The notes under the pieces were generated by a model. That model did no database searches. It saw only the letters and a program-made list of their open reading frames with translations, and had not been told where the DNA came from. From positions 1 to 58,240 of the forward strand of contig ATWQ01000013.1 of NCBI GenBank assembly GCA_000421325.1: DNA of 58,240 nucleotides. Direction: 5' to 3'. Positions 1 to 58,240 of the stretch are shown here, piece after piece. The translations under genes and the position numbers were made by a program. The DNA comes from an alpha proteobacterium SCGC AAA536-K22. Its GTDB lineage: Bacteria > Pseudomonadota > Alphaproteobacteria > Puniceispirillales > Marisalimonadaceae. How positions within the stretch are numbered: position 1 is the first letter of the stretch; the number at the start of each line of letters is the position of its first letter.

Positions 1-95
1 ATGAAAGAAGGAGGATTAACTGACGATATGATAAGGCTTTCTGTTGGCTTGGAAGATGTTAAAGATATCAAAAAAGATTTTGAAAAAGGTTTTAA
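1..95 (+). repeat. Inverted copy of metY 3' region (left copy)
   Basis: These 95 bases are identical to the reverse complement of 1563-1657, which is the last third-of-a-hundred codons of metY. The copy reads MKEGGLTDDMIRL... in the plus direction and diverges at base 96, where the acyl-CoA ligase fragment begins. The match sits exactly at the window edge. Confidence 0.95.
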
Positions 96-704
96 ATCGT
101 AGTTTTCAATTGTTCCAATCGCAAATAAAACGCAGTGCGCATTTGGCATCATAACACCTTTAGATGGTCCTGATGTTCCACTGGTAAACATGCTACAAAC
201 ATTATCACTTAATTTTCCAAATGTTACTTCACTTTCTTTTACTAGTTCTTTGTTTTTTAATTCACCACAATTTAATATTTCTACATCTAATTTGTAGATA
301 TTTTTTAAATTATTTACTTCATCAAAAAATAAATTTTCTACTATTACATGTTTTGATTTTGAAGTGTTAATTTGATGTAATAGACCTTTACCCTTTATCG
401 CAGTGTTTAGAGCTATAAACATTACTCCAAGGAAATTAGATGCTATCCAATATAAAATAAATTCCTTAGGGTCTTCGATTATAACAGTAAGACTATCTCC
501 TGCTTTCAAGTTTAAATTTTTTAAAATTCTAGCTTTACGCAGAGACTTTATTTTTAGATCTTTAAACGTCCACTCAGGACCATCGGTAAATTCTATGATT
601 TTTCTGTTAGGATACTTCAAACATTGTGTCAGAATAATTTCAGGAACTCTCCAATGCTCTGTACTTGAAATTTCCTTAAATAAAAATGGATTCTGTTTAC
701 CCAT
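1..704 (-). pseudogene. Acyl-CoA ligase (AMP-dependent synthetase), N-terminal fragment fused to foreign sequence
   Basis: Reading from an ATG at 704 on the minus strand there is an open frame to the window edge. It opens MGKQNPFLF and carries the adenylate-forming P-loop TSGTSGPSKGVMMPNAH near residues 180-196, so the first ~200 residues are a real N-terminal half of an acyl-CoA ligase. The wording near the start (VPEIILTQC, FTDGPEWTF) resembles CaiC-like (crotonobetaine/carnitine) ligases, but the substrate is not decidable. A GGGAGG ribosome site lies 13 bases upstream. From about base 100 leftwards the frame enters the inverted copy of metY and no longer encodes ligase residues, so the second half of the gene is missing here. 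It would be the third gene of a minus-strand run metY - hydrolase - ligase. Confident about the family, not about why it is broken. Confidence 0.8.
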
Positions 705-735
705 AATTACTTTAAAACCTCCCTATTTGAAATAA

Positions 736-1530
736 TTATAATTTTGTAAGATATGAATTTATAATTGAATTTAGCTCCTTTGGTCTTTCAGATTGAAGAA
801 AATGACCACAATCAAGAATATGAGTTTCACAGTTTTTAAGAAGATCAACAAATTTTAATCCTGATTTCAATGGTGTCATTTGGTCATTTTTAGCTAGAAC
901 AACTAAAGAAGGTATATTAATCTTTTTTGAAGCTTCAACCCCACTATTATAATTGTTAATAGAATTTAAATCGTGTTGGAGGGCATCTGCCGTATTCATT
1001 TTCATTATATTATTACCCTCACCATAGTGTGAGTGACCCGGCCAATTATTAATAGACATGTCACCATCTATTCCATGTCCCCAAGTTACCATCATCTTTG
1101 AAGCTTTTTGAGGATCTTCTTTGGAAAGATCTAATAAGAATTGGTTAACTGGTATTTCATTTGATCCTGCAACAAAAATTATTCCTTTTAAAAACTCTGG
1201 GTAAAGTCTATTTAGTTCTAGACCTACTAAGCATCCTTGTGAGTGACCTACAATAACTAATTCTTGAACTTCCAGTTCAACTAATAACTCATAAACCCAA
1301 TTAGCGTTTTCCTTAATTGAATTTAAAGGTTTTCCTTTAGAAAACCCATGACCTGGCATATCAGGAACAATTATAGAATATCCTTTAAAGGCAAAAAATC
1401 TAGCTTGTTGAACAAAACTTAGATGGTTTTGACCTGATCCATGTAAAAAACAAATAGTAGTTTTTTTACTATCTAAACTTCTACCACCAGTTCCAATATA
1501 TGTTTCATTTCCTTTAAAATTAATTCTCAT
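736..1530 (-). CDS. Alpha/beta hydrolase
   Basis: A 264-residue alpha/beta-fold hydrolase, probably a cytoplasmic esterase or thioesterase-like enzyme. The nucleophile elbow GHSQG is at 95-99 (Ser97), an oxyanion-hole HGSG motif at 30-33, and likely acid and base residues are Asp216 (AKNDQMTP) and His243 (CGHFLQSERP), so the catalytic triad is complete. It starts only 7 bases after metY on the same strand and precedes the broken acyl-CoA ligase, so the three are probably cotranscribed. The substrate cannot be told from sequence; a role next to homoserine sulfhydrylase could be ester hydrolysis, but that is a guess. Confidence 0.85.
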   Translation of the reverse strand: MRINFKGNETYIGTGGRSLDSKKTTICFLHGSGQNHLSFVQQARFFAFKGYSIIVPDMPGHGFSKGKPLNSIKENANWVYELLVELEVQELVIVGHSQGCLVGLELNRLYPEFLKGIIFVAGSNEIPVNQFLLDLSKEDPQKASKMMVTWGHGIDGDMSINNWPGHSHYGEGNNIMKMNTADALQHDLNSINNYNSGVEASKKINIPSLVVLAKNDQMTPLKSGLKFVDLLKNCETHILDCGHFLQSERPKELNSIINSYLTKL

Positions 1531-1537
1531 AAAATAC

Positions 1538-2833
1538 CTATTTATTTATTTTTTTGACAGCCTTAAAACCTTTTTCAAAATCTTTTTTGATATCTTTAAC
1601 ATCTTCCAAGCCAACAGAAAGCCTTATCATATCGTCAGTTAATCCTCCTTCTTTCATAGCTTCTGCACTTAGATGAGAATGAGTTGTACTCCCTGGATGA
1701 ATTAGAAGTGTCTTAGCATCACCAACATTTGCTAAATGAGACGCTAACTGTACAGATTCTATAAATACTTGCCCAGCTTTTCGTCCACCTTTAATTCCAA
1801 ATACTATTATAGAACCAGATCCTTTAGGTAAGATTTTTTTTGCTACCTCGTGATCAGGATGTGTATCTAAATCAGGATGTTTAACCCAAGCGACAGCTTC
1901 ATGATTACTTAGAAAGTCAAGAATAGAGTGAGTGTTTTCAATATGTTTTTTCATTCTCAATGGTAATGTTTCTATCCCCTGCATTAAATGGAAAGCATTT
2001 GTGGGAGAGAGAGAAGGACCAAAATTATACATTCCTTCTGCTCTTATTTTAGCTATTAATGCAGATGGTCCAAATTCTTCCCAAAAACTTATACCTCCCA
2101 AGGCAAAATGTGGTCCCGAAATAGTTGGATATTTATCTTTGTCACTCCAATCAAAGTTTCCACCATTTACAATAGCACCTCCAATTGCAATACCGTGGCC
2201 ACCCAACCATTTCGTAAGTGAATGAACTACAATATTTGCTCCGTATTTAAATGGTTGCATTAAATATGGAGTATTGAAAGTAGCATCAAGTACGAGAGGC
2301 ACATTTTTGCTTTTACATATTTCTGCAATTGTTGGTACATCCATAATATCTAATCCAGGATTTCCAATAACTTCGCCAAAGACTAGTTTGGTGTTAGGTT
2401 TGATAGCATTCTCAATAGCTTCTGGATCATTTGGATTTACAAAATCTGTTTTAATACCGAAACGCGGCATAGTATGCTGAAGTAAGTTTATGTTAGCACC
2501 ATACATTTTGCTTGAAGCTACAATATGGTCACCACTGCTGCATATAGCAGAAACTACTAAATGCATTGCAGCCATTCCACTAGAACATGCAAGGGCGCTA
2601 GCTCCACCTTCTAATGCTGCTAATCTTTGTTCAAGTGCTGCAACGGTGGGATTCGAAATTCTAGTATATAGATGACCACCAACCTCCATATTATATAAAG
2701 AAGCAGCTTCTTCAGTACTTTTAAAAACATATGATGTGGTCTGATAAATAGGAACAGCGCGAGACCCAGTCTCTTTGTCAGGAATATGACCTGCATGTAA
2801 AGAAAGAGTATCAAACTTGTAATTTTCAGTCAT
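1538..2833 (-). CDS. metY: O-acetylhomoserine aminocarboxypropyltransferase (sulfhydrylase)
   Basis: A PLP enzyme of the Cys/Met metabolism family that makes homocysteine (or methionine with methanethiol) from O-acetylhomoserine and sulfide. The length of 431 residues is that of MetY rather than the ~400-residue MetZ. The substrate-loop YTRISNPT is at 56-63, the SSGMAA phosphate-binding turn at 84-89 and the PLP lysine is Lys208 in SLTKWLGGHG. An AAGGAA ribosome site lies just before the ATG. It leads a minus-strand group with the hydrolase. Its 3' end is the source of the inverted copy at the window edge. MetY versus a closely related cystathionine-type enzyme is settled mainly by length and by the N-terminal FDTLSLHAG motif. 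Confidence 0.92.
   Translation of the reverse strand: MTENYKFDTLSLHAGHIPDKETGSRAVPIYQTTSYVFKSTEEAASLYNMEVGGHLYTRISNPTVAALEQRLAALEGGASALACSSGMAAMHLVVSAICSSGDHIVASSKMYGANINLLQHTMPRFGIKTDFVNPNDPEAIENAIKPNTKLVFGEVIGNPGLDIMDVPTIAEICKSKNVPLVLDATFNTPYLMQPFKYGANIVVHSLTKWLGGHGIAIGGAIVNGGNFDWSDKDKYPTISGPHFALGGISFWEEFGPSALIAKIRAEGMYNFGPSLSPTNAFHLMQGIETLPLRMKKHIENTHSILDFLSNHEAVAWVKHPDLDTHPDHEVAKKILPKGSGSIIVFGIKGGRKAGQVFIESVQLASHLANVGDAKTLLIHPGSTTHSHLSAEAMKEGGLTDDMIRLSVGLEDVKDIKKDFEKGFKAVKKINK
1563..1657 (-). repeat. Inverted repeat partner inside metY
   Basis: This is the genuine location of the 95-base sequence that is repeated in inverse orientation at 1-95. It lies inside the intact metY reading frame, so this copy is the original and the edge copy is the derived one. 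Confidence 0.95.
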
Positions 2834-2974
2834 AATAGTTCCTTGAAATAAAATTTTTAAAAGTAATGTATAACTTATTTCTCATTAGTGAAAAATATAA
2901 AATTTCAACACTTTGGAAATCTTTATTATTTAAGTAAACGATTTTCATTTAAGCTATAAGTTAAATTTGCGGGA

Positions 2975-4612
2975 TTAATTGATTTCCCTTAAATCTTTAC
3001 GAATAATTTTACCTGTTGTTGTCATGGGTAATTCTTCTACAAAATCAATAATACGCGGATATTCATGCGCTGCTAATCTTAATTTAACATCATTTTGGAT
3101 GCTTAGTTTAAGATTTTTATTTTGTGTTAAAACATCATTTTTATTTCTTGGAATAATAAATGCTTTAATTATATTACCTCTTACTTTATCCGGCACACCT
3201 ATTACTGCAACCATATCAACCTGTAGATGAGATAATATACAATCTTCCACTTCACTTGGACCTACCCTATAACCTGAAGTATTAATAATATCATCCTCAC
3301 GTCCTTTAAAATAAAAATATCCCTCATCATCTCTATATGCAAAATCACCTGTATGAAGCCAACCATTAATCACTTTATTATTGGTTTCCTTGTCATTTTC
3401 CCAATATTTTAAAAAAGCTACTGGTGTGTCATTTTTAACAACAATTTCGCCATCTATACCTGGCTCTTTGATAAACTCTCCTCTTTCATTCATTATCCTA
3501 ACTTCATGGCCAGGAACAGGTTTGCCTATAGAACCTTGCTTGGTGGGCATTATTGCCCCGCTATTTGAAATAGTTAAATTACATTCTGTTTGTCCGTAAA
3601 ATTCATTAATGCCAACACCTAAAATTTTTTTTCCCCACTCTAATAAATCTTCTCCTAATGCTTCACCTCCAGAACCAATAGTCCTTAAATTTAATTTATA
3701 TTTTATGCTTGAAGGATTGTACGATTTCATCATTTTTAGTGCTGTAGGAGGTAAAAAAGTATTTTTAATATTTAGCTTAGACATTAAATCAAACGTGAAT
3801 TCAGGATCAAATTTTTGTGATCTATAACTTACAACAGGAATTCCAAAATGCCATGCAGGAAGAAGAACATCAAACAAGCCACCTATCCATGCCCAGTCAG
3901 CTGGTGTCCAAAATAAGTCTGTTACAGGCTCTGATGAAGATAAGAATTCGTGTGGAATCTCAACTCCTGGTATATGTCCTAGTAATGTTCTATGTGGAAG
4001 TAATGCACCTTTAGGCCCACCAGTTGTACCTGATGTATAAATTATTGTAGCAGGGTCAAATGATTTTGTTCTTTTATTAAAATAACTATCAGATGATTCT
4101 TCTAATAATTTTTTAAAACTCAACGTATTTACTGGATCATCACTTTCATCTATACAAATTATTGATTTCAAATGAGGCAATTTGTCAAAAACTTCTTTAA
4201 TCTTTAAAAGTCCAATTCTGTCACAAATAACCAAAGAAGCTTTTGAGTTTTTTAAACGATAATATAATGCATCTACTCCAAATAAATTAAAAAGCGGTAT
4301 TGAAATCTTTCCAGATTTGAAACACGCCATATGAGAAATAGCTGTTTCTGGACACTGACCTAATATAATACCTATTCTAGCGTTGTATTCTAAATTTAGG
4401 TAATCAAATGCATTGGCAAGTTTGTTGGCAGATCTTCTAATATCTAAAAAAGACCATTTTTCAATTTTACCATTATCTAAAAGATTAAATAATGCCGTTC
4501 TATTACTATATAATTCTTTATCAACAGTGTCAGACGCAATATTATAAAATTCTGGAATATTCCACTTAAAAGTTGAATATAAATCATCATAATTATTTAA
4601 TTTTAGTAGCAT
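2975..4612 (-). CDS. Acetyl/acyl-CoA synthetase (AMP-forming)
   Basis: A 545-residue adenylate-forming ligase that activates a carboxylic acid to its CoA thioester with ATP. It has the P-loop YTSGTTGGPKGALLPH near residues 190-205, the EFYGQTE adenine motif, the HTGDFAYRDDEGY motif and a C-terminal TTTGKIIRKDLR lysine motif, so both the N- and C-terminal catalytic domains are complete. The overall pattern (IGILLGQCPETAISHMACFK-like region, GRxDDxINTSGYR) is that of acetate/medium-chain (ACSM-type) ligases. An AAAGG ribosome site lies 13 bases before the ATG. It is divergent from the indolepyruvate oxidoreductase over an 81-base gap; it could activate arylacetates or short acids, but this is inference. 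Confidence 0.85.
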   Translation of the reverse strand: MLLKLNNYDDLYSTFKWNIPEFYNIASDTVDKELYSNRTALFNLLDNGKIEKWSFLDIRRSANKLANAFDYLNLEYNARIGIILGQCPETAISHMACFKSGKISIPLFNLFGVDALYYRLKNSKASLVICDRIGLLKIKEVFDKLPHLKSIICIDESDDPVNTLSFKKLLEESSDSYFNKRTKSFDPATIIYTSGTTGGPKGALLPHRTLLGHIPGVEIPHEFLSSSEPVTDLFWTPADWAWIGGLFDVLLPAWHFGIPVVSYRSQKFDPEFTFDLMSKLNIKNTFLPPTALKMMKSYNPSSIKYKLNLRTIGSGGEALGEDLLEWGKKILGVGINEFYGQTECNLTISNSGAIMPTKQGSIGKPVPGHEVRIMNERGEFIKEPGIDGEIVVKNDTPVAFLKYWENDKETNNKVINGWLHTGDFAYRDDEGYFYFKGREDDIINTSGYRVGPSEVEDCILSHLQVDMVAVIGVPDKVRGNIIKAFIIPRNKNDVLTQNKNLKLSIQNDVKLRLAAHEYPRIIDFVEELPMTTTGKIIRKDLREIN

Positions 4613-4711
4613 TAAGTCTTTTTTACCTTTCTATAAAATAAATCTTACTACTTGTTAAAACTGACTAAATTTATTAAATTATAAACAAGTTAATTGTATT
4701 ATGAGATAAAC

Positions 4712-7700
4712 TTGAACCAATTAAATCCTATTAGATTAGACGATTGTTTTACAAAGGACAATGATTTAGCGTTAATGAATGGTGTTCAAGCCTTAGTTCG
4801 TCTTTTAATTGAACAAGCAAAACTAGATAAAGATAACGGTTTATTAACTAATGGTTATGTAAGTGGTTATCCTGGTTCTCCTCTTGGTACACTTGATTTA
4901 GAACTTGGTAGAGCCAAAAAACATTTAGATAAGTATAATATTGTTTTTCAACCTGCAGTTAATGAAGAGTTGGCCGCTACTGCAGCTTGGGGCACCCAAA
5001 TGCTTGGCTTATATGATAGACCAGAAATTGATGGTGTTTTTTCAATGTGGTACGGAAAAGGTCCTGGCTTGGATAGGGCAATGGACGCATTAAGACATGC
5101 AAATATGGGTGGGGTCGCCTTAAAAGGTGGAATGGTCTTAGCAGTGGCTGACGATCCTATTGGAAAAAGTTCAACATTAGCTTACCAATCAGAACAATCG
5201 TTAATTTCTGCAGGAATTCCTGTTTTTTATCCTGCAAATGTAGATGACGTTATAACTTTAGGTTTACAAGCTTTTGCTCTATCTCGTTATGCAGGTATAT
5301 GTGTAGCTCTTAAAATTACAAGTGATACCGCCGATTCAAATGCAGTAATTGATCTTGGTAAATTAAGGCCAAACCTTTTTAAGTTGGATCCACCAACAAA
5401 TGTTCATGTGAACAGACACGATCCAGCATTAGATAGAGAAGCTGCCCTAATAAAAAGACGAATACCTGCAACTAGAAATTTTATTAAACAGAATAAAATA
5501 AATAAAGTAATTTTTAATCCTGAAAAAAAGACTCTTGGTATTATTGCAGTTGGAAAAGCGGCTACTGAAACGATAGATGCTTTTGATCGTATTGGAATAA
5601 AAACCCCTGAAAATATTGGAATTGGTTTTTTTGCCTGTAAAATCCCTTGGCCTTTAATAGATGAAGAGATAATTGATTTTTGTAACCAATTTGAAGAAAT
5701 ACTTGTTGTTGAAGAAAAGGGAGGCATTGTCGAAGAACAAGTTGCACATATTCTTTTTAATTCTAAATTTCGACCTTTATTATCTGGAAAATTTGATGCA
5801 ACAACAAAAGAAGAATTAATTCCAAATGTTTCTGAATTATCTAGCGATATTATTGCAGACTGCCTTCTAAAAAAAATTAAGCAATCTTCTGTCGAGTTTG
5901 ATATTCCTAAAGTTAAATCTGTGTCATTAGGAAGTAATTTACCACCGGTTGCCTCAAGAACACCATGGTATTGTGCAGGATGCCCTCATAATTCTGGAAC
6001 TAAAACACCTGAAGATGAAGTTGTGGGTATAGGAATTGGTTGTCATTCAATAGGTTATTTTCTACATCCAGAAAAATTAACTAATTTTAGTCAAATGGGT
6101 GGAGAAGGCGGTCATTGGATTGGAAGAGCACCTTTTTCAAATCAAAATCATACTTTTCAAAATATAGGTGATGGAACCTATGCTCATTCTGGATCTCTTG
6201 CAATAAGGGCAGCAGTTTCAGCAAATGTAAATATAACTTTTAAAATTCTTTATAATGATGCTGTTGCTATGACAGGTGGTCAAAAGGCCATTGGAGGAGC
6301 TACCCCCTGGGCAATCTCTAAACAATTATCCGCAGAAGGGGTAAGAAAAATTTATGTAGTGTCAGATGAGCCAGAGCAATTTAAAGAAACAAGATTATTT
6401 GCTGATAAGGTAGGAATATTTCATCGTGATGAACTTATAAATGTTCAAAAAGAAGTTAGAAATATACCAGGTGTAACAGCAATTATTTATGTTCAAACAT
6501 GTGCTACAGAACTTAGAAGAAGACGTAAAAGAGGATATATACAAGATAGAGATATAAAAATGTATATAAACCCAGATGTTTGTGAAGGATGTGGTGATTG
6601 CGCAGAAAAATCCAACTGCGTTGCTGTTAAACCTTTTGATCATTTTGAAGGAACTAAAAGACAGATTGATCAAAGTGTCTGTAACAAAGATTATTCTTGC
6701 AAAAAAGGTTTTTGTCCAAGTTTTATTGGTGTTTCGTCAGGTAGTTTATCTAAGCCTTTAAAAAAATCTTTTCCAGATATTCCTGATATTTTTAATTCCT
6801 TAAGTAAACCCAGACAAAGATTGAATCAAATTCAAAATCTTATTATGGCAGGCATAGGGGGTACTGGAATTTCAACTGTAGCGGCAATAGTAGTCATGGC
6901 AGCCCGAATTGACAAGTTATATGCACAATCAATGAATTTCACAGGCTTGGCCCAAAAAAATGGTGCTGTAACCAGCCAAATTAGAATTAGTAAAGATAAA
7001 TCTCTTTATACTCGATCTGCAAGACTTCCAAATGAAACTGCCGATTTACTCCTTGGATGCGATGCAGTTGTTTCAGTCTCACCCTCAATTACTAGAACAT
7101 TAAATCCAAATAAAACAATAGCCATAATTAATGGAAGAGTTGAACCAGTTGGTGTGGCAGGGGTTCATATAGGTACTGTTGTTGATGATAGTTTATTAAA
7201 AAAACATCTAGAAAATCATTTGGAAGAAGAAAATATAAAATTTATCGATATATCTAACTTAGCAGAATCTTTAGTTGGCGATACTGTATCAGCAAACATA
7301 ATGATGCTAGGTATGGCGGCTCAAAAAAGCCTTATACCAATCGAAATTAGTTCTTTAGAAAAAGCTATAGAGTTAAATGGTGTAGCTATCGAACAAAACC
7401 TTAGGGCCTTTAACTGGGGAAGACTATTATCAGAATATCCAGAAATAGTTTTTAAGGCTGCCCATATGGATCAAGTAATTGCAGAAGAAAAGCCTATAGG
7501 TAATTATTTGGAAAAATTTTCTGAAATACTTGAACAATATCAAGATAAAAATTACTCAAATCTTTTTTTGTCTAACGTTAATAAAGTTATTTCTAAAGAA
7601 ACTAAAATTTCTAATTCAAAAACAGAACTACCTCTCTCTAGAAAAGTTGCATTAACTCTATTTAGAATAATGAGGTACAAAGATGAATATGAAGTTGGCA

Positions 7701-8152
7701 GGCTTCACACATCTGGTGAATTTGCAAAAAGCTTTTTGCAAAAAAATAAGAATGTAAAATTAGAGTATTACTTAGCACCGCCATTATTTTCAAAAAAAGA
7801 CCCTGAAACCGGTAATCTTATTAAACAAAAATTTGGGCCTTGGGTTTTTCAAGCTTTCAAAATTTTATCTTCCTTAAAATTTCTTAGAAATACTAAATTT
7901 GATATTTTTGGTTACACTACAGAGAGAAAAAAAGAACGTGCTCTAGTCAAAAAAACGTTAAACACCGTTAATAAAATATCAAATAATCTTAATGAAAATA
8001 ATTTTCAAAAATTTATAGATTTCTTGGATATTCCTTTATCGATAAAAGGATATGGTCACGTAAAAGAAAAAAATATGATCAGTGCTGAAAATAAATGGGA
8101 TAAAGCCCTAGATAAAATTCTTGTCGAAAAAGACTTAAAAAAAGTAAGTTAA
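4712..8152 (+). CDS. Indolepyruvate:ferredoxin oxidoreductase, fused alpha-beta form
   Basis: A single-chain ~1146-residue enzyme that oxidatively decarboxylates aryl (or branched) 2-oxoacids to acyl-CoA and reduces ferredoxin. In order: an IorA-like pyrimidine domain with SGYPGSPLGTLD, a TPP domain with GCHSIGYF and GDGTYAHSGSLAIR (about 470-540), an iron-sulfur segment with CEGCGDCAEKSNC and SCKKGFCPSF (about 625-675), an IorB-like gamma domain from MAGIGGTGISTV (about 710) and a C-terminal extension of the DUF6537 type. Aryl 2-oxoacids come from Phe/Tyr/Trp transamination, which matches the nearby acyl-CoA ligases. The frame is open from a TTG at 4694, but the TTG at 4712 has a GAG six bases upstream and is preferred; neither start is strong. 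Confidence 0.9.
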   Translation: MNQLNPIRLDDCFTKDNDLALMNGVQALVRLLIEQAKLDKDNGLLTNGYVSGYPGSPLGTLDLELGRAKKHLDKYNIVFQPAVNEELAATAAWGTQMLGLYDRPEIDGVFSMWYGKGPGLDRAMDALRHANMGGVALKGGMVLAVADDPIGKSSTLAYQSEQSLISAGIPVFYPANVDDVITLGLQAFALSRYAGICVALKITSDTADSNAVIDLGKLRPNLFKLDPPTNVHVNRHDPALDREAALIKRRIPATRNFIKQNKINKVIFNPEKKTLGIIAVGKAATETIDAFDRIGIKTPENIGIGFFACKIPWPLIDEEIIDFCNQFEEILVVEEKGGIVEEQVAHILFNSKFRPLLSGKFDATTKEELIPNVSELSSDIIADCLLKKIKQSSVEFDIPKVKSVSLGSNLPPVASRTPWYCAGCPHNSGTKTPEDEVVGIGIGCHSIGYFLHPEKLTNFSQMGGEGGHWIGRAPFSNQNHTFQNIGDGTYAHSGSLAIRAAVSANVNITFKILYNDAVAMTGGQKAIGGATPWAISKQLSAEGVRKIYVVSDEPEQFKETRLFADKVGIFHRDELINVQKEVRNIPGVTAIIYVQTCATELRRRRKRGYIQDRDIKMYINPDVCEGCGDCAEKSNCVAVKPFDHFEGTKRQIDQSVCNKDYSCKKGFCPSFIGVSSGSLSKPLKKSFPDIPDIFNSLSKPRQRLNQIQNLIMAGIGGTGISTVAAIVVMAARIDKLYAQSMNFTGLAQKNGAVTSQIRISKDKSLYTRSARLPNETADLLLGCDAVVSVSPSITRTLNPNKTIAIINGRVEPVGVAGVHIGTVVDDSLLKKHLENHLEEENIKFIDISNLAESLVGDTVSANIMMLGMAAQKSLIPIEISSLEKAIELNGVAIEQNLRAFNWGRLLSEYPEIVFKAAHMDQVIAEEKPIGNYLEKFSEILEQYQDKNYSNLFLSNVNKVISKETKISNSKTELPLSRKVALTLFRIMRYKDEYEVGRLHTSGEFAKSFLQKNKNVKLEYYLAPPLFSKKDPETGNLIKQKFGPWVFQAFKILSSLKFLRNTKFDIFGYTTERKKERALVKKTLNTVNKISNNLNENNFQKFIDFLDIPLSIKGYGHVKEKNMISAENKWDKALDKILVEKDLKKVS

Positions 8153-8153
8153 A

Positions 8154-9791
8154 TTATATTAATTTTGTTTGTTCTCTGAGTTTGAATTTTTGTATTTTTC
8201 CAGTGCTTGTTTTTGGAAGATCTGTGAAGCTAAAGTATCTAGGAACTTTAAAGCCTGCTAGTAAAGATTTACAATGATCTTTTAAATCTATTTCACTAAC
8301 TGTAGATCCTTCACTTAACTCTATAAAAGCACATGGTGTCTCACCCCATTTTTCATCTTCTTTTGCAACGACGGCAACAGCAACTACATCTGGGTGTTTG
8401 TATATGGCGTCTTCTACTTCAATTGAAGAAATATTTTCCCCTCCTGAAATGATTATATCTTTTGACCTATCCTTAAGTTGAATATATCCATCTTCATACC
8501 AAACTCCAAGATCCCCTGTGTGAAACCAACCACCTTGGAATGCTTCATCAGTAGCTTTTTTGTTTTTAAAATAACCTTTCATTGTAATGTTCCCTTTAAC
8601 AAGAACTTCTCCTAAAGTTATGCCGTCCTTTGGGACCTCTTGATTAGTTTCAGTGTCTATAATTTTCATATTTTCTTGAACTGAATACACTACGCCTTGT
8701 CTAGCTTTTAATTTTGCTTGTTCGGACGCATCTAATCCATTCCATTCAGGATGCCATGCGCATACTACTGCTGGTCCATAAATTTCTGTTAAGCCATATA
8801 CATGAATTACCTCAATTCCGCACGAAGCCATTTTACTTAATACAGCCTCTGGTGGAGGCGCTCCAGCTGTCATCATTTTTATATCATTTTTAAGAGTGAT
8901 ATTATTTTGTAATAAATGGTCGGCTACCATTTGCATTACTATAGGTGCACCACATAAGTGAGTTACATTATGCTTTTGAAAAGCTTCAACAATTAACTCT
9001 CCTGCAGGTTGTCTCAAACATACGTGAGTACCTGCTCTTTCAGTAATTGTCCACGGGAAACACCATCCGTTGCAATGAAACATTGGTAAAGTCCACAAAT
9101 ATTTGGGATGCATAGGTAGATCCCAAGTCAGTGAATTACCTATCGCATTTAAATAGGCTCCTCGATGATGATAAACAACTCCTTTTGGATTTCCAGTAGT
9201 TCCAGAGGTATAATTTAATGCTATTGAATTCCATTCATCATTTGGAAGAATATGCTCAAACTGAGTACCAATAAATTTTTTTATTTCTGATTCATAATCA
9301 AGACAATTTACTTTATTTGCAAATTTTGATCTTTTATTTCCTGCTACTTCATCTACAAATTCTATTAAAGTTGGAGGATTATCAATTTTTTCCAATGCCT
9401 GTTCCACGATCGGGCCATACTCAGAATCATATATGAACAATTTAGCTTCACCATGTTCAAGGATAAATTGAACAGTATTACTATCAAGTCTAGTATTTAT
9501 TGCATTAAGAACACCAATAGCCATTGGTATACCAAAATGACATTCCCACATTACAGGGATATTAGGAAGCATAACTGCAATAGTACTTCCAGAATTAAAT
9601 TTCTGATTTTTAATTAAATTTGCAAGCGCGTCGCACCTCTGACCAGCTTGCTTGTAGCTTAACTTGTACTCTTTATATTCAATGGCTATTTGATTTGGAA
9701 ACGTCTTTCTAGTTCTTTCAAGAAATGATAAGGGACTTAAAGAAGCAAAATTTGCTTGATTTTTTCTTAAACCATCTTCAGATATAGACAT
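8154..9791 (-). CDS. Acyl-CoA synthetase, DmdB-like
   Basis: A 545-residue AMP-forming acyl-CoA ligase. It carries the P-loop NYTSGTTGNPKGVVYHH, the VYGLTEIYGP motif, the HTGDLGVWYEDGY motif and the terminal KTSTGKIQKFKLR. The N-terminus (NFASLSPLSFLERT) and the FHCNGWCFPW motif are those of the medium-chain/plant AAE group that includes the methylthiopropionate ligase DmdB. An ATG at 9842 is also in frame, but AGGAGG lies nine bases before the ATG at 9791, which decides the start. It is divergent from a DmdC-like dehydrogenase, a typical pairing of ligase and first beta-oxidation step. No DmdA or DmdD is seen, so a plain fatty-acid role is equally possible. It ends two bases from the convergent oxidoreductase. 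Confidence 0.88.
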   Translation of the reverse strand: MSISEDGLRKNQANFASLSPLSFLERTRKTFPNQIAIEYKEYKLSYKQAGQRCDALANLIKNQKFNSGSTIAVMLPNIPVMWECHFGIPMAIGVLNAINTRLDSNTVQFILEHGEAKLFIYDSEYGPIVEQALEKIDNPPTLIEFVDEVAGNKRSKFANKVNCLDYESEIKKFIGTQFEHILPNDEWNSIALNYTSGTTGNPKGVVYHHRGAYLNAIGNSLTWDLPMHPKYLWTLPMFHCNGWCFPWTITERAGTHVCLRQPAGELIVEAFQKHNVTHLCGAPIVMQMVADHLLQNNITLKNDIKMMTAGAPPPEAVLSKMASCGIEVIHVYGLTEIYGPAVVCAWHPEWNGLDASEQAKLKARQGVVYSVQENMKIIDTETNQEVPKDGITLGEVLVKGNITMKGYFKNKKATDEAFQGGWFHTGDLGVWYEDGYIQLKDRSKDIIISGGENISSIEVEDAIYKHPDVVAVAVVAKEDEKWGETPCAFIELSEGSTVSEIDLKDHCKSLLAGFKVPRYFSFTDLPKTSTGKIQKFKLREQTKLI

Positions 9792-9871
9792 AGTTGATTT
9801 CCTCCTAATATTATTCATAATAGTTAGGCTAAATTTTTTCAACTATGAAAAATTAATCTGGAGTTTAAAAA

Positions 9872-11581
9872 ATGCCATATACGTCTCCCTTAGAGGATAC
9901 AAAATTTGTTTTAGAGAACCTTTTACCTGCTCATAATGATCTCGATGAAACTACTATAGATGCCGTACTTTCAGAAGCAGGTAAGTTAGCAGATAATTAC
10001 TTAGCGCCACTTAATCATTTTGGAGATAAGAACAATCCTATTCTAAGACAAGATCATGAAGTTGAAACGCCTGAGGGATTTAGTAAAGCCTTTACAGAAA
10101 TTGCCCAGGGTGGATGGATTGGCGTTGCAAGTGATGCAAATTATGACGGGATGGGGCTCCCTTCCAGAATGAGTGCTGCTATAAATGAGTATTGGCACGG
10201 AGCTAATATGTCTTTTGCTTTATGTAGTTTACTTACACAAGGTCTAATAGACGCATTTACTCTTGTTGGAACAGAGGAAGAGAAAAATACATATTTGCCA
10301 AAGTTTAACTCTGGTGCCTGGACTGGAACTATGAACTTAACCGAACCTCAATCTGGAACAGACTTAGCTACAATCAAAACTAAGGCTGAACATGATGGTG
10401 AAAATTGGAAAATTAAAGGTCAAAAAATTTATATCACATATGGTGAACATGATATGTCAGAAAATATCATTCATTTAGTTCTCGCTAGAACCGAAGGAGC
10501 ACCTCAAGGTATTAAAGGGATATCCACTTTTATAATTCCAAAGTTTCTTAAAGACGAAAGTGGTAATTATACTATAAGAAACGACCTTAAATGTATTTCT
10601 ATAGAACATAAAATGGGTATCAAGGCTAGCCCAACAGCTGTTATGTCATATGGTGAAAATGAAGGTGCAATAGGATATATGTTAGGAGAAGAAGGCAGAG
10701 GTATTGAATATATGTTCATTATGATGAATAGAGCAAGATTTGACGTTGGACTTCAAGGGATGGCAATCTCAGAGGCAGCAAGACAAAAAGCTCTAGAGTA
10801 TGCCAATACTAGAATACAGGGTATTCCAATCAATCGAGAAAAAGGTACCGCTATCATTGGTCATGGGGACGTAAAAAGACTACTTTTATCTATGAGAAGT
10901 TTGACTGAGGCAATGAGGGCCTTAATTTTAGTTTCTTCTGAAGTTATGGAAAAAGCTCATGTTGGAGACAATAAATCCATAATGAGAGAAGGTTTCTTAA
11001 TTCCTATAATTAAAGGATGGTCAACAGAGTTAGCTCAAGAAGTCACTAGTAATGGGGTTCAAATTCATGGTGGTATGGGATTTATTGAAGAAACTGGTGC
11101 CGCTCAATACATGAGGGATGCAAGAATTTTACCTATATATGAAGGTACAAACGCTATACAAGCCAATGATTTTATGTTTAGGAAAACAGTAAGAGACAAT
11201 GGTAAAGTTGCCAAAGAATTGTTAGAAGAAATAAAAATTGACTGTGAAGATAATATAGAAATTTCTGAAATGGTTAATTTAACAACAAAGACTTTAAATT
11301 ATATTTTAGAAAACAGGGATGATCAAGAAATGCTTTCTTGCATTAGTTTTGACTATTTAATGGGATTTGGTTACTTAATTGGCGGTTGGTTAATGGATAA
11401 GGCAAAAAGAAGTGCAAACAAAAAATTATCTGAATCATCTAAAAATGAAATGTTTTTAAAAAGTAAAATTATTTCTGCAGAATTTTATGACTTTCATATA
11501 TTACCAAGAATAGAATATCACTTTAAAGTAGTAATGAAAGGTGCCAAGGTAGTTCAATTGACAAATGATTCTTTTATTTGA
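9872..11581 (+). CDS. Acyl-CoA dehydrogenase, long form (DmdC-like)
   Basis: A 569-residue flavoprotein, longer than the usual ~380-residue acyl-CoA dehydrogenases because of an N-terminal helix domain and a C-terminal extension of the Acyl-CoA_dh_C (PF12806) type. Visible motifs are the FAD-binding TGTMNLTEPQSGTD, the QIHGGMGFIEETGA segment and the RDARILPIYEGTNAIQ C-terminal core motif. This architecture is shared by DmdC, which oxidises methylthiopropionyl-CoA, and by several fatty acyl-CoA dehydrogenases. A TGGAG ribosome site precedes the ATG. It shares an 80-base divergent promoter region with the DmdB-like ligase; which substrate the pair uses is not shown by the sequence. Confidence 0.88.
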   Translation: MPYTSPLEDTKFVLENLLPAHNDLDETTIDAVLSEAGKLADNYLAPLNHFGDKNNPILRQDHEVETPEGFSKAFTEIAQGGWIGVASDANYDGMGLPSRMSAAINEYWHGANMSFALCSLLTQGLIDAFTLVGTEEEKNTYLPKFNSGAWTGTMNLTEPQSGTDLATIKTKAEHDGENWKIKGQKIYITYGEHDMSENIIHLVLARTEGAPQGIKGISTFIIPKFLKDESGNYTIRNDLKCISIEHKMGIKASPTAVMSYGENEGAIGYMLGEEGRGIEYMFIMMNRARFDVGLQGMAISEAARQKALEYANTRIQGIPINREKGTAIIGHGDVKRLLLSMRSLTEAMRALILVSSEVMEKAHVGDNKSIMREGFLIPIIKGWSTELAQEVTSNGVQIHGGMGFIEETGAAQYMRDARILPIYEGTNAIQANDFMFRKTVRDNGKVAKELLEEIKIDCEDNIEISEMVNLTTKTLNYILENRDDQEMLSCISFDYLMGFGYLIGGWLMDKAKRSANKKLSESSKNEMFLKSKIISAEFYDFHILPRIEYHFKVVMKGAKVVQLTNDSFI

Positions 11582-11836
11582 GAATTGAACTAATAAAAAA
11601 ATTGTCAAAAATTAATATTTAACTAAATAAGTCTATGAAAACATTTATAATTATTTTTTTTAATTTTTATTTAACTTTAGGTTGATTTTAATAGTTTTTT
11701 GGATAGCCTATAGATAATGTAGTGGGGGCTACTTGTTTCTAAGTTTGATCTCATCATTAATATTTTACTATAAGTAATTTGCTGAAAAGTGAAAATTGTT
11801 TGCAATATTTTAATGGGTTTAAATTTAAAGGTGAAA

Positions 11837-13783
11837 ATGTCTAACTTTCCAAATACTAAAATTCACAATACCCTCCCTAAAATTCTAAAACATAGAGCTG
11901 ACACTATACCTAATACTGTTGCTTTAAGAGATAAAGATTTAGGTATATGGAATGAAATAACTTGGAAACAGTATAATGATAATGTTTCCTATCTAGCACT
12001 GGGGCTTGCTAAAAGGGGTTTCAAAGCAGGAGATGTTTTGGGTCTTATTGGAGATAACAAACCTTCTTGGATATTTTTTGAACTTGCAGCACAAGCTGCT
12101 GGCGGAATGAGTTTAGGGGTTTATAGAGATACTCTTGATGAAGAAGTGGGGTATCTAATGGATGCTGCAAAAGTAAGCTTTGTTTATGCAGAAGATCAAG
12201 AACAAGTTGATAAAATTCTCACTATCAAAAGACCTAAGAATAACCCAATTAATATATTTTATGACGATAGCCGTGGTCTTAAAGAGTTAAATGATCCAAA
12301 TATTACTGATATGCTTGACTTAATTAATGAGGGTAAAGTATTAACATCTAAAGATCCTGAAAAATATAATAAAATGATTGATAAAGTATCAGGTGAACAA
12401 AATGCTATTTTATGTACCACGTCAGGAACAACATCCAACCCTAAATTAGCAATGTTACCCGGCGGTAAATTTGTTGATCATGTAATAAGATATCTAAATG
12501 TTGACCCAAAAACAGTAAATGACGAATACGTCTCTGTGCTTCCATTTCCTTGGATAATGGAACAAATTTATGGTGTTGGTTTTAATATTGTTGGAGGTAT
12601 GAAAGTTAATTTTCCTGAACGACCTGAAACTGCAATGGAGGACATGCGAGAAGTTGGCCCTACATTTATGCTAGGTGCACCTAGATTGTGGGAACAGATT
12701 GCAGCTGATATGCGTTCAAGAATACTAGACGCTCCTAAAATTACTCAGTGGTTGTTTAATGTTATGGTAGATAGAGGATTGAAGGCAGTTGATCAGGGAA
12801 AAAGAGATTTCCTCGCTGATAAACTCTTATTCTCCTCCTTAAAAGATAGGCTTGGTTTTAGTAAAGTTACATCTGCTGCTACTGGTGGTTCTGCAATTGG
12901 CCCTGAAACTTTTAAGTTTTTTTTGGCTATGGGTATTCCTTTAAGGCAGCTTTACGGACAAACGGAATTGATGGGAGCGTACACGCTTCAAGATATTCCT
13001 AAAGGAACAATGGATTGTGAAACAGTTGGTGTTCCTTTTCCTGACTGTGAAGTTAAAATTATGGATCCAGACCCTAATGGCTTAGGTGAAATTATTACAA
13101 AGCATCCAAGTATGTTTTCGGGATATTTTAACAATCAAAAAGCTTATAATGACACCATCAAAAAAGGTTGGATGTATACAGGTGACGCAGGTTATTTTGA
13201 CGAACAAGGAAGGTTAAATGTTCTTGATAGAGTAAATGATATTGCTGTCAAATCCGATGGTGTTAAGTTTTCTCCACAAAATATAGAAAATAAACTTAAA
13301 TTTTCTCCTTACGTTGGTGAGGCAGTAGTCATTGGATCAGAAAAACCTTATTTGACTGCAATTATCTGTATAAGATTTTCAATTGTTTCAAAATTAGCAG
13401 AGAAGTGGCAATTAGCATTTACATCATACACTGGACTCGCAGCAGATAAAAAAATATATGCTTTAATAGAAGAAGAAATTTCTAAGGTTAACGAGCAACT
13501 ACCAGATAATACAAAAATTGCAAAATTCTTGTTACTTTTTAAAGAATTAGAGGCTGATGACGGTGAATTGACAAGAACAAGAAAGGTACGAAGAAGTGTC
13601 ATAAATACAAGATATAAAGATATTATTAAAGATTTGTATTTAGATAAAGATACAGCCTCTATTAATACTGAATTCACCCTAGAAGATGGAAGAAAAAGTA
13701 AGATCAGCGCGACTATGGAAATTAGGCATTTAATTGATACAAAAGATTTAAAGATTAAAAAATCTAGTAAAGGCAAAAAATAA
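11837..13783 (+). CDS. Long-chain-type acyl-CoA synthetase, first gene of the LIV transporter operon
   Basis: A 648-residue AMP-forming ligase of the long-chain (FadD15-like) subgroup. Its P-loop is CTTSGTTSNPKLAML and it has YGQTELMGAYT, MYTGDAGYFDEQG and a lysine-rich C-terminus after TRTRKVRRS in place of the usual GK motif, as in the long-chain branch. The frame opens at a GTG at 11789, but AAAGGTGA six bases before the ATG at 11837 makes that the likely start. Its stop codon is immediately followed by the ATG of the ABC ATPase, so it is translationally linked to the transporter and very likely activates the imported acid. The 255 bases upstream are AT-rich and should hold the operon promoter, but no clear -35/-10 pair stands out. 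Confidence 0.88.
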   Translation: MSNFPNTKIHNTLPKILKHRADTIPNTVALRDKDLGIWNEITWKQYNDNVSYLALGLAKRGFKAGDVLGLIGDNKPSWIFFELAAQAAGGMSLGVYRDTLDEEVGYLMDAAKVSFVYAEDQEQVDKILTIKRPKNNPINIFYDDSRGLKELNDPNITDMLDLINEGKVLTSKDPEKYNKMIDKVSGEQNAILCTTSGTTSNPKLAMLPGGKFVDHVIRYLNVDPKTVNDEYVSVLPFPWIMEQIYGVGFNIVGGMKVNFPERPETAMEDMREVGPTFMLGAPRLWEQIAADMRSRILDAPKITQWLFNVMVDRGLKAVDQGKRDFLADKLLFSSLKDRLGFSKVTSAATGGSAIGPETFKFFLAMGIPLRQLYGQTELMGAYTLQDIPKGTMDCETVGVPFPDCEVKIMDPDPNGLGEIITKHPSMFSGYFNNQKAYNDTIKKGWMYTGDAGYFDEQGRLNVLDRVNDIAVKSDGVKFSPQNIENKLKFSPYVGEAVVIGSEKPYLTAIICIRFSIVSKLAEKWQLAFTSYTGLAADKKIYALIEEEISKVNEQLPDNTKIAKFLLLFKELEADDGELTRTRKVRRSVINTRYKDIIKDLYLDKDTASINTEFTLEDGRKSKISATMEIRHLIDTKDLKIKKSSKGKK

Positions 13784-14590
13784 ATGAGCTTAAAAGATTT
13801 AAAAGAAATACCTTATGGTAAAACAGCCATTGAACTCAAAAATATATTTTTGGCTTTTGGTGGAGTTAAAGCTCTGACAGATGTTTCATTTGATGTAAGA
13901 AAAGGTGAGGTTTTTGCTATTATTGGTCCAAATGGTGCTGGTAAATCCTCAATGTTAAATGTTATTAACGGTTTTTACAAACCCACTAGCGGCACTATAA
14001 ATTTTGCTGGTACCGATAGAGGTGAAATGGAGCCAGAATTTGCTGCCAAGAGTGGTATTGCTAGAACTTTTCAAAATATTGCTCTTTTTAAGGGAATGAG
14101 TACGCTAGACAATTTAATGACCGGAAGATTGCTAAAACAAAAACAAAATTTCCTAATGCAAGCACTTTATTTTGGCCCGGCAGAAAAAGAAGAAGAAGAA
14201 CATCGTGAAAAAGTTGAAAGAGTAATAGATTTTTTAGATCTACAATCAATTAGACGTACTCCTGTTGGATCGTTACCATACGGTTTACAAAAAAGAGTAG
14301 AACTTGGGCGAGCTTTGGCAATGGAACCTGAGATACTTTTGCTTGACGAACCTATGGCAGGAATGAATGTTGAAGAAAAACAAGATATGAGCAGGTTTGT
14401 ACTAACTGTCAATAATGAGTTAAAAACAACTATAGTTCTCATTGAACATGATATGGGTGTTGTTATGGATATTTCAGACAGAATAGTAGTATTAGACTAT
14501 GGTAAAAAAATAGGATCTGGTTTACCAAATGAAATTAGAGGTAATAAAGCTGTTATTGATGCCTATTTAGGAGTATCAGACGATGAGTAA
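13784..14590 (+). CDS. livG: LIV-type ABC transporter ATPase (LivG-like)
   Basis: A 268-residue ATP-binding subunit of a branched-chain-amino-acid/amide type importer. Walker A GPNGAGKSS is near 48-56, the insert ARTFQNIALFKGM is typical of LivG, the signature region is LPYGLQKRVELGRAL (a SYGxQ variant normal for this family) and Walker B is EILLLDEPMAGM. It abuts the preceding ligase with no spacer and is followed within 12 bases by the permease. It energises transport with the LivF-like ATPase encoded further down. Confidence 0.9.
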   Translation: MSLKDLKEIPYGKTAIELKNIFLAFGGVKALTDVSFDVRKGEVFAIIGPNGAGKSSMLNVINGFYKPTSGTINFAGTDRGEMEPEFAAKSGIARTFQNIALFKGMSTLDNLMTGRLLKQKQNFLMQALYFGPAEKEEEEHREKVERVIDFLDLQSIRRTPVGSLPYGLQKRVELGRALAMEPEILLLDEPMAGMNVEEKQDMSRFVLTVNNELKTTIVLIEHDMGVVMDISDRIVVLDYGKKIGSGLPNEIRGNKAVIDAYLGVSDDE

Positions 14591-14602
14591 GGGATGTGTT
14601 TT

Positions 14603-15607
14603 ATGAGCGTAGATTTATTAAATTTTATTGAGACTGTATTAAACGGACTTATGTCCGGAGTTATGTATTCCTTAGTTGCTCTAGGTTTTGTTTTGATTTT
14701 CAAAGCATCAGGTGTTTTCAACTTCGCTCAAGGTGTTTTTGCTCTTTTTGCTGCACTTACTCTTGTTGGTTATCAAACAGGCCAGGTCCCCTTTGCTCAT
14801 TTGATAAATGAGCTTTTTGGAACTAATTACCATAATTGGTATGCATCAATGCCAAATTTTTTAGCTATCATTTTAACTATGATTACCATGATTGCTCTAG
14901 CATGGATTATAGAGCGGCTCGTTCTCAAACACCTTGTGAACCAAGATCCTATAATATTGTTTATGGCTACAATTGGCCTGGCCTTTGTGCTTGAAGGCGT
15001 TGGAGATTTAATGTGGGGTTCAGATGTAAAGGTATTAGACGTTGGAATACCAAGTGGAGGTTCTACGTGGCTGGAAGAGGCCACTATAGGTCTTGCTGCT
15101 GAAGGTAGTGACTATTACGGAATGTATATAGATGTTCTTAATGTTTGGGCAACTGTGATTGCTGTTATTTTAGTTATTACGTTAGCTCTGTTTTCTCAAT
15201 ATACAAAAACAGGTAGAGCATTAAGAGCTGTTGCTGATGATCATCAAGCTGCTTTATCAGTGGGAATTTCTCTTAGAACAATTTGGATACTTGTTTGGGC
15301 GATTTCTGGTTTTATCGCAATGGTAGCAGGCATTATGTGGGGTACTGAGTCTGGTGTCCAATTTTCATTATCTCTTATTGCTTTAAAGGCTTTGCCAGTA
15401 CTTATATTAGGGGGGTTCACCTCTATTCCGGGCGCAATAATTGGAGGATTATTAATAGGTGTTGGTGAGAAACTAGCAGAAATTTATATTGGCGGTTACT
15501 TTGAAACAGGTGCCCTAGAAAATTGGTTTGCCTATGTTATGGCATTAGTATTTTTATTATTTCGTCCACAAGGCTTATTTGGCGACAAAATTATCGAGAG
15601 GGTTTAA
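14603..15607 (+). CDS. livH: LIV-type ABC transporter permease (LivH-like)
   Basis: A 334-residue inner-membrane permease with about eight hydrophobic segments. It shows the family motifs GLMSGVMYSLVALGFVLIFK near the start, KTGRALRAVADDHQAALSVGI (the EAA-like ATPase-contact loop) and LPVLILGGFTSIPGAIIGG near the end. An ATG at 14594 is in frame, but AAGGGA eight bases before the ATG at 14603 supports the later start. It sits between the LivG ATPase and the LivM permease. The large loop around residues 140-180 (LDVGIPSGGS...) is longer than in E. coli LivH and typical of alphaproteobacterial carboxylate/aromatic transporters. Confidence 0.9.
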   Translation: MSVDLLNFIETVLNGLMSGVMYSLVALGFVLIFKASGVFNFAQGVFALFAALTLVGYQTGQVPFAHLINELFGTNYHNWYASMPNFLAIILTMITMIALAWIIERLVLKHLVNQDPIILFMATIGLAFVLEGVGDLMWGSDVKVLDVGIPSGGSTWLEEATIGLAAEGSDYYGMYIDVLNVWATVIAVILVITLALFSQYTKTGRALRAVADDHQAALSVGISLRTIWILVWAISGFIAMVAGIMWGTESGVQFSLSLIALKALPVLILGGFTSIPGAIIGGLLIGVGEKLAEIYIGGYFETGALENWFAYVMALVFLLFRPQGLFGDKIIERV

Positions 15608-15612
15608 GGTCT

Positions 15613-16692
15613 ATGCTTTATAAAGAAACTGGTCAGTATAAATCTTCATATAAATCAGACCATGCTATATTTCCCCTTATACAGGATAAGATTGCTTTTA
15701 GCACTTTGATGTTCATTGCCTTTTTAATAGTCCCTTTTATTATTAATAGTTATTGGGAAAAAGCTATTCTGGTCCCATTCTTAATCTTTTCTTTAGCTGC
15801 AATAGGTCTTAATATTTTGACTGGATATTGTGGACAAGTTTCTCTAGGAACTGGTGGGTTTATGGCCGTAGGAGCATTCTCAACTTACAAAATTATGACC
15901 TATTTTCCAGATCTAAATATAATGATTATTGTCTTAATCTCAGGGCTTATAACGGCTGCTGTTGGCATCCTTTTTGGATTACCTTCATTACGGATAAAAG
16001 GTTTTTATTTAGCTGTTGCTACTCTTGCATCTCAATTTTTTCTGGTTTGGCTTTTTAATAAGGTTCCATGGTTCTATAATTATTCTGACACTGGACAAAT
16101 TACTGTTTCAGAAAGATTGATGTTTGGTATTCCAGTTACAGGTGCAACAGCTCCTCCATATGCAACATATTTATTTTGTCTAATTTTAGTTGTTTTATTA
16201 GGTTTTGCAGCAAAAAACTTAATTAGAAGTAAAATGGGACGCTCTTGGATGGCCATTAGAGACATGGATATTGCTGCAGAAATTATTGGTGTACCTCCAC
16301 TTAAAACTAAGTTGTCTGCATTCGCAATAAGTTCTTTTTACATAGGTGTGGCTGGTGCATTATATTTTGCAGTGTTTCTTGGAGCAATTGAAGTTACCGA
16401 ATCATTTGACATTATGACAATTTCTTTTCCAGTATTATTTATGATTATTATCGGAGGACTGGGATCTATGTTAGGCTCATTTCTAGGTGCAGCTTTTATA
16501 GTTACGCTACCGATTGGTTTGAAATTTATTATGGTTGACTTAGTCGGCCTATCAGCTGTTACAGCTAAACATTTTGAAATAACAATCTGGGGATTGTTAA
16601 TGATTATTTTTCTAATTGTAGAGCCTCATGGCCTTGCAAGACTTTGGTCCATCGCGAAGGAAAAGTTAAGACGATGGCCTTTCCCCTACTAA
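15613..16692 (+). CDS. livM: LIV-type ABC transporter permease (LivM-like)
   Basis: A 359-residue second permease with about nine membrane segments. Family motifs are LNILTGYCGQVSLGTGGFMAVGA (about 65-87), GRSWMAIRDMDIAAEIIGV (ATPase-contact loop) and MIIIGGLGSMLGSFLGA. The frame could begin at 15523 inside livH, but the ATG at 15613, five bases after the livH stop and with AAGGT before it, avoids a 28-codon overlap and fits the family length. It heterodimerises with the LivH-like permease. Confidence 0.9.
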   Translation: MLYKETGQYKSSYKSDHAIFPLIQDKIAFSTLMFIAFLIVPFIINSYWEKAILVPFLIFSLAAIGLNILTGYCGQVSLGTGGFMAVGAFSTYKIMTYFPDLNIMIIVLISGLITAAVGILFGLPSLRIKGFYLAVATLASQFFLVWLFNKVPWFYNYSDTGQITVSERLMFGIPVTGATAPPYATYLFCLILVVLLGFAAKNLIRSKMGRSWMAIRDMDIAAEIIGVPPLKTKLSAFAISSFYIGVAGALYFAVFLGAIEVTESFDIMTISFPVLFMIIIGGLGSMLGSFLGAAFIVTLPIGLKFIMVDLVGLSAVTAKHFEITIWGLLMIIFLIVEPHGLARLWSIAKEKLRRWPFPY

Positions 16693-16739
16693 ATGGTATT
16701 TAGTAGATTACGTTAATTTTATCTCTAAGGGAGGATCTA

Positions 16740-18035
16740 ATGAGAATAAAACAACTTTTAATTGGAATAACAGCCTCTGTTATTGCTATTTCTAGTTATG
16801 TAGAAATTGCAGTAGCTGATCTAAAATTTCCAATGTTGGTTTACCGAACAGGAGCTTATGCACCTAATGGTATTCCAAACGCTGATGGTTTTGTAGATTA
16901 CTACAAAATGATAAATGCCAGAGATGGTGGAATTGGCGGTGAGAAAATCTTACACCCTGAGTGCGAAACTGGTTATAAAACTCAAGTAGGTGTTGAGTGT
17001 TATGAAAAAAACAAAAAAGACGCAATGGTTTTCCAGCCTATGTCTACTGGTATTACATATCAGTTAATTCCTAAAGCTACAGCCGATGGGGTTACTGTTT
17101 ATTCAACAGGATATGGAAGAACGTCTGCAGCTAACGGTAAAGTTTTTAAATGGATTTTTAATGCTCCTGTTACATACTGGGACGGTGCTTCAATTGCTGT
17201 AAGACATATACTTAAACAAAATTTAGGTAATATTAGAGGTAAGAAAATTGCACTTGTTTACCACAACTCTGCATATGGTAAGGAACCAATAAGAACTCTT
17301 CAAACTTTGAGTAAAAAACATGGTTTTAAATTAATGTTATTACCTGTTGATCACCCAGGACAAGAGCAAAAAGCTACTTGGTTGAAAATACGTAAAGCTC
17401 GCCCTGACAACGTTCTAATGTGGGGATGGGGCGTTATGAACCAAGTTGCCGTTAAATCTGCAGCATCTATTAAGTTTCCAATGGACAAGTTTATTGGAAT
17501 TTGGTGGTCTGGTTCTGAAAATGATGTTTTACCAGCAGGTCAAGGTGCTCATGGTTACAAGTCTCTAACTTTTAATGCGCCTGGAGATAGTTATCAAGTC
17601 CATAAAGATATTAAGAAATATGTTCATGATAAGGGTGAAGCTTCTGGCGATGGATCACATTTTGGAACAGTTTTATATAATAGAGGGTTATTCCAGGCAA
17701 TGGTTCAAGTGGAAGCTGCAGTCGTTGCGCAAAAAATTCATGGCACTTCTAAGATAACTCCTGCTATGTACAGAGATGGCATGGAAGCCGTTAACTTAAG
17801 TGCTGCAAGAATGGAAGAATTAGGTTTCAAAGACTTTGCTCCTCCTTTTAAAAACACTTGTGAAAACCATGGTGGTAGTGGACTTGCTGCAGTTCAGCAG
17901 TGGGACGCTAAAGCTAAAAAATGGAATATGATTACTGAGTATATGTACGGTGACTCTGATGTGGTTCAAAAGTTAATCGCAGAAGATTCTTCTAAGTATG
18001 CTGCTGAGCAAAAAATTGCTGAGCGTTGTAACTAA
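16740..18035 (+). CDS. Periplasmic substrate-binding protein of the LIV-type transporter
   Basis: A 431-residue type I periplasmic binding protein. It has a signal peptide (MRIKQLLIGITASVIAI..., cut probably after AVA at about residue 26) and a mature part beginning LKFPMLVYRTGAYAPNGIP, characteristic of the ABC binding proteins that travel with AMP ligases rather than of LivJ/LivK. A strong GGGAGG site precedes the ATG. Four cysteines (ECETG, ECYEK, NTCEN, ERCN) may form two disulfides. A stable hairpin directly follows the gene and probably raises its expression over the downstream genes. The ligand is unknown; an aromatic or branched carboxylate fits the operon. Confidence 0.88.
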   Translation: MRIKQLLIGITASVIAISSYVEIAVADLKFPMLVYRTGAYAPNGIPNADGFVDYYKMINARDGGIGGEKILHPECETGYKTQVGVECYEKNKKDAMVFQPMSTGITYQLIPKATADGVTVYSTGYGRTSAANGKVFKWIFNAPVTYWDGASIAVRHILKQNLGNIRGKKIALVYHNSAYGKEPIRTLQTLSKKHGFKLMLLPVDHPGQEQKATWLKIRKARPDNVLMWGWGVMNQVAVKSAASIKFPMDKFIGIWWSGSENDVLPAGQGAHGYKSLTFNAPGDSYQVHKDIKKYVHDKGEASGDGSHFGTVLYNRGLFQAMVQVEAAVVAQKIHGTSKITPAMYRDGMEAVNLSAARMEELGFKDFAPPFKNTCENHGGSGLAAVQQWDAKAKKWNMITEYMYGDSDVVQKLIAEDSSKYAAEQKIAERCN

Positions 18036-18041
18036 AATAAT

Positions 18042-18068
18042 TGAGAGCCTAATATGATTAGGCTCTCA
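18042..18068 (+). terminator. Intercistronic hairpin after the binding-protein gene
   Basis: A perfect 12-bp stem (TGAGAGCCTAAT with its complement) closes a 3-base loop, beginning 6 bases after the binding-protein stop and ending 20 bases before the next start. It is followed by only a short T run (ATTTA), so it is more likely an mRNA-stabilising or partial terminator element than a full stop. Such hairpins after binding-protein genes commonly give the binding protein more transcript than the membrane parts. Confidence 0.75.
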
Positions 18069-18088
18069 TTTACCTATAGGGAAATGAA

Positions 18089-18928
18089 ATGGATGACATA
18101 AAAGTTGGAAAGAATAAAAAATCTAGCGCAGCTGAAGACATTTTAATTGTTAACAATATAGAAGTTGTTTACAGCCATGTTATTCTAGTTTTAAAAGGCG
18201 TAAGTTTAAATGTTAAAAAGGGAGGCATAACTGCCTTACTTGGTGGTAATGGCGCCGGGAAGAGTACCACCTTAAAATCAATTTCTAATTTACTAGCCTC
18301 TGAAAGAGGCGAGGTGACAAAAGGGTCTGTATCATTTAGCAATGAATATATACATGACCTGGACCCAGCTCAATTAGTTAAAAAGGGTGTCATTCAGGTT
18401 ATGGAAGGACGGCACTGCTTTGAGCATTTGACAGTTGAAGAGAATTTACTTACAGGCGCTTACACTAGGAGTAACAATAAAGAAGTTAAAGATGACTTAG
18501 AAAGAGTATATAACTACTTTCCAAGACTCCGTGATAGAAGAACATCTTTAGCGGGATATACTTCTGGTGGTGAACAACAAATGATAGCTATTGGAAGAGC
18601 GTTGATGGCTCATCCAACGATGATATTACTAGATGAGCCTTCAATGGGACTTGCCCCTCAATTAGTTAAACAAATATTTGAGATTGTTGCTGAAATAAAT
18701 AGAAAAGAAGGTGTAACAATTTTATTAGCAGAACAAAATACTAACGTAGCTCTTCAGTATGCAGAATACGCTTATATATTAGAAAATGGTCGCGTTGTTA
18801 TGGAAGGTTCGGCGGAATCAATGAGGGATAATGAAGATGTGAAAGAGTTTTATCTGGGTATTTCCGGAGAAGGCCGGCAGTCCTTTAAAGATGTTAAACA
18901 ATATCGAAGACGTAAAAGATGGCTGTAA
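18089..18928 (+). CDS. livF: LIV-type ABC transporter ATPase (LivF-like)
   Basis: A 279-residue ATPase subunit. Walker A GGNGAGKST is near 50-58, signature YTSGGEQQMIAIGRAL near 152-167 and Walker B MILLDEPSMGLAP just after, followed by LLAEQN. The N-terminal 20 residues (charged, KNKKSSAAEDI) and the basic C-terminal tail (QYRRRKRWL) extend beyond LivF of E. coli and are typical of the subfamily in ligase-linked operons. A GGGAAA stretch lies upstream of the ATG. It follows the intercistronic hairpin and precedes the PaaK-like gene by six bases. Confidence 0.9.
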   Translation: MDDIKVGKNKKSSAAEDILIVNNIEVVYSHVILVLKGVSLNVKKGGITALLGGNGAGKSTTLKSISNLLASERGEVTKGSVSFSNEYIHDLDPAQLVKKGVIQVMEGRHCFEHLTVEENLLTGAYTRSNNKEVKDDLERVYNYFPRLRDRRTSLAGYTSGGEQQMIAIGRALMAHPTMILLDEPSMGLAPQLVKQIFEIVAEINRKEGVTILLAEQNTNVALQYAEYAYILENGRVVMEGSAESMRDNEDVKEFYLGISGEGRQSFKDVKQYRRRKRWL

Positions 18929-18934
18929 GAACAA

Positions 18935-20179
18935 ATGATAAAAAATAAATTTTTTGATGATTTAGAAGTTCGTTCTAAAGATGAAAGAATTGCAGATCAT
19001 TTAAAAAAATTAAACAAATTAATTGAAAAAGCAAAACAAAATAAAAATCAATCTCTAAAATTAAACAATGAAATTAAAGATTTAGGTGATCTTAGTATAA
19101 TTCCTTTATTAAGAAAATCAGATTTAATTGAGAATCAATCTAAGTTCCCACCTTTTGCGGAATTGAATGTTAGTAAAATTGAAGATTTAGCTCATATCTA
19201 TCGATCTCCTGGACCAATTTATGACTTAGATGGACATTCAAAGAATTGGTGGAGATTTGCAAGAGCATTACATGCAGCTGATTTTAAACATGGTGACATA
19301 GTTCAAAATTGTTTTTCTTATCACTTTACGCCCGCAGGTGCGATGTTTGAGGAAGCAGCAAAAATATTGAAATGTACTGTTTTTCCTGCTGGAGGTGAAA
19401 ATACAGACATGCAGTTAGAGGTTATGCGCGATATTGGGACTACAGCCTATGTCGGAGTACCAGACTTTCTAAAAATAATTTTAGAGAAAGCTGATGAAAA
19501 GAAAATAACACTTTCAAAACTTACAAAAGCAATGGTAACTGGAGGCCCACTATTTCCGGCAGTGGCACAAAATTTTAAAGACCGTAACATCCAGGCAAAA
19601 CAGTGTTATGGAACTGCTGATTTAGGTTTAGTTGCTTATGAGGCCGCTGAAAATGAAGGAATGGTAATTGATGAAGATGTTATATTAGAGATAGTTAAGC
19701 CAGGTACTGGAAAGCCAGTAAAAGACGGTGAAGTAGGAGAAGTAGTTGTAACAGTCTTGAATAATTATGAAATACCTATTTTTAGATTTGCTACGGGTGA
19801 TCTATCTGCAATAATGGATGGTGAAAGTATTACTGGAAGAACAAATAAAAGAATTAAAGGTTGGATGGGAAGAGCTGATCAAACGACTAAAGTTAGAGGC
19901 ATGTTTGTACAACCATCTCAAGTCAATAAAATTCTTGAAAATCTTAAAATTGATAACGTAGCAAGGATGATAATAAGCAGATCCAATGATAAAGATGAAC
20001 TACTGCTTAAAGTTGAGTCCAGCTTATCAAACAGTTCAGAAATAGAAGCAATTAAACAAAAGATTTCAGACGAAATAAAAAACGTTGTTAATTTAAGAGG
20101 AACTTTAGAAATAGTTCCAGTAAACAGTTTACCAAATGATGGAAAAGTGATAGACGATACTCGTAATTTTGGAGAATGA
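18935..20179 (+). CDS. PaaK-like adenylate-forming protein with degenerate P-loop
   Basis: A 414-residue relative of phenylacetate-CoA ligase. It keeps the fold and later motifs (QNCFSYHFTPAG, QCYGTADLG, FRFATGDLSA, GWMGRADQTTKVRG, and a C-terminal PaaK ACT-like domain), but where PaaK has SSGTTGxPT it reads YRSPGPIYDLDG. The ATP phosphate-binding loop is therefore altered. I recall this variant as recurring in LIV-transporter operons of Alphaproteobacteria, which suggests a conserved special role, but that recollection is not checked here. It could still be an active ligase, or a transporter-coupled acyl/adenylate-binding partner of the first ligase. It lies between livF and the SDR gene, in the same operon. 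Confidence 0.8.
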   Translation: MIKNKFFDDLEVRSKDERIADHLKKLNKLIEKAKQNKNQSLKLNNEIKDLGDLSIIPLLRKSDLIENQSKFPPFAELNVSKIEDLAHIYRSPGPIYDLDGHSKNWWRFARALHAADFKHGDIVQNCFSYHFTPAGAMFEEAAKILKCTVFPAGGENTDMQLEVMRDIGTTAYVGVPDFLKIILEKADEKKITLSKLTKAMVTGGPLFPAVAQNFKDRNIQAKQCYGTADLGLVAYEAAENEGMVIDEDVILEIVKPGTGKPVKDGEVGEVVVTVLNNYEIPIFRFATGDLSAIMDGESITGRTNKRIKGWMGRADQTTKVRGMFVQPSQVNKILENLKIDNVARMIISRSNDKDELLLKVESSLSNSSEIEAIKQKISDEIKNVVNLRGTLEIVPVNSLPNDGKVIDDTRNFGE

Positions 20180-20182
20180 AAA

Positions 20183-20932
20183 ATGAAATTAGAAAATGTT
20201 AAAGCGGTTATAACTGGAGCAGGAAGCGGTCTTGGGGAAGGCACTGCACGATACTTAAAAGATAGAGGAGCAAAACTTCTATTAATAGATTTGAACGCAG
20301 AAGGACTTAAAAAAGTAGCTGACGAGACAGGTTCTAAATACTTTGTTGGAGATGTTTCAAACGAAGAAGAAATGAAAAAAGCAATTGAAGATTTTAAAGG
20401 AATTAATTGCTTAGTTAATTGTGCTGGAATTGCTGTTGGTGCCAAAGTTGTATCCAGCAGAGGAATGCATGACTTAAGTTTGTTTGAAAAAGTACTCAAG
20501 GTGAATTTAATTGGTAGTTTTAATATGCTCCGGTTGTGTGCAGATAAAATGCAAGTTAATGAACCCGACCATGAAGGTGAGAAGGGTGTAGTTATAAACA
20601 CAGCGTCAGTAGCCGCTTATGATGGACAAGTAGGACAAGCGGCATACTCAGCGTCAAAAGGTGGCATAGTTGGCATGACTTTACCTATTGCAAGGGAATT
20701 AGCATCTAATGGTATTAGAGTTAACACAATTGCACCTGGATTATTTGCTACGGCAATGTTATCGGGTATGAGTGATGAGGTACAGAAAAGCTTGATCGCA
20801 ACTACTGTTTTTCCAAAACGTCTTGGTACGCCTCTAGAGTATGCGATGTTGGTCGAAAGCGTTTTAACCAATGTATTATTAAATGGTGAAACAATCAGAC
20901 TTGACGGATCAGTCCGTTTAGCTCCAAGATAA
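20183..20932 (+). CDS. SDR-family 3-hydroxyacyl-CoA dehydrogenase (HSD10-like)
   Basis: A 249-residue short-chain dehydrogenase. The NAD site is TGAGSGLGEGTARYL (about 11-25), the NAG-equivalent motif is VNCAGIA, the catalytic Ser is in VINTASVAAYDGQVG and the YSASK tetrad Tyr/Lys follows. The pattern INTASVAAYDGQVGQAAYSASK and the C-terminal FPKRLGTPLEYAMLVE match type II 3-hydroxyacyl-CoA dehydrogenase (HSD17B10), which acts on short branched 3-hydroxyacyl-CoA such as 2-methyl-3-hydroxybutyryl-CoA. A GGAGA site precedes the ATG, three bases after the PaaK-like gene. With the MaoC gene next to it, it completes hydration and oxidation steps for the imported, activated acid. Confidence 0.88.
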   Translation: MKLENVKAVITGAGSGLGEGTARYLKDRGAKLLLIDLNAEGLKKVADETGSKYFVGDVSNEEEMKKAIEDFKGINCLVNCAGIAVGAKVVSSRGMHDLSLFEKVLKVNLIGSFNMLRLCADKMQVNEPDHEGEKGVVINTASVAAYDGQVGQAAYSASKGGIVGMTLPIARELASNGIRVNTIAPGLFATAMLSGMSDEVQKSLIATTVFPKRLGTPLEYAMLVESVLTNVLLNGETIRLDGSVRLAPR

Positions 20933-20956
20933 AAGTATTTTAAGTAACTTTTATAG

Positions 20957-21409
20957 ATGAAATTAAAGCCAAAATATTTTGAAGATTTTGAAGTCGGTTT
21001 AACTTTTGAGTCAGAACCTTCTTTAATTTCTAAAAACGAAATTATTGATTTTGCTTCAAAATACGATCCTCAATCTTTTCATTTAGATGAAAATGCAGCA
21101 AGTAATGGTCCATTTGGTCAACTGACATCAAGTGGCTTTATGACTTTAGGCAAATCTTTTACTCAAATATTTGAAATGGGAGTTTACGACGGCACAAGCA
21201 TGGGAGCTTGGGGTATTGACGAATTAAGATGGACAAAACCAGTATATCCAGGCGACTTTTTGAAAACAAAAATTGAAGTTTTGGAAGCAAAGAAATCAAC
21301 TAAAAATCCCAAAAGAGGAACAGCAAGATTAAAACATACCGTTACAAATCAAAATGATGAAATTGTAATGACTTGGATATCTAATCAGATGTTAAAAACT
21401 AAATCTTAA
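20957..21409 (+). CDS. MaoC-like enoyl-CoA hydratase
   Basis: A 150-residue hot-dog-fold protein of the MaoC dehydratase family. The hydratase 2 motif is visible as FASKYDPQSFHLDENAA (Asp36/His41 region), followed by GQLTSSGFMT and WGIDELRWTKPVYPGD. It would hydrate a 2-enoyl-CoA to the 3-hydroxyacyl-CoA that the preceding SDR oxidises. It is the last gene of the transporter operon, 24 bases after the SDR, and ends two bases from the convergent CBS gene. Confidence 0.85.
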   Translation: MKLKPKYFEDFEVGLTFESEPSLISKNEIIDFASKYDPQSFHLDENAASNGPFGQLTSSGFMTLGKSFTQIFEMGVYDGTSMGAWGIDELRWTKPVYPGDFLKTKIEVLEAKKSTKNPKRGTARLKHTVTNQNDEIVMTWISNQMLKTKS

Positions 21410-21410
21410 A

Positions 21411-21944
21411 TTATAAAATTGCTTTCATAGCTGCAATTAATGCAACTCCATAAACTAACATCATAATCAATAAAGTGTTAACTGAGAAACCTTTCATAAA
21501 TGAGGCTTTTGCCAATTGAGATGCTTGAAATATCAAATCTGGCCAAGTATATGAAACAAAGTCTCCTTGTGTAAATATTACTTTTACTTTTCCATCCGCA
21601 TCAACCACTGGCAATCTTCTAAATCTGTCATTTGACATTATTCTTAACCAATCTACAACATCATCATTTTCATTGGCAACTCTTGGATTGGGTGTCATAA
21701 TATCTTCTAATTTAGTCGTCTTAGGTGGCATATTATTTTTTACCAATTTTTTTACAATATCTCTTTCAGTAACAATACCAACAACTTTGTCTTTATTATC
21801 AACTATAACAACTGATCCATAATTTTTTTCGGCCATAACTTCAATAGCGTTAGAAACTTTATCTTTTCCTAAAAAAGTAACTGGTTGTGGTTTAGTCTTA
21901 AATTCTGGTCTATCAATAAGACGACCACCTTTACGAGTCTCCAA
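21411..21944 (-). CDS. CBS-domain protein with C-terminal membrane helix
   Basis: A 177-residue protein with a pair of CBS domains (about 18-75 and 80-135; motifs YGSVVIVDNKDKVVGIVTERDIV and FRRLPVVDADGKVKVIFTQGDF), which usually bind adenosyl nucleotides and act as sensors. Residues 155-175 are hydrophobic (VNTLLIMMLVYGVALIAAM) and look like a single membrane anchor. The start is a TTG at 21944 with AGAGG five bases upstream. It is at the end of the minus-strand catabolic group but is separated by 101 bases from the rhodanese, so cotranscription is uncertain. Confidence 0.8.
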   Translation of the reverse strand: METRKGGRLIDRPEFKTKPQPVTFLGKDKVSNAIEVMAEKNYGSVVIVDNKDKVVGIVTERDIVKKLVKNNMPPKTTKLEDIMTPNPRVANENDDVVDWLRIMSNDRFRRLPVVDADGKVKVIFTQGDFVSYTWPDLIFQASQLAKASFMKGFSVNTLLIMMLVYGVALIAAMKAIL

Positions 21945-22045
21945 ATTAACCTCTTATATTTGATATGATTTAAATATCAATATAATAGTTTTTTAGACAT
22001 AAACAAGCTAAAGAAATATTACTTTTACTAACAGTTTTGAAATAA

Positions 22046-22339
22046 TTAATTTATCCAACCTGAATATCCCTCATCCATACTAAAAACATTTTTAAATCCA
22101 TGATGACTAAAAAAATTTGCCGCAGATTGACTTGAATGACCATGATAACAATAAATCAAAATTGTCTGATTTTTGTCTTTATCTTTAAGAAAATTATCAA
22201 TATTTAAATCTTCAACATGGATAGCCTTCTCAATATGACCTTTTGAAAATGAATTGTAATCTCTTATATCAATTAAGATTAAATCATTTTTTTCAATAAG
22301 ACTTTTTGCTTCTTTGATTGAAATACATTTGAAAGACAT
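22046..22339 (-). CDS. GlpE-like single-domain rhodanese
   Basis: A 97-residue rhodanese, a thiosulfate/polysulfide sulfurtransferase. The active-site loop is CYHGHSS with Cys64, almost the same as GlpE of E. coli, and the N-terminal LIDIRDYNSFSKGHI motif is the family's substrate-side loop. The frame remains open 18 codons further upstream, but that part overlaps the thiolase gene; the ATG at 22339, directly after the thiolase stop, gives the GlpE length. It is probably cotranscribed with the thiolase. Confidence 0.85.
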   Translation of the reverse strand: MSFKCISIKEAKSLIEKNDLILIDIRDYNSFSKGHIEKAIHVEDLNIDNFLKDKDKNQTILIYCYHGHSSQSAANFFSHHGFKNVFSMDEGYSGWIN

Positions 22340-22344
22340 TTTAT

Positions 22345-23517
22345 TTATAAAGCTTCTATAATTACCGCTATTCCCTGGCCACCACCAATACACATAGTTG
22401 CAAGACCATATTTACCTTTACGCTTTCTTAATTCATATATAAGTTTTGTCATAATTATTGCTCCAGTTGCACCAACTGGATGACCTAAGGCAATTGCACC
22501 ACCATTTACATTTACTATTTCAGGATCTAGATCTAGTTGTTTGTTAACTGCACAAGCTTGGGCAGCAAAAGCCTCATTTGATTCAATCAAATCCAAATCT
22601 GATACATCTAGTCCAGCTTTATTTAATGCCATTTTTGAAGCAGGCACTGGTCCCATTCCCATTTCATCAGGGTCAACACCGCCAAATCCGTAAGAAACAA
22701 TTCTAGCCAATGGTTTACCTTTTTTGGCTTTATCTTCATTGGCAAGGATTAAAGCAGAGGCGCCGTCATTAATACCAGAAGCGTTACCGGCTGTAACTAC
22801 CCCATCTTTTTTAAAAGCAGTTCTTAGATTAGATAAAGTCTCCATGCTAGTATCTGGTTTTGGATGTTCATCTGTTTCAAAAATCTCAATTCCTTTTCTA
22901 GTCTTTATTTCAATTGGCAATATTTGCTCTTTAAAAGAACCATTAACAATTGCTTTACTTGCTCTTTTTTGACTACTTAGAGCAAACTGATCTTGCATGT
23001 CTCTACTAATTTGATATCTGCTGGATATATTTTCAGCCGTAATGCCCATATGACCGTGTCCAAATGGATCATGTAATGCACCGAGCATCATATCGTGAAC
23101 TTTTCCATCTCCCATTCTTGCTCCCCAACGAAATCCATCAACAATATGTGCCCCATTAGACATAACTTCTACACCTCCAGCAATTGTTAAATTCGCATCT
23201 CCTAATGTCAAAAGTTGAATGGCACTTATAATAGCCTGAAGCCCCGAACCACAAAGTCTATTTACTGTTAAGGCAGCAGATTCTTTACCCATACCGGCTT
23301 GAAGGGCTATTACTCGACTTACATACATATCTCTCGGTTCGGTGTGTATAACATTACCAAAGACAGCATGTTCAACCTCTTCAGCATCATATCCAGATCT
23401 TGTAATTGCTTCTTTAGCAACTAAAGTACCGAGATCTACGGGACAAAAGTTCTTAAGCATGCCCCCAAATCCTCCAATTGCAGATCTGTTTGCAGACATT
23501 ATATACACATTATTCAT
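22345..23517 (-). CDS. Acetyl-CoA C-acyltransferase (beta-ketothiolase)
   Basis: A 390-residue thiolase that condenses or cleaves 3-oxoacyl-CoA with CoA. The acylated Cys89 sits in NRLCGSGLQA, His in NVNGGAIALGHPVGATGA, and the proton-shuttling Cys in ATMCIGGGQGIA, so the active site is complete. The sequence around YVSRVIALQAGM resembles BktB-like thiolases that accept short and branched acyl groups. GGAGG precedes the ATG. It heads toward the rhodanese on the minus strand and follows the 3-hydroxyisobutyryl-CoA hydrolase gene, consistent with branched acyl-CoA breakdown. Confidence 0.9.
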   Translation of the reverse strand: MNNVYIMSANRSAIGGFGGMLKNFCPVDLGTLVAKEAITRSGYDAEEVEHAVFGNVIHTEPRDMYVSRVIALQAGMGKESAALTVNRLCGSGLQAIISAIQLLTLGDANLTIAGGVEVMSNGAHIVDGFRWGARMGDGKVHDMMLGALHDPFGHGHMGITAENISSRYQISRDMQDQFALSSQKRASKAIVNGSFKEQILPIEIKTRKGIEIFETDEHPKPDTSMETLSNLRTAFKKDGVVTAGNASGINDGASALILANEDKAKKGKPLARIVSYGFGGVDPDEMGMGPVPASKMALNKAGLDVSDLDLIESNEAFAAQACAVNKQLDLDPEIVNVNGGAIALGHPVGATGAIIMTKLIYELRKRKGKYGLATMCIGGGQGIAVIIEAL

Positions 23518-23546
23518 TATACTTTTCCTCCACGCTAATTCTTATT

Positions 23547-24626
23547 CTAATTTGTTAAAACTAAATCCAAATCACCTAAAACTTCAAAAAATTTATTAAC
23601 TCTATCTGCATCAACATCCTTAATATTAGAAGGTTTCCAATTTGGTTTTCTATCTTTATCAACGAGCATTGCCCTAACGCCTTCAAAAAAATCACCAATT
23701 TCAAGACAACGTTGCACCATTCTATATTCCATGATCAATTCATCCTTTAAACTCATTTTACTAGCATCTCTTATTTGCTTTAAAGAAATTTTTAGTGATG
23801 TTGGAGATTTAAGTTTTAACTCATCAAATTGAGAATTTAAAAATTTATCACCACTTATTAAAAGTGATTCGCATTTTTCAAAAATTTCTTCAATTGTATC
23901 AAATGAAAATGCATCCTTAATAATTTTTTCATTTTGTATTAAGACACTTTCTTCTGAATTAGGTTTTGAAGAGAGACTATCAATTATACTGCCGACTTTA
24001 TCATTAGTATTTGGTGTGGAGGCAATTAGCTTGTTTTTTAGATTCTCTATGTCGCCTGAAGAGACATAATGGGTTATGAGTTTAAGTTTCATTAAATCAT
24101 ATGCTTTAATTCTAGCGCCAACAAGAGACAACCAAGCTCCTATTCCTTTGTCCAACTGGCCTAAAAGCCATCCACCTCCAACATCAGGAAACAAACCAAT
24201 AGCTGTTTCAGGCATTGCAAACATTGTCTTTTCAGATGCTACCACATGACTTCCATGCATTGATACTCCTACACCGCCACCCATAGTGAACCCATTAATT
24301 AATGATATAAAAGGTTTTTGAAAATTACTTATTTTAAAGTTTAAAGTATATTCATCGTAAAAAAATGACTTAGATAAATTTGTAGGTGGACCTCCGTGTT
24401 CTAAAACTTCTTTTCTTAATTGAATAACATCACCTCCCGCACAAAATGATCTATCACCAGCTCCCTCAATGATTACACAATTTATGTATTCACTTATTTC
24501 CCAAGAATTTAAATTTTTATTTATTTTTTGGACCATAGGATAAGTAAGAGCATTCAATCTATCCGGCCTATTTAAGGTTATTATTCCAACACCATTATCT
24601 TCAGTAAATATAACTTCTTCTGACAT
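23547..24626 (-). CDS. 3-hydroxyisobutyryl-CoA hydrolase
   Basis: A 359-residue crotonase-family protein, longer than enoyl-CoA hydratases (~260) and matching HIBYL-CoA hydrolase. It has SFCAGGDVIQL (oxyanion loop), GFTMGGGVGVSMHGSH and FAMPETAIGLFPDVGGGWLL (catalytic Glu and Asp), and the C-terminal half with GVRAMLVDKDRKPNWKP that is specific to the hydrolase. It releases 3-hydroxyisobutyrate in valine degradation. It lies 22 bases after the isobutyryl-CoA dehydrogenase gene in the same direction, which supports the assignment. Confidence 0.88.
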   Translation of the reverse strand: MSEEVIFTEDNGVGIITLNRPDRLNALTYPMVQKINKNLNSWEISEYINCVIIEGAGDRSFCAGGDVIQLRKEVLEHGGPPTNLSKSFFYDEYTLNFKISNFQKPFISLINGFTMGGGVGVSMHGSHVVASEKTMFAMPETAIGLFPDVGGGWLLGQLDKGIGAWLSLVGARIKAYDLMKLKLITHYVSSGDIENLKNKLIASTPNTNDKVGSIIDSLSSKPNSEESVLIQNEKIIKDAFSFDTIEEIFEKCESLLISGDKFLNSQFDELKLKSPTSLKISLKQIRDASKMSLKDELIMEYRMVQRCLEIGDFFEGVRAMLVDKDRKPNWKPSNIKDVDADRVNKFFEVLGDLDLVLTN

Positions 24627-24648
24627 TATTAATCTATCCTTTATAAAT

Positions 24649-25791
24649 CTAGTTATTCTTTATGTCTCTTGAAATAATAACTCTCATTATTTCGTTTGTT
24701 CCTTCTAATATCTGATGAACTCTTAAATCTCTTACTAGTCTTTCTATGGGAAAATCTTTTAAGTATCCGTAACCTCCATGAATTTGAAGTGCCATGTCAC
24801 ATATTTCAGAACAAATATCAGTTGCATATCTTTTAGCCATAGCACAAAGTTTAGTAGCTTTATTATCTTGAGTATCAAGACTACACGCAGCTCGTAATAC
24901 CATCAATCTAGCTGCTTCTAATTCAGTTGCCATATCTGCTAGTTTGAATTGAGTAACTTGAAATTGATCAATAGATTTTCCAAATTGCTTCCTTTCTGCT
25001 GAATAGCTAATTGATGCTTCTAAAGCTGCTCTTGCTCCGCCTAATGAACAAGCTGCAATATTCACTCTACCTCCATCAAGACCTTTCATTGCTATTTTAA
25101 AGCCATCCCCCTCATTCCCAACTAAATTATCAATAGGAATTTCACAATTATCAAAATTAACCATGGATGTGTGCTGACTATTCCATCCCATTTTTTTTTC
25201 TTGTTTTCCAAATGATAAACCTTTAGTTCCCTTTTCTACTAGCAAACAGGAAACTCCATTTGCTCCTTCTTCACCTGTGCGGCACATAACAGCAAAAACA
25301 TCACTCGTAGGACCACCGGATATAAAACTTTTGGACCCATTTAATATATAATTACTGTTCCCTTTTTTCGACGCACTTGTTTTCAAAGCTACAGCATCTG
25401 ATCCAGAACCTGGTTCGGTTAAACAGTAACTAGACATAATTTCCATTGTAGATAATTTATTAATAAATCTTTCTTTTATAGCATCTGATCCATGCGCATC
25501 TATCATCCATGTTACCATATTGTGTATCGATATATAAGCAGCCGTAGAGACGCATCCTCTTGATAATTCTTCAAATATAATCGCAGCATCTAATCTACTT
25601 AGACCCGAACCTCCATGTGATTCATTCACATATATTGCTGCCAAACCTAGTTCAGCAGCTTTTTTTAATGTCTCTACTGGAAATATCTCGTTTTGATCCC
25701 ACTCAGCCGCATAAGGCATAAGTTCGGTTTCAGAAAATCCCCTTGCCATATCTTTTATAGCTAATTGGTCTTCGTTGTATTTAAAATTCAT
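24649..25791 (-). CDS. Acyl-CoA dehydrogenase, isobutyryl-CoA dehydrogenase-like
   Basis: A 380-residue acyl-CoA dehydrogenase with the usual motifs SYCLTEPGSGSDA (FAD/substrate contact), FISGGPTSDVF, QIHGGYGYLKDFPIERLVRD and the terminal HQILEGTNEIMR. The N-terminal AAIYVNESHGGSGLSRLDA and TAAYISIHNMVTWMID patterns resemble isobutyryl-CoA dehydrogenases of the valine pathway. AGGTAG precedes the ATG. Together with the hydrolase and thiolase next to it, it forms a valine/branched-acyl-CoA group; electron transfer flavoprotein is its expected partner but is not in this window. Confidence 0.88.
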   Translation of the reverse strand: MNFKYNEDQLAIKDMARGFSETELMPYAAEWDQNEIFPVETLKKAAELGLAAIYVNESHGGSGLSRLDAAIIFEELSRGCVSTAAYISIHNMVTWMIDAHGSDAIKERFINKLSTMEIMSSYCLTEPGSGSDAVALKTSASKKGNSNYILNGSKSFISGGPTSDVFAVMCRTGEEGANGVSCLLVEKGTKGLSFGKQEKKMGWNSQHTSMVNFDNCEIPIDNLVGNEGDGFKIAMKGLDGGRVNIAACSLGGARAALEASISYSAERKQFGKSIDQFQVTQFKLADMATELEAARLMVLRAACSLDTQDNKATKLCAMAKRYATDICSEICDMALQIHGGYGYLKDFPIERLVRDLRVHQILEGTNEIMRVIISRDIKNN

Positions 25792-25831
25792 TTTTCTACC
25801 TCGTAACTTTTATATCGAATAGATATTAAAT

Positions 25832-27427
25832 TTAATTTGAGTTCAAGATTATTTCTGATGCTTTTTCAGCAATCATTAATGTTGGAGCATTCGTATTGCC
25901 AGAAGTAATGGTAGGCATAATGGACGCGTCAGCAATTCTTAATCCTTCTACACCCCTAACTTTTAAATTACTATCTGTCACTGAAGAAGTACCTGGGCCC
26001 ATACCACATGTTCCTACTGGATGAAAAATAGTTGTACCAATATCACCAGCAACTTTTTTTAATTCATCTTCTGACTGAAACTGGATTCCCGGAGCATATT
26101 CTTTTGGGTTATATTTTTTCATTGCTGGTTGAGTGATAATCTTTCTTGCTAATTCTATAGATTGAGCCGCCACAAGTTTATCTTGTTCTTCAGACAAATA
26201 ATTTGGATCAATGGATGGTGCAAATTTGGGATCTTTTGATGTAATATGGACACTCCCTCTACTTTGCGGATTTAGATTACATACACTAGCTGTAAGACCT
26301 GGAAAATCGTGAAGTGGGTCTCCAAATTTATCTAAAGATAATGGTTGTACGTGAAATTGAAGATTAGGCGTTTCATAAGATTTATTAGACATTGCGAATA
26401 CACCTAATTGACTAGGAGCCATAGACATAGGACCAGTTCTTTTAAGAGCATATTCCAAACCTATTGCAATTTTTCCAAATAAAGAATTAGCTTTTTGATT
26501 AAGAGTTTCTGCATTTTCTAATTGATATATTACTCTTAATTGAAGATGATCTTGTAAGTTTTCACCAACATTTAAACTTTTCACTTTAGTTTCAATCCCC
26601 AAATTAGAGAGCAAGTGAGGATTTCCTATACCAGATAACTCTAAAATTTTAGGCGAGCCAATTGAACCGGCGGATAATATGACTTCTTTATGTGCAAAAA
26701 TTTCTTCAATATTTCCATTCCTTCTAACTTCTACACCTTTAACTTTATTATTTTCTAGAATTAATTTATTTACTTCGCATTTACTAATGATATGTAAATT
26801 TTTTCTGTTTTTAATTGGTTTTATAAATGCCTTAACTGTATTCCATCTAAACCCAGAATTTTGATTGACTTTAAAATATGAAACTCCAAAATTATTACCT
26901 TCGTTGAAATCGCTTACTTTAGGTATTCCGGCCTCTACAGTAGCTTCTTGAAAACTATCTAAAATATTCCATGATAGTCTTTGTTGATTTACTTTCCATT
27001 CTCCACCCGCACCATGAAATTTATTATCTCCTTCATAACTATCTTCCATATTTTTAAAGTAGGGAAGAACATCATCCCAGCTCCAACCCTCATTACCCAT
27101 TTGCCTCCACTGGTCATAATCATTTGCCTGTCCTCTCATATAAATCATACCATTTATTGATGAACAACCACCCATGACCTTACCTCTTGGATAATTTAAT
27201 GCTCTACCATTTAAACCTTTTTGTGAAGTTGTTTTGTATAACCAATCTGTTCTTTTGTTTCCCATGCAATATAAATAACCTACAGGAATATGAACCCAAT
27301 GGTAATTGTCACTTCCTCCTGCTTCCAATAAAGCTACAGAAAACTTACCATTAGCAGACAATCGATTAGCTAGGAGGCATCCAGCTGTACCTGCACCTAC
27401 TACGATAAAATCGAATTCTTTTGACAT
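25832..27427 (-). CDS. GMC-family FAD oxidoreductase (alcohol/choline dehydrogenase-like)
   Basis: A 531-residue glucose-methanol-choline oxidoreductase. The FAD-binding GAGTAGCLLANRLS is at about 12-25, the GMC signature PRGKVMGGCSSINGMIYMRG at about 80-99, the second signature GSIGSPKILELSGIG near 255-270 and the catalytic His in TIFHPVGTCGMG near 470. Relatives oxidise choline, polyethylene glycol or medium alcohols; the substrate cannot be picked by eye. It is cytoplasmic (no signal peptide) and lies 40 bases upstream of the acyl-CoA dehydrogenase in the same direction. An AAAGG site precedes the ATG. Confidence 0.88.
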   Translation of the reverse strand: MSKEFDFIVVGAGTAGCLLANRLSANGKFSVALLEAGGSDNYHWVHIPVGYLYCMGNKRTDWLYKTTSQKGLNGRALNYPRGKVMGGCSSINGMIYMRGQANDYDQWRQMGNEGWSWDDVLPYFKNMEDSYEGDNKFHGAGGEWKVNQQRLSWNILDSFQEATVEAGIPKVSDFNEGNNFGVSYFKVNQNSGFRWNTVKAFIKPIKNRKNLHIISKCEVNKLILENNKVKGVEVRRNGNIEEIFAHKEVILSAGSIGSPKILELSGIGNPHLLSNLGIETKVKSLNVGENLQDHLQLRVIYQLENAETLNQKANSLFGKIAIGLEYALKRTGPMSMAPSQLGVFAMSNKSYETPNLQFHVQPLSLDKFGDPLHDFPGLTASVCNLNPQSRGSVHITSKDPKFAPSIDPNYLSEEQDKLVAAQSIELARKIITQPAMKKYNPKEYAPGIQFQSEDELKKVAGDIGTTIFHPVGTCGMGPGTSSVTDSNLKVRGVEGLRIADASIMPTITSGNTNAPTLMIAEKASEIILNSN

Positions 27428-27471
27428 AAATTTACCTTTTTGAAATTCAAAATATATATATTATCAATTTT

Positions 27472-28227
27472 TTACTCATTCCATGAAGGTGATCTTTTGT
27501 CTAAAAAAGCACTAATGCCTTCATAAGCGTCTTTTTCCATCATATTCATAGCCATTACTTCAGAAGTATATTTATAAGCCTCATCAATTGGCATCTCAAC
27601 CTGCTTATAAAAAGCCTCTTTACCAATTTTCACAGTAGATAAAGGTTTTGAAGCTATTATGTTTGCAATGCTTAGGGTTTTCTGATGAAGATGATCAAGA
27701 GGAACACAATGATTTATTAAACCATAATCAACCGCGTCTTTTGCACTTAGTTTTTCTCCAGTGAGAAGCATTTCCATAATTTTTTTTCTGCTAAGATTTC
27801 TAGAAACTGCTACCATAGGTGTTGAACAAAATAAGCCAATATTTACTCCTGGCGTCATAAAAGCAGCCTGTTCAGATGCAACTGCTAAATCACAGCTTGC
27901 CACTAATTGGCATCCAGCTGCAGCTGCAATACCACAAACTTCCGCTATAACTGGCTGGGGCAAGTTTATAATTGTTTGCATTAAATTTGAACATTCATTG
28001 AATAATTCATTAAAAAATTTCTTATTATTTTTATTTTTTCTTAATTCATCTAGATCATGACCAGCAGAAAATCCTGGTCCTTCAGAAGATATAATTAAGA
28101 CCTTTACTTTCTTTTGTGATGAAATTTGTATTAGAGAGCTTGTTAGGTCTTTTATTAATTCTAAAGATAATGGATTGTGTTTTTTTTCCATTAACCAACT
28201 CAATTTTGACGATGTGATCAGTCTCAT
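27472..28227 (-). CDS. Enoyl-CoA hydratase/isomerase family protein (ECHDC3-like)
   Basis: A 251-residue crotonase-fold protein. The oxyanion-hole motif GPGFSAGHDLDELR (about 49-62) and AAAAGCQLVASCDLAVAS (about 98-115) are present. The region AAFMTPGVNIGLFCSTPMVA lacks the usual second catalytic glutamate arrangement of true enoyl-CoA hydratases, as in the ECHDC3 branch, so hydratase activity is uncertain. It is the first gene of the minus-strand catabolic group that continues with the GMC oxidoreductase 44 bases downstream. The methylthioacryloyl hydratase DmdD is a crotonase too, but this protein does not look like it. Confidence 0.8.
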   Translation of the reverse strand: MRLITSSKLSWLMEKKHNPLSLELIKDLTSSLIQISSQKKVKVLIISSEGPGFSAGHDLDELRKNKNNKKFFNELFNECSNLMQTIINLPQPVIAEVCGIAAAAGCQLVASCDLAVASEQAAFMTPGVNIGLFCSTPMVAVSRNLSRKKIMEMLLTGEKLSAKDAVDYGLINHCVPLDHLHQKTLSIANIIASKPLSTVKIGKEAFYKQVEMPIDEAYKYTSEVMAMNMMEKDAYEGISAFLDKRSPSWNE

Positions 28228-28391
28228 TAGTTATATTGAAAAGTTTTTGCATTTACTTTTTCCATCTTAATATAATTATCTAGGTATATATGAAACAAAT
28301 TTATATTTCTGGTCAATTAATAATCTTATTTATATTGATTGTTTTACTTAATATCTAAATAATATGAAATAAATCACAAAAGAATTATATT

Positions 28392-29573
28392 TTGCAAAAT
28401 AAACTTAACCTTGAAGTTTTAATATTAATTTTGACTGGCACAGCTGCTCTTGCATTAGCTGTTGGTATTGGAAGGTTTAGTTTTACACCTATTTTACCTT
28501 ATATGTTAGAAGAGTTAGATATTAGTAAGACTAATGGAGGTTTAATAGCTTCATGGAATTTTTTTGGTTATTTATGTGGTTCATTAATATCTATTTTACC
28601 AATATTTAAGAAAAAAATTAAATTTATTTTTTTTATATCTATTATCGTCTCCTTATTAACTACGTTATTAATGAGCTTAAATAATGATTTAATAATTTTT
28701 ATTATTATTCGATTTTTTGCAGGCGTATCTAGTGCTTTTGTTTTAATTTTTGCTACAGCTTTAATTCTTCCTTCAATTCAATCACTTGGGAAAAAATCGT
28801 TAAGTACTTCTCATTTTATGGGTGTTGGTTTTGGAATAGTTTTATCTTCGATTTTAGTATCTCTTTTAGGAAAATTTGGATTTGCTTGGAATGATTTATG
28901 GATTGGAGTTACTCTTTTATCAATAGTATTAGCTATACCTATATTTCTTTATACACCCAATGAAACGGTTGTTAGCACAACAATAATTAAATCTGAAACA
29001 AGTAATAGTGTAAGTTTTAGTTTGATCACTTTATCCTATGGCCTGTATGGTTTTGGATATGTAATTTTGGGTACTTTTATATCAACAATGGCAAGAGAAA
29101 CTATTGGTTTAGAAACAACAGAAACATATGTTTGGCTTTTAGTAGGTTTAGCCGGTATCCCAATGGTAATTTTGTGGCCATGGTTTGGTAAAAAAATTGG
29201 AAATGACATAGCCCTTTTCTTGGCCTGTGCAATTATGGGTTTTGGTATTTTAATGCCGGTAATAATAGAAAATAAGTTTGGTATTATTTTGGCCTCTATT
29301 TTGTTGGGTTCGACTTTTATTCCAATAACTGCTTTAGCCTTGTTAGAGGGACAAACTAGATATAGTGGATCAATTAGGATTTCAACAGCAATTCTCACAT
29401 CATCTTTTGGTGTAGGTCAAATGATTGGGCCTTATTTTGGAGGCGTCATTATAGATACGTTTTTTTCTTATAAACTGGCTTTATCAATTTCATCTATATC
29501 ACTATTCATTGCATCTTTATTGATGATTAATCCTGTAAGATATATTTCTAATAAGTTTACAAATATTCCTTAA
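28392..29573 (+). CDS. MFS transporter, YbfB/YjiJ-like
   Basis: A 393-residue inner-membrane carrier with 12 predicted membrane segments. The opening AALALAVGIGRFSFTPILPYML and the block GVGFGIVLSSILVSLLG are the YbfB/YjiJ family pattern. The start is a TTG at 28392, leaving a 164-base divergent region with the enoyl-CoA hydratase gene that must hold both promoters. Its 3' end overlaps the convergent phosphotransferase gene by 17 bases. The substrate is unknown. Confidence 0.85.
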   Translation: MQNKLNLEVLILILTGTAALALAVGIGRFSFTPILPYMLEELDISKTNGGLIASWNFFGYLCGSLISILPIFKKKIKFIFFISIIVSLLTTLLMSLNNDLIIFIIIRFFAGVSSAFVLIFATALILPSIQSLGKKSLSTSHFMGVGFGIVLSSILVSLLGKFGFAWNDLWIGVTLLSIVLAIPIFLYTPNETVVSTTIIKSETSNSVSFSLITLSYGLYGFGYVILGTFISTMARETIGLETTETYVWLLVGLAGIPMVILWPWFGKKIGNDIALFLACAIMGFGILMPVIIENKFGIILASILLGSTFIPITALALLEGQTRYSGSIRISTAILTSSFGVGQMIGPYFGGVIIDTFFSYKLALSISSISLFIASLLMINPVRYISNKFTNIP

Positions 29574-30597
29574 GTATTTGAGCTCCCAAATTAGCAACAG
29601 GCTCAGCTTGCTCTCCAACCTCATAACCATTAATACCAGCATTATTGCCATTAATTACTCTCTTCGCAATGCCTTGTAAAATTCCTGCAAATCTAAAACT
29701 GTTGAATGCTAGTAAATATTTCCAATATTTAGGTTCATCTAAACCAGTTATATTTAAGTAAGTCTCTAAAATATTTTTTTCAGTTGGTATTCCTGATTTT
29801 ACCAGTGAATCGCTATAACTACCTAGACCTGCAATAGGCCAATCTTTTTCAAATTTTAACATTAATGTCCAATAAGATAAATCAATAAAAGGTGGTGATA
29901 AAGTAGACAATTCCCAATCTAATAACCCTATTATTTTTTCAAAACCATTATCTTTTTTTAATATCATATTATCTAAGCGAAAGTCACCGTGTAATAAACA
30001 TGGTGGAAGTATATCTATTTCTTCAGGAATATTTTTAGGAATATTTTCAATCAAAAATTCCATACTTTCAATGTCTTTAGTTTGGGAGTCTCTATACTGC
30101 TTTATCCACAGGTTAATTTGTCTTTCAAGATAACCTTGAGGTCTTCCAAATTTTTCAAGGCCAACTTTTGTTAAATTTAAAGATGCTAGTTCAGCTAAAA
30201 TTTTTACTTTATTTTTATAAATTTTATCTCTTTGGCCAGCTTCATAATTTGTAAGGTGCGGGTCAAATTCATGATTGCCTTCTAGATACTCCATTATATA
30301 GAATTCGCTACCTATTAGATCTTCATCTTGACAATAACCAAACATTTTAGGCACTGGTATAGTGGAGGCTTCTAAAGCAGACATGACTTTAAATTCACGA
30401 TCGATACGATGTGCACCGGGTAATAATTTACCAGTTGGTTTTGACCTAAGCACAAAACTTTTATAATCAGTTTTCAGTAAATATGTTGGATTAGATTGAC
30501 CTGCTTCAAATTTTTTTAGAGACAAAATATCTACTTCTATTGTTGTATTTTGTTTAATCCAATGGTTTAATATTTTTATATTTTTTTGTGCCAACAT
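29557..30597 (-). CDS. Phosphotransferase of the APH/ACAD10-11 type
   Basis: A 346-residue kinase-fold protein of the aminoglycoside-phosphotransferase superfamily. The catalytic loop LHGDFRLDNMIL (about 201-212) and metal-binding LLDWELSTLSPPFIDLSYW (about 222-240) are intact, and the N-terminal FEAGQSNPTYLL and VLRSKPTGKLLPGAHRIDREF are typical of the kinase domain of ACAD10/ACAD11 and bacterial LvaA. In those systems it phosphorylates a 4-hydroxyacyl-CoA. It is divergent from an SDR and acyl-CoA dehydrogenase pair across 70 bases, which makes the assignment more likely. An antibiotic-modifying role is improbable. Confidence 0.85.
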   Translation of the reverse strand: MLAQKNIKILNHWIKQNTTIEVDILSLKKFEAGQSNPTYLLKTDYKSFVLRSKPTGKLLPGAHRIDREFKVMSALEASTIPVPKMFGYCQDEDLIGSEFYIMEYLEGNHEFDPHLTNYEAGQRDKIYKNKVKILAELASLNLTKVGLEKFGRPQGYLERQINLWIKQYRDSQTKDIESMEFLIENIPKNIPEEIDILPPCLLHGDFRLDNMILKKDNGFEKIIGLLDWELSTLSPPFIDLSYWTLMLKFEKDWPIAGLGSYSDSLVKSGIPTEKNILETYLNITGLDEPKYWKYLLAFNSFRFAGILQGIAKRVINGNNAGINGYEVGEQAEPVANLGAQILKEYL

Positions 30598-30667
30598 TTT
30601 AACTATTTATTCTCTCATAAATTTTTAAAATTATAACTTAATTTTTATTTATATTGAAATTTTAATA

Positions 30668-31402
30668 ATGAACGATCAACTTGATACTATTTTAATTACT
30701 GGAGCAAGTAGAGGTCTTGGTGCTAATTTTGCTAAAGTATTAGCAAGTGATGGATTTAGAATAATAGGTGTCGGAAGAAATAAAATTAATCTTGAAAAAG
30801 TAATTCTTAATTTACCCAATCAAGAATTAGACCATCATTTTTTAGAACTTGATATTACAGACGAGATTGAGGTTAATAAAAAATTATCTAATTTAAATCT
30901 TTATGCTTTGATTAATAATGCGGGCATTGCTAATACCAAATTATTGCATAAAGAAACATATTCAGATTTATCAGAAATTTTTGATACAAATTTACTTGGA
31001 TCATTGAACGTTTCAAATGCTCTAATTCCGAAAATGATTATTAATAAGAGAGGTAAAATCATTAATATAGCTTCTACACTTGGCTATAGACCGCTGTCAT
31101 ATGTTGGAGCTTATTCTGCTACCAAAGCAGCTTTGATACAAATAACTAAATCTCAATCAATTGAATTAGCTAAATATAATATCTGTGTTAATGCACTTGC
31201 CCCAGGGTATATTTTGACTGATATCAATAAAGATCAACTTGAAGGTGAAACTGGAGATTTATTAAAAAGAAAAATTCCCCTTAAAAGATTTGCCACTGTT
31301 GATGAATTAGATACTATTATTTCTATGTTACTAAATGTAAGTAACACTTACATGACTGGCGCTGTAATCGCAGTAGATGGTGGAATTAGTACAGGTCTTT
31401 AA
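30668..31402 (+). CDS. Short-chain dehydrogenase (FabG/LvaD-like)
   Basis: A 244-residue SDR oxidoreductase: NAD(P) site TGASRGLGANFAKVL (about 10-24), NNAG motif INNAGIANTK, catalytic Ser in NIASTLGYRPLSYVG, YSATKAAL with Tyr/Lys, and C-terminal VDGGISTGL. It is followed eight to seventeen bases later by an acyl-CoA dehydrogenase and is divergent from the phosphotransferase, so it probably acts on the same hydroxyacyl or oxoacyl substrate. A FabG-like general ketoreductase is the alternative. Confidence 0.85.
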   Translation: MNDQLDTILITGASRGLGANFAKVLASDGFRIIGVGRNKINLEKVILNLPNQELDHHFLELDITDEIEVNKKLSNLNLYALINNAGIANTKLLHKETYSDLSEIFDTNLLGSLNVSNALIPKMIINKRGKIINIASTLGYRPLSYVGAYSATKAALIQITKSQSIELAKYNICVNALAPGYILTDINKDQLEGETGDLLKRKIPLKRFATVDELDTIISMLLNVSNTYMTGAVIAVDGGISTGL

Positions 31403-31419
31403 CTTTTTAGGTGATTTAT

Positions 31420-32619
31420 ATGGATTTTTATCTACCAGCTAATATTGAAAAACTAAGAATTAAAACTCGTAATTTTGTTGATAAGTACATTATTCCCCTT
31501 GAGGCTGTTACTTCTTCTTTTGACAACCATGAAAATATTAATGAGACTTTATTAAATGAAATTAGAGATAAAGTTAAATTAGAAGGTCTATGGTCTCCGC
31601 AAATGCCTAAATCTAGATCTGGATTAGGTTTAGGACCTATTGGAATGGCTGCTCTTTATGAAGAAATGAATAGATCTATTTTTGGACCAGTATGCTTTAA
31701 TTGCGCTGCTCCAGATGATGGTAATATGTATATATTAAATAAGATTGCAACCGAAGAACAGAAAGTTGAGTGGCTTGACCCTATTATAAATGGTGATGTA
31801 AGATCTTCTTTAGCGATGACTGAACCAGCTCCAGGTGGAGGGTCCGACCCGTCAATGATCAAAACCGAAGCAACTTATCAAAATGGTAAATGGATAGTTA
31901 ATGGCCTCAAATGGTATATTACAGGTGCTGGTGTTGCATCTCATTTTATTCTTTTAGCCAAAACTAAAGATGGTTTAACAGCGTTTCTATATCATAAAGA
32001 TCAACCGGGTTGGAATATTAAAAGACGAATACCCATAATGGGCCCAGAAGAACATGGCGGTCATTGTGAAATTGAGTTTAATGGCCTTCGAATTCCTGAT
32101 AAAAACAGGTTAGGAGAAGTTGGGAAGGGGCTAAAAATTGTACAAATAAGATTAGGTTTAGCTCGCTTAACACATTGTATGAGATGGATTGGTCTCTCCA
32201 GACGTAGTTTGGAAATTGCATTGGATTATGTATCCCACAGAGAAGGATTTGGGATTAAACTGTCAGACAGGGAGTCTGTTCAAATTAAACTTGGTAAAGC
32301 CGCAATGGATATTGATATTGCTCGGTTACTCGTAATGAGAGCTGCATGGAAAATTGAAAATGGTAGTAAATCTAGACAAGATGTTTCCATGGCTAAAATT
32401 CATGTTGCTGAAACGCTGAATAATGTTTCAAATACGGCCATACAACTTACTGGCGCTAAAGGATATAGCAAAGATATCATTTTGGAATGGATATATAGAT
32501 ATGCACGACAAGCTAAATTAGTAGATGGTGCATCAGAAGTTCATCAAATGATTATAAATCGTTTTTTTAATAGTCAAAAATCTAATTTTTGGCACTGGGG
32601 TATAGGACACGACGTTTAG
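31420..32619 (+). CDS. Acyl-CoA dehydrogenase (ACAD10/11- or LvaC-like)
   Basis: A 399-residue acyl-CoA dehydrogenase of the ACAD10/11 branch: it has LWSPQMPKSRSGLGLGPIGMA at the front, SLAMTEPAPGGGSDPSMI in place of the usual TEPxxGSD, the MGPEEHGGHCEIEF strand, and QLTGAKGYSKDIILEWIYR near the end. In characterised systems the partner kinase phosphorylates the 4-hydroxyacyl-CoA and this enzyme removes phosphate to give the 2-enoyl (or 3-hydroxy) product. A GTG nine bases earlier is in frame, but TAGGTG spacing favours the ATG at 31420. It ends 3 bases before a convergent HAD hydrolase gene. Confidence 0.87.
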   Translation: MDFYLPANIEKLRIKTRNFVDKYIIPLEAVTSSFDNHENINETLLNEIRDKVKLEGLWSPQMPKSRSGLGLGPIGMAALYEEMNRSIFGPVCFNCAAPDDGNMYILNKIATEEQKVEWLDPIINGDVRSSLAMTEPAPGGGSDPSMIKTEATYQNGKWIVNGLKWYITGAGVASHFILLAKTKDGLTAFLYHKDQPGWNIKRRIPIMGPEEHGGHCEIEFNGLRIPDKNRLGEVGKGLKIVQIRLGLARLTHCMRWIGLSRRSLEIALDYVSHREGFGIKLSDRESVQIKLGKAAMDIDIARLLVMRAAWKIENGSKSRQDVSMAKIHVAETLNNVSNTAIQLTGAKGYSKDIILEWIYRYARQAKLVDGASEVHQMIINRFFNSQKSNFWHWGIGHDV

Positions 32620-32621
32620 CA

Positions 32622-33287
32622 TTAAATTAATTGGTCTATATTATCTAATGATTTTACAATTGCGTTCGGTTTGCCTGGTAATCTTTCTAATTTACCTTGA
32701 AATCTATTAACCCAAATTGTTTTGAAACCATAATTTGCTGCGGCATGCATATCCCATGCATTGCTAGAAAAAAAAGTTACTTTATCTTTATGTATATTAG
32801 TTTTTATTTCTACAAGGTCATAGACCTTGCTTGACGGTTTATAAATTTTACATTCTTCTACTGATATCACTACATCTAATAAATTTTCTATTTTTGCATT
32901 TTTAACGGCACTATCGAGCATTTTCTTACTTCCATTTGAAAGTATACCAGTTCTAAATTTTTTATCTTTTATTTTCCCTAACACTTTCTTTACTTCTGGA
33001 TACGCTTCTAACTTTAAGTATAATTCCAGTAATTGATCTCTTAATTTAATATTTTTTATATTTAATACTTCCATTGCATAATCTAATGCATTAGATGTTA
33101 TTTCCCAAAAATCTACATATTCATTCATTGAATTTCTTAACCAAGTATATTCAACTTGTCTTAATCTCCACAAATTCGCCAAATCTTGCCATTTGTCACC
33201 TACATCCAGAGATAGTTCTCGACATGCAGCATTAACGTCAAATAGTGTCCCATATGCATCGAATATGCATGCTTTTGTATTATTCAT
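32622..33287 (-). CDS. HAD-superfamily haloacid dehalogenase type II-like hydrolase
   Basis: A 221-residue HAD hydrolase. Motif I FDAYGTLFDV gives the nucleophile Asp10, motif II is TGILSNGSK, motif III lysine is in CKIYKPSSKVYDLV, and motif IV is FFSSNAWDMHAAANYGFKTIWVNR. The SSNAWD and cap sequence are those of (S)-2-haloacid dehalogenases, which release halide from 2-haloacids; many such homologues have other or unknown substrates. Its ATG directly follows the stop of the glycosyltransferase gene upstream, so the two are likely cotranscribed. Confidence 0.85.
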   Translation of the reverse strand: MNNTKACIFDAYGTLFDVNAACRELSLDVGDKWQDLANLWRLRQVEYTWLRNSMNEYVDFWEITSNALDYAMEVLNIKNIKLRDQLLELYLKLEAYPEVKKVLGKIKDKKFRTGILSNGSKKMLDSAVKNAKIENLLDVVISVEECKIYKPSSKVYDLVEIKTNIHKDKVTFFSSNAWDMHAAANYGFKTIWVNRFQGKLERLPGKPNAIVKSLDNIDQLI

Positions 33288-34097
33288 TTAATTTTCTTTC
33301 TCATTTAAATATTCATAAAAGCTTTTATTAATATTATTTTTTTTCCAATTAATGTATTTAATGTTATTAATTCGCCTTATCGCAAACATCTTTGCTATTT
33401 TTAAATTTTTATTCTTTAATGATTTTATTTGGTATTTTATATAAGCCAAATTTATTTTATGCGAGAAACCATCCTCTTTTGTTACTGATTTTTCTTGTAT
33501 ATTCAACTTATAATATGCTCCATCTACCATTCTGATCTTAGTATTATTTTCATTTAAAATGTATGCAGTATTATATACATCTTGGCTTCTTATTTTCTCA
33601 AATTTTTTCTGCTTTTTCTTTTTTATAAATGGATGAAAGCTGCATGGTATATTTCCAATATCATTTAAATCAAGGTATCCTGGCCTTTTGCCTTCAAAAT
33701 GTTTTATTATAAAATTATTTTGGTCATATACTCTTGTAGGTGCGAAGGCTATACCATTTTTTTTAACTAATTCTAGCATTTTTCTTAAATAATTTTCAGA
33801 CCACTCATCATCTGCATCTAGGAATCCAACAAACTCACCTTTTGCCTTAGCAATACCACAATTTCTGGCGTTGCCTGGACCAGTTTTAATCCCATTTGTT
33901 TTTATTAATTTAATCGCTATGCCTTTTTTCAATTTTGGGATTATTTTTTTATATTCTTTTCCATCATCTATTATTATTATTATTTCCATTTTAAAATTAT
34001 CAAATTTTATATTCTGATTATTTATAGAATTTATAGCTCTTGGTAGAGTATCTTTTGCTTTATACACAGGAATTATTATTGATAACTTTATTTTCAT
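33288..34097 (-). CDS. Family 2 glycosyltransferase
   Basis: A 269-residue GT-A fold glycosyltransferase. The N-terminal IIPVYKAKDTLPRAINSI motif, the GPGNARNCGIAKAKGEF segment and the metal-binding FLDADDEW motif (about 93-100) are present, and the second half is unusually rich in Lys/Asn/Ile. No membrane anchor is seen. It has no other sugar genes nearby, since the polysaccharide locus begins 12 kb further on, so its acceptor is unknown. It is immediately upstream of the HAD gene. Confidence 0.82.
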   Translation of the reverse strand: MKIKLSIIIPVYKAKDTLPRAINSINNQNIKFDNFKMEIIIIIDDGKEYKKIIPKLKKGIAIKLIKTNGIKTGPGNARNCGIAKAKGEFVGFLDADDEWSENYLRKMLELVKKNGIAFAPTRVYDQNNFIIKHFEGKRPGYLDLNDIGNIPCSFHPFIKKKKQKKFEKIRSQDVYNTAYILNENNTKIRMVDGAYYKLNIQEKSVTKEDGFSHKINLAYIKYQIKSLKNKNLKIAKMFAIRRINNIKYINWKKNNINKSFYEYLNEKEN

Positions 34098-34173
34098 ATG
34101 ATTTCTTACAATTTTTGCTATTATTAACTTTTATTGTTAGCAGTGCAAAACTTTTCTAATAGGAATTTTCCTA

Positions 34174-35085
34174 ATGAAGCCTTTATTAATTCATCCTACT
34201 AATTGGACTGATTATTCACTTATAGATAGCGGTGATGGAAAAAAACTTGAAAAATTTGGTCCTTATTCCTTTTCTAGACCTGAACCACAAGCTATGTGGT
34301 CGCCAAGATTAAAACCAGAACTGTGGGAAAAATCGTCTGGATCATTTCTAAGCTCGTCATCATTAGATAATGAAGATACTAAAGGAAAGTGGTTAATTAA
34401 AAATAACGTTCCTAATAAATGGGAAATGACCTTCGATAAGTTAAAGTTTTTTGCTACTCCTACTCCATTTAGACATTTAGGATTTTTTCCTGATCAGTCA
34501 CCTCATTGGATATGGGCAGCTCAAAAAATTAATCAATTTATATCTATTTCCAATCGTGCTAACAATCCCAAAATTCTTAATTTATTTGGTTATTCTGGCC
34601 TAGCATCCCTACATGCAGCATCATTTGGCGCTTCTGTAACTCATGTTGACGCAAGTAAAAAAGCCATTAATTATGCTTTTGAAAATAGAAACATTTCTTC
34701 TTTCGACGAATTACCCATTAAATTTATTACTGATGATGCTGTGAAATTTGTAAATAGAGAAATCAGAAGAGGTAACAAATATGATGGTATTATTTTAGAT
34801 CCTCCTAAATATGGTAGAGGACCAAATGGTGAAAAATGGGACTTGTTGAATGATCTTCCTTTATTATTAAAATGTCTTCCTAAAATTTTATCTAAAAGTC
34901 CAATATTTATAATTCTGAATAGCTATGCAATAAGGTTTAGCCACATTTCTTTGCATTATGGTCTAAGTGAAGTGATGAAGAACTATTCTGGCAATGTTGA
35001 GTCAGGTGAAATATCTATAGTCGAAGATCAGGTTAATCCTCGTCAAATTAGCACGGCTATTTTTGCAAGATGGGAAAATAGATAG
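34174..35085 (+). CDS. Class I SAM-dependent methyltransferase (RlmI/RlmK-like)
   Basis: A 303-residue methyltransferase. The SAM-binding motif LNLFGYSGLASLHAASFGASVTHVD (about 136-160) and the nucleic-acid-type catalytic motif ILDPPKYGRGPNGEKWDL (about 207-224) place it with rRNA cytosine methyltransferases of the RlmI/RlmK type (PF10672), though it lacks the N-terminal PUA domain of RlmI. The target is probably an RNA, inferred only from the family. It converges on the TrmH gene with a one-base gap. Confidence 0.82.
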   Translation: MKPLLIHPTNWTDYSLIDSGDGKKLEKFGPYSFSRPEPQAMWSPRLKPELWEKSSGSFLSSSSLDNEDTKGKWLIKNNVPNKWEMTFDKLKFFATPTPFRHLGFFPDQSPHWIWAAQKINQFISISNRANNPKILNLFGYSGLASLHAASFGASVTHVDASKKAINYAFENRNISSFDELPIKFITDDAVKFVNREIRRGNKYDGIILDPPKYGRGPNGEKWDLLNDLPLLLKCLPKILSKSPIFIILNSYAIRFSHISLHYGLSEVMKNYSGNVESGEISIVEDQVNPRQISTAIFARWENR

Positions 35086-35086
35086 G

Positions 35087-35896
35087 CTAATTAGGATTTT
35101 TCCTAATAGATTCATATAGCGCCACCCCTGCTGAAACAGCTAAATTCAAGCTGTCCGAACGACCTAACATTGGCAATTTTATTAATTGGTCACACGCATT
35201 CAAAATGTTGTGCGTTAAACCTTGTTGTTCGTTGCCCATAGCTAAAACAAATGGTAATTGCCAATTTGTTTTAGTATAATCATTAGAATTGATTAAAGAT
35301 GTTCCTATAAGACTAATTTTATGTCTTGACTTCCACTTAAGAAATTTTTCGCTACTGGATGCAATTATATTAACATTAAAGATTGCTCCCATGCTTGCCC
35401 TAACAGATTCATAAGAGAACGGATCTGTACACTCATCTAATAAAATACAATCAGTAGCACCAACTCCATCCATTGTTCTTAAAATAGTCCCTAAATTCCC
35501 GGGATCTCTAACCGTTTCTAAAGCTACAAAAATTTTATCTTTGATTATGGTAGGTAAATTACTCCATTTTTGATCAATGACACATAAAACATTTTGAGGG
35601 TTTTCTTTATGAGATATTTTGGAAAGTATTTCAGAAGTTACTCCTATAACATCCGCACCTAAACACAATACTTCGTTAATTAAGTTTTCAATTATATGAG
35701 TGTCTATATTTAGGTTGTCATATAAAAGGTATCTTATTTCCCAACCATTTTCCGCTGCCTCTCTACAAATTCTGAAACCTTCTGCAACAAATAAATTATG
35801 TTGTCTTCTATATTTACGATGATGCAAACTATTTATTAATTTAACTTTATCATTTGTTAAACTAGAAATTTCATATCTATTACCGATATCTTTCAA
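35087..35896 (-). CDS. TrmH/SpoU-family RNA 2'-O-methyltransferase
   Basis: A 269-residue SPOUT methyltransferase that methylates ribose 2'-OH in tRNA or rRNA. An N-terminal substrate-binding domain (KLINSLHHRKYRRQHNLFVAEGFRI) precedes the SPOUT domain with motif 1 RDPGNLGTILRTMDG, motif 2 AMGNEQQGL and motif 3 LPMLGRSDSLNLAVSAGVALYE, which forms the knot and SAM site. The start is a TTG with AGGAT five bases before it. It follows sufE by nine bases in the same direction. Confidence 0.88.
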   Translation of the reverse strand: MKDIGNRYEISSLTNDKVKLINSLHHRKYRRQHNLFVAEGFRICREAAENGWEIRYLLYDNLNIDTHIIENLINEVLCLGADVIGVTSEILSKISHKENPQNVLCVIDQKWSNLPTIIKDKIFVALETVRDPGNLGTILRTMDGVGATDCILLDECTDPFSYESVRASMGAIFNVNIIASSSEKFLKWKSRHKISLIGTSLINSNDYTKTNWQLPFVLAMGNEQQGLTHNILNACDQLIKLPMLGRSDSLNLAVSAGVALYESIRKNPN

Positions 35897-35905
35897 ATTT
35901 AATCC

Positions 35906-36322
35906 TTATACTAACTTTGACTTAGCAGCACTTTTTATGGATGTGATAAGAGAAGATAAACCATTTTTTCTTGTTGGAGATAAATGCTCATCTAAACCAA
36001 TTTTTTCAAGAAAATTCATATCTGTATCTATTATTTCCTTAGGCTTTTTTTCTGAAAAAACTTTAAGCATTAATGCTATTAACCCCTGAACAATAGCAGC
36101 ATCACTGTTTGCAATAAATGTAATTGTTCCATTATCATTAAAAAAATTACTAAAATAAACAACAGACTGACAACCCTTAAGCTTATTCTGGTCTATTTTC
36201 AAATTTTCGTCCATCTTGGGAACACTTCTACCTAAATCAATTAAATACTGATATTTGTCCTCCCAAGATTCAAAATAAGAAAAATCTTCTATTAATTCAT
36301 TAACTTCTTTACTAAAACTCAT
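35906..36322 (-). CDS. sufE: SufE cysteine desulfurase sulfur acceptor
   Basis: A 138-residue SufE-family protein that takes persulfide sulfur from the desulfurase SufS during Fe-S cluster assembly. The acceptor is Cys51 in KLKGCQSVVYF, the same position and context as E. coli SufE. Other family features are the WEDKYQYLIDLGR segment and SPTRKNGLSSLI near the end. No other suf gene is in the window. Confidence 0.9.
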   Translation of the reverse strand: MSFSKEVNELIEDFSYFESWEDKYQYLIDLGRSVPKMDENLKIDQNKLKGCQSVVYFSNFFNDNGTITFIANSDAAIVQGLIALMLKVFSEKKPKEIIDTDMNFLEKIGLDEHLSPTRKNGLSSLITSIKSAAKSKLV

Positions 36323-36469
36323 TCAAAACTCACTAATATTTATTAGATTGATTAAACGCATATTATATATAAATCAAGAAAGTTTATATATGAATAAACT
36401 CATTTTAAAAAAACTATGATATTGTAATTTAATTTAATTTAGAATAATTTTTAGTCTGGGGATGTTAAA

Positions 36470-37957
36470 ATGCTATCACTCAGTAATACAAATGAGAATT
36501 CTACTTTACTAAGCACTCCTGTAGTTCTTCTTACACTAGTTTTTATTACCTTGATTAGAATATATACTTTATTTATTTCACCTATAGAGTTATCTGTAGA
36601 CGAAGCTCAATATTGGCATTGGTCTCAAAATCTAGATTTTGGCTATTTTACAAAACCACCATTTATTGCTTGGATAATAGCGTTATCTACAAATTTATTT
36701 GGAAATGAAGAATGGGCAGTCAGGCTCTTTTCACCAATAATTCATTTCTCTATCGCAATCATTTTATGGATAACAACTCAGTTTGCTTTTGGATTAAAAG
36801 CAGGCCGTATTGCAGCTTTATTATGGATATTTATCCCTGCGGCCTCATTAGGAAGTTTTATTATTTCAACTGACACTCCTTTGTTGTTATTTTGGTCATT
36901 GGCTTTATTATTAATTTTTAAAACATTTAGAGATAACTCATATATCTCGGCTTCGTTTGCAGGAACCAGTATTGGGCTAGCATTCTTATCTAAGTATGCT
37001 GCTTTATACTTTTTTATTTTACTAATTTTATGGTGGGTGATTTATGACAAAGGCAAAGCGCTAACCTTTAAAAAATTACTTGTGGTTTTAATTTCAAGTA
37101 TAATCATTGCTGCTCCAAATTTATATTGGAATTACTCTAACGACTTTGTAACTGCAAGCCATACTATATCAAATGCTAATCTTTCAAAAATTATTATTAA
37201 TTACGCTAACGTAATTGATTTTTTATCATCACAGTTATTAGTATTTGGACCTATAATTTTTTTATTATATTTATCTATAATTTTTAATAGTTTTTTTAAA
37301 AATCAACAGTTCTCTCTTTTAGGAATGCTTTCGTTACCAATTATTGCTTTAATAACAATTCAAAGTTTTTTGAAGATAGCCAACCCTAATTGGGCAGTAA
37401 CTGCATATATCAGTGCCACATTGATGATTAGTGCTTATGCAATCATACAAAAACATAAGATGCTTAGACTACTTACTAAATTTGGATTATTTATAAATTT
37501 TGTACTATCTTTGTTTATTTTAAAAATTACTTTAACTGGGAGTTTTTATCCTATTCAGTTAAAATCAGACCCAATGAGAAAAAACTTAGGTTTTGAAGCA
37601 CTTTCAACTCAAATTAAAAAAACTTTTGATAAAAATCAAATATCTAAGTTAGTTTTTATTAACAGAGGTGAAATAACAAGATTTTATTATTATTTGAATA
37701 AAATTGATAATAAATTCACAAATAAAATATTACTAAAGACAAATAGCAAATCTCCAGGAAACTTTTATGAACAAAATTATAATTATGACAAAACAAATCA
37801 CAAAAAAGATGAAAAAATAATGATCATAAAACGTAATTTAAATTTTGGAAATGACTTTGCCAACCTTAAAGAGACAAAATTTATCCAAAAAATTTCTACA
37901 AATACAATAAAAAATCTTAAAAGAACTTATTACCTGTTTGAAGGTAAAATTAAATAA
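36470..37957 (+). CDS. ArnT/PMT-family membrane glycosyltransferase
   Basis: A 495-residue integral-membrane GT-C glycosyltransferase with about 11-12 membrane segments. The first periplasmic loop carries the catalytic acid motif DEAQYWHWSQNLDFGYFTKPPFIAW, the hallmark of ArnT-like lipid A or dolichyl/undecaprenyl-phosphate sugar transferases. A soluble Lys/Asn-rich C-terminal part (from about 370) follows. GGGGATG precedes the ATG. It is convergent with mntR. The sugar and acceptor are not decidable; lipid A or a cell-surface protein are the usual acceptors. Confidence 0.85.
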   Translation: MLSLSNTNENSTLLSTPVVLLTLVFITLIRIYTLFISPIELSVDEAQYWHWSQNLDFGYFTKPPFIAWIIALSTNLFGNEEWAVRLFSPIIHFSIAIILWITTQFAFGLKAGRIAALLWIFIPAASLGSFIISTDTPLLLFWSLALLLIFKTFRDNSYISASFAGTSIGLAFLSKYAALYFFILLILWWVIYDKGKALTFKKLLVVLISSIIIAAPNLYWNYSNDFVTASHTISNANLSKIIINYANVIDFLSSQLLVFGPIIFLLYLSIIFNSFFKNQQFSLLGMLSLPIIALITIQSFLKIANPNWAVTAYISATLMISAYAIIQKHKMLRLLTKFGLFINFVLSLFILKITLTGSFYPIQLKSDPMRKNLGFEALSTQIKKTFDKNQISKLVFINRGEITRFYYYLNKIDNKFTNKILLKTNSKSPGNFYEQNYNYDKTNHKKDEKIMIIKRNLNFGNDFANLKETKFIQKISTNTIKNLKRTYYLFEGKIK

Positions 37958-37960
37958 AAA

Positions 37961-38374
37961 TTATTTTCTATTAAATTTTTGAAACACGCTTAGTGTCTCA
38001 GTACTTACATGATGCTCAAGACCTTCAGCATCATTTTTAGCTACATCTTCGTTTACACCAATTTTAATTAAAAAGTTATATACTATTTCATGTCGTTTTT
38101 TACAGTAGTCAGCTAATAATTGTCCCTTCTCAGTTAAGAATATAGATCTATAAGGTTTACTTTCAACTAAACCCTCTCTAACTAAACGTCTTATAACACT
38201 ATTAACCGTTGGTCCAGTTACTCCAAAATGCTTAGCTAAATCAACCGCCCTAGCTTCACCAGTTTCTTTAATCAAATCTGCTATCATTTCTGTATAATCT
38301 TCTGCAGTTTCAGTGTTCCTCGCGTTCCTTACTTGAGCAAACCTATCAGAATTAATTTCAAATTCATTGTTCAT
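37961..38374 (-). CDS. mntR: Manganese-responsive transcriptional regulator MntR (DtxR family)
   Basis: A 137-residue DtxR-family regulator. A winged helix-turn-helix (AVDLAKHFGVTGPTVNSVIRRLVREGLV, about 37-66) is followed by the dimerisation and metal-binding region with RHEIVYNFLIKIG and DAEGLEHHVS near the C-terminus, as in MntR of Proteobacteria. It represses Mn importers (and controls exporters) when Mn(II) is plentiful. A palindrome 17 bases upstream of its start may be an autoregulatory operator. No mnt transporter gene is in the window. Confidence 0.87.
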   Translation of the reverse strand: MNNEFEINSDRFAQVRNARNTETAEDYTEMIADLIKETGEARAVDLAKHFGVTGPTVNSVIRRLVREGLVESKPYRSIFLTEKGQLLADYCKKRHEIVYNFLIKIGVNEDVAKNDAEGLEHHVSTETLSVFQKFNRK

Positions 38375-38390
38375 AATTAAATTTCCAAAG

Positions 38391-38404
38391 TTAGCCTATG
38401 CTAA
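38391..38404. promoter_or_regulatory. Candidate MntR operator palindrome
   Basis: TTAGC and its complement GCTAA face each other across CTAT, 17 bases upstream of the mntR start, in the divergent region between mntR and the DUF1244 gene. The half-site resembles the AGC/GCT core of known MntR boxes. The match to MntR boxes is from memory, so treat as a candidate. Confidence 0.45.
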
Positions 38405-38507
38405 TATTTATTTTACCTTTTTACAAACTCTTATATTATTCCTCTTTGTAAATTGTTTTGATGTGATAGTTGTGCTAAAAAATTGTATAAAATTATGAGG
38501 TAAAATT

Positions 38508-38807
38508 ATGGATAATAAAAATAAATTGAAAATAGAGTCAGAAGTTTTAAAAAAGCTTTTAAGCCACCTTCAAAATAGAACTGATGTTCAAAACATTGAT
38601 TTAATGAACCTAAGTGGGTTTTGTAGAAACTGTCTTTCCAGATGGTATACTGAGGCTGCTCAGGAAAATGGAGTTGAACTTAATAAAGACGATGCTAAAG
38701 AAATAGTGTATGGAATGCCTCATTCAGTTTGGAAGGAAAAATACCAAACAGAAGCAAGTGAAAAACAAAAAAGTGATTTTAAAAACAAAGTATCAGAAGA
38801 ACATTAA
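38508..38807 (+). CDS. DUF1244 small helical protein
   Basis: A 99-residue protein of the DUF1244 family, recognised by LSGFCRNCLSRWYTEAAQENG (about 42-62) and the YGMPHSVWKEKYQ block. The two cysteines in FCRNC and the following basic and acidic helices are family-conserved, and the function is not established. It is immediately followed by gapR (one base between the stop and the next ATG), an arrangement that I have seen in Alphaproteobacteria, suggesting coupled expression. Confidence 0.85.
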   Translation: MDNKNKLKIESEVLKKLLSHLQNRTDVQNIDLMNLSGFCRNCLSRWYTEAAQENGVELNKDDAKEIVYGMPHSVWKEKYQTEASEKQKSDFKNKVSEEH

Positions 38808-38808
38808 A

Positions 38809-39075
38809 ATGAATGATATACAAAATAATGAAATCGTTGAAACGAAACCCCAGGATAATCGACTTAAAAGTTTTATAGAAAGGATTGAAAGGTTAGAAGA
38901 AGAGAAAAATAACATTCTTGCAGACATTAAGGAAGTTTATTCAGAGGCTAAAAGTTCAGGTTATGAACCAAAAATTATGAGAAAAGTTCTAATAATTCGA
39001 AAAATGGACGTTGATGAAAGATTAGAGCAAGAGGCCTTATTAGATACTTACAGAACTGTTTTAGGTATATTTTAA
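38809..39075 (+). CDS. gapR: GapR-like nucleoid-associated protein (DUF2312)
   Basis: An 88-residue DNA-binding protein. The near-diagnostic string RLKSFIERIERLEEEK (about 18-33) and the tail KVLIIRKMDVDERLEQEALLDTYRTVLG match GapR of Caulobacter, which forms a clamp around overtwisted DNA ahead of replication and transcription. The frame is open upstream into the DUF1244 gene, but the ATG at 38809 gives the family length and start. GapR is a marker of Alphaproteobacteria, which supports the assignment of the window. Confidence 0.9.
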   Translation: MNDIQNNEIVETKPQDNRLKSFIERIERLEEEKNNILADIKEVYSEAKSSGYEPKIMRKVLIIRKMDVDERLEQEALLDTYRTVLGIF

Positions 39076-39078
39076 AAT

Positions 39079-39990
39079 ATGATTAATCACTTTGGAAACA
39101 GGCTTGTTACAAAAATTAGAAGCTCAAAATCATTCTTGTGTTTAGGTGTTGATCCGCACCTAGACCTTATACCTAAAATTTTTGACATAAATACTAAAAC
39201 TTCAAACATTGTTGGAAAAGTTGAAAAATTTTGTTTTTCACTTTTAGACGCTGCTGTTGGATTAGTCCCCGCAATAAAGCCCCAAATAGCATTATTTGAA
39301 CAACTTGGCCCAGATGGAATGAATCTACTTTCATCCTTATGTAAACATGCCCATTCTCAAAATTTTTTGATAATTATGGATGCAAAAAGAGGTGACATAG
39401 GAAGCACTAGTCAAGCATATGCTAATGCTTATTTAGGAAAAGATGCTCCATTTCCAAGCGACGCTCTAACTATCAATCCGTGGTTAGGGATTGATAGTTT
39501 AGAACCTTTCTTTAAAAAAGCTTCTGAGACAAGAAGTGGCCTATTTATTTTGGTACATACAAGTAATAAAGGCTCTAAGGATATTCAAGAAATGTCGCTT
39601 TCAACTGGCATTAAGTGCTATGAACATCTTGCTAATATATTAAAACCAATTGTAGAAAAAAATAAAGGTACCTTAGGCTTGTCTTCAATAGGGGTTGTCT
39701 CTGGAGCTACATTTAGAGAAGAATCTGTAGCATTAAGAAAGCTATTACCAAACGCTCCATTTTTAATTCCTGGTTATGGTACTCAAGGCGCATCTGCGAA
39801 GGATGCATGTGCACCATTAGTTCAAGATATCAAACATTCAAATCTTCTAAACTTTGGTTTGATTAATGCTTCCAGAAGTATCTTGTTTTCTGAAGATTCC
39901 TATTTAGCTAATAATATTGAAGAGTGGCAAAAAATAATCTTGTCAAAAATAAATTCAATTAATAACGAACTAACATCTATTAATAATTAA
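39079..39990 (+). CDS. pyrF: Orotidine-5'-phosphate decarboxylase, type 2
   Basis: A 303-residue OMP decarboxylase of the longer type 2 (subfamily 2) group that makes UMP. The catalytic tetrad motif DAKRGDIGST is at 101-110 (Asp101, Lys103, Asp106), preceded by FLCLGVDPHLDLIP and followed by FLIPGYGTQGASAKD, the phosphate-binding part. It follows gapR by three bases and precedes queF by 13 bases, so it belongs to the same run of genes. Confidence 0.92.
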   Translation: MINHFGNRLVTKIRSSKSFLCLGVDPHLDLIPKIFDINTKTSNIVGKVEKFCFSLLDAAVGLVPAIKPQIALFEQLGPDGMNLLSSLCKHAHSQNFLIIMDAKRGDIGSTSQAYANAYLGKDAPFPSDALTINPWLGIDSLEPFFKKASETRSGLFILVHTSNKGSKDIQEMSLSTGIKCYEHLANILKPIVEKNKGTLGLSSIGVVSGATFREESVALRKLLPNAPFLIPGYGTQGASAKDACAPLVQDIKHSNLLNFGLINASRSILFSEDSYLANNIEEWQKIILSKINSINNELTSINN

Positions 39991-40003
39991 GTGAGATATC
40001 TAC

Positions 40004-40465
40004 ATGAGTAAATCAGATAAAGACTTAAATTCTCTTGGCTATAAAAGCAAAGTTCCAGAATTTCCTGATAAGAATATTCTTGAAAAAGTAAAAAATCCAA
40101 AAATTGGATTAGATTATAATATTAGATTTACATGTCCAGAGTTCACATCAATATGCCCAGTTACATCTCAACCTGATTTCGCTCACATAGTAATCGATTA
40201 TGTGCCTGATAAATTAATAGTAGAAAGTAAGTCTTTTAAATTATACCTTTTAGGATATAGGAACCACGGTGCATTTCATGAAGATTGTACAATTTCAATT
40301 GCGCAAGATATTGTTCAATTATTGTCTCCTAAATGGTTAAGAATTGGGGGTTATTGGTACCCAAGAGGTGGAATTCCAATTGATATATTTTGGCAAACAT
40401 GTGAACAACCTAAAAATCTATTTATTCCAGATCATTCTGTTGAAACTTACAGAGGCAGGGGTTAA
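40004..40465 (+). CDS. queF: NADPH-dependent 7-cyano-7-deazaguanine reductase
   Basis: A 153-residue type I (single-domain) QueF that reduces preQ0 to preQ1 in queuosine synthesis. The catalytic Cys51 is in [16 protein letters not shown], the QueF motif [21 protein letters not shown] follows, and the unimodular length agrees. Other queuosine genes are not in the window. The 13-base gap before it contains no room for a riboswitch. Confidence 0.93.
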
Positions 40466-40493
40466 TTCATAATTGGTTAGACTTGAACAATAA

Positions 40494-40509
40494 ATGTGTA
40501 TATACACAT
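40494..40509. promoter_or_regulatory. 16-bp perfect palindrome at the MarR gene start
   Basis: ATGTGTATATACACAT is a perfect inverted repeat ending four bases before the ATG at 40513 of the MarR-family regulator. MarR proteins typically bind such 16-20-bp palindromes in their own promoter region. Bound protein here would block the regulator and the transporter gene behind it. Confidence 0.6.
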
Positions 40510-40512
40510 CAA

Positions 40513-40932
40513 ATGGATGATAATTTTTCTTGTAAGTGCATTCGTCTTCGAAAAGCAAGTAACAACTTAACTAAGATTTATGATTCAGCTTTAATTAAGA
40601 TAGATCTAAAAATCACCCAATTTAGTACTTTAAAAAATATTCAAAAATTGGGTAAAACAAATATTAGGGATTTATCTTATGAATTAGAGTTAGATAGGAC
40701 TACCGTTTTACGCAATATTGAAAAATTAATAAAAATGGACCTTGTTACTTATAATTACGAGAATGATGATAAAAACAAAATAATTCAATTAACGACTATT
40801 GGTATAAAAAAACTTAAAGAAGCTATTATTATTTGGGAAGAAACTCAACACAAATATATTAAAGCTTTAGATATAAAAAATTATGAAGAGATTGAAACTG
40901 TAATTAGCAAAATAAGTAAAATTAATATTTAA
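40513..40932 (+). CDS. MarR-family transcriptional regulator
   Basis: A winged helix-turn-helix regulator of about 139 residues. The N-terminal CKCIRLRKASNNLTKIYD, the recognition helix region TNIRDLSYELELDRTTVLRNIEKLIKMDLV and the wing NYENDDKNKIIQLT are typical of MarR proteins. A TTG at 40483 is also in frame, but the ATG at 40513 gives the usual N-terminus and leaves the 16-bp palindrome in the leader. The CxC pair near the start is a feature of one redox or small-molecule sensing subgroup. It is followed 21 bases later by an MFS carrier that it probably controls. Confidence 0.85.
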   Translation: MDDNFSCKCIRLRKASNNLTKIYDSALIKIDLKITQFSTLKNIQKLGKTNIRDLSYELELDRTTVLRNIEKLIKMDLVTYNYENDDKNKIIQLTTIGIKKLKEAIIIWEETQHKYIKALDIKNYEEIETVISKISKINI

Positions 40933-40953
40933 TTTTAGAATTTAGGAATAACA

Positions 40954-42168
40954 ATGGAAATAAAAAAAGTAGATTGGCAAGTTATTATACTGGTATGTTC
41001 TATCATAATTGCAATGATTATGGGAGTAAGACAAGCTCTTGGATTGTTTTTAGAGCCAATATCAACTTTCATGAATGACGGAAAAGAGTTTTTTTCATTC
41101 GCTATTGGTGTTCAAGCGATTGTCTGGGGCTTAGTAACCTTTGTTCTTGGTATTTTGATTGATAAATTTGGCCCTCAAAAAATATTGGCATTCGGAATAA
41201 TTTGTTTTGCTTCTGGAATTTTTTTTATGAGCAACCCCACCTCAGAAATTAAATTATTTTCAGCCACAACTCTAATGGGGTTTGGCCTTGGTGGCGCTGG
41301 AATGGCTACTATTGTTAGTGTAGCAGGTAAAGTGGCTCCAATGAATAAACGCTCGATTGCTATGGGATTGGTTGCTGCTGCAGGCTCATTCGGTCAATTT
41401 GCTGTAGTATTACCAACCATGTGGATGAATAAAGAATTTGGGTGGCAAACAAGCTTACTTGTTTTAGCTTCAATATCTATTTGTCTATTATTTCTTTTAC
41501 CACTTTTAAATGATCCGGATGGTGTTACTGCAAAAAATCAATCTTTTCAAGAAGGATTAAAAAATACTGTTAAATTTTCCTTGAAAGAAAGAAATTATTT
41601 ACTATTAATTCTTGGCTTTTTTGTTTGTGGCTTTCACGTAACTTTTATAGCGTTACATCTTCCAACTGACTTAGTATCAAAAGGTATTTCTGTCGAAGTT
41701 GCCGGCTGGTCTTTAGCAATCATAGGTGTAACTAATATTTTAGGAACAATAGGCTTTGGTTGGCTGGGAGGAAAAATCAAAAAACCTATGCCCTTATCAA
41801 TAATATATTTATTTAGATCATTAGCGATCACCATATTTGTTTTGTCCCCACCTTCACCAACAATAGCTATTTTGTTTGGAGCTTTAATTGGTATATTTTG
41901 GCTAGCAACTGTACCAATGACAAATGCAATTATACTTTCGTTTATAGGCCCTAAGTATTTAGCAACATTGTCGGGTATCTGTTTTATTTGTCATCAATTA
42001 GGAGCTGTTTTAGGAGCTTGGTTGGGTGGTAGGTTTTTTGATATTTATGGTAACTATGAAAATATGTGGTGGTTAAGTGTTGCTTTAGGTATTATAGCCT
42101 TCATTCTAACAATCACGGTTAAAGAAGAGCCTTTTTCAGTAAATTCAGAAATAAAAGAAATGGTTTAG
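40954..42168 (+). CDS. MFS transporter, monocarboxylate/oxalate-formate type
   Basis: A 404-residue carrier with 12 membrane segments. The opening IIIAMIMGVRQALGLFLEPIS, LIDKFGPQKILAFGI (loop 2-3) and the block LSGICFICHQLGAVLGAWLGGRFFD are characteristic of the OFA and related monocarboxylate families. AGGAAT precedes the ATG. Its 3' end overlaps the convergent acetoacetyl-CoA synthetase gene by four bases. Regulation by the MarR gene in front is likely from position only. Confidence 0.85.
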   Translation: MEIKKVDWQVIILVCSIIIAMIMGVRQALGLFLEPISTFMNDGKEFFSFAIGVQAIVWGLVTFVLGILIDKFGPQKILAFGIICFASGIFFMSNPTSEIKLFSATTLMGFGLGGAGMATIVSVAGKVAPMNKRSIAMGLVAAAGSFGQFAVVLPTMWMNKEFGWQTSLLVLASISICLLFLLPLLNDPDGVTAKNQSFQEGLKNTVKFSLKERNYLLLILGFFVCGFHVTFIALHLPTDLVSKGISVEVAGWSLAIIGVTNILGTIGFGWLGGKIKKPMPLSIIYLFRSLAITIFVLSPPSPTIAILFGALIGIFWLATVPMTNAIILSFIGPKYLATLSGICFICHQLGAVLGAWLGGRFFDIYGNYENMWWLSVALGIIAFILTITVKEEPFSVNSEIKEMV

Positions 42169-44132
42169 ACACTTAATTCTTCAATGTTTTTATATTCTTC
42201 TAAACACTCTGGGTTAGCTAGGGCATTCTCATTATTAATGCTTTTATTATGAATTAGATCCCGTACGGCAAGTTCTGCTATTTTGCCTGACTTTGTTCTA
42301 GGTATGTCATTAACAACAATAATTTTCGAAGGAACATGTCGAGGAGAGGCTCCTATTTTAATTTTAGTTTTTATTTTATTAATTAAATCTCCTGTCAAAT
42401 CAGATTCTGGATACAACCTTACAAATAGAACAACCCTTGTATCACCCTGCCAAATTTGTCCTACAACCAAGCCTTCAAGAACTTCTTCTATTTGTTCGAC
42501 TTGCCTATATATTTCAGCTGTACCAATACGAACTCCCCCAGGATTTAAAGTTGCGTCAGATCTACCAAAAATTATGAAACCATCATTTTCTGTCTTAACA
42601 ATATAATCACCATGACACCACACATTTGTATATTTATTAAAATAAGCCTCATGATATTTTTGGTTCTTTTCATCATTCCAAAAAAATAAGGGCATAGTAG
42701 GAAAATTCTGGATGCAAACCAACTCTCCTTTCTCATTTTTTATTGATTGACCATTTTCATTATAAACATGAACATCCATACCTAAAATTGGTCCTTGTAT
42801 TTCTCCTCTCCTAACAACAGACATTGGATTTCCGCCAATGAAACAACCTACTATATCGGTTCCCCCAGACAAGCTTGCAATTGAAACATCTTTTTTAACA
42901 TTGTTGTATATGTAATCAAAACTTTCATGAACCAATGGAGATCCAGTTGAACCTATCGTCTCTAGATCATTTAAATCGTACTTATCAATAATTTTAATTT
43001 TTTCCTTACTTAAAGCGTCTATATATTTTGCTGAAACTCCCATAAAATTAATTTTTTCGCTATTTACATAATTCCATAAAGTTTCTGCATTTGGAAAAAA
43101 GGGTGATCCATCATATAAATAAATTGTAGATTTTAGTAACAGTCCTGATACTAGCCAATTCCACATCATCCACCCACAAGTCGTAAAGTAGAAAACTTTG
43201 CTATTTTTTCTTGCATTAGAATGAAGCCCCAGCTCAACTAGATGTTTTAATAGAATACCACCGTTGGAGTGAACAATACATTTAGGCTTACCAGTAGTAC
43301 CGCTTGAAAACATAATATACAGAGGATCATCCAAATCTAAAGGCTCAAAATGTATTTCTTGTGTAAAGTATTTTTCTTGTACAGCGCTATAATTTATAAA
43401 TTTATCATAATAATAATCTGTTTTAATTCCAAGAAGTGGTACAATAACAACTCTTTTTAAAGAAGGTATGGATTCAACAATATCTGAGACTTTATTAGTT
43501 ATATCTACTTCTTTACCATTGTACCAATAACCGTCAGTAGTAAGTAAAATTTTTGGTTCAATCTGACCAAATCTATCCAGAACACCGTCTACTCCAAAAT
43601 CTGGTGATGCTGAAGAAAATATTGCTCCTATAGAAGAAGTTGCTAACATCATTATTACTGTTTCAGGCATGTTAGGCATATATGCAGCAACCCTGTCTCC
43701 TTTAACAACACCTTGTTTTCGCAAAAAATTTGCTAAAGAAGCAGTTTGGACCTTAAGGTCTTTCCAAGTAATTTCTTTTCTAATTTTATCTTCAGATTTA
43801 AATATAATTGCAGCACCAAAATCATCACCTAAGAGCATGTTTTCTGCATAATTCACACTACCATTGGGGAAAAATTTACTTCCTGGCATTTGATTTTCAG
43901 GGTCAATATACGGTTCCTTTCCCTTAGAACCTATAATCTCAAAAAAATCCCAAATAGATGACCAAAATTCGCTTTTGTTATTCACTGACCAACTATGCAA
44001 ATCAGCAAAACTAGTTAGAACTAGATTATATTTATCATTGATTTCTTTTATAAATTTGGACATTTGCGAAGACTTTATTCTCTCGTCAGATGGTGTCCAC
44101 ATTACTGGATTTGAAACTATCTTTTTTTCCAT
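42165..44132 (-). CDS. acsA: Acetoacetyl-CoA synthetase
   Basis: A 655-residue AMP-forming ligase that turns acetoacetate into acetoacetyl-CoA. The P-loop is YIMFSSGTTGKPKCIVHSNGG; the C-terminal GGVRIGTAEIYRQVEQIEEVLEGLV and the PRTKSGKIAELAVRD lysine motif are the pattern of acetoacetyl-CoA synthetases, as is the YFTTCGWMMWNWL block. The length is right for the family (~650). It would convert ketone bodies into the acetyl-CoA pool, and an upstream beta-ketothiolase elsewhere in the window can take its product. It is convergent with an MFS carrier that may import a substrate. Confidence 0.9.
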   Translation of the reverse strand: MEKKIVSNPVMWTPSDERIKSSQMSKFIKEINDKYNLVLTSFADLHSWSVNNKSEFWSSIWDFFEIIGSKGKEPYIDPENQMPGSKFFPNGSVNYAENMLLGDDFGAAIIFKSEDKIRKEITWKDLKVQTASLANFLRKQGVVKGDRVAAYMPNMPETVIMMLATSSIGAIFSSASPDFGVDGVLDRFGQIEPKILLTTDGYWYNGKEVDITNKVSDIVESIPSLKRVVIVPLLGIKTDYYYDKFINYSAVQEKYFTQEIHFEPLDLDDPLYIMFSSGTTGKPKCIVHSNGGILLKHLVELGLHSNARKNSKVFYFTTCGWMMWNWLVSGLLLKSTIYLYDGSPFFPNAETLWNYVNSEKINFMGVSAKYIDALSKEKIKIIDKYDLNDLETIGSTGSPLVHESFDYIYNNVKKDVSIASLSGGTDIVGCFIGGNPMSVVRRGEIQGPILGMDVHVYNENGQSIKNEKGELVCIQNFPTMPLFFWNDEKNQKYHEAYFNKYTNVWCHGDYIVKTENDGFIIFGRSDATLNPGGVRIGTAEIYRQVEQIEEVLEGLVVGQIWQGDTRVVLFVRLYPESDLTGDLINKIKTKIKIGASPRHVPSKIIVVNDIPRTKSGKIAELAVRDLIHNKSINNENALANPECLEEYKNIEELSV

Positions 44133-44150
44133 AACCTATTTGCTCAAGAA

Positions 44151-44447
44151 TCAATTATAATTTTTGAAACACTTTTCAGCGAAAATTGCCATTTTGTAGT
44201 CTAATTCAGAAATGCCTCCAACATCATGAGTTGTAAGAGTTATTGTAACTTTATTATAAACATTTTCCCATTCGGGGTGATGATTTATTTCTTCTGCTTT
44301 CATAGCAATAGACGTCATAAAAGAAAAAGCTTGTTTGAAATCAGAGAATTTGAAAAGTTTTATAAATGCCTGTCTTCCATCACTAGTTTTCTCCCAACCC
44401 TCAATTTCTTCAAACTTTTTTACTAAATCATTACATTCCATTTCCAA
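44151..44447 (-). CDS. phhB: Pterin-4a-carbinolamine dehydratase
   Basis: A 98-residue PhhB/DCoH protein that regenerates tetrahydropterin after aromatic amino-acid hydroxylation. The active-site motif [17 protein letters not shown] (His56, His57) and [17 protein letters not shown] are fully conserved. The ATG at 44447 overlaps the flavin reductase gene by 17 bases; an internal ATG two codons later is an alternative start. No phenylalanine hydroxylase gene is visible nearby. Confidence 0.9.
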
Positions 44448-45030
44448 AATCCTTCCTATTAATTATATCTCTTAACGGTCTCATATTTGATGCATAAGTT
44501 AAAAATAACTTCAAAACATAATCTATTCTATCATCTAACCATTCAGGAATATTATCTCCATGAGTTCCTGGATTAAATTCTTCAACGTTTCTGATAATAA
44601 TGTTCTCTGGAATCCACATTATGTGTGTGTTCTTGTAAGAAGACATTCTTAACTCAGATATTGGATAAGCACCACCATTTCCACTACTAACCGATACTAT
44701 TAAACCAGGTTTATGGGCAAATTCACCATTACCACACAATAAAAAAATATTTTTTGCAGCAGGAGTTGCCATTCCACCATACTCGGGCACCACTAGAATA
44801 AAACCATCTGAGTTGTTGAAGTTTTCTGATATTAAGTTCCAAGTATCTCCCCAAACACCTTTGCCATCTTTTTTTTCAGGTGACCAAAGTGGCAAAGCAG
44901 CATCTGCTAAGTCCAGAATAAAAGTATTTAATTTAGGGTCAATATTAGATAGATTATTTTGCAAAACACTAGAAACTCTTTTTGATTGAGAATTTATTCT
45001 ATGACTAGCAGAAATAATTGAAATTTTCAT
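44431..45030 (-). CDS. NAD(P)H-dependent FMN reductase
   Basis: A 199-residue flavodoxin-fold protein. The N-terminal phosphate-binding [14 protein letters not shown] replaces the usual GSxRxxS pattern, and [22 protein letters not shown] is the FMN-binding core. It probably reduces FMN or quinones with NAD(P)H. Its stop overlaps the start of phhB by 17 bases, implying translational coupling; a link to pterin recycling is only positional. Confidence 0.82.
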
Positions 45031-45115
45031 GGTAAACTTTCTAAAATTAAATATCCTAACTTAGAAACTAATAATTAACATATTAAATTTAACTTTTAAA
45101 GATTAGATCGTAATT

Positions 45116-46153
45116 ATGGAAGAAATAGAAATTATCAAGCCAGATGACTGGCACGTTCATTTTAGAGACAATGATATTTTAAAAGCAGTTGTTCCCGAAA
45201 CGACAAGACAATTTGCAAGAGCAATAGTCATGCCTAATTTAACCCCCCCTATACTAAATGCAAAACAAGCCATTGAATATAAAAAAAGAATAAAAAAACA
45301 TATTCCAAAAAGTGATGACTTTAAACCTTTAATGACAATATATTTGACTGAAAATACCAATAAGAATGAATTGAAGGACGCATATAAAAATGGATCTGTA
45401 TTTGCAGTTAAACTTTATCCTGCAGGTGCAACTACAAATTCTGAATCAGGTGTTAAAAATATATACAATATTATGCATGTTCTCGAGACAATGGCAGAAA
45501 TCAATATGCCACTTTTAATTCATGGAGAAGTAACTGATAAAGATATTGATATTTTTGACAGAGAAAAAGAATTTATTGATCGATATCTTGATTTTATTTG
45601 TAAAGAACTTCCCGAACTTAAAATTACCCTAGAGCATATAACCACAAGCGATTCTGTTTCTTATGTAAAAGAAGCAAATGAAAATTTGTGTGCATCTATA
45701 ACACCGCATCATCTTGCCTTAAATAGAAATGACCTTTTAGCCGGTGGGATAAGGCCTCATAATTATTGTCTACCGATCTTAAAAAGTGAAACTCACAGAC
45801 AAACTCTTATAAAGTCAGCAATAAGTGGAGATCCTAAATTTTTTTTAGGAACCGATACTGCCCCACATTTAGTCTATGACAAAGAAAATTCTTGTGGATG
45901 TGCTGGTATATTTAATGCAACATACTGCTTATCCATTTTGGCTCAAATATTTGAAAATGAAAAGGCATTAAATAAACTTGAAAGTTTTACAAGTTTAAAT
46001 GGTGCTAAACATTATAATATTAAACCTAATAAAGAAAAAATAAAATTAATTAAATCTAGTAAACCTATAATTTTTAAAAATACATTAGATGTTAATGAAC
46101 ACAAAATTCAAATTTTTGATCCTACTTTTCATGTTTTTTGGAATGTTTTATAA
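45116..46153 (+). CDS. pyrC: Dihydroorotase, class II
   Basis: A 345-residue metallo-hydrolase that closes carbamoyl-aspartate to dihydroorotate. The metal ligands are in DWHVHFRDN (His13, His15), the carbamylated Lys is in FAVKLYPAGATTNS, and LEHITTSDSV, TPHHLALNRND and LGTDTAPH supply the remaining histidines and Asp. The length is that of the E. coli-type dihydroorotase. An AT-rich hairpin with a T-run about 35 bases past the stop may end its transcript. Confidence 0.93.
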   Translation: MEEIEIIKPDDWHVHFRDNDILKAVVPETTRQFARAIVMPNLTPPILNAKQAIEYKKRIKKHIPKSDDFKPLMTIYLTENTNKNELKDAYKNGSVFAVKLYPAGATTNSESGVKNIYNIMHVLETMAEINMPLLIHGEVTDKDIDIFDREKEFIDRYLDFICKELPELKITLEHITTSDSVSYVKEANENLCASITPHHLALNRNDLLAGGIRPHNYCLPILKSETHRQTLIKSAISGDPKFFLGTDTAPHLVYDKENSCGCAGIFNATYCLSILAQIFENEKALNKLESFTSLNGAKHYNIKPNKEKIKLIKSSKPIIFKNTLDVNEHKIQIFDPTFHVFWNVL

Positions 46154-46546
46154 AAATTAATCTAGTATTATACTGTATTAATAATTTAATTGTATAGCTC
46201 TAATACAATTTTTTCAGAAGTTGAAGGAAATTTTTAAATTGTTCTATTATACTTATTAATTATTTATTTCTAGTATAATTATTTAATTTTATTTTAATCA
46301 CTTTTAAGATTGTGATAAAATTTAGGATAGATTTGACACATTTATTATTTTGTGTTTATTTTTTAACAATTGATTAAGCAACTTGACTGTATAATAAGAT
46401 AAGAGGATGATATAGGTAGTGATAAAACTCACAATCTGGTATAAGAAAATAGACATCTAACTAATTAAAAGTAATTCTAATATAAAAAAACACTTTAATA
46501 TTTAAGTTAGTTTATTATTTAAATAAAATTATTAGCTGAAAAAATA
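46154..46546. other. 393-base AT-rich intergenic region before the polysaccharide locus
   Basis: No gene, tRNA or known riboswitch is recognisable. The left end has the weak terminator hairpin. A perfect -10 hexamer TATAAT lies at 46390-46395, and a TTGACA occurs at 46333-46338, but the two are too far apart to be one promoter. A transcript from 46400 would have a leader of about 140 bases before rfbB. Confidence 0.4.
46188..46214 (+). terminator. Putative intrinsic terminator after pyrC
   Basis: AATTGTAT and its complement ATACAATT form an 8-bp stem around a 7-base loop, and the stem runs into six T residues. The stem is AT-rich and therefore weak, but position (35 bases after pyrC) and the T run fit termination. 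Confidence 0.45.
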
Positions 46547-47605
46547 ATGAAAATTATAGTTACAGGTGGCGCAGGTTTTATTGGCTCTGCAGTAGTTCGT
46601 GAATTGATTTTTAACACAAAGCATGTTGTGTTAAATATTGATAAACTTACTTATGCTGGCAACCTTAACTCTCTAATTGAAATTCAAGATTCACCAAGAT
46701 ATCATTTTTTAAAAGCCGATATTTGTAATCCTAAAATTCTTTTTAAGATTTTAACAGATTTTGAACCAGAAATAATAATTCACCTTGCAGCCGAAAGTCA
46801 TGTTGACAGGTCAATAGATGATCCTTCACCTTTTATAAAAACAAACATAGTTGGGACTTTTAATTTATTAGAATCAGTTCGTCGATACTGGGTTAAATTA
46901 TCAAACAAAAAAAAATTATCTTTTCGTTTTCATCATGTTTCTACAGATGAGGTTTATGGAGACCTTCAGGGTAATGATCTCTTTACAGAAACAACTCCGT
47001 ACGCACCAAGTTCTCCATATTCAGCTTCTAAAGCAGGATCCGATCATTTAGTGCGTGCTTGGCATCGAACGTACAGTCTTCCTGTAGTTATTTCAAATTG
47101 CTCTAATAATTATGGTCCATACCATTTTCCGGAAAAGCTTATTCCACATATGATTTTAAATGCTCTTAAAGGCAAAACACTATCTGTTTATGGTAAAGGC
47201 AGTCAAATTCGTGATTGGCTTTACGTAGATGATCATGCTCGTGCATTAGTATTAATTGCGACAAAAGCTTCTGTTGGAGAAACTTACAATATTGGCGGTA
47301 ACGCTCAAAGACAAAATATTGAGGTTGTAGAAACTATTTGTGAATTATTAGAAGAACTTTATTTAAATAAAAGTTCAAGTAGTGATTTATACAAAAATTT
47401 GATAAGGTTTGTAAAAGATCGTCCAGGTCATGACGTTCGATATGCAATAGATACTAATAAGATTAAAAGTGAGCTTGGATGGGAACCAAATGAAACTTTT
47501 GATTCTGGACTTAGAAAAACTGTTGAATGGTATCTAAAAAATGAAGATTGGTGGCAACAAGTCTTAAATGGAACTTATCGTTTACATCGTATTGGCAACA
47601 AGTGA
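46547..47605 (+). CDS. rfbB: dTDP-glucose 4,6-dehydratase
   Basis: A 352-residue extended SDR that makes dTDP-4-keto-6-deoxyglucose, the second step of dTDP-rhamnose synthesis. NAD site [14 protein letters not shown], the [10 protein letters not shown] catalytic strand (Asp-Glu pair) and [15 protein letters not shown] with Tyr/Lys are present, as is [17 protein letters not shown]. It leads the polysaccharide locus and is followed 9 bases later by rfbA. Confidence 0.93.
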
Positions 47606-48222
47606 AGGTATCAAATGAAAGGAATAATATTAGCAGGCGGCTCAGGAACCCGTCTTTATCCGGTCACTTTAGGTGTTTCGAAACAACTATTACCCGTCTA
47701 TAACAAACCTCTTATTTATTATCCACTTTCTGTATTAATGCTTGCAGGCATTCGAGAAATTTTACTTATATCTACTCCTAGAGATCTTCCAAGTTTTCAA
47801 AGAGCTCTCGGAAATGGACGTGATTTTGGAATAGATCTAAGTTATGCCGAACAACTAAAACCTGACGGCATTGCACAAGCTTTCATAATAGGTGAAAAAT
47901 TTATTGGAAAAGATCAGGTTTGTTTAATTTTAGGCGACAATTTTTTTTATGGTCATGGCCTTGATGTTCTACTTGAAGAAAGTGTCAATCAATCTAATGG
48001 TGCTACTGTATTTGGCTATCGCGTTATTAACCCAAAAAGCTTTGGAGTTTTAGAATTAGATAAATCAGGTAAAGTTATTTCAATTCAAGAGAAACCAGAT
48101 AAACCTAAGTCAAATTATGCAGTAACTGGATTATATTTCTATGATAACAACGTAATTGAAATTGCAAAGAAATTAAAGCCAAGTTGTCGAGGTGAACTAG
48201 AAATAACAGATATTAATAATTT

Positions 48223-48302
48223 TTATATTCAATTAAAAAAAATGAAAGTCAGGTTAATGGGAAGAGGACATGCTTGGCTTGATACAGGAACACATGATTC
48301 TC
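48223..48302 (+). repeat. 80-bp direct repeat in rfbA, first copy
   Basis: Identical to 48409-48488 with no mismatch over 80 bases; the period is 186 bases, a multiple of three, so both copies are in the same frame. This copy is part of the normal rfbA sequence coding for [19 protein letters not shown] and on to THDS. Confidence 0.95.
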
Positions 48303-48408
48303 ATTTGACTTGGTATCATAGACATCCAAGCAAACGGAATGCATACAAGCATTACAAAGAATAGTGCTGGAAGTATTCGTCTAGCACGCCTCTCATAGAA
48401 GTTAACGA
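48303..48408 (-). other. Antisense fragment of an OafA-like acyltransferase gene within rfbA
   Basis: Read on the minus strand, these 106 bases give one stop-free frame with [15 protein letters not shown], then [18 protein letters not shown]. That is the conserved early region of acyltransferase 3 (OafA/YrhL) membrane proteins, which acetylate O-antigen sugars. The recognition is by eye. There is no start, no stop, no terminal inverted repeats and no transposase, so it is a bare gene piece. Its own gene is not in the window. Confidence 0.8.
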
Positions 48409-48488
48409 TTATATTCAATTAAAAAAAATGAAAGTCAGGTTAATGGGAAGAGGACATGCTTGGCTTGATACAGGAACACATGATTCTC
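48409..48488 (+). repeat. 80-bp direct repeat in rfbA, second copy
   Basis: Exact second copy of 48223-48302. It carries the reading frame back into the true C-terminal coding part of rfbA. Recombination between the two copies would delete precisely 186 bases and restore the gene. Confidence 0.95.
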
Positions 48489-48780
48489 TTTTAGAGGCTA
48501 GCAATTATGTAAAAACCATAGAAACACGACAAGGTTTAAAAGTGGCATGTTTAGAGGAAATTGCTTTGAAAAAGGGATGGTTAAATAAAAAACAAATACA
48601 AGCTAGAGGAGAAGTGCTTGGAAGGACAGAATATGGTATGTATCTGATTAAAATACTAGACAATAATAATACTACTATTTGATAATCTTTCTAACATTGT
48701 CTGTAGTTGAAACGTTATAAGATTATATTTTTCTTTTAATAAATCTATATAAATGCTGCTTAGAATATGAGTTGGATGAC

Positions 48781-49329
48781 ATGAAAATATTAAAGACCAA
48801 CCTTTCTGGAATACTTGTAATAGAGCCTACCATTTTTTATGATGATAGAGGTTTCTTTCAAGAGACATGGAATGAAAAAAAATTTAACGAAATAATTGGA
48901 CGTCCAATAAAATTTTGTCAAGATAATCAATCACAATCATCAAAAGGTGTATTGCGCGGTCTTCACTATCAACATAAAAATCCTCAATGCAAATTAGTAC
49001 GTGTGGTTAAGGGGTCAGTATTGGACGTTGTAGTAGATATTAGGAAATACTCTCCAACTTTTGGCAAATATTTCAAAATAATTTTAAATGATTCTAATCA
49101 AAAACAACTTTGGATACCAGAAGGTTTTGCTCATGGGTTTTTAACTCTTACAAAAAAAGTTGATTTTCTTTATAAAGCAAATAAATATTATAACTCGTCA
49201 GATGAGGAATGTATTTTATGGAACGATCCTTTTTTACATATTGATTGGGAATTAAATGGTCAGAATCCAAATATTTCTCTAAAAGACAGTAAAGGTAAAC
49301 TTTTCCATAGTGCAAAGGTTTTTAGATGA
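48781..49329 (+). CDS. rfbC: dTDP-4-dehydrorhamnose 3,5-epimerase
   Basis: A 182-residue cupin-fold epimerase. The catalytic histidine is in GVLRGLHYQ (about residue 62), with VLDVVVDIRKYSPTFGKY, WIPEGFAHGFLTL and the Tyr of VDFLYKANKYY following in the family order. A TTG three codons earlier is in frame, but the ATG at 48781 gives the usual MKI start. It follows the broken rfbA after a 98-base gap and overlaps rfbD by four bases. Confidence 0.92.
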   Translation: MKILKTNLSGILVIEPTIFYDDRGFFQETWNEKKFNEIIGRPIKFCQDNQSQSSKGVLRGLHYQHKNPQCKLVRVVKGSVLDVVVDIRKYSPTFGKYFKIILNDSNQKQLWIPEGFAHGFLTLTKKVDFLYKANKYYNSSDEECILWNDPFLHIDWELNGQNPNISLKDSKGKLFHSAKVFR

Positions 49330-50192
49330 ATTATAATTTTTTGACTACTAATTATAAACTTCTATTAACCGGATCTTCAGGTCAAGTGGGTTGTGAAATG
49401 CTTCCTTTGCTTAGGGAGATAGGCCATGTTTGGGCACCGACAAGAAATGAATTTGACCTAAGCAACCTAAATTCATTGCCCAGTAAGGTTCAACAATATA
49501 AACCCAATATAATTATTAACTTAGCTGCTTACACAGATGTAGAGGGCGCCGAAATAGATTCAACTTCAGCCAAATACATTAATCATTTAGCTCCAAGTGT
49601 TTTAGCGAAAGAGGCAAATAAACTCAAAATTCCTTTGATACATTTTTCTACTGATTATGTGTTTGATGGAACAAAAGGGACCTCATACAATGAAACCGAC
49701 ACCCCTAACCCTCTAAATGTCTATGGACAAACTAAATTAAATGGTGAAAAAGAAATTGAACGCAATCACGATAAGTATCTGATTATTCGAGTGGCATGGA
49801 TTTATAATAAAAAAAAAGGTAAGAACTTCTTCAGAACAATTGCTAATTTATGCAAAACAAAAAATATAATAGATGTTGTCGAAGATGAAATTGGAAATCC
49901 AACATCTGCTCAGTTTATAGCAAAAAAAATATCAAGTATAATTTCTCAAATCTATTGTGTTGAGACCACTAAAAACAAATGGGGAATATTTCATTTAGTT
50001 GAAGAAAGTAGCATGAGCCGATTTGATTTTGCATGTAACATTTTAAATGAAATAAAACATGAACATGGCATAGTTGTTCAAAAAATTAACCCAATTAAAA
50101 GACATGAATACAAAACAATAGCCAATCGCCCACAAAATAGTGTTTTAGATACACAAAAGTTTTACAAAACTTTTCAAGTTAATGGAAAATAA
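49326..50192 (+). CDS. rfbD: dTDP-4-dehydrorhamnose reductase
   Basis: A 288-residue SDR that completes dTDP-L-rhamnose. It has [15 protein letters not shown] (cofactor site), [23 protein letters not shown] and YGQTKLNGE (Tyr/Lys). Its ATG overlaps the rfbC stop in an ATGA, so translation is coupled. Its stop overlaps the long frame of gmd by 11 bases. Confidence 0.92.
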
Positions 50193-50196
50193 TATA

Positions 50197-51273
50197 ATGA
50201 ATAAAAACAAAAGAGCACTTATTACAGGAATTACTGGTCAAGATGGATCATATCTAGCAGAATTGTTAATAAACAAAGGTTATGAGGTTCATGGCTTAAG
50301 ACGCCGTACAAGCCTTTTTAATACAGAACGAATAGATCATCTATATATGGATGAACATTATGAAAACACTAAACTTTTACTTCACTATGGTGACATGACT
50401 GATTCATCTTCCCTTGTAAGAGTGATTCAAAAAATTAAACCTGACGAAATATATAATTTAGCTGCACAGAGCCATGTTCATGTCAGTTTTGTTGAGCCTG
50501 AGTATACTGCTAATTCAGATGCGTTAGGTGTGCTGCGTATCCTAGAGGCATTAATAACTTTAGGCTTAGAGAAAAAGACTAAATTTTATCAAGCTAGTAC
50601 TTCAGAGCTCTATGGTTTAGTTCAAGAAACTCCTCAAAGAGAAACAACTGCTTTTTATCCAAGAAGTCCTTACGCAGTTGCAAAGCTTTATGCCTATTGG
50701 ATAACTGTCAATTATCGTGAAGCATATGGAATGTATGCTTGCAATGGAATTTTATTTAACCACGAATCACCTAAGAGAGGAGAAACATTTGTTACTCGAA
50801 AAATTACTATGGCGTTGTCAAGAATCAAGTTAGGCATGCAACATAATCTTTATTTAGGGAATTTAGATGCAAAGCGGGATTGGGGACACGCTAGAGATTA
50901 TGTTGAAATGCAATGGTTAATGTTACAACAAGATAATCCCAAAGACTATGTAATTGCAACTGGCAAACAACATTCAGTCCGAGATTTTATAGAAATAGCA
51001 GCAAAAAAACTTGATATGAAAATTGTGTGGAATGGAACAGGGTATAATGAAGTTGGTCTTGTAGATGGAAGGGAAGCTATCTTTATAGACAAAAAATATT
51101 TTAGACCAACAGAGGTTGAAAATCTGTTAGGAGATGCATCAAAAGCTGCTGTGGAACTAGGATGGATACCTAAAATAAGTTTTTCTGAAATGGTTGATGA
51201 AATGGTAAGTGAAGACTTAGAACTTGCTAAACGTGAGGCGCTTTTGAAACATAGAAAAAATTCATCTAATTAA
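50197..51273 (+). CDS. gmd: GDP-mannose 4,6-dehydratase
   Basis: A 358-residue extended SDR forming GDP-4-keto-6-deoxymannose, the precursor of fucose, rhamnose-D or perosamine. [36 protein letters not shown] and [10 protein letters not shown] (Tyr/Lys) are the Gmd signatures, as is [16 protein letters not shown]. The frame opens five codons earlier at 50182, but the second ATG follows GGA by nine bases. The enzyme that finishes the GDP sugar (fcl, rmd or per) is not in the window unless the next epimerase does it. Confidence 0.93.
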
Positions 51274-51292
51274 GCTGGGATAATAATAAATA

Positions 51293-52153
51293 ATGAAAAT
51301 TTTAGTAACAGGTGGCGCTGGCTTCATAGGAAGTAATCTATGTGAAGTGCTAAATTATAACTCTTCAAACCAGATCATTGTATTAGACAATTACTTAACA
51401 GGTTTAGAAGAAAACCATATTAAAGGGGTTAAATACATTAAAGGCAATACATGTGACATCGATAACCTAATAAATTTTTCACCTGACATTGTTTATCATT
51501 TAGGTGAATATTCTAGAGTGGAACAATCATTTAATGATATGGAATTAATCTACCAGTCAAATATGATAGGGACATTTAAAGTTATTAAATTTTGTCAAAA
51601 ACACAAATGCAAACTTATATATGCAGGAAGCAGCACTAAATTTGGAGATAATGGAAATGGAAGAAATCAAAGTCCATATGGTTGGAGCAAGGCCTCTAAT
51701 GTGGATTTAGTAAAAAATTTTGGTAAATGGTATGGATTGGAATATGCAATTACTTATTTCTATAATGTTTATGGGAAAAGAGAAATATCTGATGGTAAAT
51801 ATGCTACTTTAATTGCACTTTTCGCCAAAAAATATAAGAAGGGGGAACCTTTAACTGTTGTAAGTCCAGGAACCCAAATTCGTAATTTCACTCATGTAGA
51901 TGATATAGTAAGTGGACTTGTTATTGTTGGAGAGCAAGGTCAAGGTGATGGCTATGGCATAGGTACCAGCGAATCTTTCACAATTTTTGAAATAGCAGAA
52001 ATGTTTGGTGGTAAAATTAAAATGATACCAGAAAGACCTGGTAACAGAATGTTTGGTGATTTACATGTGGAGAAAACTGAAAGATTAAACTGGAAACCTA
52101 GACATTCAATTGCTGATTATATCAAAATTATTACTAAAATGAAGGGCGACTAG
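51293..52153 (+). CDS. NAD-dependent epimerase/dehydratase
   Basis: A 286-residue extended [26 protein letters not shown] and YGWSK (Tyr/Lys) are present, and NVYGKREISDGKYATLIALFAKKY is typical of UDP-hexose/UDP-glucuronate epimerases. It is short for a 4-epimerase (normally 310-340). The order after gmd suggests it may act on the GDP-sugar, but this is not shown by the motifs. GGGAT precedes the ATG. Confidence 0.82.
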   Translation: MKILVTGGAGFIGSNLCEVLNYNSSNQIIVLDNYLTGLEENHIKGVKYIKGNTCDIDNLINFSPDIVYHLGEYSRVEQSFNDMELIYQSNMIGTFKVIKFCQKHKCKLIYAGSSTKFGDNGNGRNQSPYGWSKASNVDLVKNFGKWYGLEYAITYFYNVYGKREISDGKYATLIALFAKKYKKGEPLTVVSPGTQIRNFTHVDDIVSGLVIVGEQGQGDGYGIGTSESFTIFEIAEMFGGKIKMIPERPGNRMFGDLHVEKTERLNWKPRHSIADYIKIITKMKGD

Positions 52154-52177
52154 CATTTAGAAGTATGGGGAATATTT

Positions 52178-52873
52178 ATGATATCTATAATTGACAAAAT
52201 TTTAATATTAACCTTTAGCCCCATTTTAATTATAGTAGCAATTTTAGTTATTTTTTTTAAAATAATTTTTGACGGTTTTCCAATTTTTTATAACTCAATA
52301 AGATATTCTAGTATTGATAAACCATTTAATTCCATAAAATTTAGATCAATGATAAAAGATCAAGCATTTATAGAGAAAGAAATCAAAAAGTATGATAAAG
52401 ATGGATTTGAAAAAATACCATTAACTTCTTGCGTTTATTCAAAATTTGGAAAATTTCTTGAACGTACTCAGTTAGTAGAATTACCTCAATTACTTAATTG
52501 TTTATTGGGTGAATTGAGTATTGTTGGCTGTCGACCATTACCAAAAAAAAACTTAAAAAAGCTACAAAGCAAGTATGGTGTTGATATGATAGAGGTTAGG
52601 GGTAAAAGAAAAGGTGGATTAGCTGGGATTGCTCAAATGCTCGGCAAAGATAATCTTTCAAACAAAAAACGCCTACAATTAGAAATTTCAGAAATCATTT
52701 TTTTTTGCGAAGCACCAACTTACAAAAAAATAGTTGTTTACTTTCTAATAATATTTGGAGTTTTTGCTTCAGTTATTTTAAATAATGTTCCAAAGTATAT
52801 TTTAAAAATTATTCTAAAAAACTTTGAAAAATATAATAGAAAAAATTCTTTTTATAAAGATTATATATCTTAA
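52178..52873 (+). CDS. Initiating sugar transferase (undecaprenyl-phosphate sugar phosphotransferase)
   Basis: A 231-residue bacterial sugar transferase. An N-terminal membrane segment (about 5-28) precedes IFYNSIRYSS and FNSIKFRSMIKD, with QLVELPQLLNCLLGELSIVGCRPLP and RGKRKGGLAGIAQML matching the PglC/WbaP catalytic core. A second hydrophobic stretch (about 183-205) follows near the C-terminus. It attaches the first sugar phosphate to undecaprenyl phosphate to start the repeat unit. GGGGAA precedes the ATG. Confidence 0.86.
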   Translation: MISIIDKILILTFSPILIIVAILVIFFKIIFDGFPIFYNSIRYSSIDKPFNSIKFRSMIKDQAFIEKEIKKYDKDGFEKIPLTSCVYSKFGKFLERTQLVELPQLLNCLLGELSIVGCRPLPKKNLKKLQSKYGVDMIEVRGKRKGGLAGIAQMLGKDNLSNKKRLQLEISEIIFFCEAPTYKKIVVYFLIIFGVFASVILNNVPKYILKIILKNFEKYNRKNSFYKDYIS

Positions 52874-52907
52874 CTAAACTTTATCAAAAGTTGAACTGGA
52901 GTAAAAA

Positions 52908-54146
52908 ATGTTTTTTGAAATTACTAAATGTCGTGTTTGTGGCAATTCTGAATTTTATGATGTTATGTCACTCGGAGAACAGTGCTTCACAGGAGTTTTT
53001 CCAAAAAATAAAAACGAAAATGTTATGTCTGGACCTGTTGATTTAATAAAATGCAATGATAAAAATGGCTGTGGATTATTACAGCTCAAACAAAGCTATG
53101 ATATAAATCAAATGTATGGTGAAAACTATGGATACAGATCAGGCCTTAACTCTAGCATGGAAAGTCATCTTAAAAATAAAGTAAAAAAAATACTTGATTA
53201 TGGTATACTAACTAGAGGTGATTTAATTGTTGACATTGGTAGCAATGACGCAACCACTCTTAAAGCATACCCTTCAAATAAATATGAACTTGTTGGAATT
53301 GATCCAACTGGGAATAAGTTTATCAAATTCTATACATCTCAAATCAAATTAATACCAGAATTCTTTAATGCTAAAGTTTTTGAATCTTTTTATCAAAATC
53401 GAAAAGCAAAAGTTGTTACTTCTTTTGCAATGTTCTATGACCTTGAAAATCCAATTAGTTTTGCAAAGGATATAAATTCCATACTTGATGATAATGGTAT
53501 TTGGATTTTCGAACAAAGTTACATGCCAACAATGTTACAGAAAAACTCATTTGATACTATATGTCATGAACACCTTTTATTTTATGGCTTAAAACAAATA
53601 ATGTGGATTTTGAACAAGGCAAATCTTAAAGTAATTGATGTTGAATTTAATCAAGTTAATGGTGGTAGTTTTTCGGTCAAAGCTTCAAAAAAATTGTCTA
53701 AATACCAACCTAATATTGAAAAAATTGAGAAAATTCTTGATCAAGAAGAAGATCTTGATGAATTAGGCTTAGATGCATATAAATCATTTTTGGATCGCAT
53801 TGATCAAGAAAAGGTTGCTTTGTTAAATTTTTTAAAAAAATGTAAATTAGAAAAAAAGATTGTAGGAGCATTAGGCGCTTCAACAAAAGGGAATGTTCTA
53901 TTACAATATTACAACATAAATGACGAATTAATTTATGCTTTAGGTGAAGTGAATCAAGATAAGTTGGGATGCTTTACACCAGGAACGTTAATTCCAATTA
54001 TTTCTGAAGATGAATTATTATCTTCAAAGCCTGATTATATTTTAATTTTACCTTGGCATTTTCGTAATTTTTTTGAGAAACTTCAATCCCTTAAAGGTAG
54101 AAATATTATTTTCCCGTTACCTAAATTTGAAATAATCAAACTATAA
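52908..54146 (+). CDS. NDP-sugar C-methyltransferase family protein
   Basis: A 412-residue three-domain protein: an N-terminal zinc-binding domain with CRVCGNSEFYDVMSLGEQ and two later cysteines (PF08421), a SAM-dependent methyltransferase with VDIGSNDATTLKAYP (about 108-122), and a C-terminal domain with VGALGASTKGNVLLQYY (PF08484). Members C-methylate NDP-4-keto-6-deoxysugars or build branched sugars. In this locus it may modify the GDP or dTDP keto-deoxy sugar. TGGAG precedes the ATG. Confidence 0.86.
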   Translation: MFFEITKCRVCGNSEFYDVMSLGEQCFTGVFPKNKNENVMSGPVDLIKCNDKNGCGLLQLKQSYDINQMYGENYGYRSGLNSSMESHLKNKVKKILDYGILTRGDLIVDIGSNDATTLKAYPSNKYELVGIDPTGNKFIKFYTSQIKLIPEFFNAKVFESFYQNRKAKVVTSFAMFYDLENPISFAKDINSILDDNGIWIFEQSYMPTMLQKNSFDTICHEHLLFYGLKQIMWILNKANLKVIDVEFNQVNGGSFSVKASKKLSKYQPNIEKIEKILDQEEDLDELGLDAYKSFLDRIDQEKVALLNFLKKCKLEKKIVGALGASTKGNVLLQYYNINDELIYALGEVNQDKLGCFTPGTLIPIISEDELLSSKPDYILILPWHFRNFFEKLQSLKGRNIIFPLPKFEIIKL

Positions 54147-54162
54147 TAGGATAATAAATCAT

Positions 54163-54876
54163 TTGAAAAAAACCAAAAAAATTTTTGAGAAACCTGAAAA
54201 AAAGGTTAGACCATTAAACAATCTTTTTTATAATCTGTGGCTCCATTTAAAGAAAAGAAGAAAAATTCAATTTTTTATTTTGATGTTTCTAATGTTGTTT
54301 GCCTCTTTTTCTGAAATGATAAGTATTGGGGCAGTTATTCCATTATTAACAGTCCTTGCTAATCCTGTAATGATTTATGAAATTGAAATGTTCAAACCCT
54401 TTTTAAATCTTTTGAATATTTCTTCTGCTCAGGACTTGCTATTACCTATGACTATCTTTTTTTCTTTAGCTGCAATTTTTGCTGGTGGCATGAGATTTAT
54501 ACTTCTATGGGTTCAAACAAGGTTAAGCCATGCTGTAGGTGCAGATCTAAGTATATCAGTTTTTAGAAAAACATTATACCAAGAATATGCTGTTCATATA
54601 TCAAAGAATAGTAGTGAAATAATATCCGCAGTTGCTACTAAAACTACAGATTTAGTATATCAATGTATTTGGCCATTAATAAATATAATTAGTAGCACAG
54701 TTGTTGTTTTAGGAATTTTATCCTTACTACTTTTTATTAATTTTAAATTATCAATTATAGCCTTTTCACTACTTATAATAATTTATTTTTTTAATGTTCT
54801 AATTTTCAAAAAAAGACTTGATAAATATAGTCAAATTATTGCAACCAATCAAAATTCAGTTAATAATTCTTTTTGA
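54163..54876 (+). pseudogene. ABC exporter/flippase, N-terminal part (gene split by inversion)
   Basis: From a TTG start with AGGAT upstream this encodes the membrane part of an ABC exporter: a charged N-terminus, then membrane segments FFILMFLMLFASFSEMISIG and later ones up to IIYFFNVLIF. The genuine gene sequence ends at 54861 (ATNQNSV); the last five codons come from the junction sequence. The rest of the same gene, beginning with the very same 94 bases, is found on the minus strand from 58240 down to 57040. Joined at the repeat the two give a 601-residue ABC transporter of normal size. It is probably the flippase of the polysaccharide or lipid-linked oligosaccharide (PglK-like). Confidence 0.85.
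54768..54861 (+). repeat. 94-bp inverted repeat in the ABC exporter gene (inner copy)
   Basis: Identical to the reverse complement of 58147-58240. It encodes SLLIIIYFFNVLIFKKRLD and the adjoining residues to QNSV. The two copies bracket a 3.3-kb segment whose genes all face the other way from the rest of the locus. Confidence 0.95.
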
Positions 54877-55998
54877 TAGACTTTCAACTCTACTTAAATC
54901 CATTTTAGGGCAATTTATATATGGAGGTAATTTGTGTAATGGTTTCCATATAGGTCTTGTACCTATACCTACATTATTAGTAAGTTTTAAAATTTTATCA
55001 AACTGGTCTTTGACCTCTTCACTTAAAATAATAGTCTGTAGCCAGTAATTACTCCGATTTCCTGAGGTTTCAGCCATCAAGCTTATTTCTTTAATATGTT
55101 CTAATTTTGATTTATATATCTTATAAAGCTTTCTTTTTGATTTTATAAAAAAATCTATTTGTTTAAGTTGTGCACAACCTAGAGCAGCATTTAAGTTAGG
55201 CATTCTATAATTGTATCCAATCTCATCATGTATGTAATCCCATTTATGAGGTATTTTTGCAGTAGTTGTTAAGTGTTTAGCCCTCTCAGCAAAAGTTTTA
55301 TTGTTTGTTAATATTGCACCACCTCCACCTGTAGTTATAATCTTATTGCCGTTGAAACTTAAGACACCTAATTCACTCAAGGTCCCAGTATGTTTTTTTT
55401 TATAATAGCTCCCAAGACTTTCAGCGGCATCTTCAACAACAACTAATTTATATTTGTCTGCAATTACATTCAAATGGTCCATATCTACTGGATGTCCAAA
55501 AACATGCATTGGCACAATAGCTCTTATTACATTTTGTGTTTTTTTATTTATACATTTTCCATTTCTTTGTTCTGTTTCATAATGCAGATATTGATCAAGT
55601 TTTTCAGGATCTATAGCTGGATGTTCGTCATAGCAATCCATGAAATGAGGTTTTGCAAAGCAATACGAAACAGCATTTGCTGTCGCAACAAAACTTAATG
55701 ATGGTATAAGAACCTCATCACCGGAAGTCACTCCAGCAATTTTTAATGCAATATGAAGTCCAGATGTTCCATTTGAAACTGCAATAGCATAATCTGCTCC
55801 TGTAAATTTAGCTAAAGCTGTTTCAAACTCTTTGACATAAGAACCTACAGATGAAACATAAGTTGAATGTAAACAATTTTTTAAATATTGCCACTCTTGC
55901 CCTTTAAAAAGTGGCTCATGAAGAGGAACTTTTTCTTTACCAACCACACTAGTAATCGCGGTAAATATTGCTTTTGAAATGTCTTTTGGTTTAGTCAT
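54856..55998 (-). CDS. legC: LegC-like PLP aminotransferase, C-terminus cut by the inversion junction
   Basis: A 380-residue DegT/DnrJ/EryC1-family sugar aminotransferase. NGTSGLHIALKIAGVTSGDEVLIPSLSFVATANAV, EDAAESLGSYYKKKHTGT (Asp), and SFNGNKIITTGGGGAIL with the PLP lysine are present, and the start and length match LegC, which aminates UDP-4-keto-6-deoxy-GlcNAc in the legionaminic-acid pathway. The last residues read SLSKRIIN and then a stop that lies in the ABC-gene repeat (54856-54858); family members usually run on for ~10 more residues, so the true C-terminus is missing here. Its ATG overlaps the legB stop by four bases. Confidence 0.8.
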   Translation of the reverse strand: MTKPKDISKAIFTAITSVVGKEKVPLHEPLFKGQEWQYLKNCLHSTYVSSVGSYVKEFETALAKFTGADYAIAVSNGTSGLHIALKIAGVTSGDEVLIPSLSFVATANAVSYCFAKPHFMDCYDEHPAIDPEKLDQYLHYETEQRNGKCINKKTQNVIRAIVPMHVFGHPVDMDHLNVIADKYKLVVVEDAAESLGSYYKKKHTGTLSELGVLSFNGNKIITTGGGGAILTNNKTFAERAKHLTTTAKIPHKWDYIHDEIGYNYRMPNLNAALGCAQLKQIDFFIKSKRKLYKIYKSKLEHIKEISLMAETSGNRSNYWLQTIILSEEVKDQFDKILKLTNNVGIGTRPIWKPLHKLPPYINCPKMDLSRVESLSKRIIN

Positions 55999-57029
55999 AT
56001 GTTGTAAATGTCAGATTTGTATGATTTGAGGTTTTTGGGATTAATAAACCATTCAATAGTTTTTTCTATGCCTCTGGAAAAGCCTTCACGCCCTCCATAC
56101 GAAGGTGACCAATTTAAAAAACTTTTGGCTTTTTCATTAGATGCCCAAAGTCGTTGTACTTCTGAATTTTTAGGCCTAAAACGACCTTTATCTGAGACAA
56201 TACTAACTTTTCTTGACATTTTTTTTGCTATTAATTCAACAGTCTCTTTAATTGAGACTTCAAAATTACTTCCTAGATTTATTACCTCACCATCACAGTT
56301 TTTAATTTCTAATGCTGCTTTAAAACCAGCTACAGTATCGTCAATATAATTAAAGTCTCGGGTTGGGAACACTGTTCCTAAATTGATTTCATCAAAACCA
56401 TTTGCAATTTGTGATATGATAGTTGGTATAACTGCACGAGCGGATTGTCTAGGCCCATAGGTATTAAAAGGTCTTAAAGTTATAACAGGTAATCCAAATG
56501 AAGAATAAAAAGAATATGCTAATTGATCTGCCGCAATTTTGGTTGCAGAATATGGAGATTGACCTTGAAGCGGATGAGTTTCGTCAATTGGTACATATTG
56601 TGCAGTTCCATAAACTTCACTAGTAGAAGTGTGGATAATCTTTTCTAACTCTAATTCTTGTGCTGCCTGTAGTACATTTAAAGTCCCCTTTACATTTGTA
56701 TCGACATATGTTTCTGGGGAGTGATAAGAGTATGGAATCGAAATTAGAGATGCTAAATGAAGGACAGCATTACAACCTTTCATAGCTTTTTTAACACCAT
56801 ATGGATCTCGAATATCTCCTGAGAAAACTTCGAATTTATCTTTTATTTCCTCAGAGCAAAAGTCAAGCCAACCAAAGCTACCAAAAGAGTTATAAAGGAC
56901 AAAAGCTTTAACATCGTAACCAAGTCGAACTAGATACTCGGTTAGATGAGAACCTATGAAACCATCTGCTCCAGTGATAAGTATTTTATTTTTATGATAC
57001 ACAAATTTATCTGAGTTTTCATTAATCAT
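55995..57029 (-). CDS. legB: LegB-like UDP-sugar 4,6-dehydratase
   Basis: A 344-residue NAD-dependent SDR. LITGADGFIGSHLTEYLV, HLASLISIPYSYHSPETY, STSEVYGTAQYVPIDE and YSATKIAADQLAYSF (Tyr/Lys) are present, and NTYGPRQSARAVIPTIISQI plus VINLGSNFEVSIKETVELI are typical of LegB, which makes the 4-keto-6-deoxy UDP sugar for legionaminic acid. It lies between the ABC C-terminal part (10 bases away) and legC, all on the minus strand. GDP- versus UDP-linked substrate cannot be told by eye. Confidence 0.82.
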   Translation of the reverse strand: MINENSDKFVYHKNKILITGADGFIGSHLTEYLVRLGYDVKAFVLYNSFGSFGWLDFCSEEIKDKFEVFSGDIRDPYGVKKAMKGCNAVLHLASLISIPYSYHSPETYVDTNVKGTLNVLQAAQELELEKIIHTSTSEVYGTAQYVPIDETHPLQGQSPYSATKIAADQLAYSFYSSFGLPVITLRPFNTYGPRQSARAVIPTIISQIANGFDEINLGTVFPTRDFNYIDDTVAGFKAALEIKNCDGEVINLGSNFEVSIKETVELIAKKMSRKVSIVSDKGRFRPKNSEVQRLWASNEKAKSFLNWSPSYGGREGFSRGIEKTIEWFINPKNLKSYKSDIYNI

Positions 57030-57039
57030 ATTTATATTT

Positions 57040-58240
57040 TCAGTTTCCTAAAACTTCTTCATAACTGCATATTCTACTAACTTGGCCTTTATTCAATTCA
57101 ATAATTGAGTTACAATATCTAAGTGAACTTAAGCGATGAGCAACCATTATAGTTGTAAGATTTGTTTTTCCTAAAAACATGCTTTTCAAAAACAACTCTT
57201 CAGTTTCATTGTCTAGAGCGCTTGTTGCCTCATCCAAAACAAGTAAACTAGCTGATTTATAAAGCGCTCGGGCAATGCCAATTCTTTGTCTTTGTCCCCC
57301 TGAAAGTCGTTCTCCTTTTTCACCTATTATAGTATTATAATTATTTTCCATTAACATGATTGTCTCATGTATTTGAGCTTTTCTAGCAGCATTAAAAACT
57401 TGGTCCATAACTATTTTATCAGTCTCAACACCAAATGCAATATTTTGGGCAATTGTAGTATCAAGAAGAAATATATTTTGTGGTACATGAGCGATGTGAT
57501 TTTGCCATGATCTAATATTACCTTTTTTCAAAATCATATCATCAATAATAATTTTTCCATGATCTGGTTCTAACAAACCCATTAATAAGTCAAGAAAAGT
57601 GCTTTTACCACTTCCGGAAGAGCCAATGACACCAATACAGTCACCTTTTTTAAATTGAAAATTTATGTTTTTTAATGCACTAGTTTTATTTTTGGGATAA
57701 GAAAATTTTAAATTTTTTATATGAACAATTTTCTTAAAATTTATTTGATGGTTGTTGTTGATAAAAGCATCTACTTCAAATTCTTGTTCCATTAAAGTTA
57801 CCACATCTTCTAGACCTTGGTGGCCAGTTATGATAGCTGCCCAACTCGAATATATTTGTTGTATCAGTGGCAGTAGTCTCTGCGCCCCAAGTGCAAGTGA
57901 TCCGAGTGCTGGGATAATAGTTTGAAAACCTACTTCTGGACTGATGAAGTAATACGCTATTGATGCAATTACGACCATCCCTAAAGCTTCAACGATAAAT
58001 TTTGGGCTGTTACCTATAATTTGGGCAAATGCCATTGATAATCTTAGAGGGATATCCGCATTTCTGTAATGATTAACATATATTTCTTGATTACCATGAA
58101 TAAGAACATCTCGAATTCCGTGAAGTCCTTCTTGAAGTGATTTATAAACTGAATTTTGATTGGTTGCAATAATTTGACTATATTTATCAAGTCTTTTTTT
58201 GAAAATTAGAACATTAAAAAAATAAATTATTATAAGTAGT
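57040..58240 (-). pseudogene. ABC exporter/flippase, C-terminal part (rest of the split gene)
   Basis: Open from the window edge on the minus strand, this gives about 399 residues: the repeat-encoded helix (LLIIIYFFNVLIFKKRLD, QNSVYKSLQEGLHGIRDV), further membrane segments, and the ATPase with Walker A GSSGSGKSTFLDLLMG, Q-loop HVPQNIFLLD, signature LSGGQRQRIGIARAL, Walker B LLVLDEATSALDNE and H-loop VAHRLSSL. All ATPase motifs are intact. An internal ATG at 58035 is not a real start. The genes legB and legC follow it directly, so the original operon was flippase - legB - legC. Confidence 0.87.
58147..58240 (-). repeat. 94-bp inverted repeat at window edge (outer copy)
   Basis: Reverse complement of 54768-54861, without mismatch, ending at the last base of the window. 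Inside the minus-strand ABC frame it continues as YKSLQEGLHG, the natural follow-on that the plus-strand copy lacks. Confidence 0.95.

Follow-up and report, generated by a model that had tools for sequence, protein, structure and literature searches.

A split ABC exporter gene at a contig end is very probably an amplification fold-back in a k=95 de Bruijn assembly

Introduction

Inverted repeats that flank a segment carrying one half of a gene are what an invertible genetic switch would leave in a genome sequence, and may also be left by the way in which DNA is amplified and assembled. The window analysed here, which is the complete contig C13 (58,240 bases), one of 92 contigs in the assembly of alpha proteobacterium SCGC AAA536-K22, raises this question near its 3' end, where an ABC exporter gene lies in two pieces on opposite strands beside legB and legC. 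Our analysis leaves little doubt that the split and flipped exporter is an artefact and not biology, very probably a fold-back chimera of whole-genome amplification within a k=95 de Bruijn assembly.

Results

The inverted repeat and the split exporter

A window-wide repeat search identified an exact 94-bp inverted repeat, the inner arm of which (54768-54861, plus strand) is the exporter gene's own coding sequence, and the outer arm of which (58147-58240, minus strand) is flush with the last base of both the window and the contig. The repeat had been predicted from the plus-strand piece 54163-54861 and the minus-strand piece 58240-57040, with its outer copy stopping at the window edge, and the search agrees on both points. 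Chance was ruled out as the source of the repeat, as an exact match of 94 bp is not expected by chance. When the whole window was searched with exact 28-bp seeds only two inverted repeats were present, and both end on a contig terminus. The second is exact, 95 bp long and located at the opposite end of the contig, with its outer arm at 1-95 and its inner arm at 1563-1657, inside a 431-aa minus-strand ORF (1538-2833).

The first piece of the exporter (54163..54861, plus strand) encodes 233 aa of the N-terminal membrane part, and the second (57040..58239, minus strand, open at the contig end) encodes 399 aa comprising the end of the membrane part and the ATPase; both assignments were made by translation, profile match and alignment to relatives. 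The pieces have 31 residues in common, and joined at the repeat they give 233+399-31 = 601 codons. The first matches positions 8-164 of the 274 in the ABC_membrane profile (25.9 bits) and the second positions 151-245 (21.9 bits), both scores being below the Pfam cut-off of 28, and the second piece also contains a complete ABC_tran domain. In two genomes of the same genus, L065 and L066, both pieces align consecutively on one unbroken ORF (608 aa and 586 aa, respectively), and it is the continuation of the outer copy that matches the exporter of these relatives, and not the continuation across 54861/54862. The original prediction that the two pieces form one exporter, with the membrane domain and ATPase in their normal order, is therefore upheld by the residue count, the order of the profile matches and the single ORF in both relatives. 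No exact inverted repeats of at least 25 bp were found in the L065 and L066 stretches. When relatives of the C-terminal piece were sought among genome contigs, one distant spirochaete match (29% identical) was obtained.

Against the MsbA model TIGR02203 the two pieces score 30.3 and 242.7 bits (cut-off 602), each being part of a gene. The locus resembles known MsbA/PglK-type ABC exporters located beside legionaminic acid genes in its domain order and in its LegB and LegC families, but the scores of the pieces fall far below the cut-offs of the MsbA/PglK models and no specific substrate is claimed.

legB and legC at the junction

Both genes between the exporter pieces exceed the curated NCBIfam cut-offs for their families. 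The gene legC (54856..55998, minus strand) encodes an aminotransferase (TIGR04181, 525.8 bits against a cut-off of 420), and legB (55995..57029, minus strand) encodes an NAD-dependent 4,6-dehydratase (TIGR04180, 497.9 bits against 475). LegC is clipped at the junction 54861/54862, where the reversed 3' end of its gene meets the exporter; the model is matched from 1 to 355 of 359 positions and the last few residues are missing, so that the exporter gene and legC are damaged at one and the same place. The lost continuation of legC was sought elsewhere in the assembly, where the other three LegC matches are at most 39% identical, and a search of the DNA at 54700-55100 against the whole assembly gave matches on C13 alone, and did not recover the native flank beyond legC. 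In the two relatives legB and legC do not adjoin the exporter, and the proposed native order exporter-legB-legC is consequently based on this window only. Thus the identities given to these genes by the original prediction stand, but their adjacency to the exporter was not seen in either relative.

Terminal repeats at other contig ends

The survey covered 52 of the 184 contig ends and 6 kb from each, and would miss loops of more than 6 kb. Inverted repeats flush with the terminus were present at 11 of the 52 ends. Nine of these have arms of exactly 95 bp (C3 end, C6 end, C9 end, C10 start, C12 start, C13 start, C14 start, C15 end and C27 start), one has 94 bp (C13 end) and one 153 bp (C31 start). 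The surveyed stretches hold 12 exact inverted repeats of at least 25 bp in total, and the only one that is not terminal is a 30-bp repeat at the C19 end. Within the 6-kb span of the survey the loops range from approximately 0.8 to 5 kb.

The eight 95-bp cases other than the C27 start sit in differing genes. At the C12 start, too, the fold-back splits an ABC exporter that lies next to a neuB-like gene, and we read this as a coincidence of gene type. At the C27 start, the gene for ribosomal protein L2 (rplB) is in two halves on opposite strands, one covering positions 1-108 and the other 72-274 of the 275-position model, and this junction cuts S3 as well. The assembly contains no rplB match apart from these two halves, and no cell could live with this as its sole copy.

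Five related genomes provided 46 readable contig starts as controls; two contigs of G031 (L071 and L072) that are all N were left out of this count, and a G005 stretch was retained with its 2,500 N. Only starts were sampled for the controls, compared with both starts and ends for this assembly, and when starts alone are compared, a terminal arm of at least 94 bp is present in 6 of 31 here and 0 of 46 controls (Fisher p 0.003). No control start has a terminal arm of 94 or 95 bp. Terminal inverted repeats of other lengths were detected in two of the 46, one of 71 bp (G053 C5) and one of 26 bp (G001 C3), and should these be counted as the same artefact, the comparison (6/31 against 2/46, Fisher p 0.055) is only suggestive.

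Fold-backs in a toy de Bruijn graph

In a toy de Bruijn graph, 15 of 20 runs with an introduced fold-back gave a terminal repeat whose length equalled k, and this held for k=55, 77, 95 and 127 and for either loop direction. The remaining five runs gave no contig that passed the filter, probably as a result of the two branches sharing their first base by chance.

Discussion

Proposed origin of the split gene

The native state of the locus is very probably one normal ABC exporter gene of approximately 601 residues, followed by legB and legC on the same strand. During whole-genome amplification, most likely phi29 multiple displacement amplification (MDA) from a single cell, a growing copy of this region would have folded back, so that the resulting molecules pass directly from the exporter, at base 54861, into the reversed end of legC. 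Such molecules would create a hairpin loop in a k=95 graph, the entry and exit of which are one 95-mer on opposite strands, and the assembler would take this loop in the wrong direction and halt on reaching once more the 95-mer through which it had entered. The 'repeat' would then be that k-mer vertex, and the 'inversion' the loop read backwards. The marks by which an artefact of this type can be recognised are an arm flush with the contig terminus, an arm length that is constant across unrelated loci, and a single junction that restores the native gene of relatives; the arm at 58147-58240 ends C13, nine ends share 95 bp (with 94 at the C13 end and 153 at C31), and the outer copy continues as the gene does in L065 and L066. 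That a fold-back chimera or graph artefact is the simplest reading had been proposed from the window itself, and it is strongly backed by the contig-end survey, the other end of C13 and the split rplB.

The value of k has a counterpart in published pipelines. The assembly description in PMC8364033 gives SPAdes v3.9.0 with "-sc -careful -k 25,55,95" for single-cell genomes; those in PMC6122165 and PMC10224968 give '--careful --sc' and no k list, and those in PMC7065516 and PMC11253033 give the same k list but with contig ends trimmed by 200 bp, a step that this assembly evidently did not undergo. With the settings of PMC8364033, k-mer overlaps at contig ends would have the largest k, and this is the arm length at nine of the surveyed ends here, although the arm at the C13 end is one base shorter, and the assembler used here is our inference. 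The 94 bp could reflect the correction step ('-careful') or trimming. The 153-bp arm at the C31 start also differs from k and counts against a constant-k reading.

Alternative explanations

One biological alternative, also raised by the original prediction, is that recombinase action at the 94-bp repeats inverts the 3.3-kb segment and so switches a legionaminic-acid-like surface-glycan exporter on and off. Exact inverted repeats do flank the segment, and one orientation would give the open exporter gene seen in relatives. However, arms of exactly 95 bp recur at nine other surveyed ends, in differing genes where these were looked at and in one case in the essential rplB; the arm length is within one base of an assembly parameter, the outer arm halts on the contig end, the junction clips LegC too, and L065 and L066 keep the gene intact and have no exact inverted repeat of at least 25 bp. 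The prediction had also suggested looking for a recombinase gene nearby. Two families were searched in this assembly (79.8% complete), PF00239 and PF00589, and one resolvase and seven phage-integrase family matches were found on C8, C15, C19, C4 and C2, with none on C13. The switch is therefore exceedingly improbable, on the grounds of the search for these two recombinase families, the near-k arm and the clipped legC. A fixed inversion in the lineage of the cell, with the contig ending by chance at the second copy, would be permitted by the gene pieces and their strands if these were taken alone, but it needs chance contig ends at the arm edge for both ends of C13 and nine further ends, and is equally hard to credit. 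The finding matters only as a warning to those who mine such genomes for inverted repeats, split genes or switches that work by inversion, and we advise that repeats flush with a contig end be put to one side if their length recurs at other ends.

The amplification fold-back has a closer competitor in a fold-back from library construction or the assembler alone, with no MDA involved, as the graph signature requires just fold-back molecules, of whatever origin. We consider this unlikely, although less so than either inversion. Among the MDA chimeras reported by Lasken and Stockwell (2007, PMC1855051), 406 of 475 are inverted and, as here, these are described as two segments of one molecule, separated by a few kb, that became joined in inverted orientation; they were seen in single reads compared with a reference, whereas our cases are assembled contig ends, from which we infer the amplification step. 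In human DNA, according to PMC5372508, the parts of MDA chimeras lie preferentially 80-280 nt apart, and the loops here are longer. The fit of our loops to MDA chimeras 'under 10 kb' is partly imposed by the 6-kb span of the survey. What argues for MDA over the other sources of fold-back molecules is how often such ends occur (11 of 52) and how long their loops are (~0.8 to 5 kb), both of which suit the inverted chimeras described in PMC1855051, together with a k list that suits the single-cell pipeline given in PMC8364033.

The split exporter gene

As originally predicted, an ABC exporter gene is divided between 54163-54861 on the plus strand and 58240-57040 on the minus strand, its two pieces of 233 and 399 residues having 31 in common and thus making 601. 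The predicted inverted repeat is a perfect 94-bp match between 54768-54861 and 58147-58240, and the observation of a split gene with a repeat is right. In profile searches the ABC membrane domain begins in the first piece and finishes in the second, which also carries a complete ATPase domain, the membrane-domain scores of the pieces being below the Pfam cut-off. Between the pieces lie legB and legC, each scoring above the NCBIfam cut-off; the LegC match reaches model position 355 of 359, so that LegC is missing its final residues, at the very junction by which the exporter is interrupted. All three are ordinary glycan-locus genes.

The exporter is a single continuous ORF in two genomes of the same genus (608 aa in stretch L065 and 586 aa in stretch L066), and both pieces align consecutively on it, the first at 5787-6455 and the second at 6372-7553 of L065, and at 10596-9976 and 10041-8860 of L066, respectively. 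Past the shared stretch both relatives carry on like the second piece, and the join at 54861/54862 is therefore the foreign one. No exact inverted repeat of at least 25 bp was found in these two stretches (15.4 and 10.9 kb). As their exporter is not adjoined by legB or legC, they are uninformative on the order of those genes.

Inverted repeats at contig ends

The window is the whole of contig C13 (58,240 bases). The assembly, G000, comprises 92 contigs and 1,995,180 bases and is 79.8% complete. A survey took 6 kb from either end of contigs C1 to C21, with C13 among them, and terminal inverted repeats of exactly 95 bp were found at 8 of these 42 ends (C3 end, C6 end, C9 end, C10 start, C12 start, C13 start, C14 start and C15 end), the genes differing between these eight sites. 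The C13 end has its 94 bp, and at the left end of that contig bases 1-95 repeat 1563-1657 exactly in inverted orientation. Ten more starts, C22 to C31, added C27 (95 bp) and C31 (153 bp), giving 11 of 52 ends in all, from an assembly with 184. Twelve exact inverted repeats of at least 25 bp occur in the surveyed stretches and 11 are terminal, the sole exception being a 30-bp pair close to the C19 end. The fold-back loops span approximately 0.8 to 5 kb, loops longer than 6 kb being invisible to a survey of 6 kb per end.

Labels read off the sequence place the left fold-back of C13 between an end-cut acyl-CoA-synthetase-like ORF and a 431-aa, PLP-enzyme-like ORF, within which 1563-1657 sits. The arms at the C31 start lie at 1-153 and 1734-1886 (L099), the inner one within a 346-aa ORF likewise labelled rpoA-like. 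The C7 end and C21 start have 83 identical terminal bases in common, and these contigs may be neighbours.

For comparison, 46 readable contig starts were taken from five related genomes (ten each from G001, G005 and G009, eight each from G031 and G053; two G031 contigs consisting entirely of N were excluded), and a terminal repeat of 94 or 95 bp was absent from all 46. Two of the starts had a terminal inverted repeat of another length, 71 bp (G053 C5 start, 1-71 and 1221-1291) and 26 bp (G001 C3 start, 1-26 and 1749-1774), and G005 C2 had an interior 51-bp pair. Counting starts only, terminal arms of at least 94 bp occur at 6/31 starts in G000 versus 0/46 in the controls (Fisher p 0.003), and with other lengths counted the figures are 6/31 versus 2/46 (p 0.055). 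Terminal inverted repeats as such therefore exist in other assemblies too, and the constant length of 95 is found only in G000 among those compared. The arms in G053 and G001, genomes of the order, are possibly the same artefact produced under other settings.

Invertible switch or chimera

The original prediction suspected a fold-back chimera and offered as the alternative an invertible switch. The switch is not borne out, and a real inversion is very unlikely: site-specific recombination would leave unexplained why arms of equal length recur across different genes, with every one of them abutting a contig end, and of the two recombinase families searched in the assembly, resolvase (one match) and phage integrase (seven matches), neither has a match on C13. 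The chimera is supported by the like arms at other contig ends and by the C27 start, where the fold-back (L095, 1-95 and 1584-1678) falls within a cluster of ribosomal-protein genes. The one for ribosomal protein L2 is broken there into two fragments, one on each strand, which match model positions 1-108 and 72-274 of 275; the junction also cuts ribosomal protein S3. Apart from these fragments, each searched separately, the assembly has no rplB match. rplB is a gene that no bacterium is known to lack. This anatomy is the same as that of the exporter and, as it recurs in an essential gene, is not to be taken at face value.

The C12 start fold-back (L036, 1-95 and 2592-2686) splits a second ABC exporter and an adjoining neuB-like gene, so that exporters with glycan genes make up two of the eleven fold-back cases. 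It could be tempting to see a pattern in this; the C12 arm, too, measures exactly 95 bp, and the same anatomy occurs at rplB with no glycan gene involved.

Origin of the repeats

A toy graph was built from random sequence with one fold-back chimera, at k of 55, 77, 95 and 127 and in both loop directions. The contig-end inverted repeat equalled k exactly in 15 of 20 runs, across all four values, and no contig passed the filter in the other five. We infer that G000 is a single-cell genome. PMC8364033 describes single-cell genomes assembled with SPAdes v3.9.0 using "-sc -careful -k 25,55,95"; PMC7065516 and PMC11253033 give the same k list but trim contig ends by 200 bp, which would have deleted the G000 arms. 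PMC6122165 and PMC10224968 give '--careful --sc' and no k list. The 94 instead of 95 bp at the C13 end may be due to a correction step or trimming. According to PMC1855051, 406 of 475 MDA chimeras were inverted, with inverted segments tending to lie less than 10 kb apart; for human DNA, PMC5372508 reports 80-280 nt as the preferred distance.

Elsewhere in the window, an 80-bp exact direct repeat (48223-48302 and 48409-48488) lies within an rmlA-like gene, its copies separated by 106 foreign bases. This insert matches only itself within G000, and searches of the phage collection, Rfam and ARAGORN returned nothing for it. Reversed, it matches part of an acyltransferase-like ORF in the stretch L135 (85% over 99 bases) and a site in the stretch L134 (83% over 107 bases); both gene labels were read off the sequence. 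Together with its direct repeat, the insert looks like a further chimera, one that breaks the rmlA-like gene.
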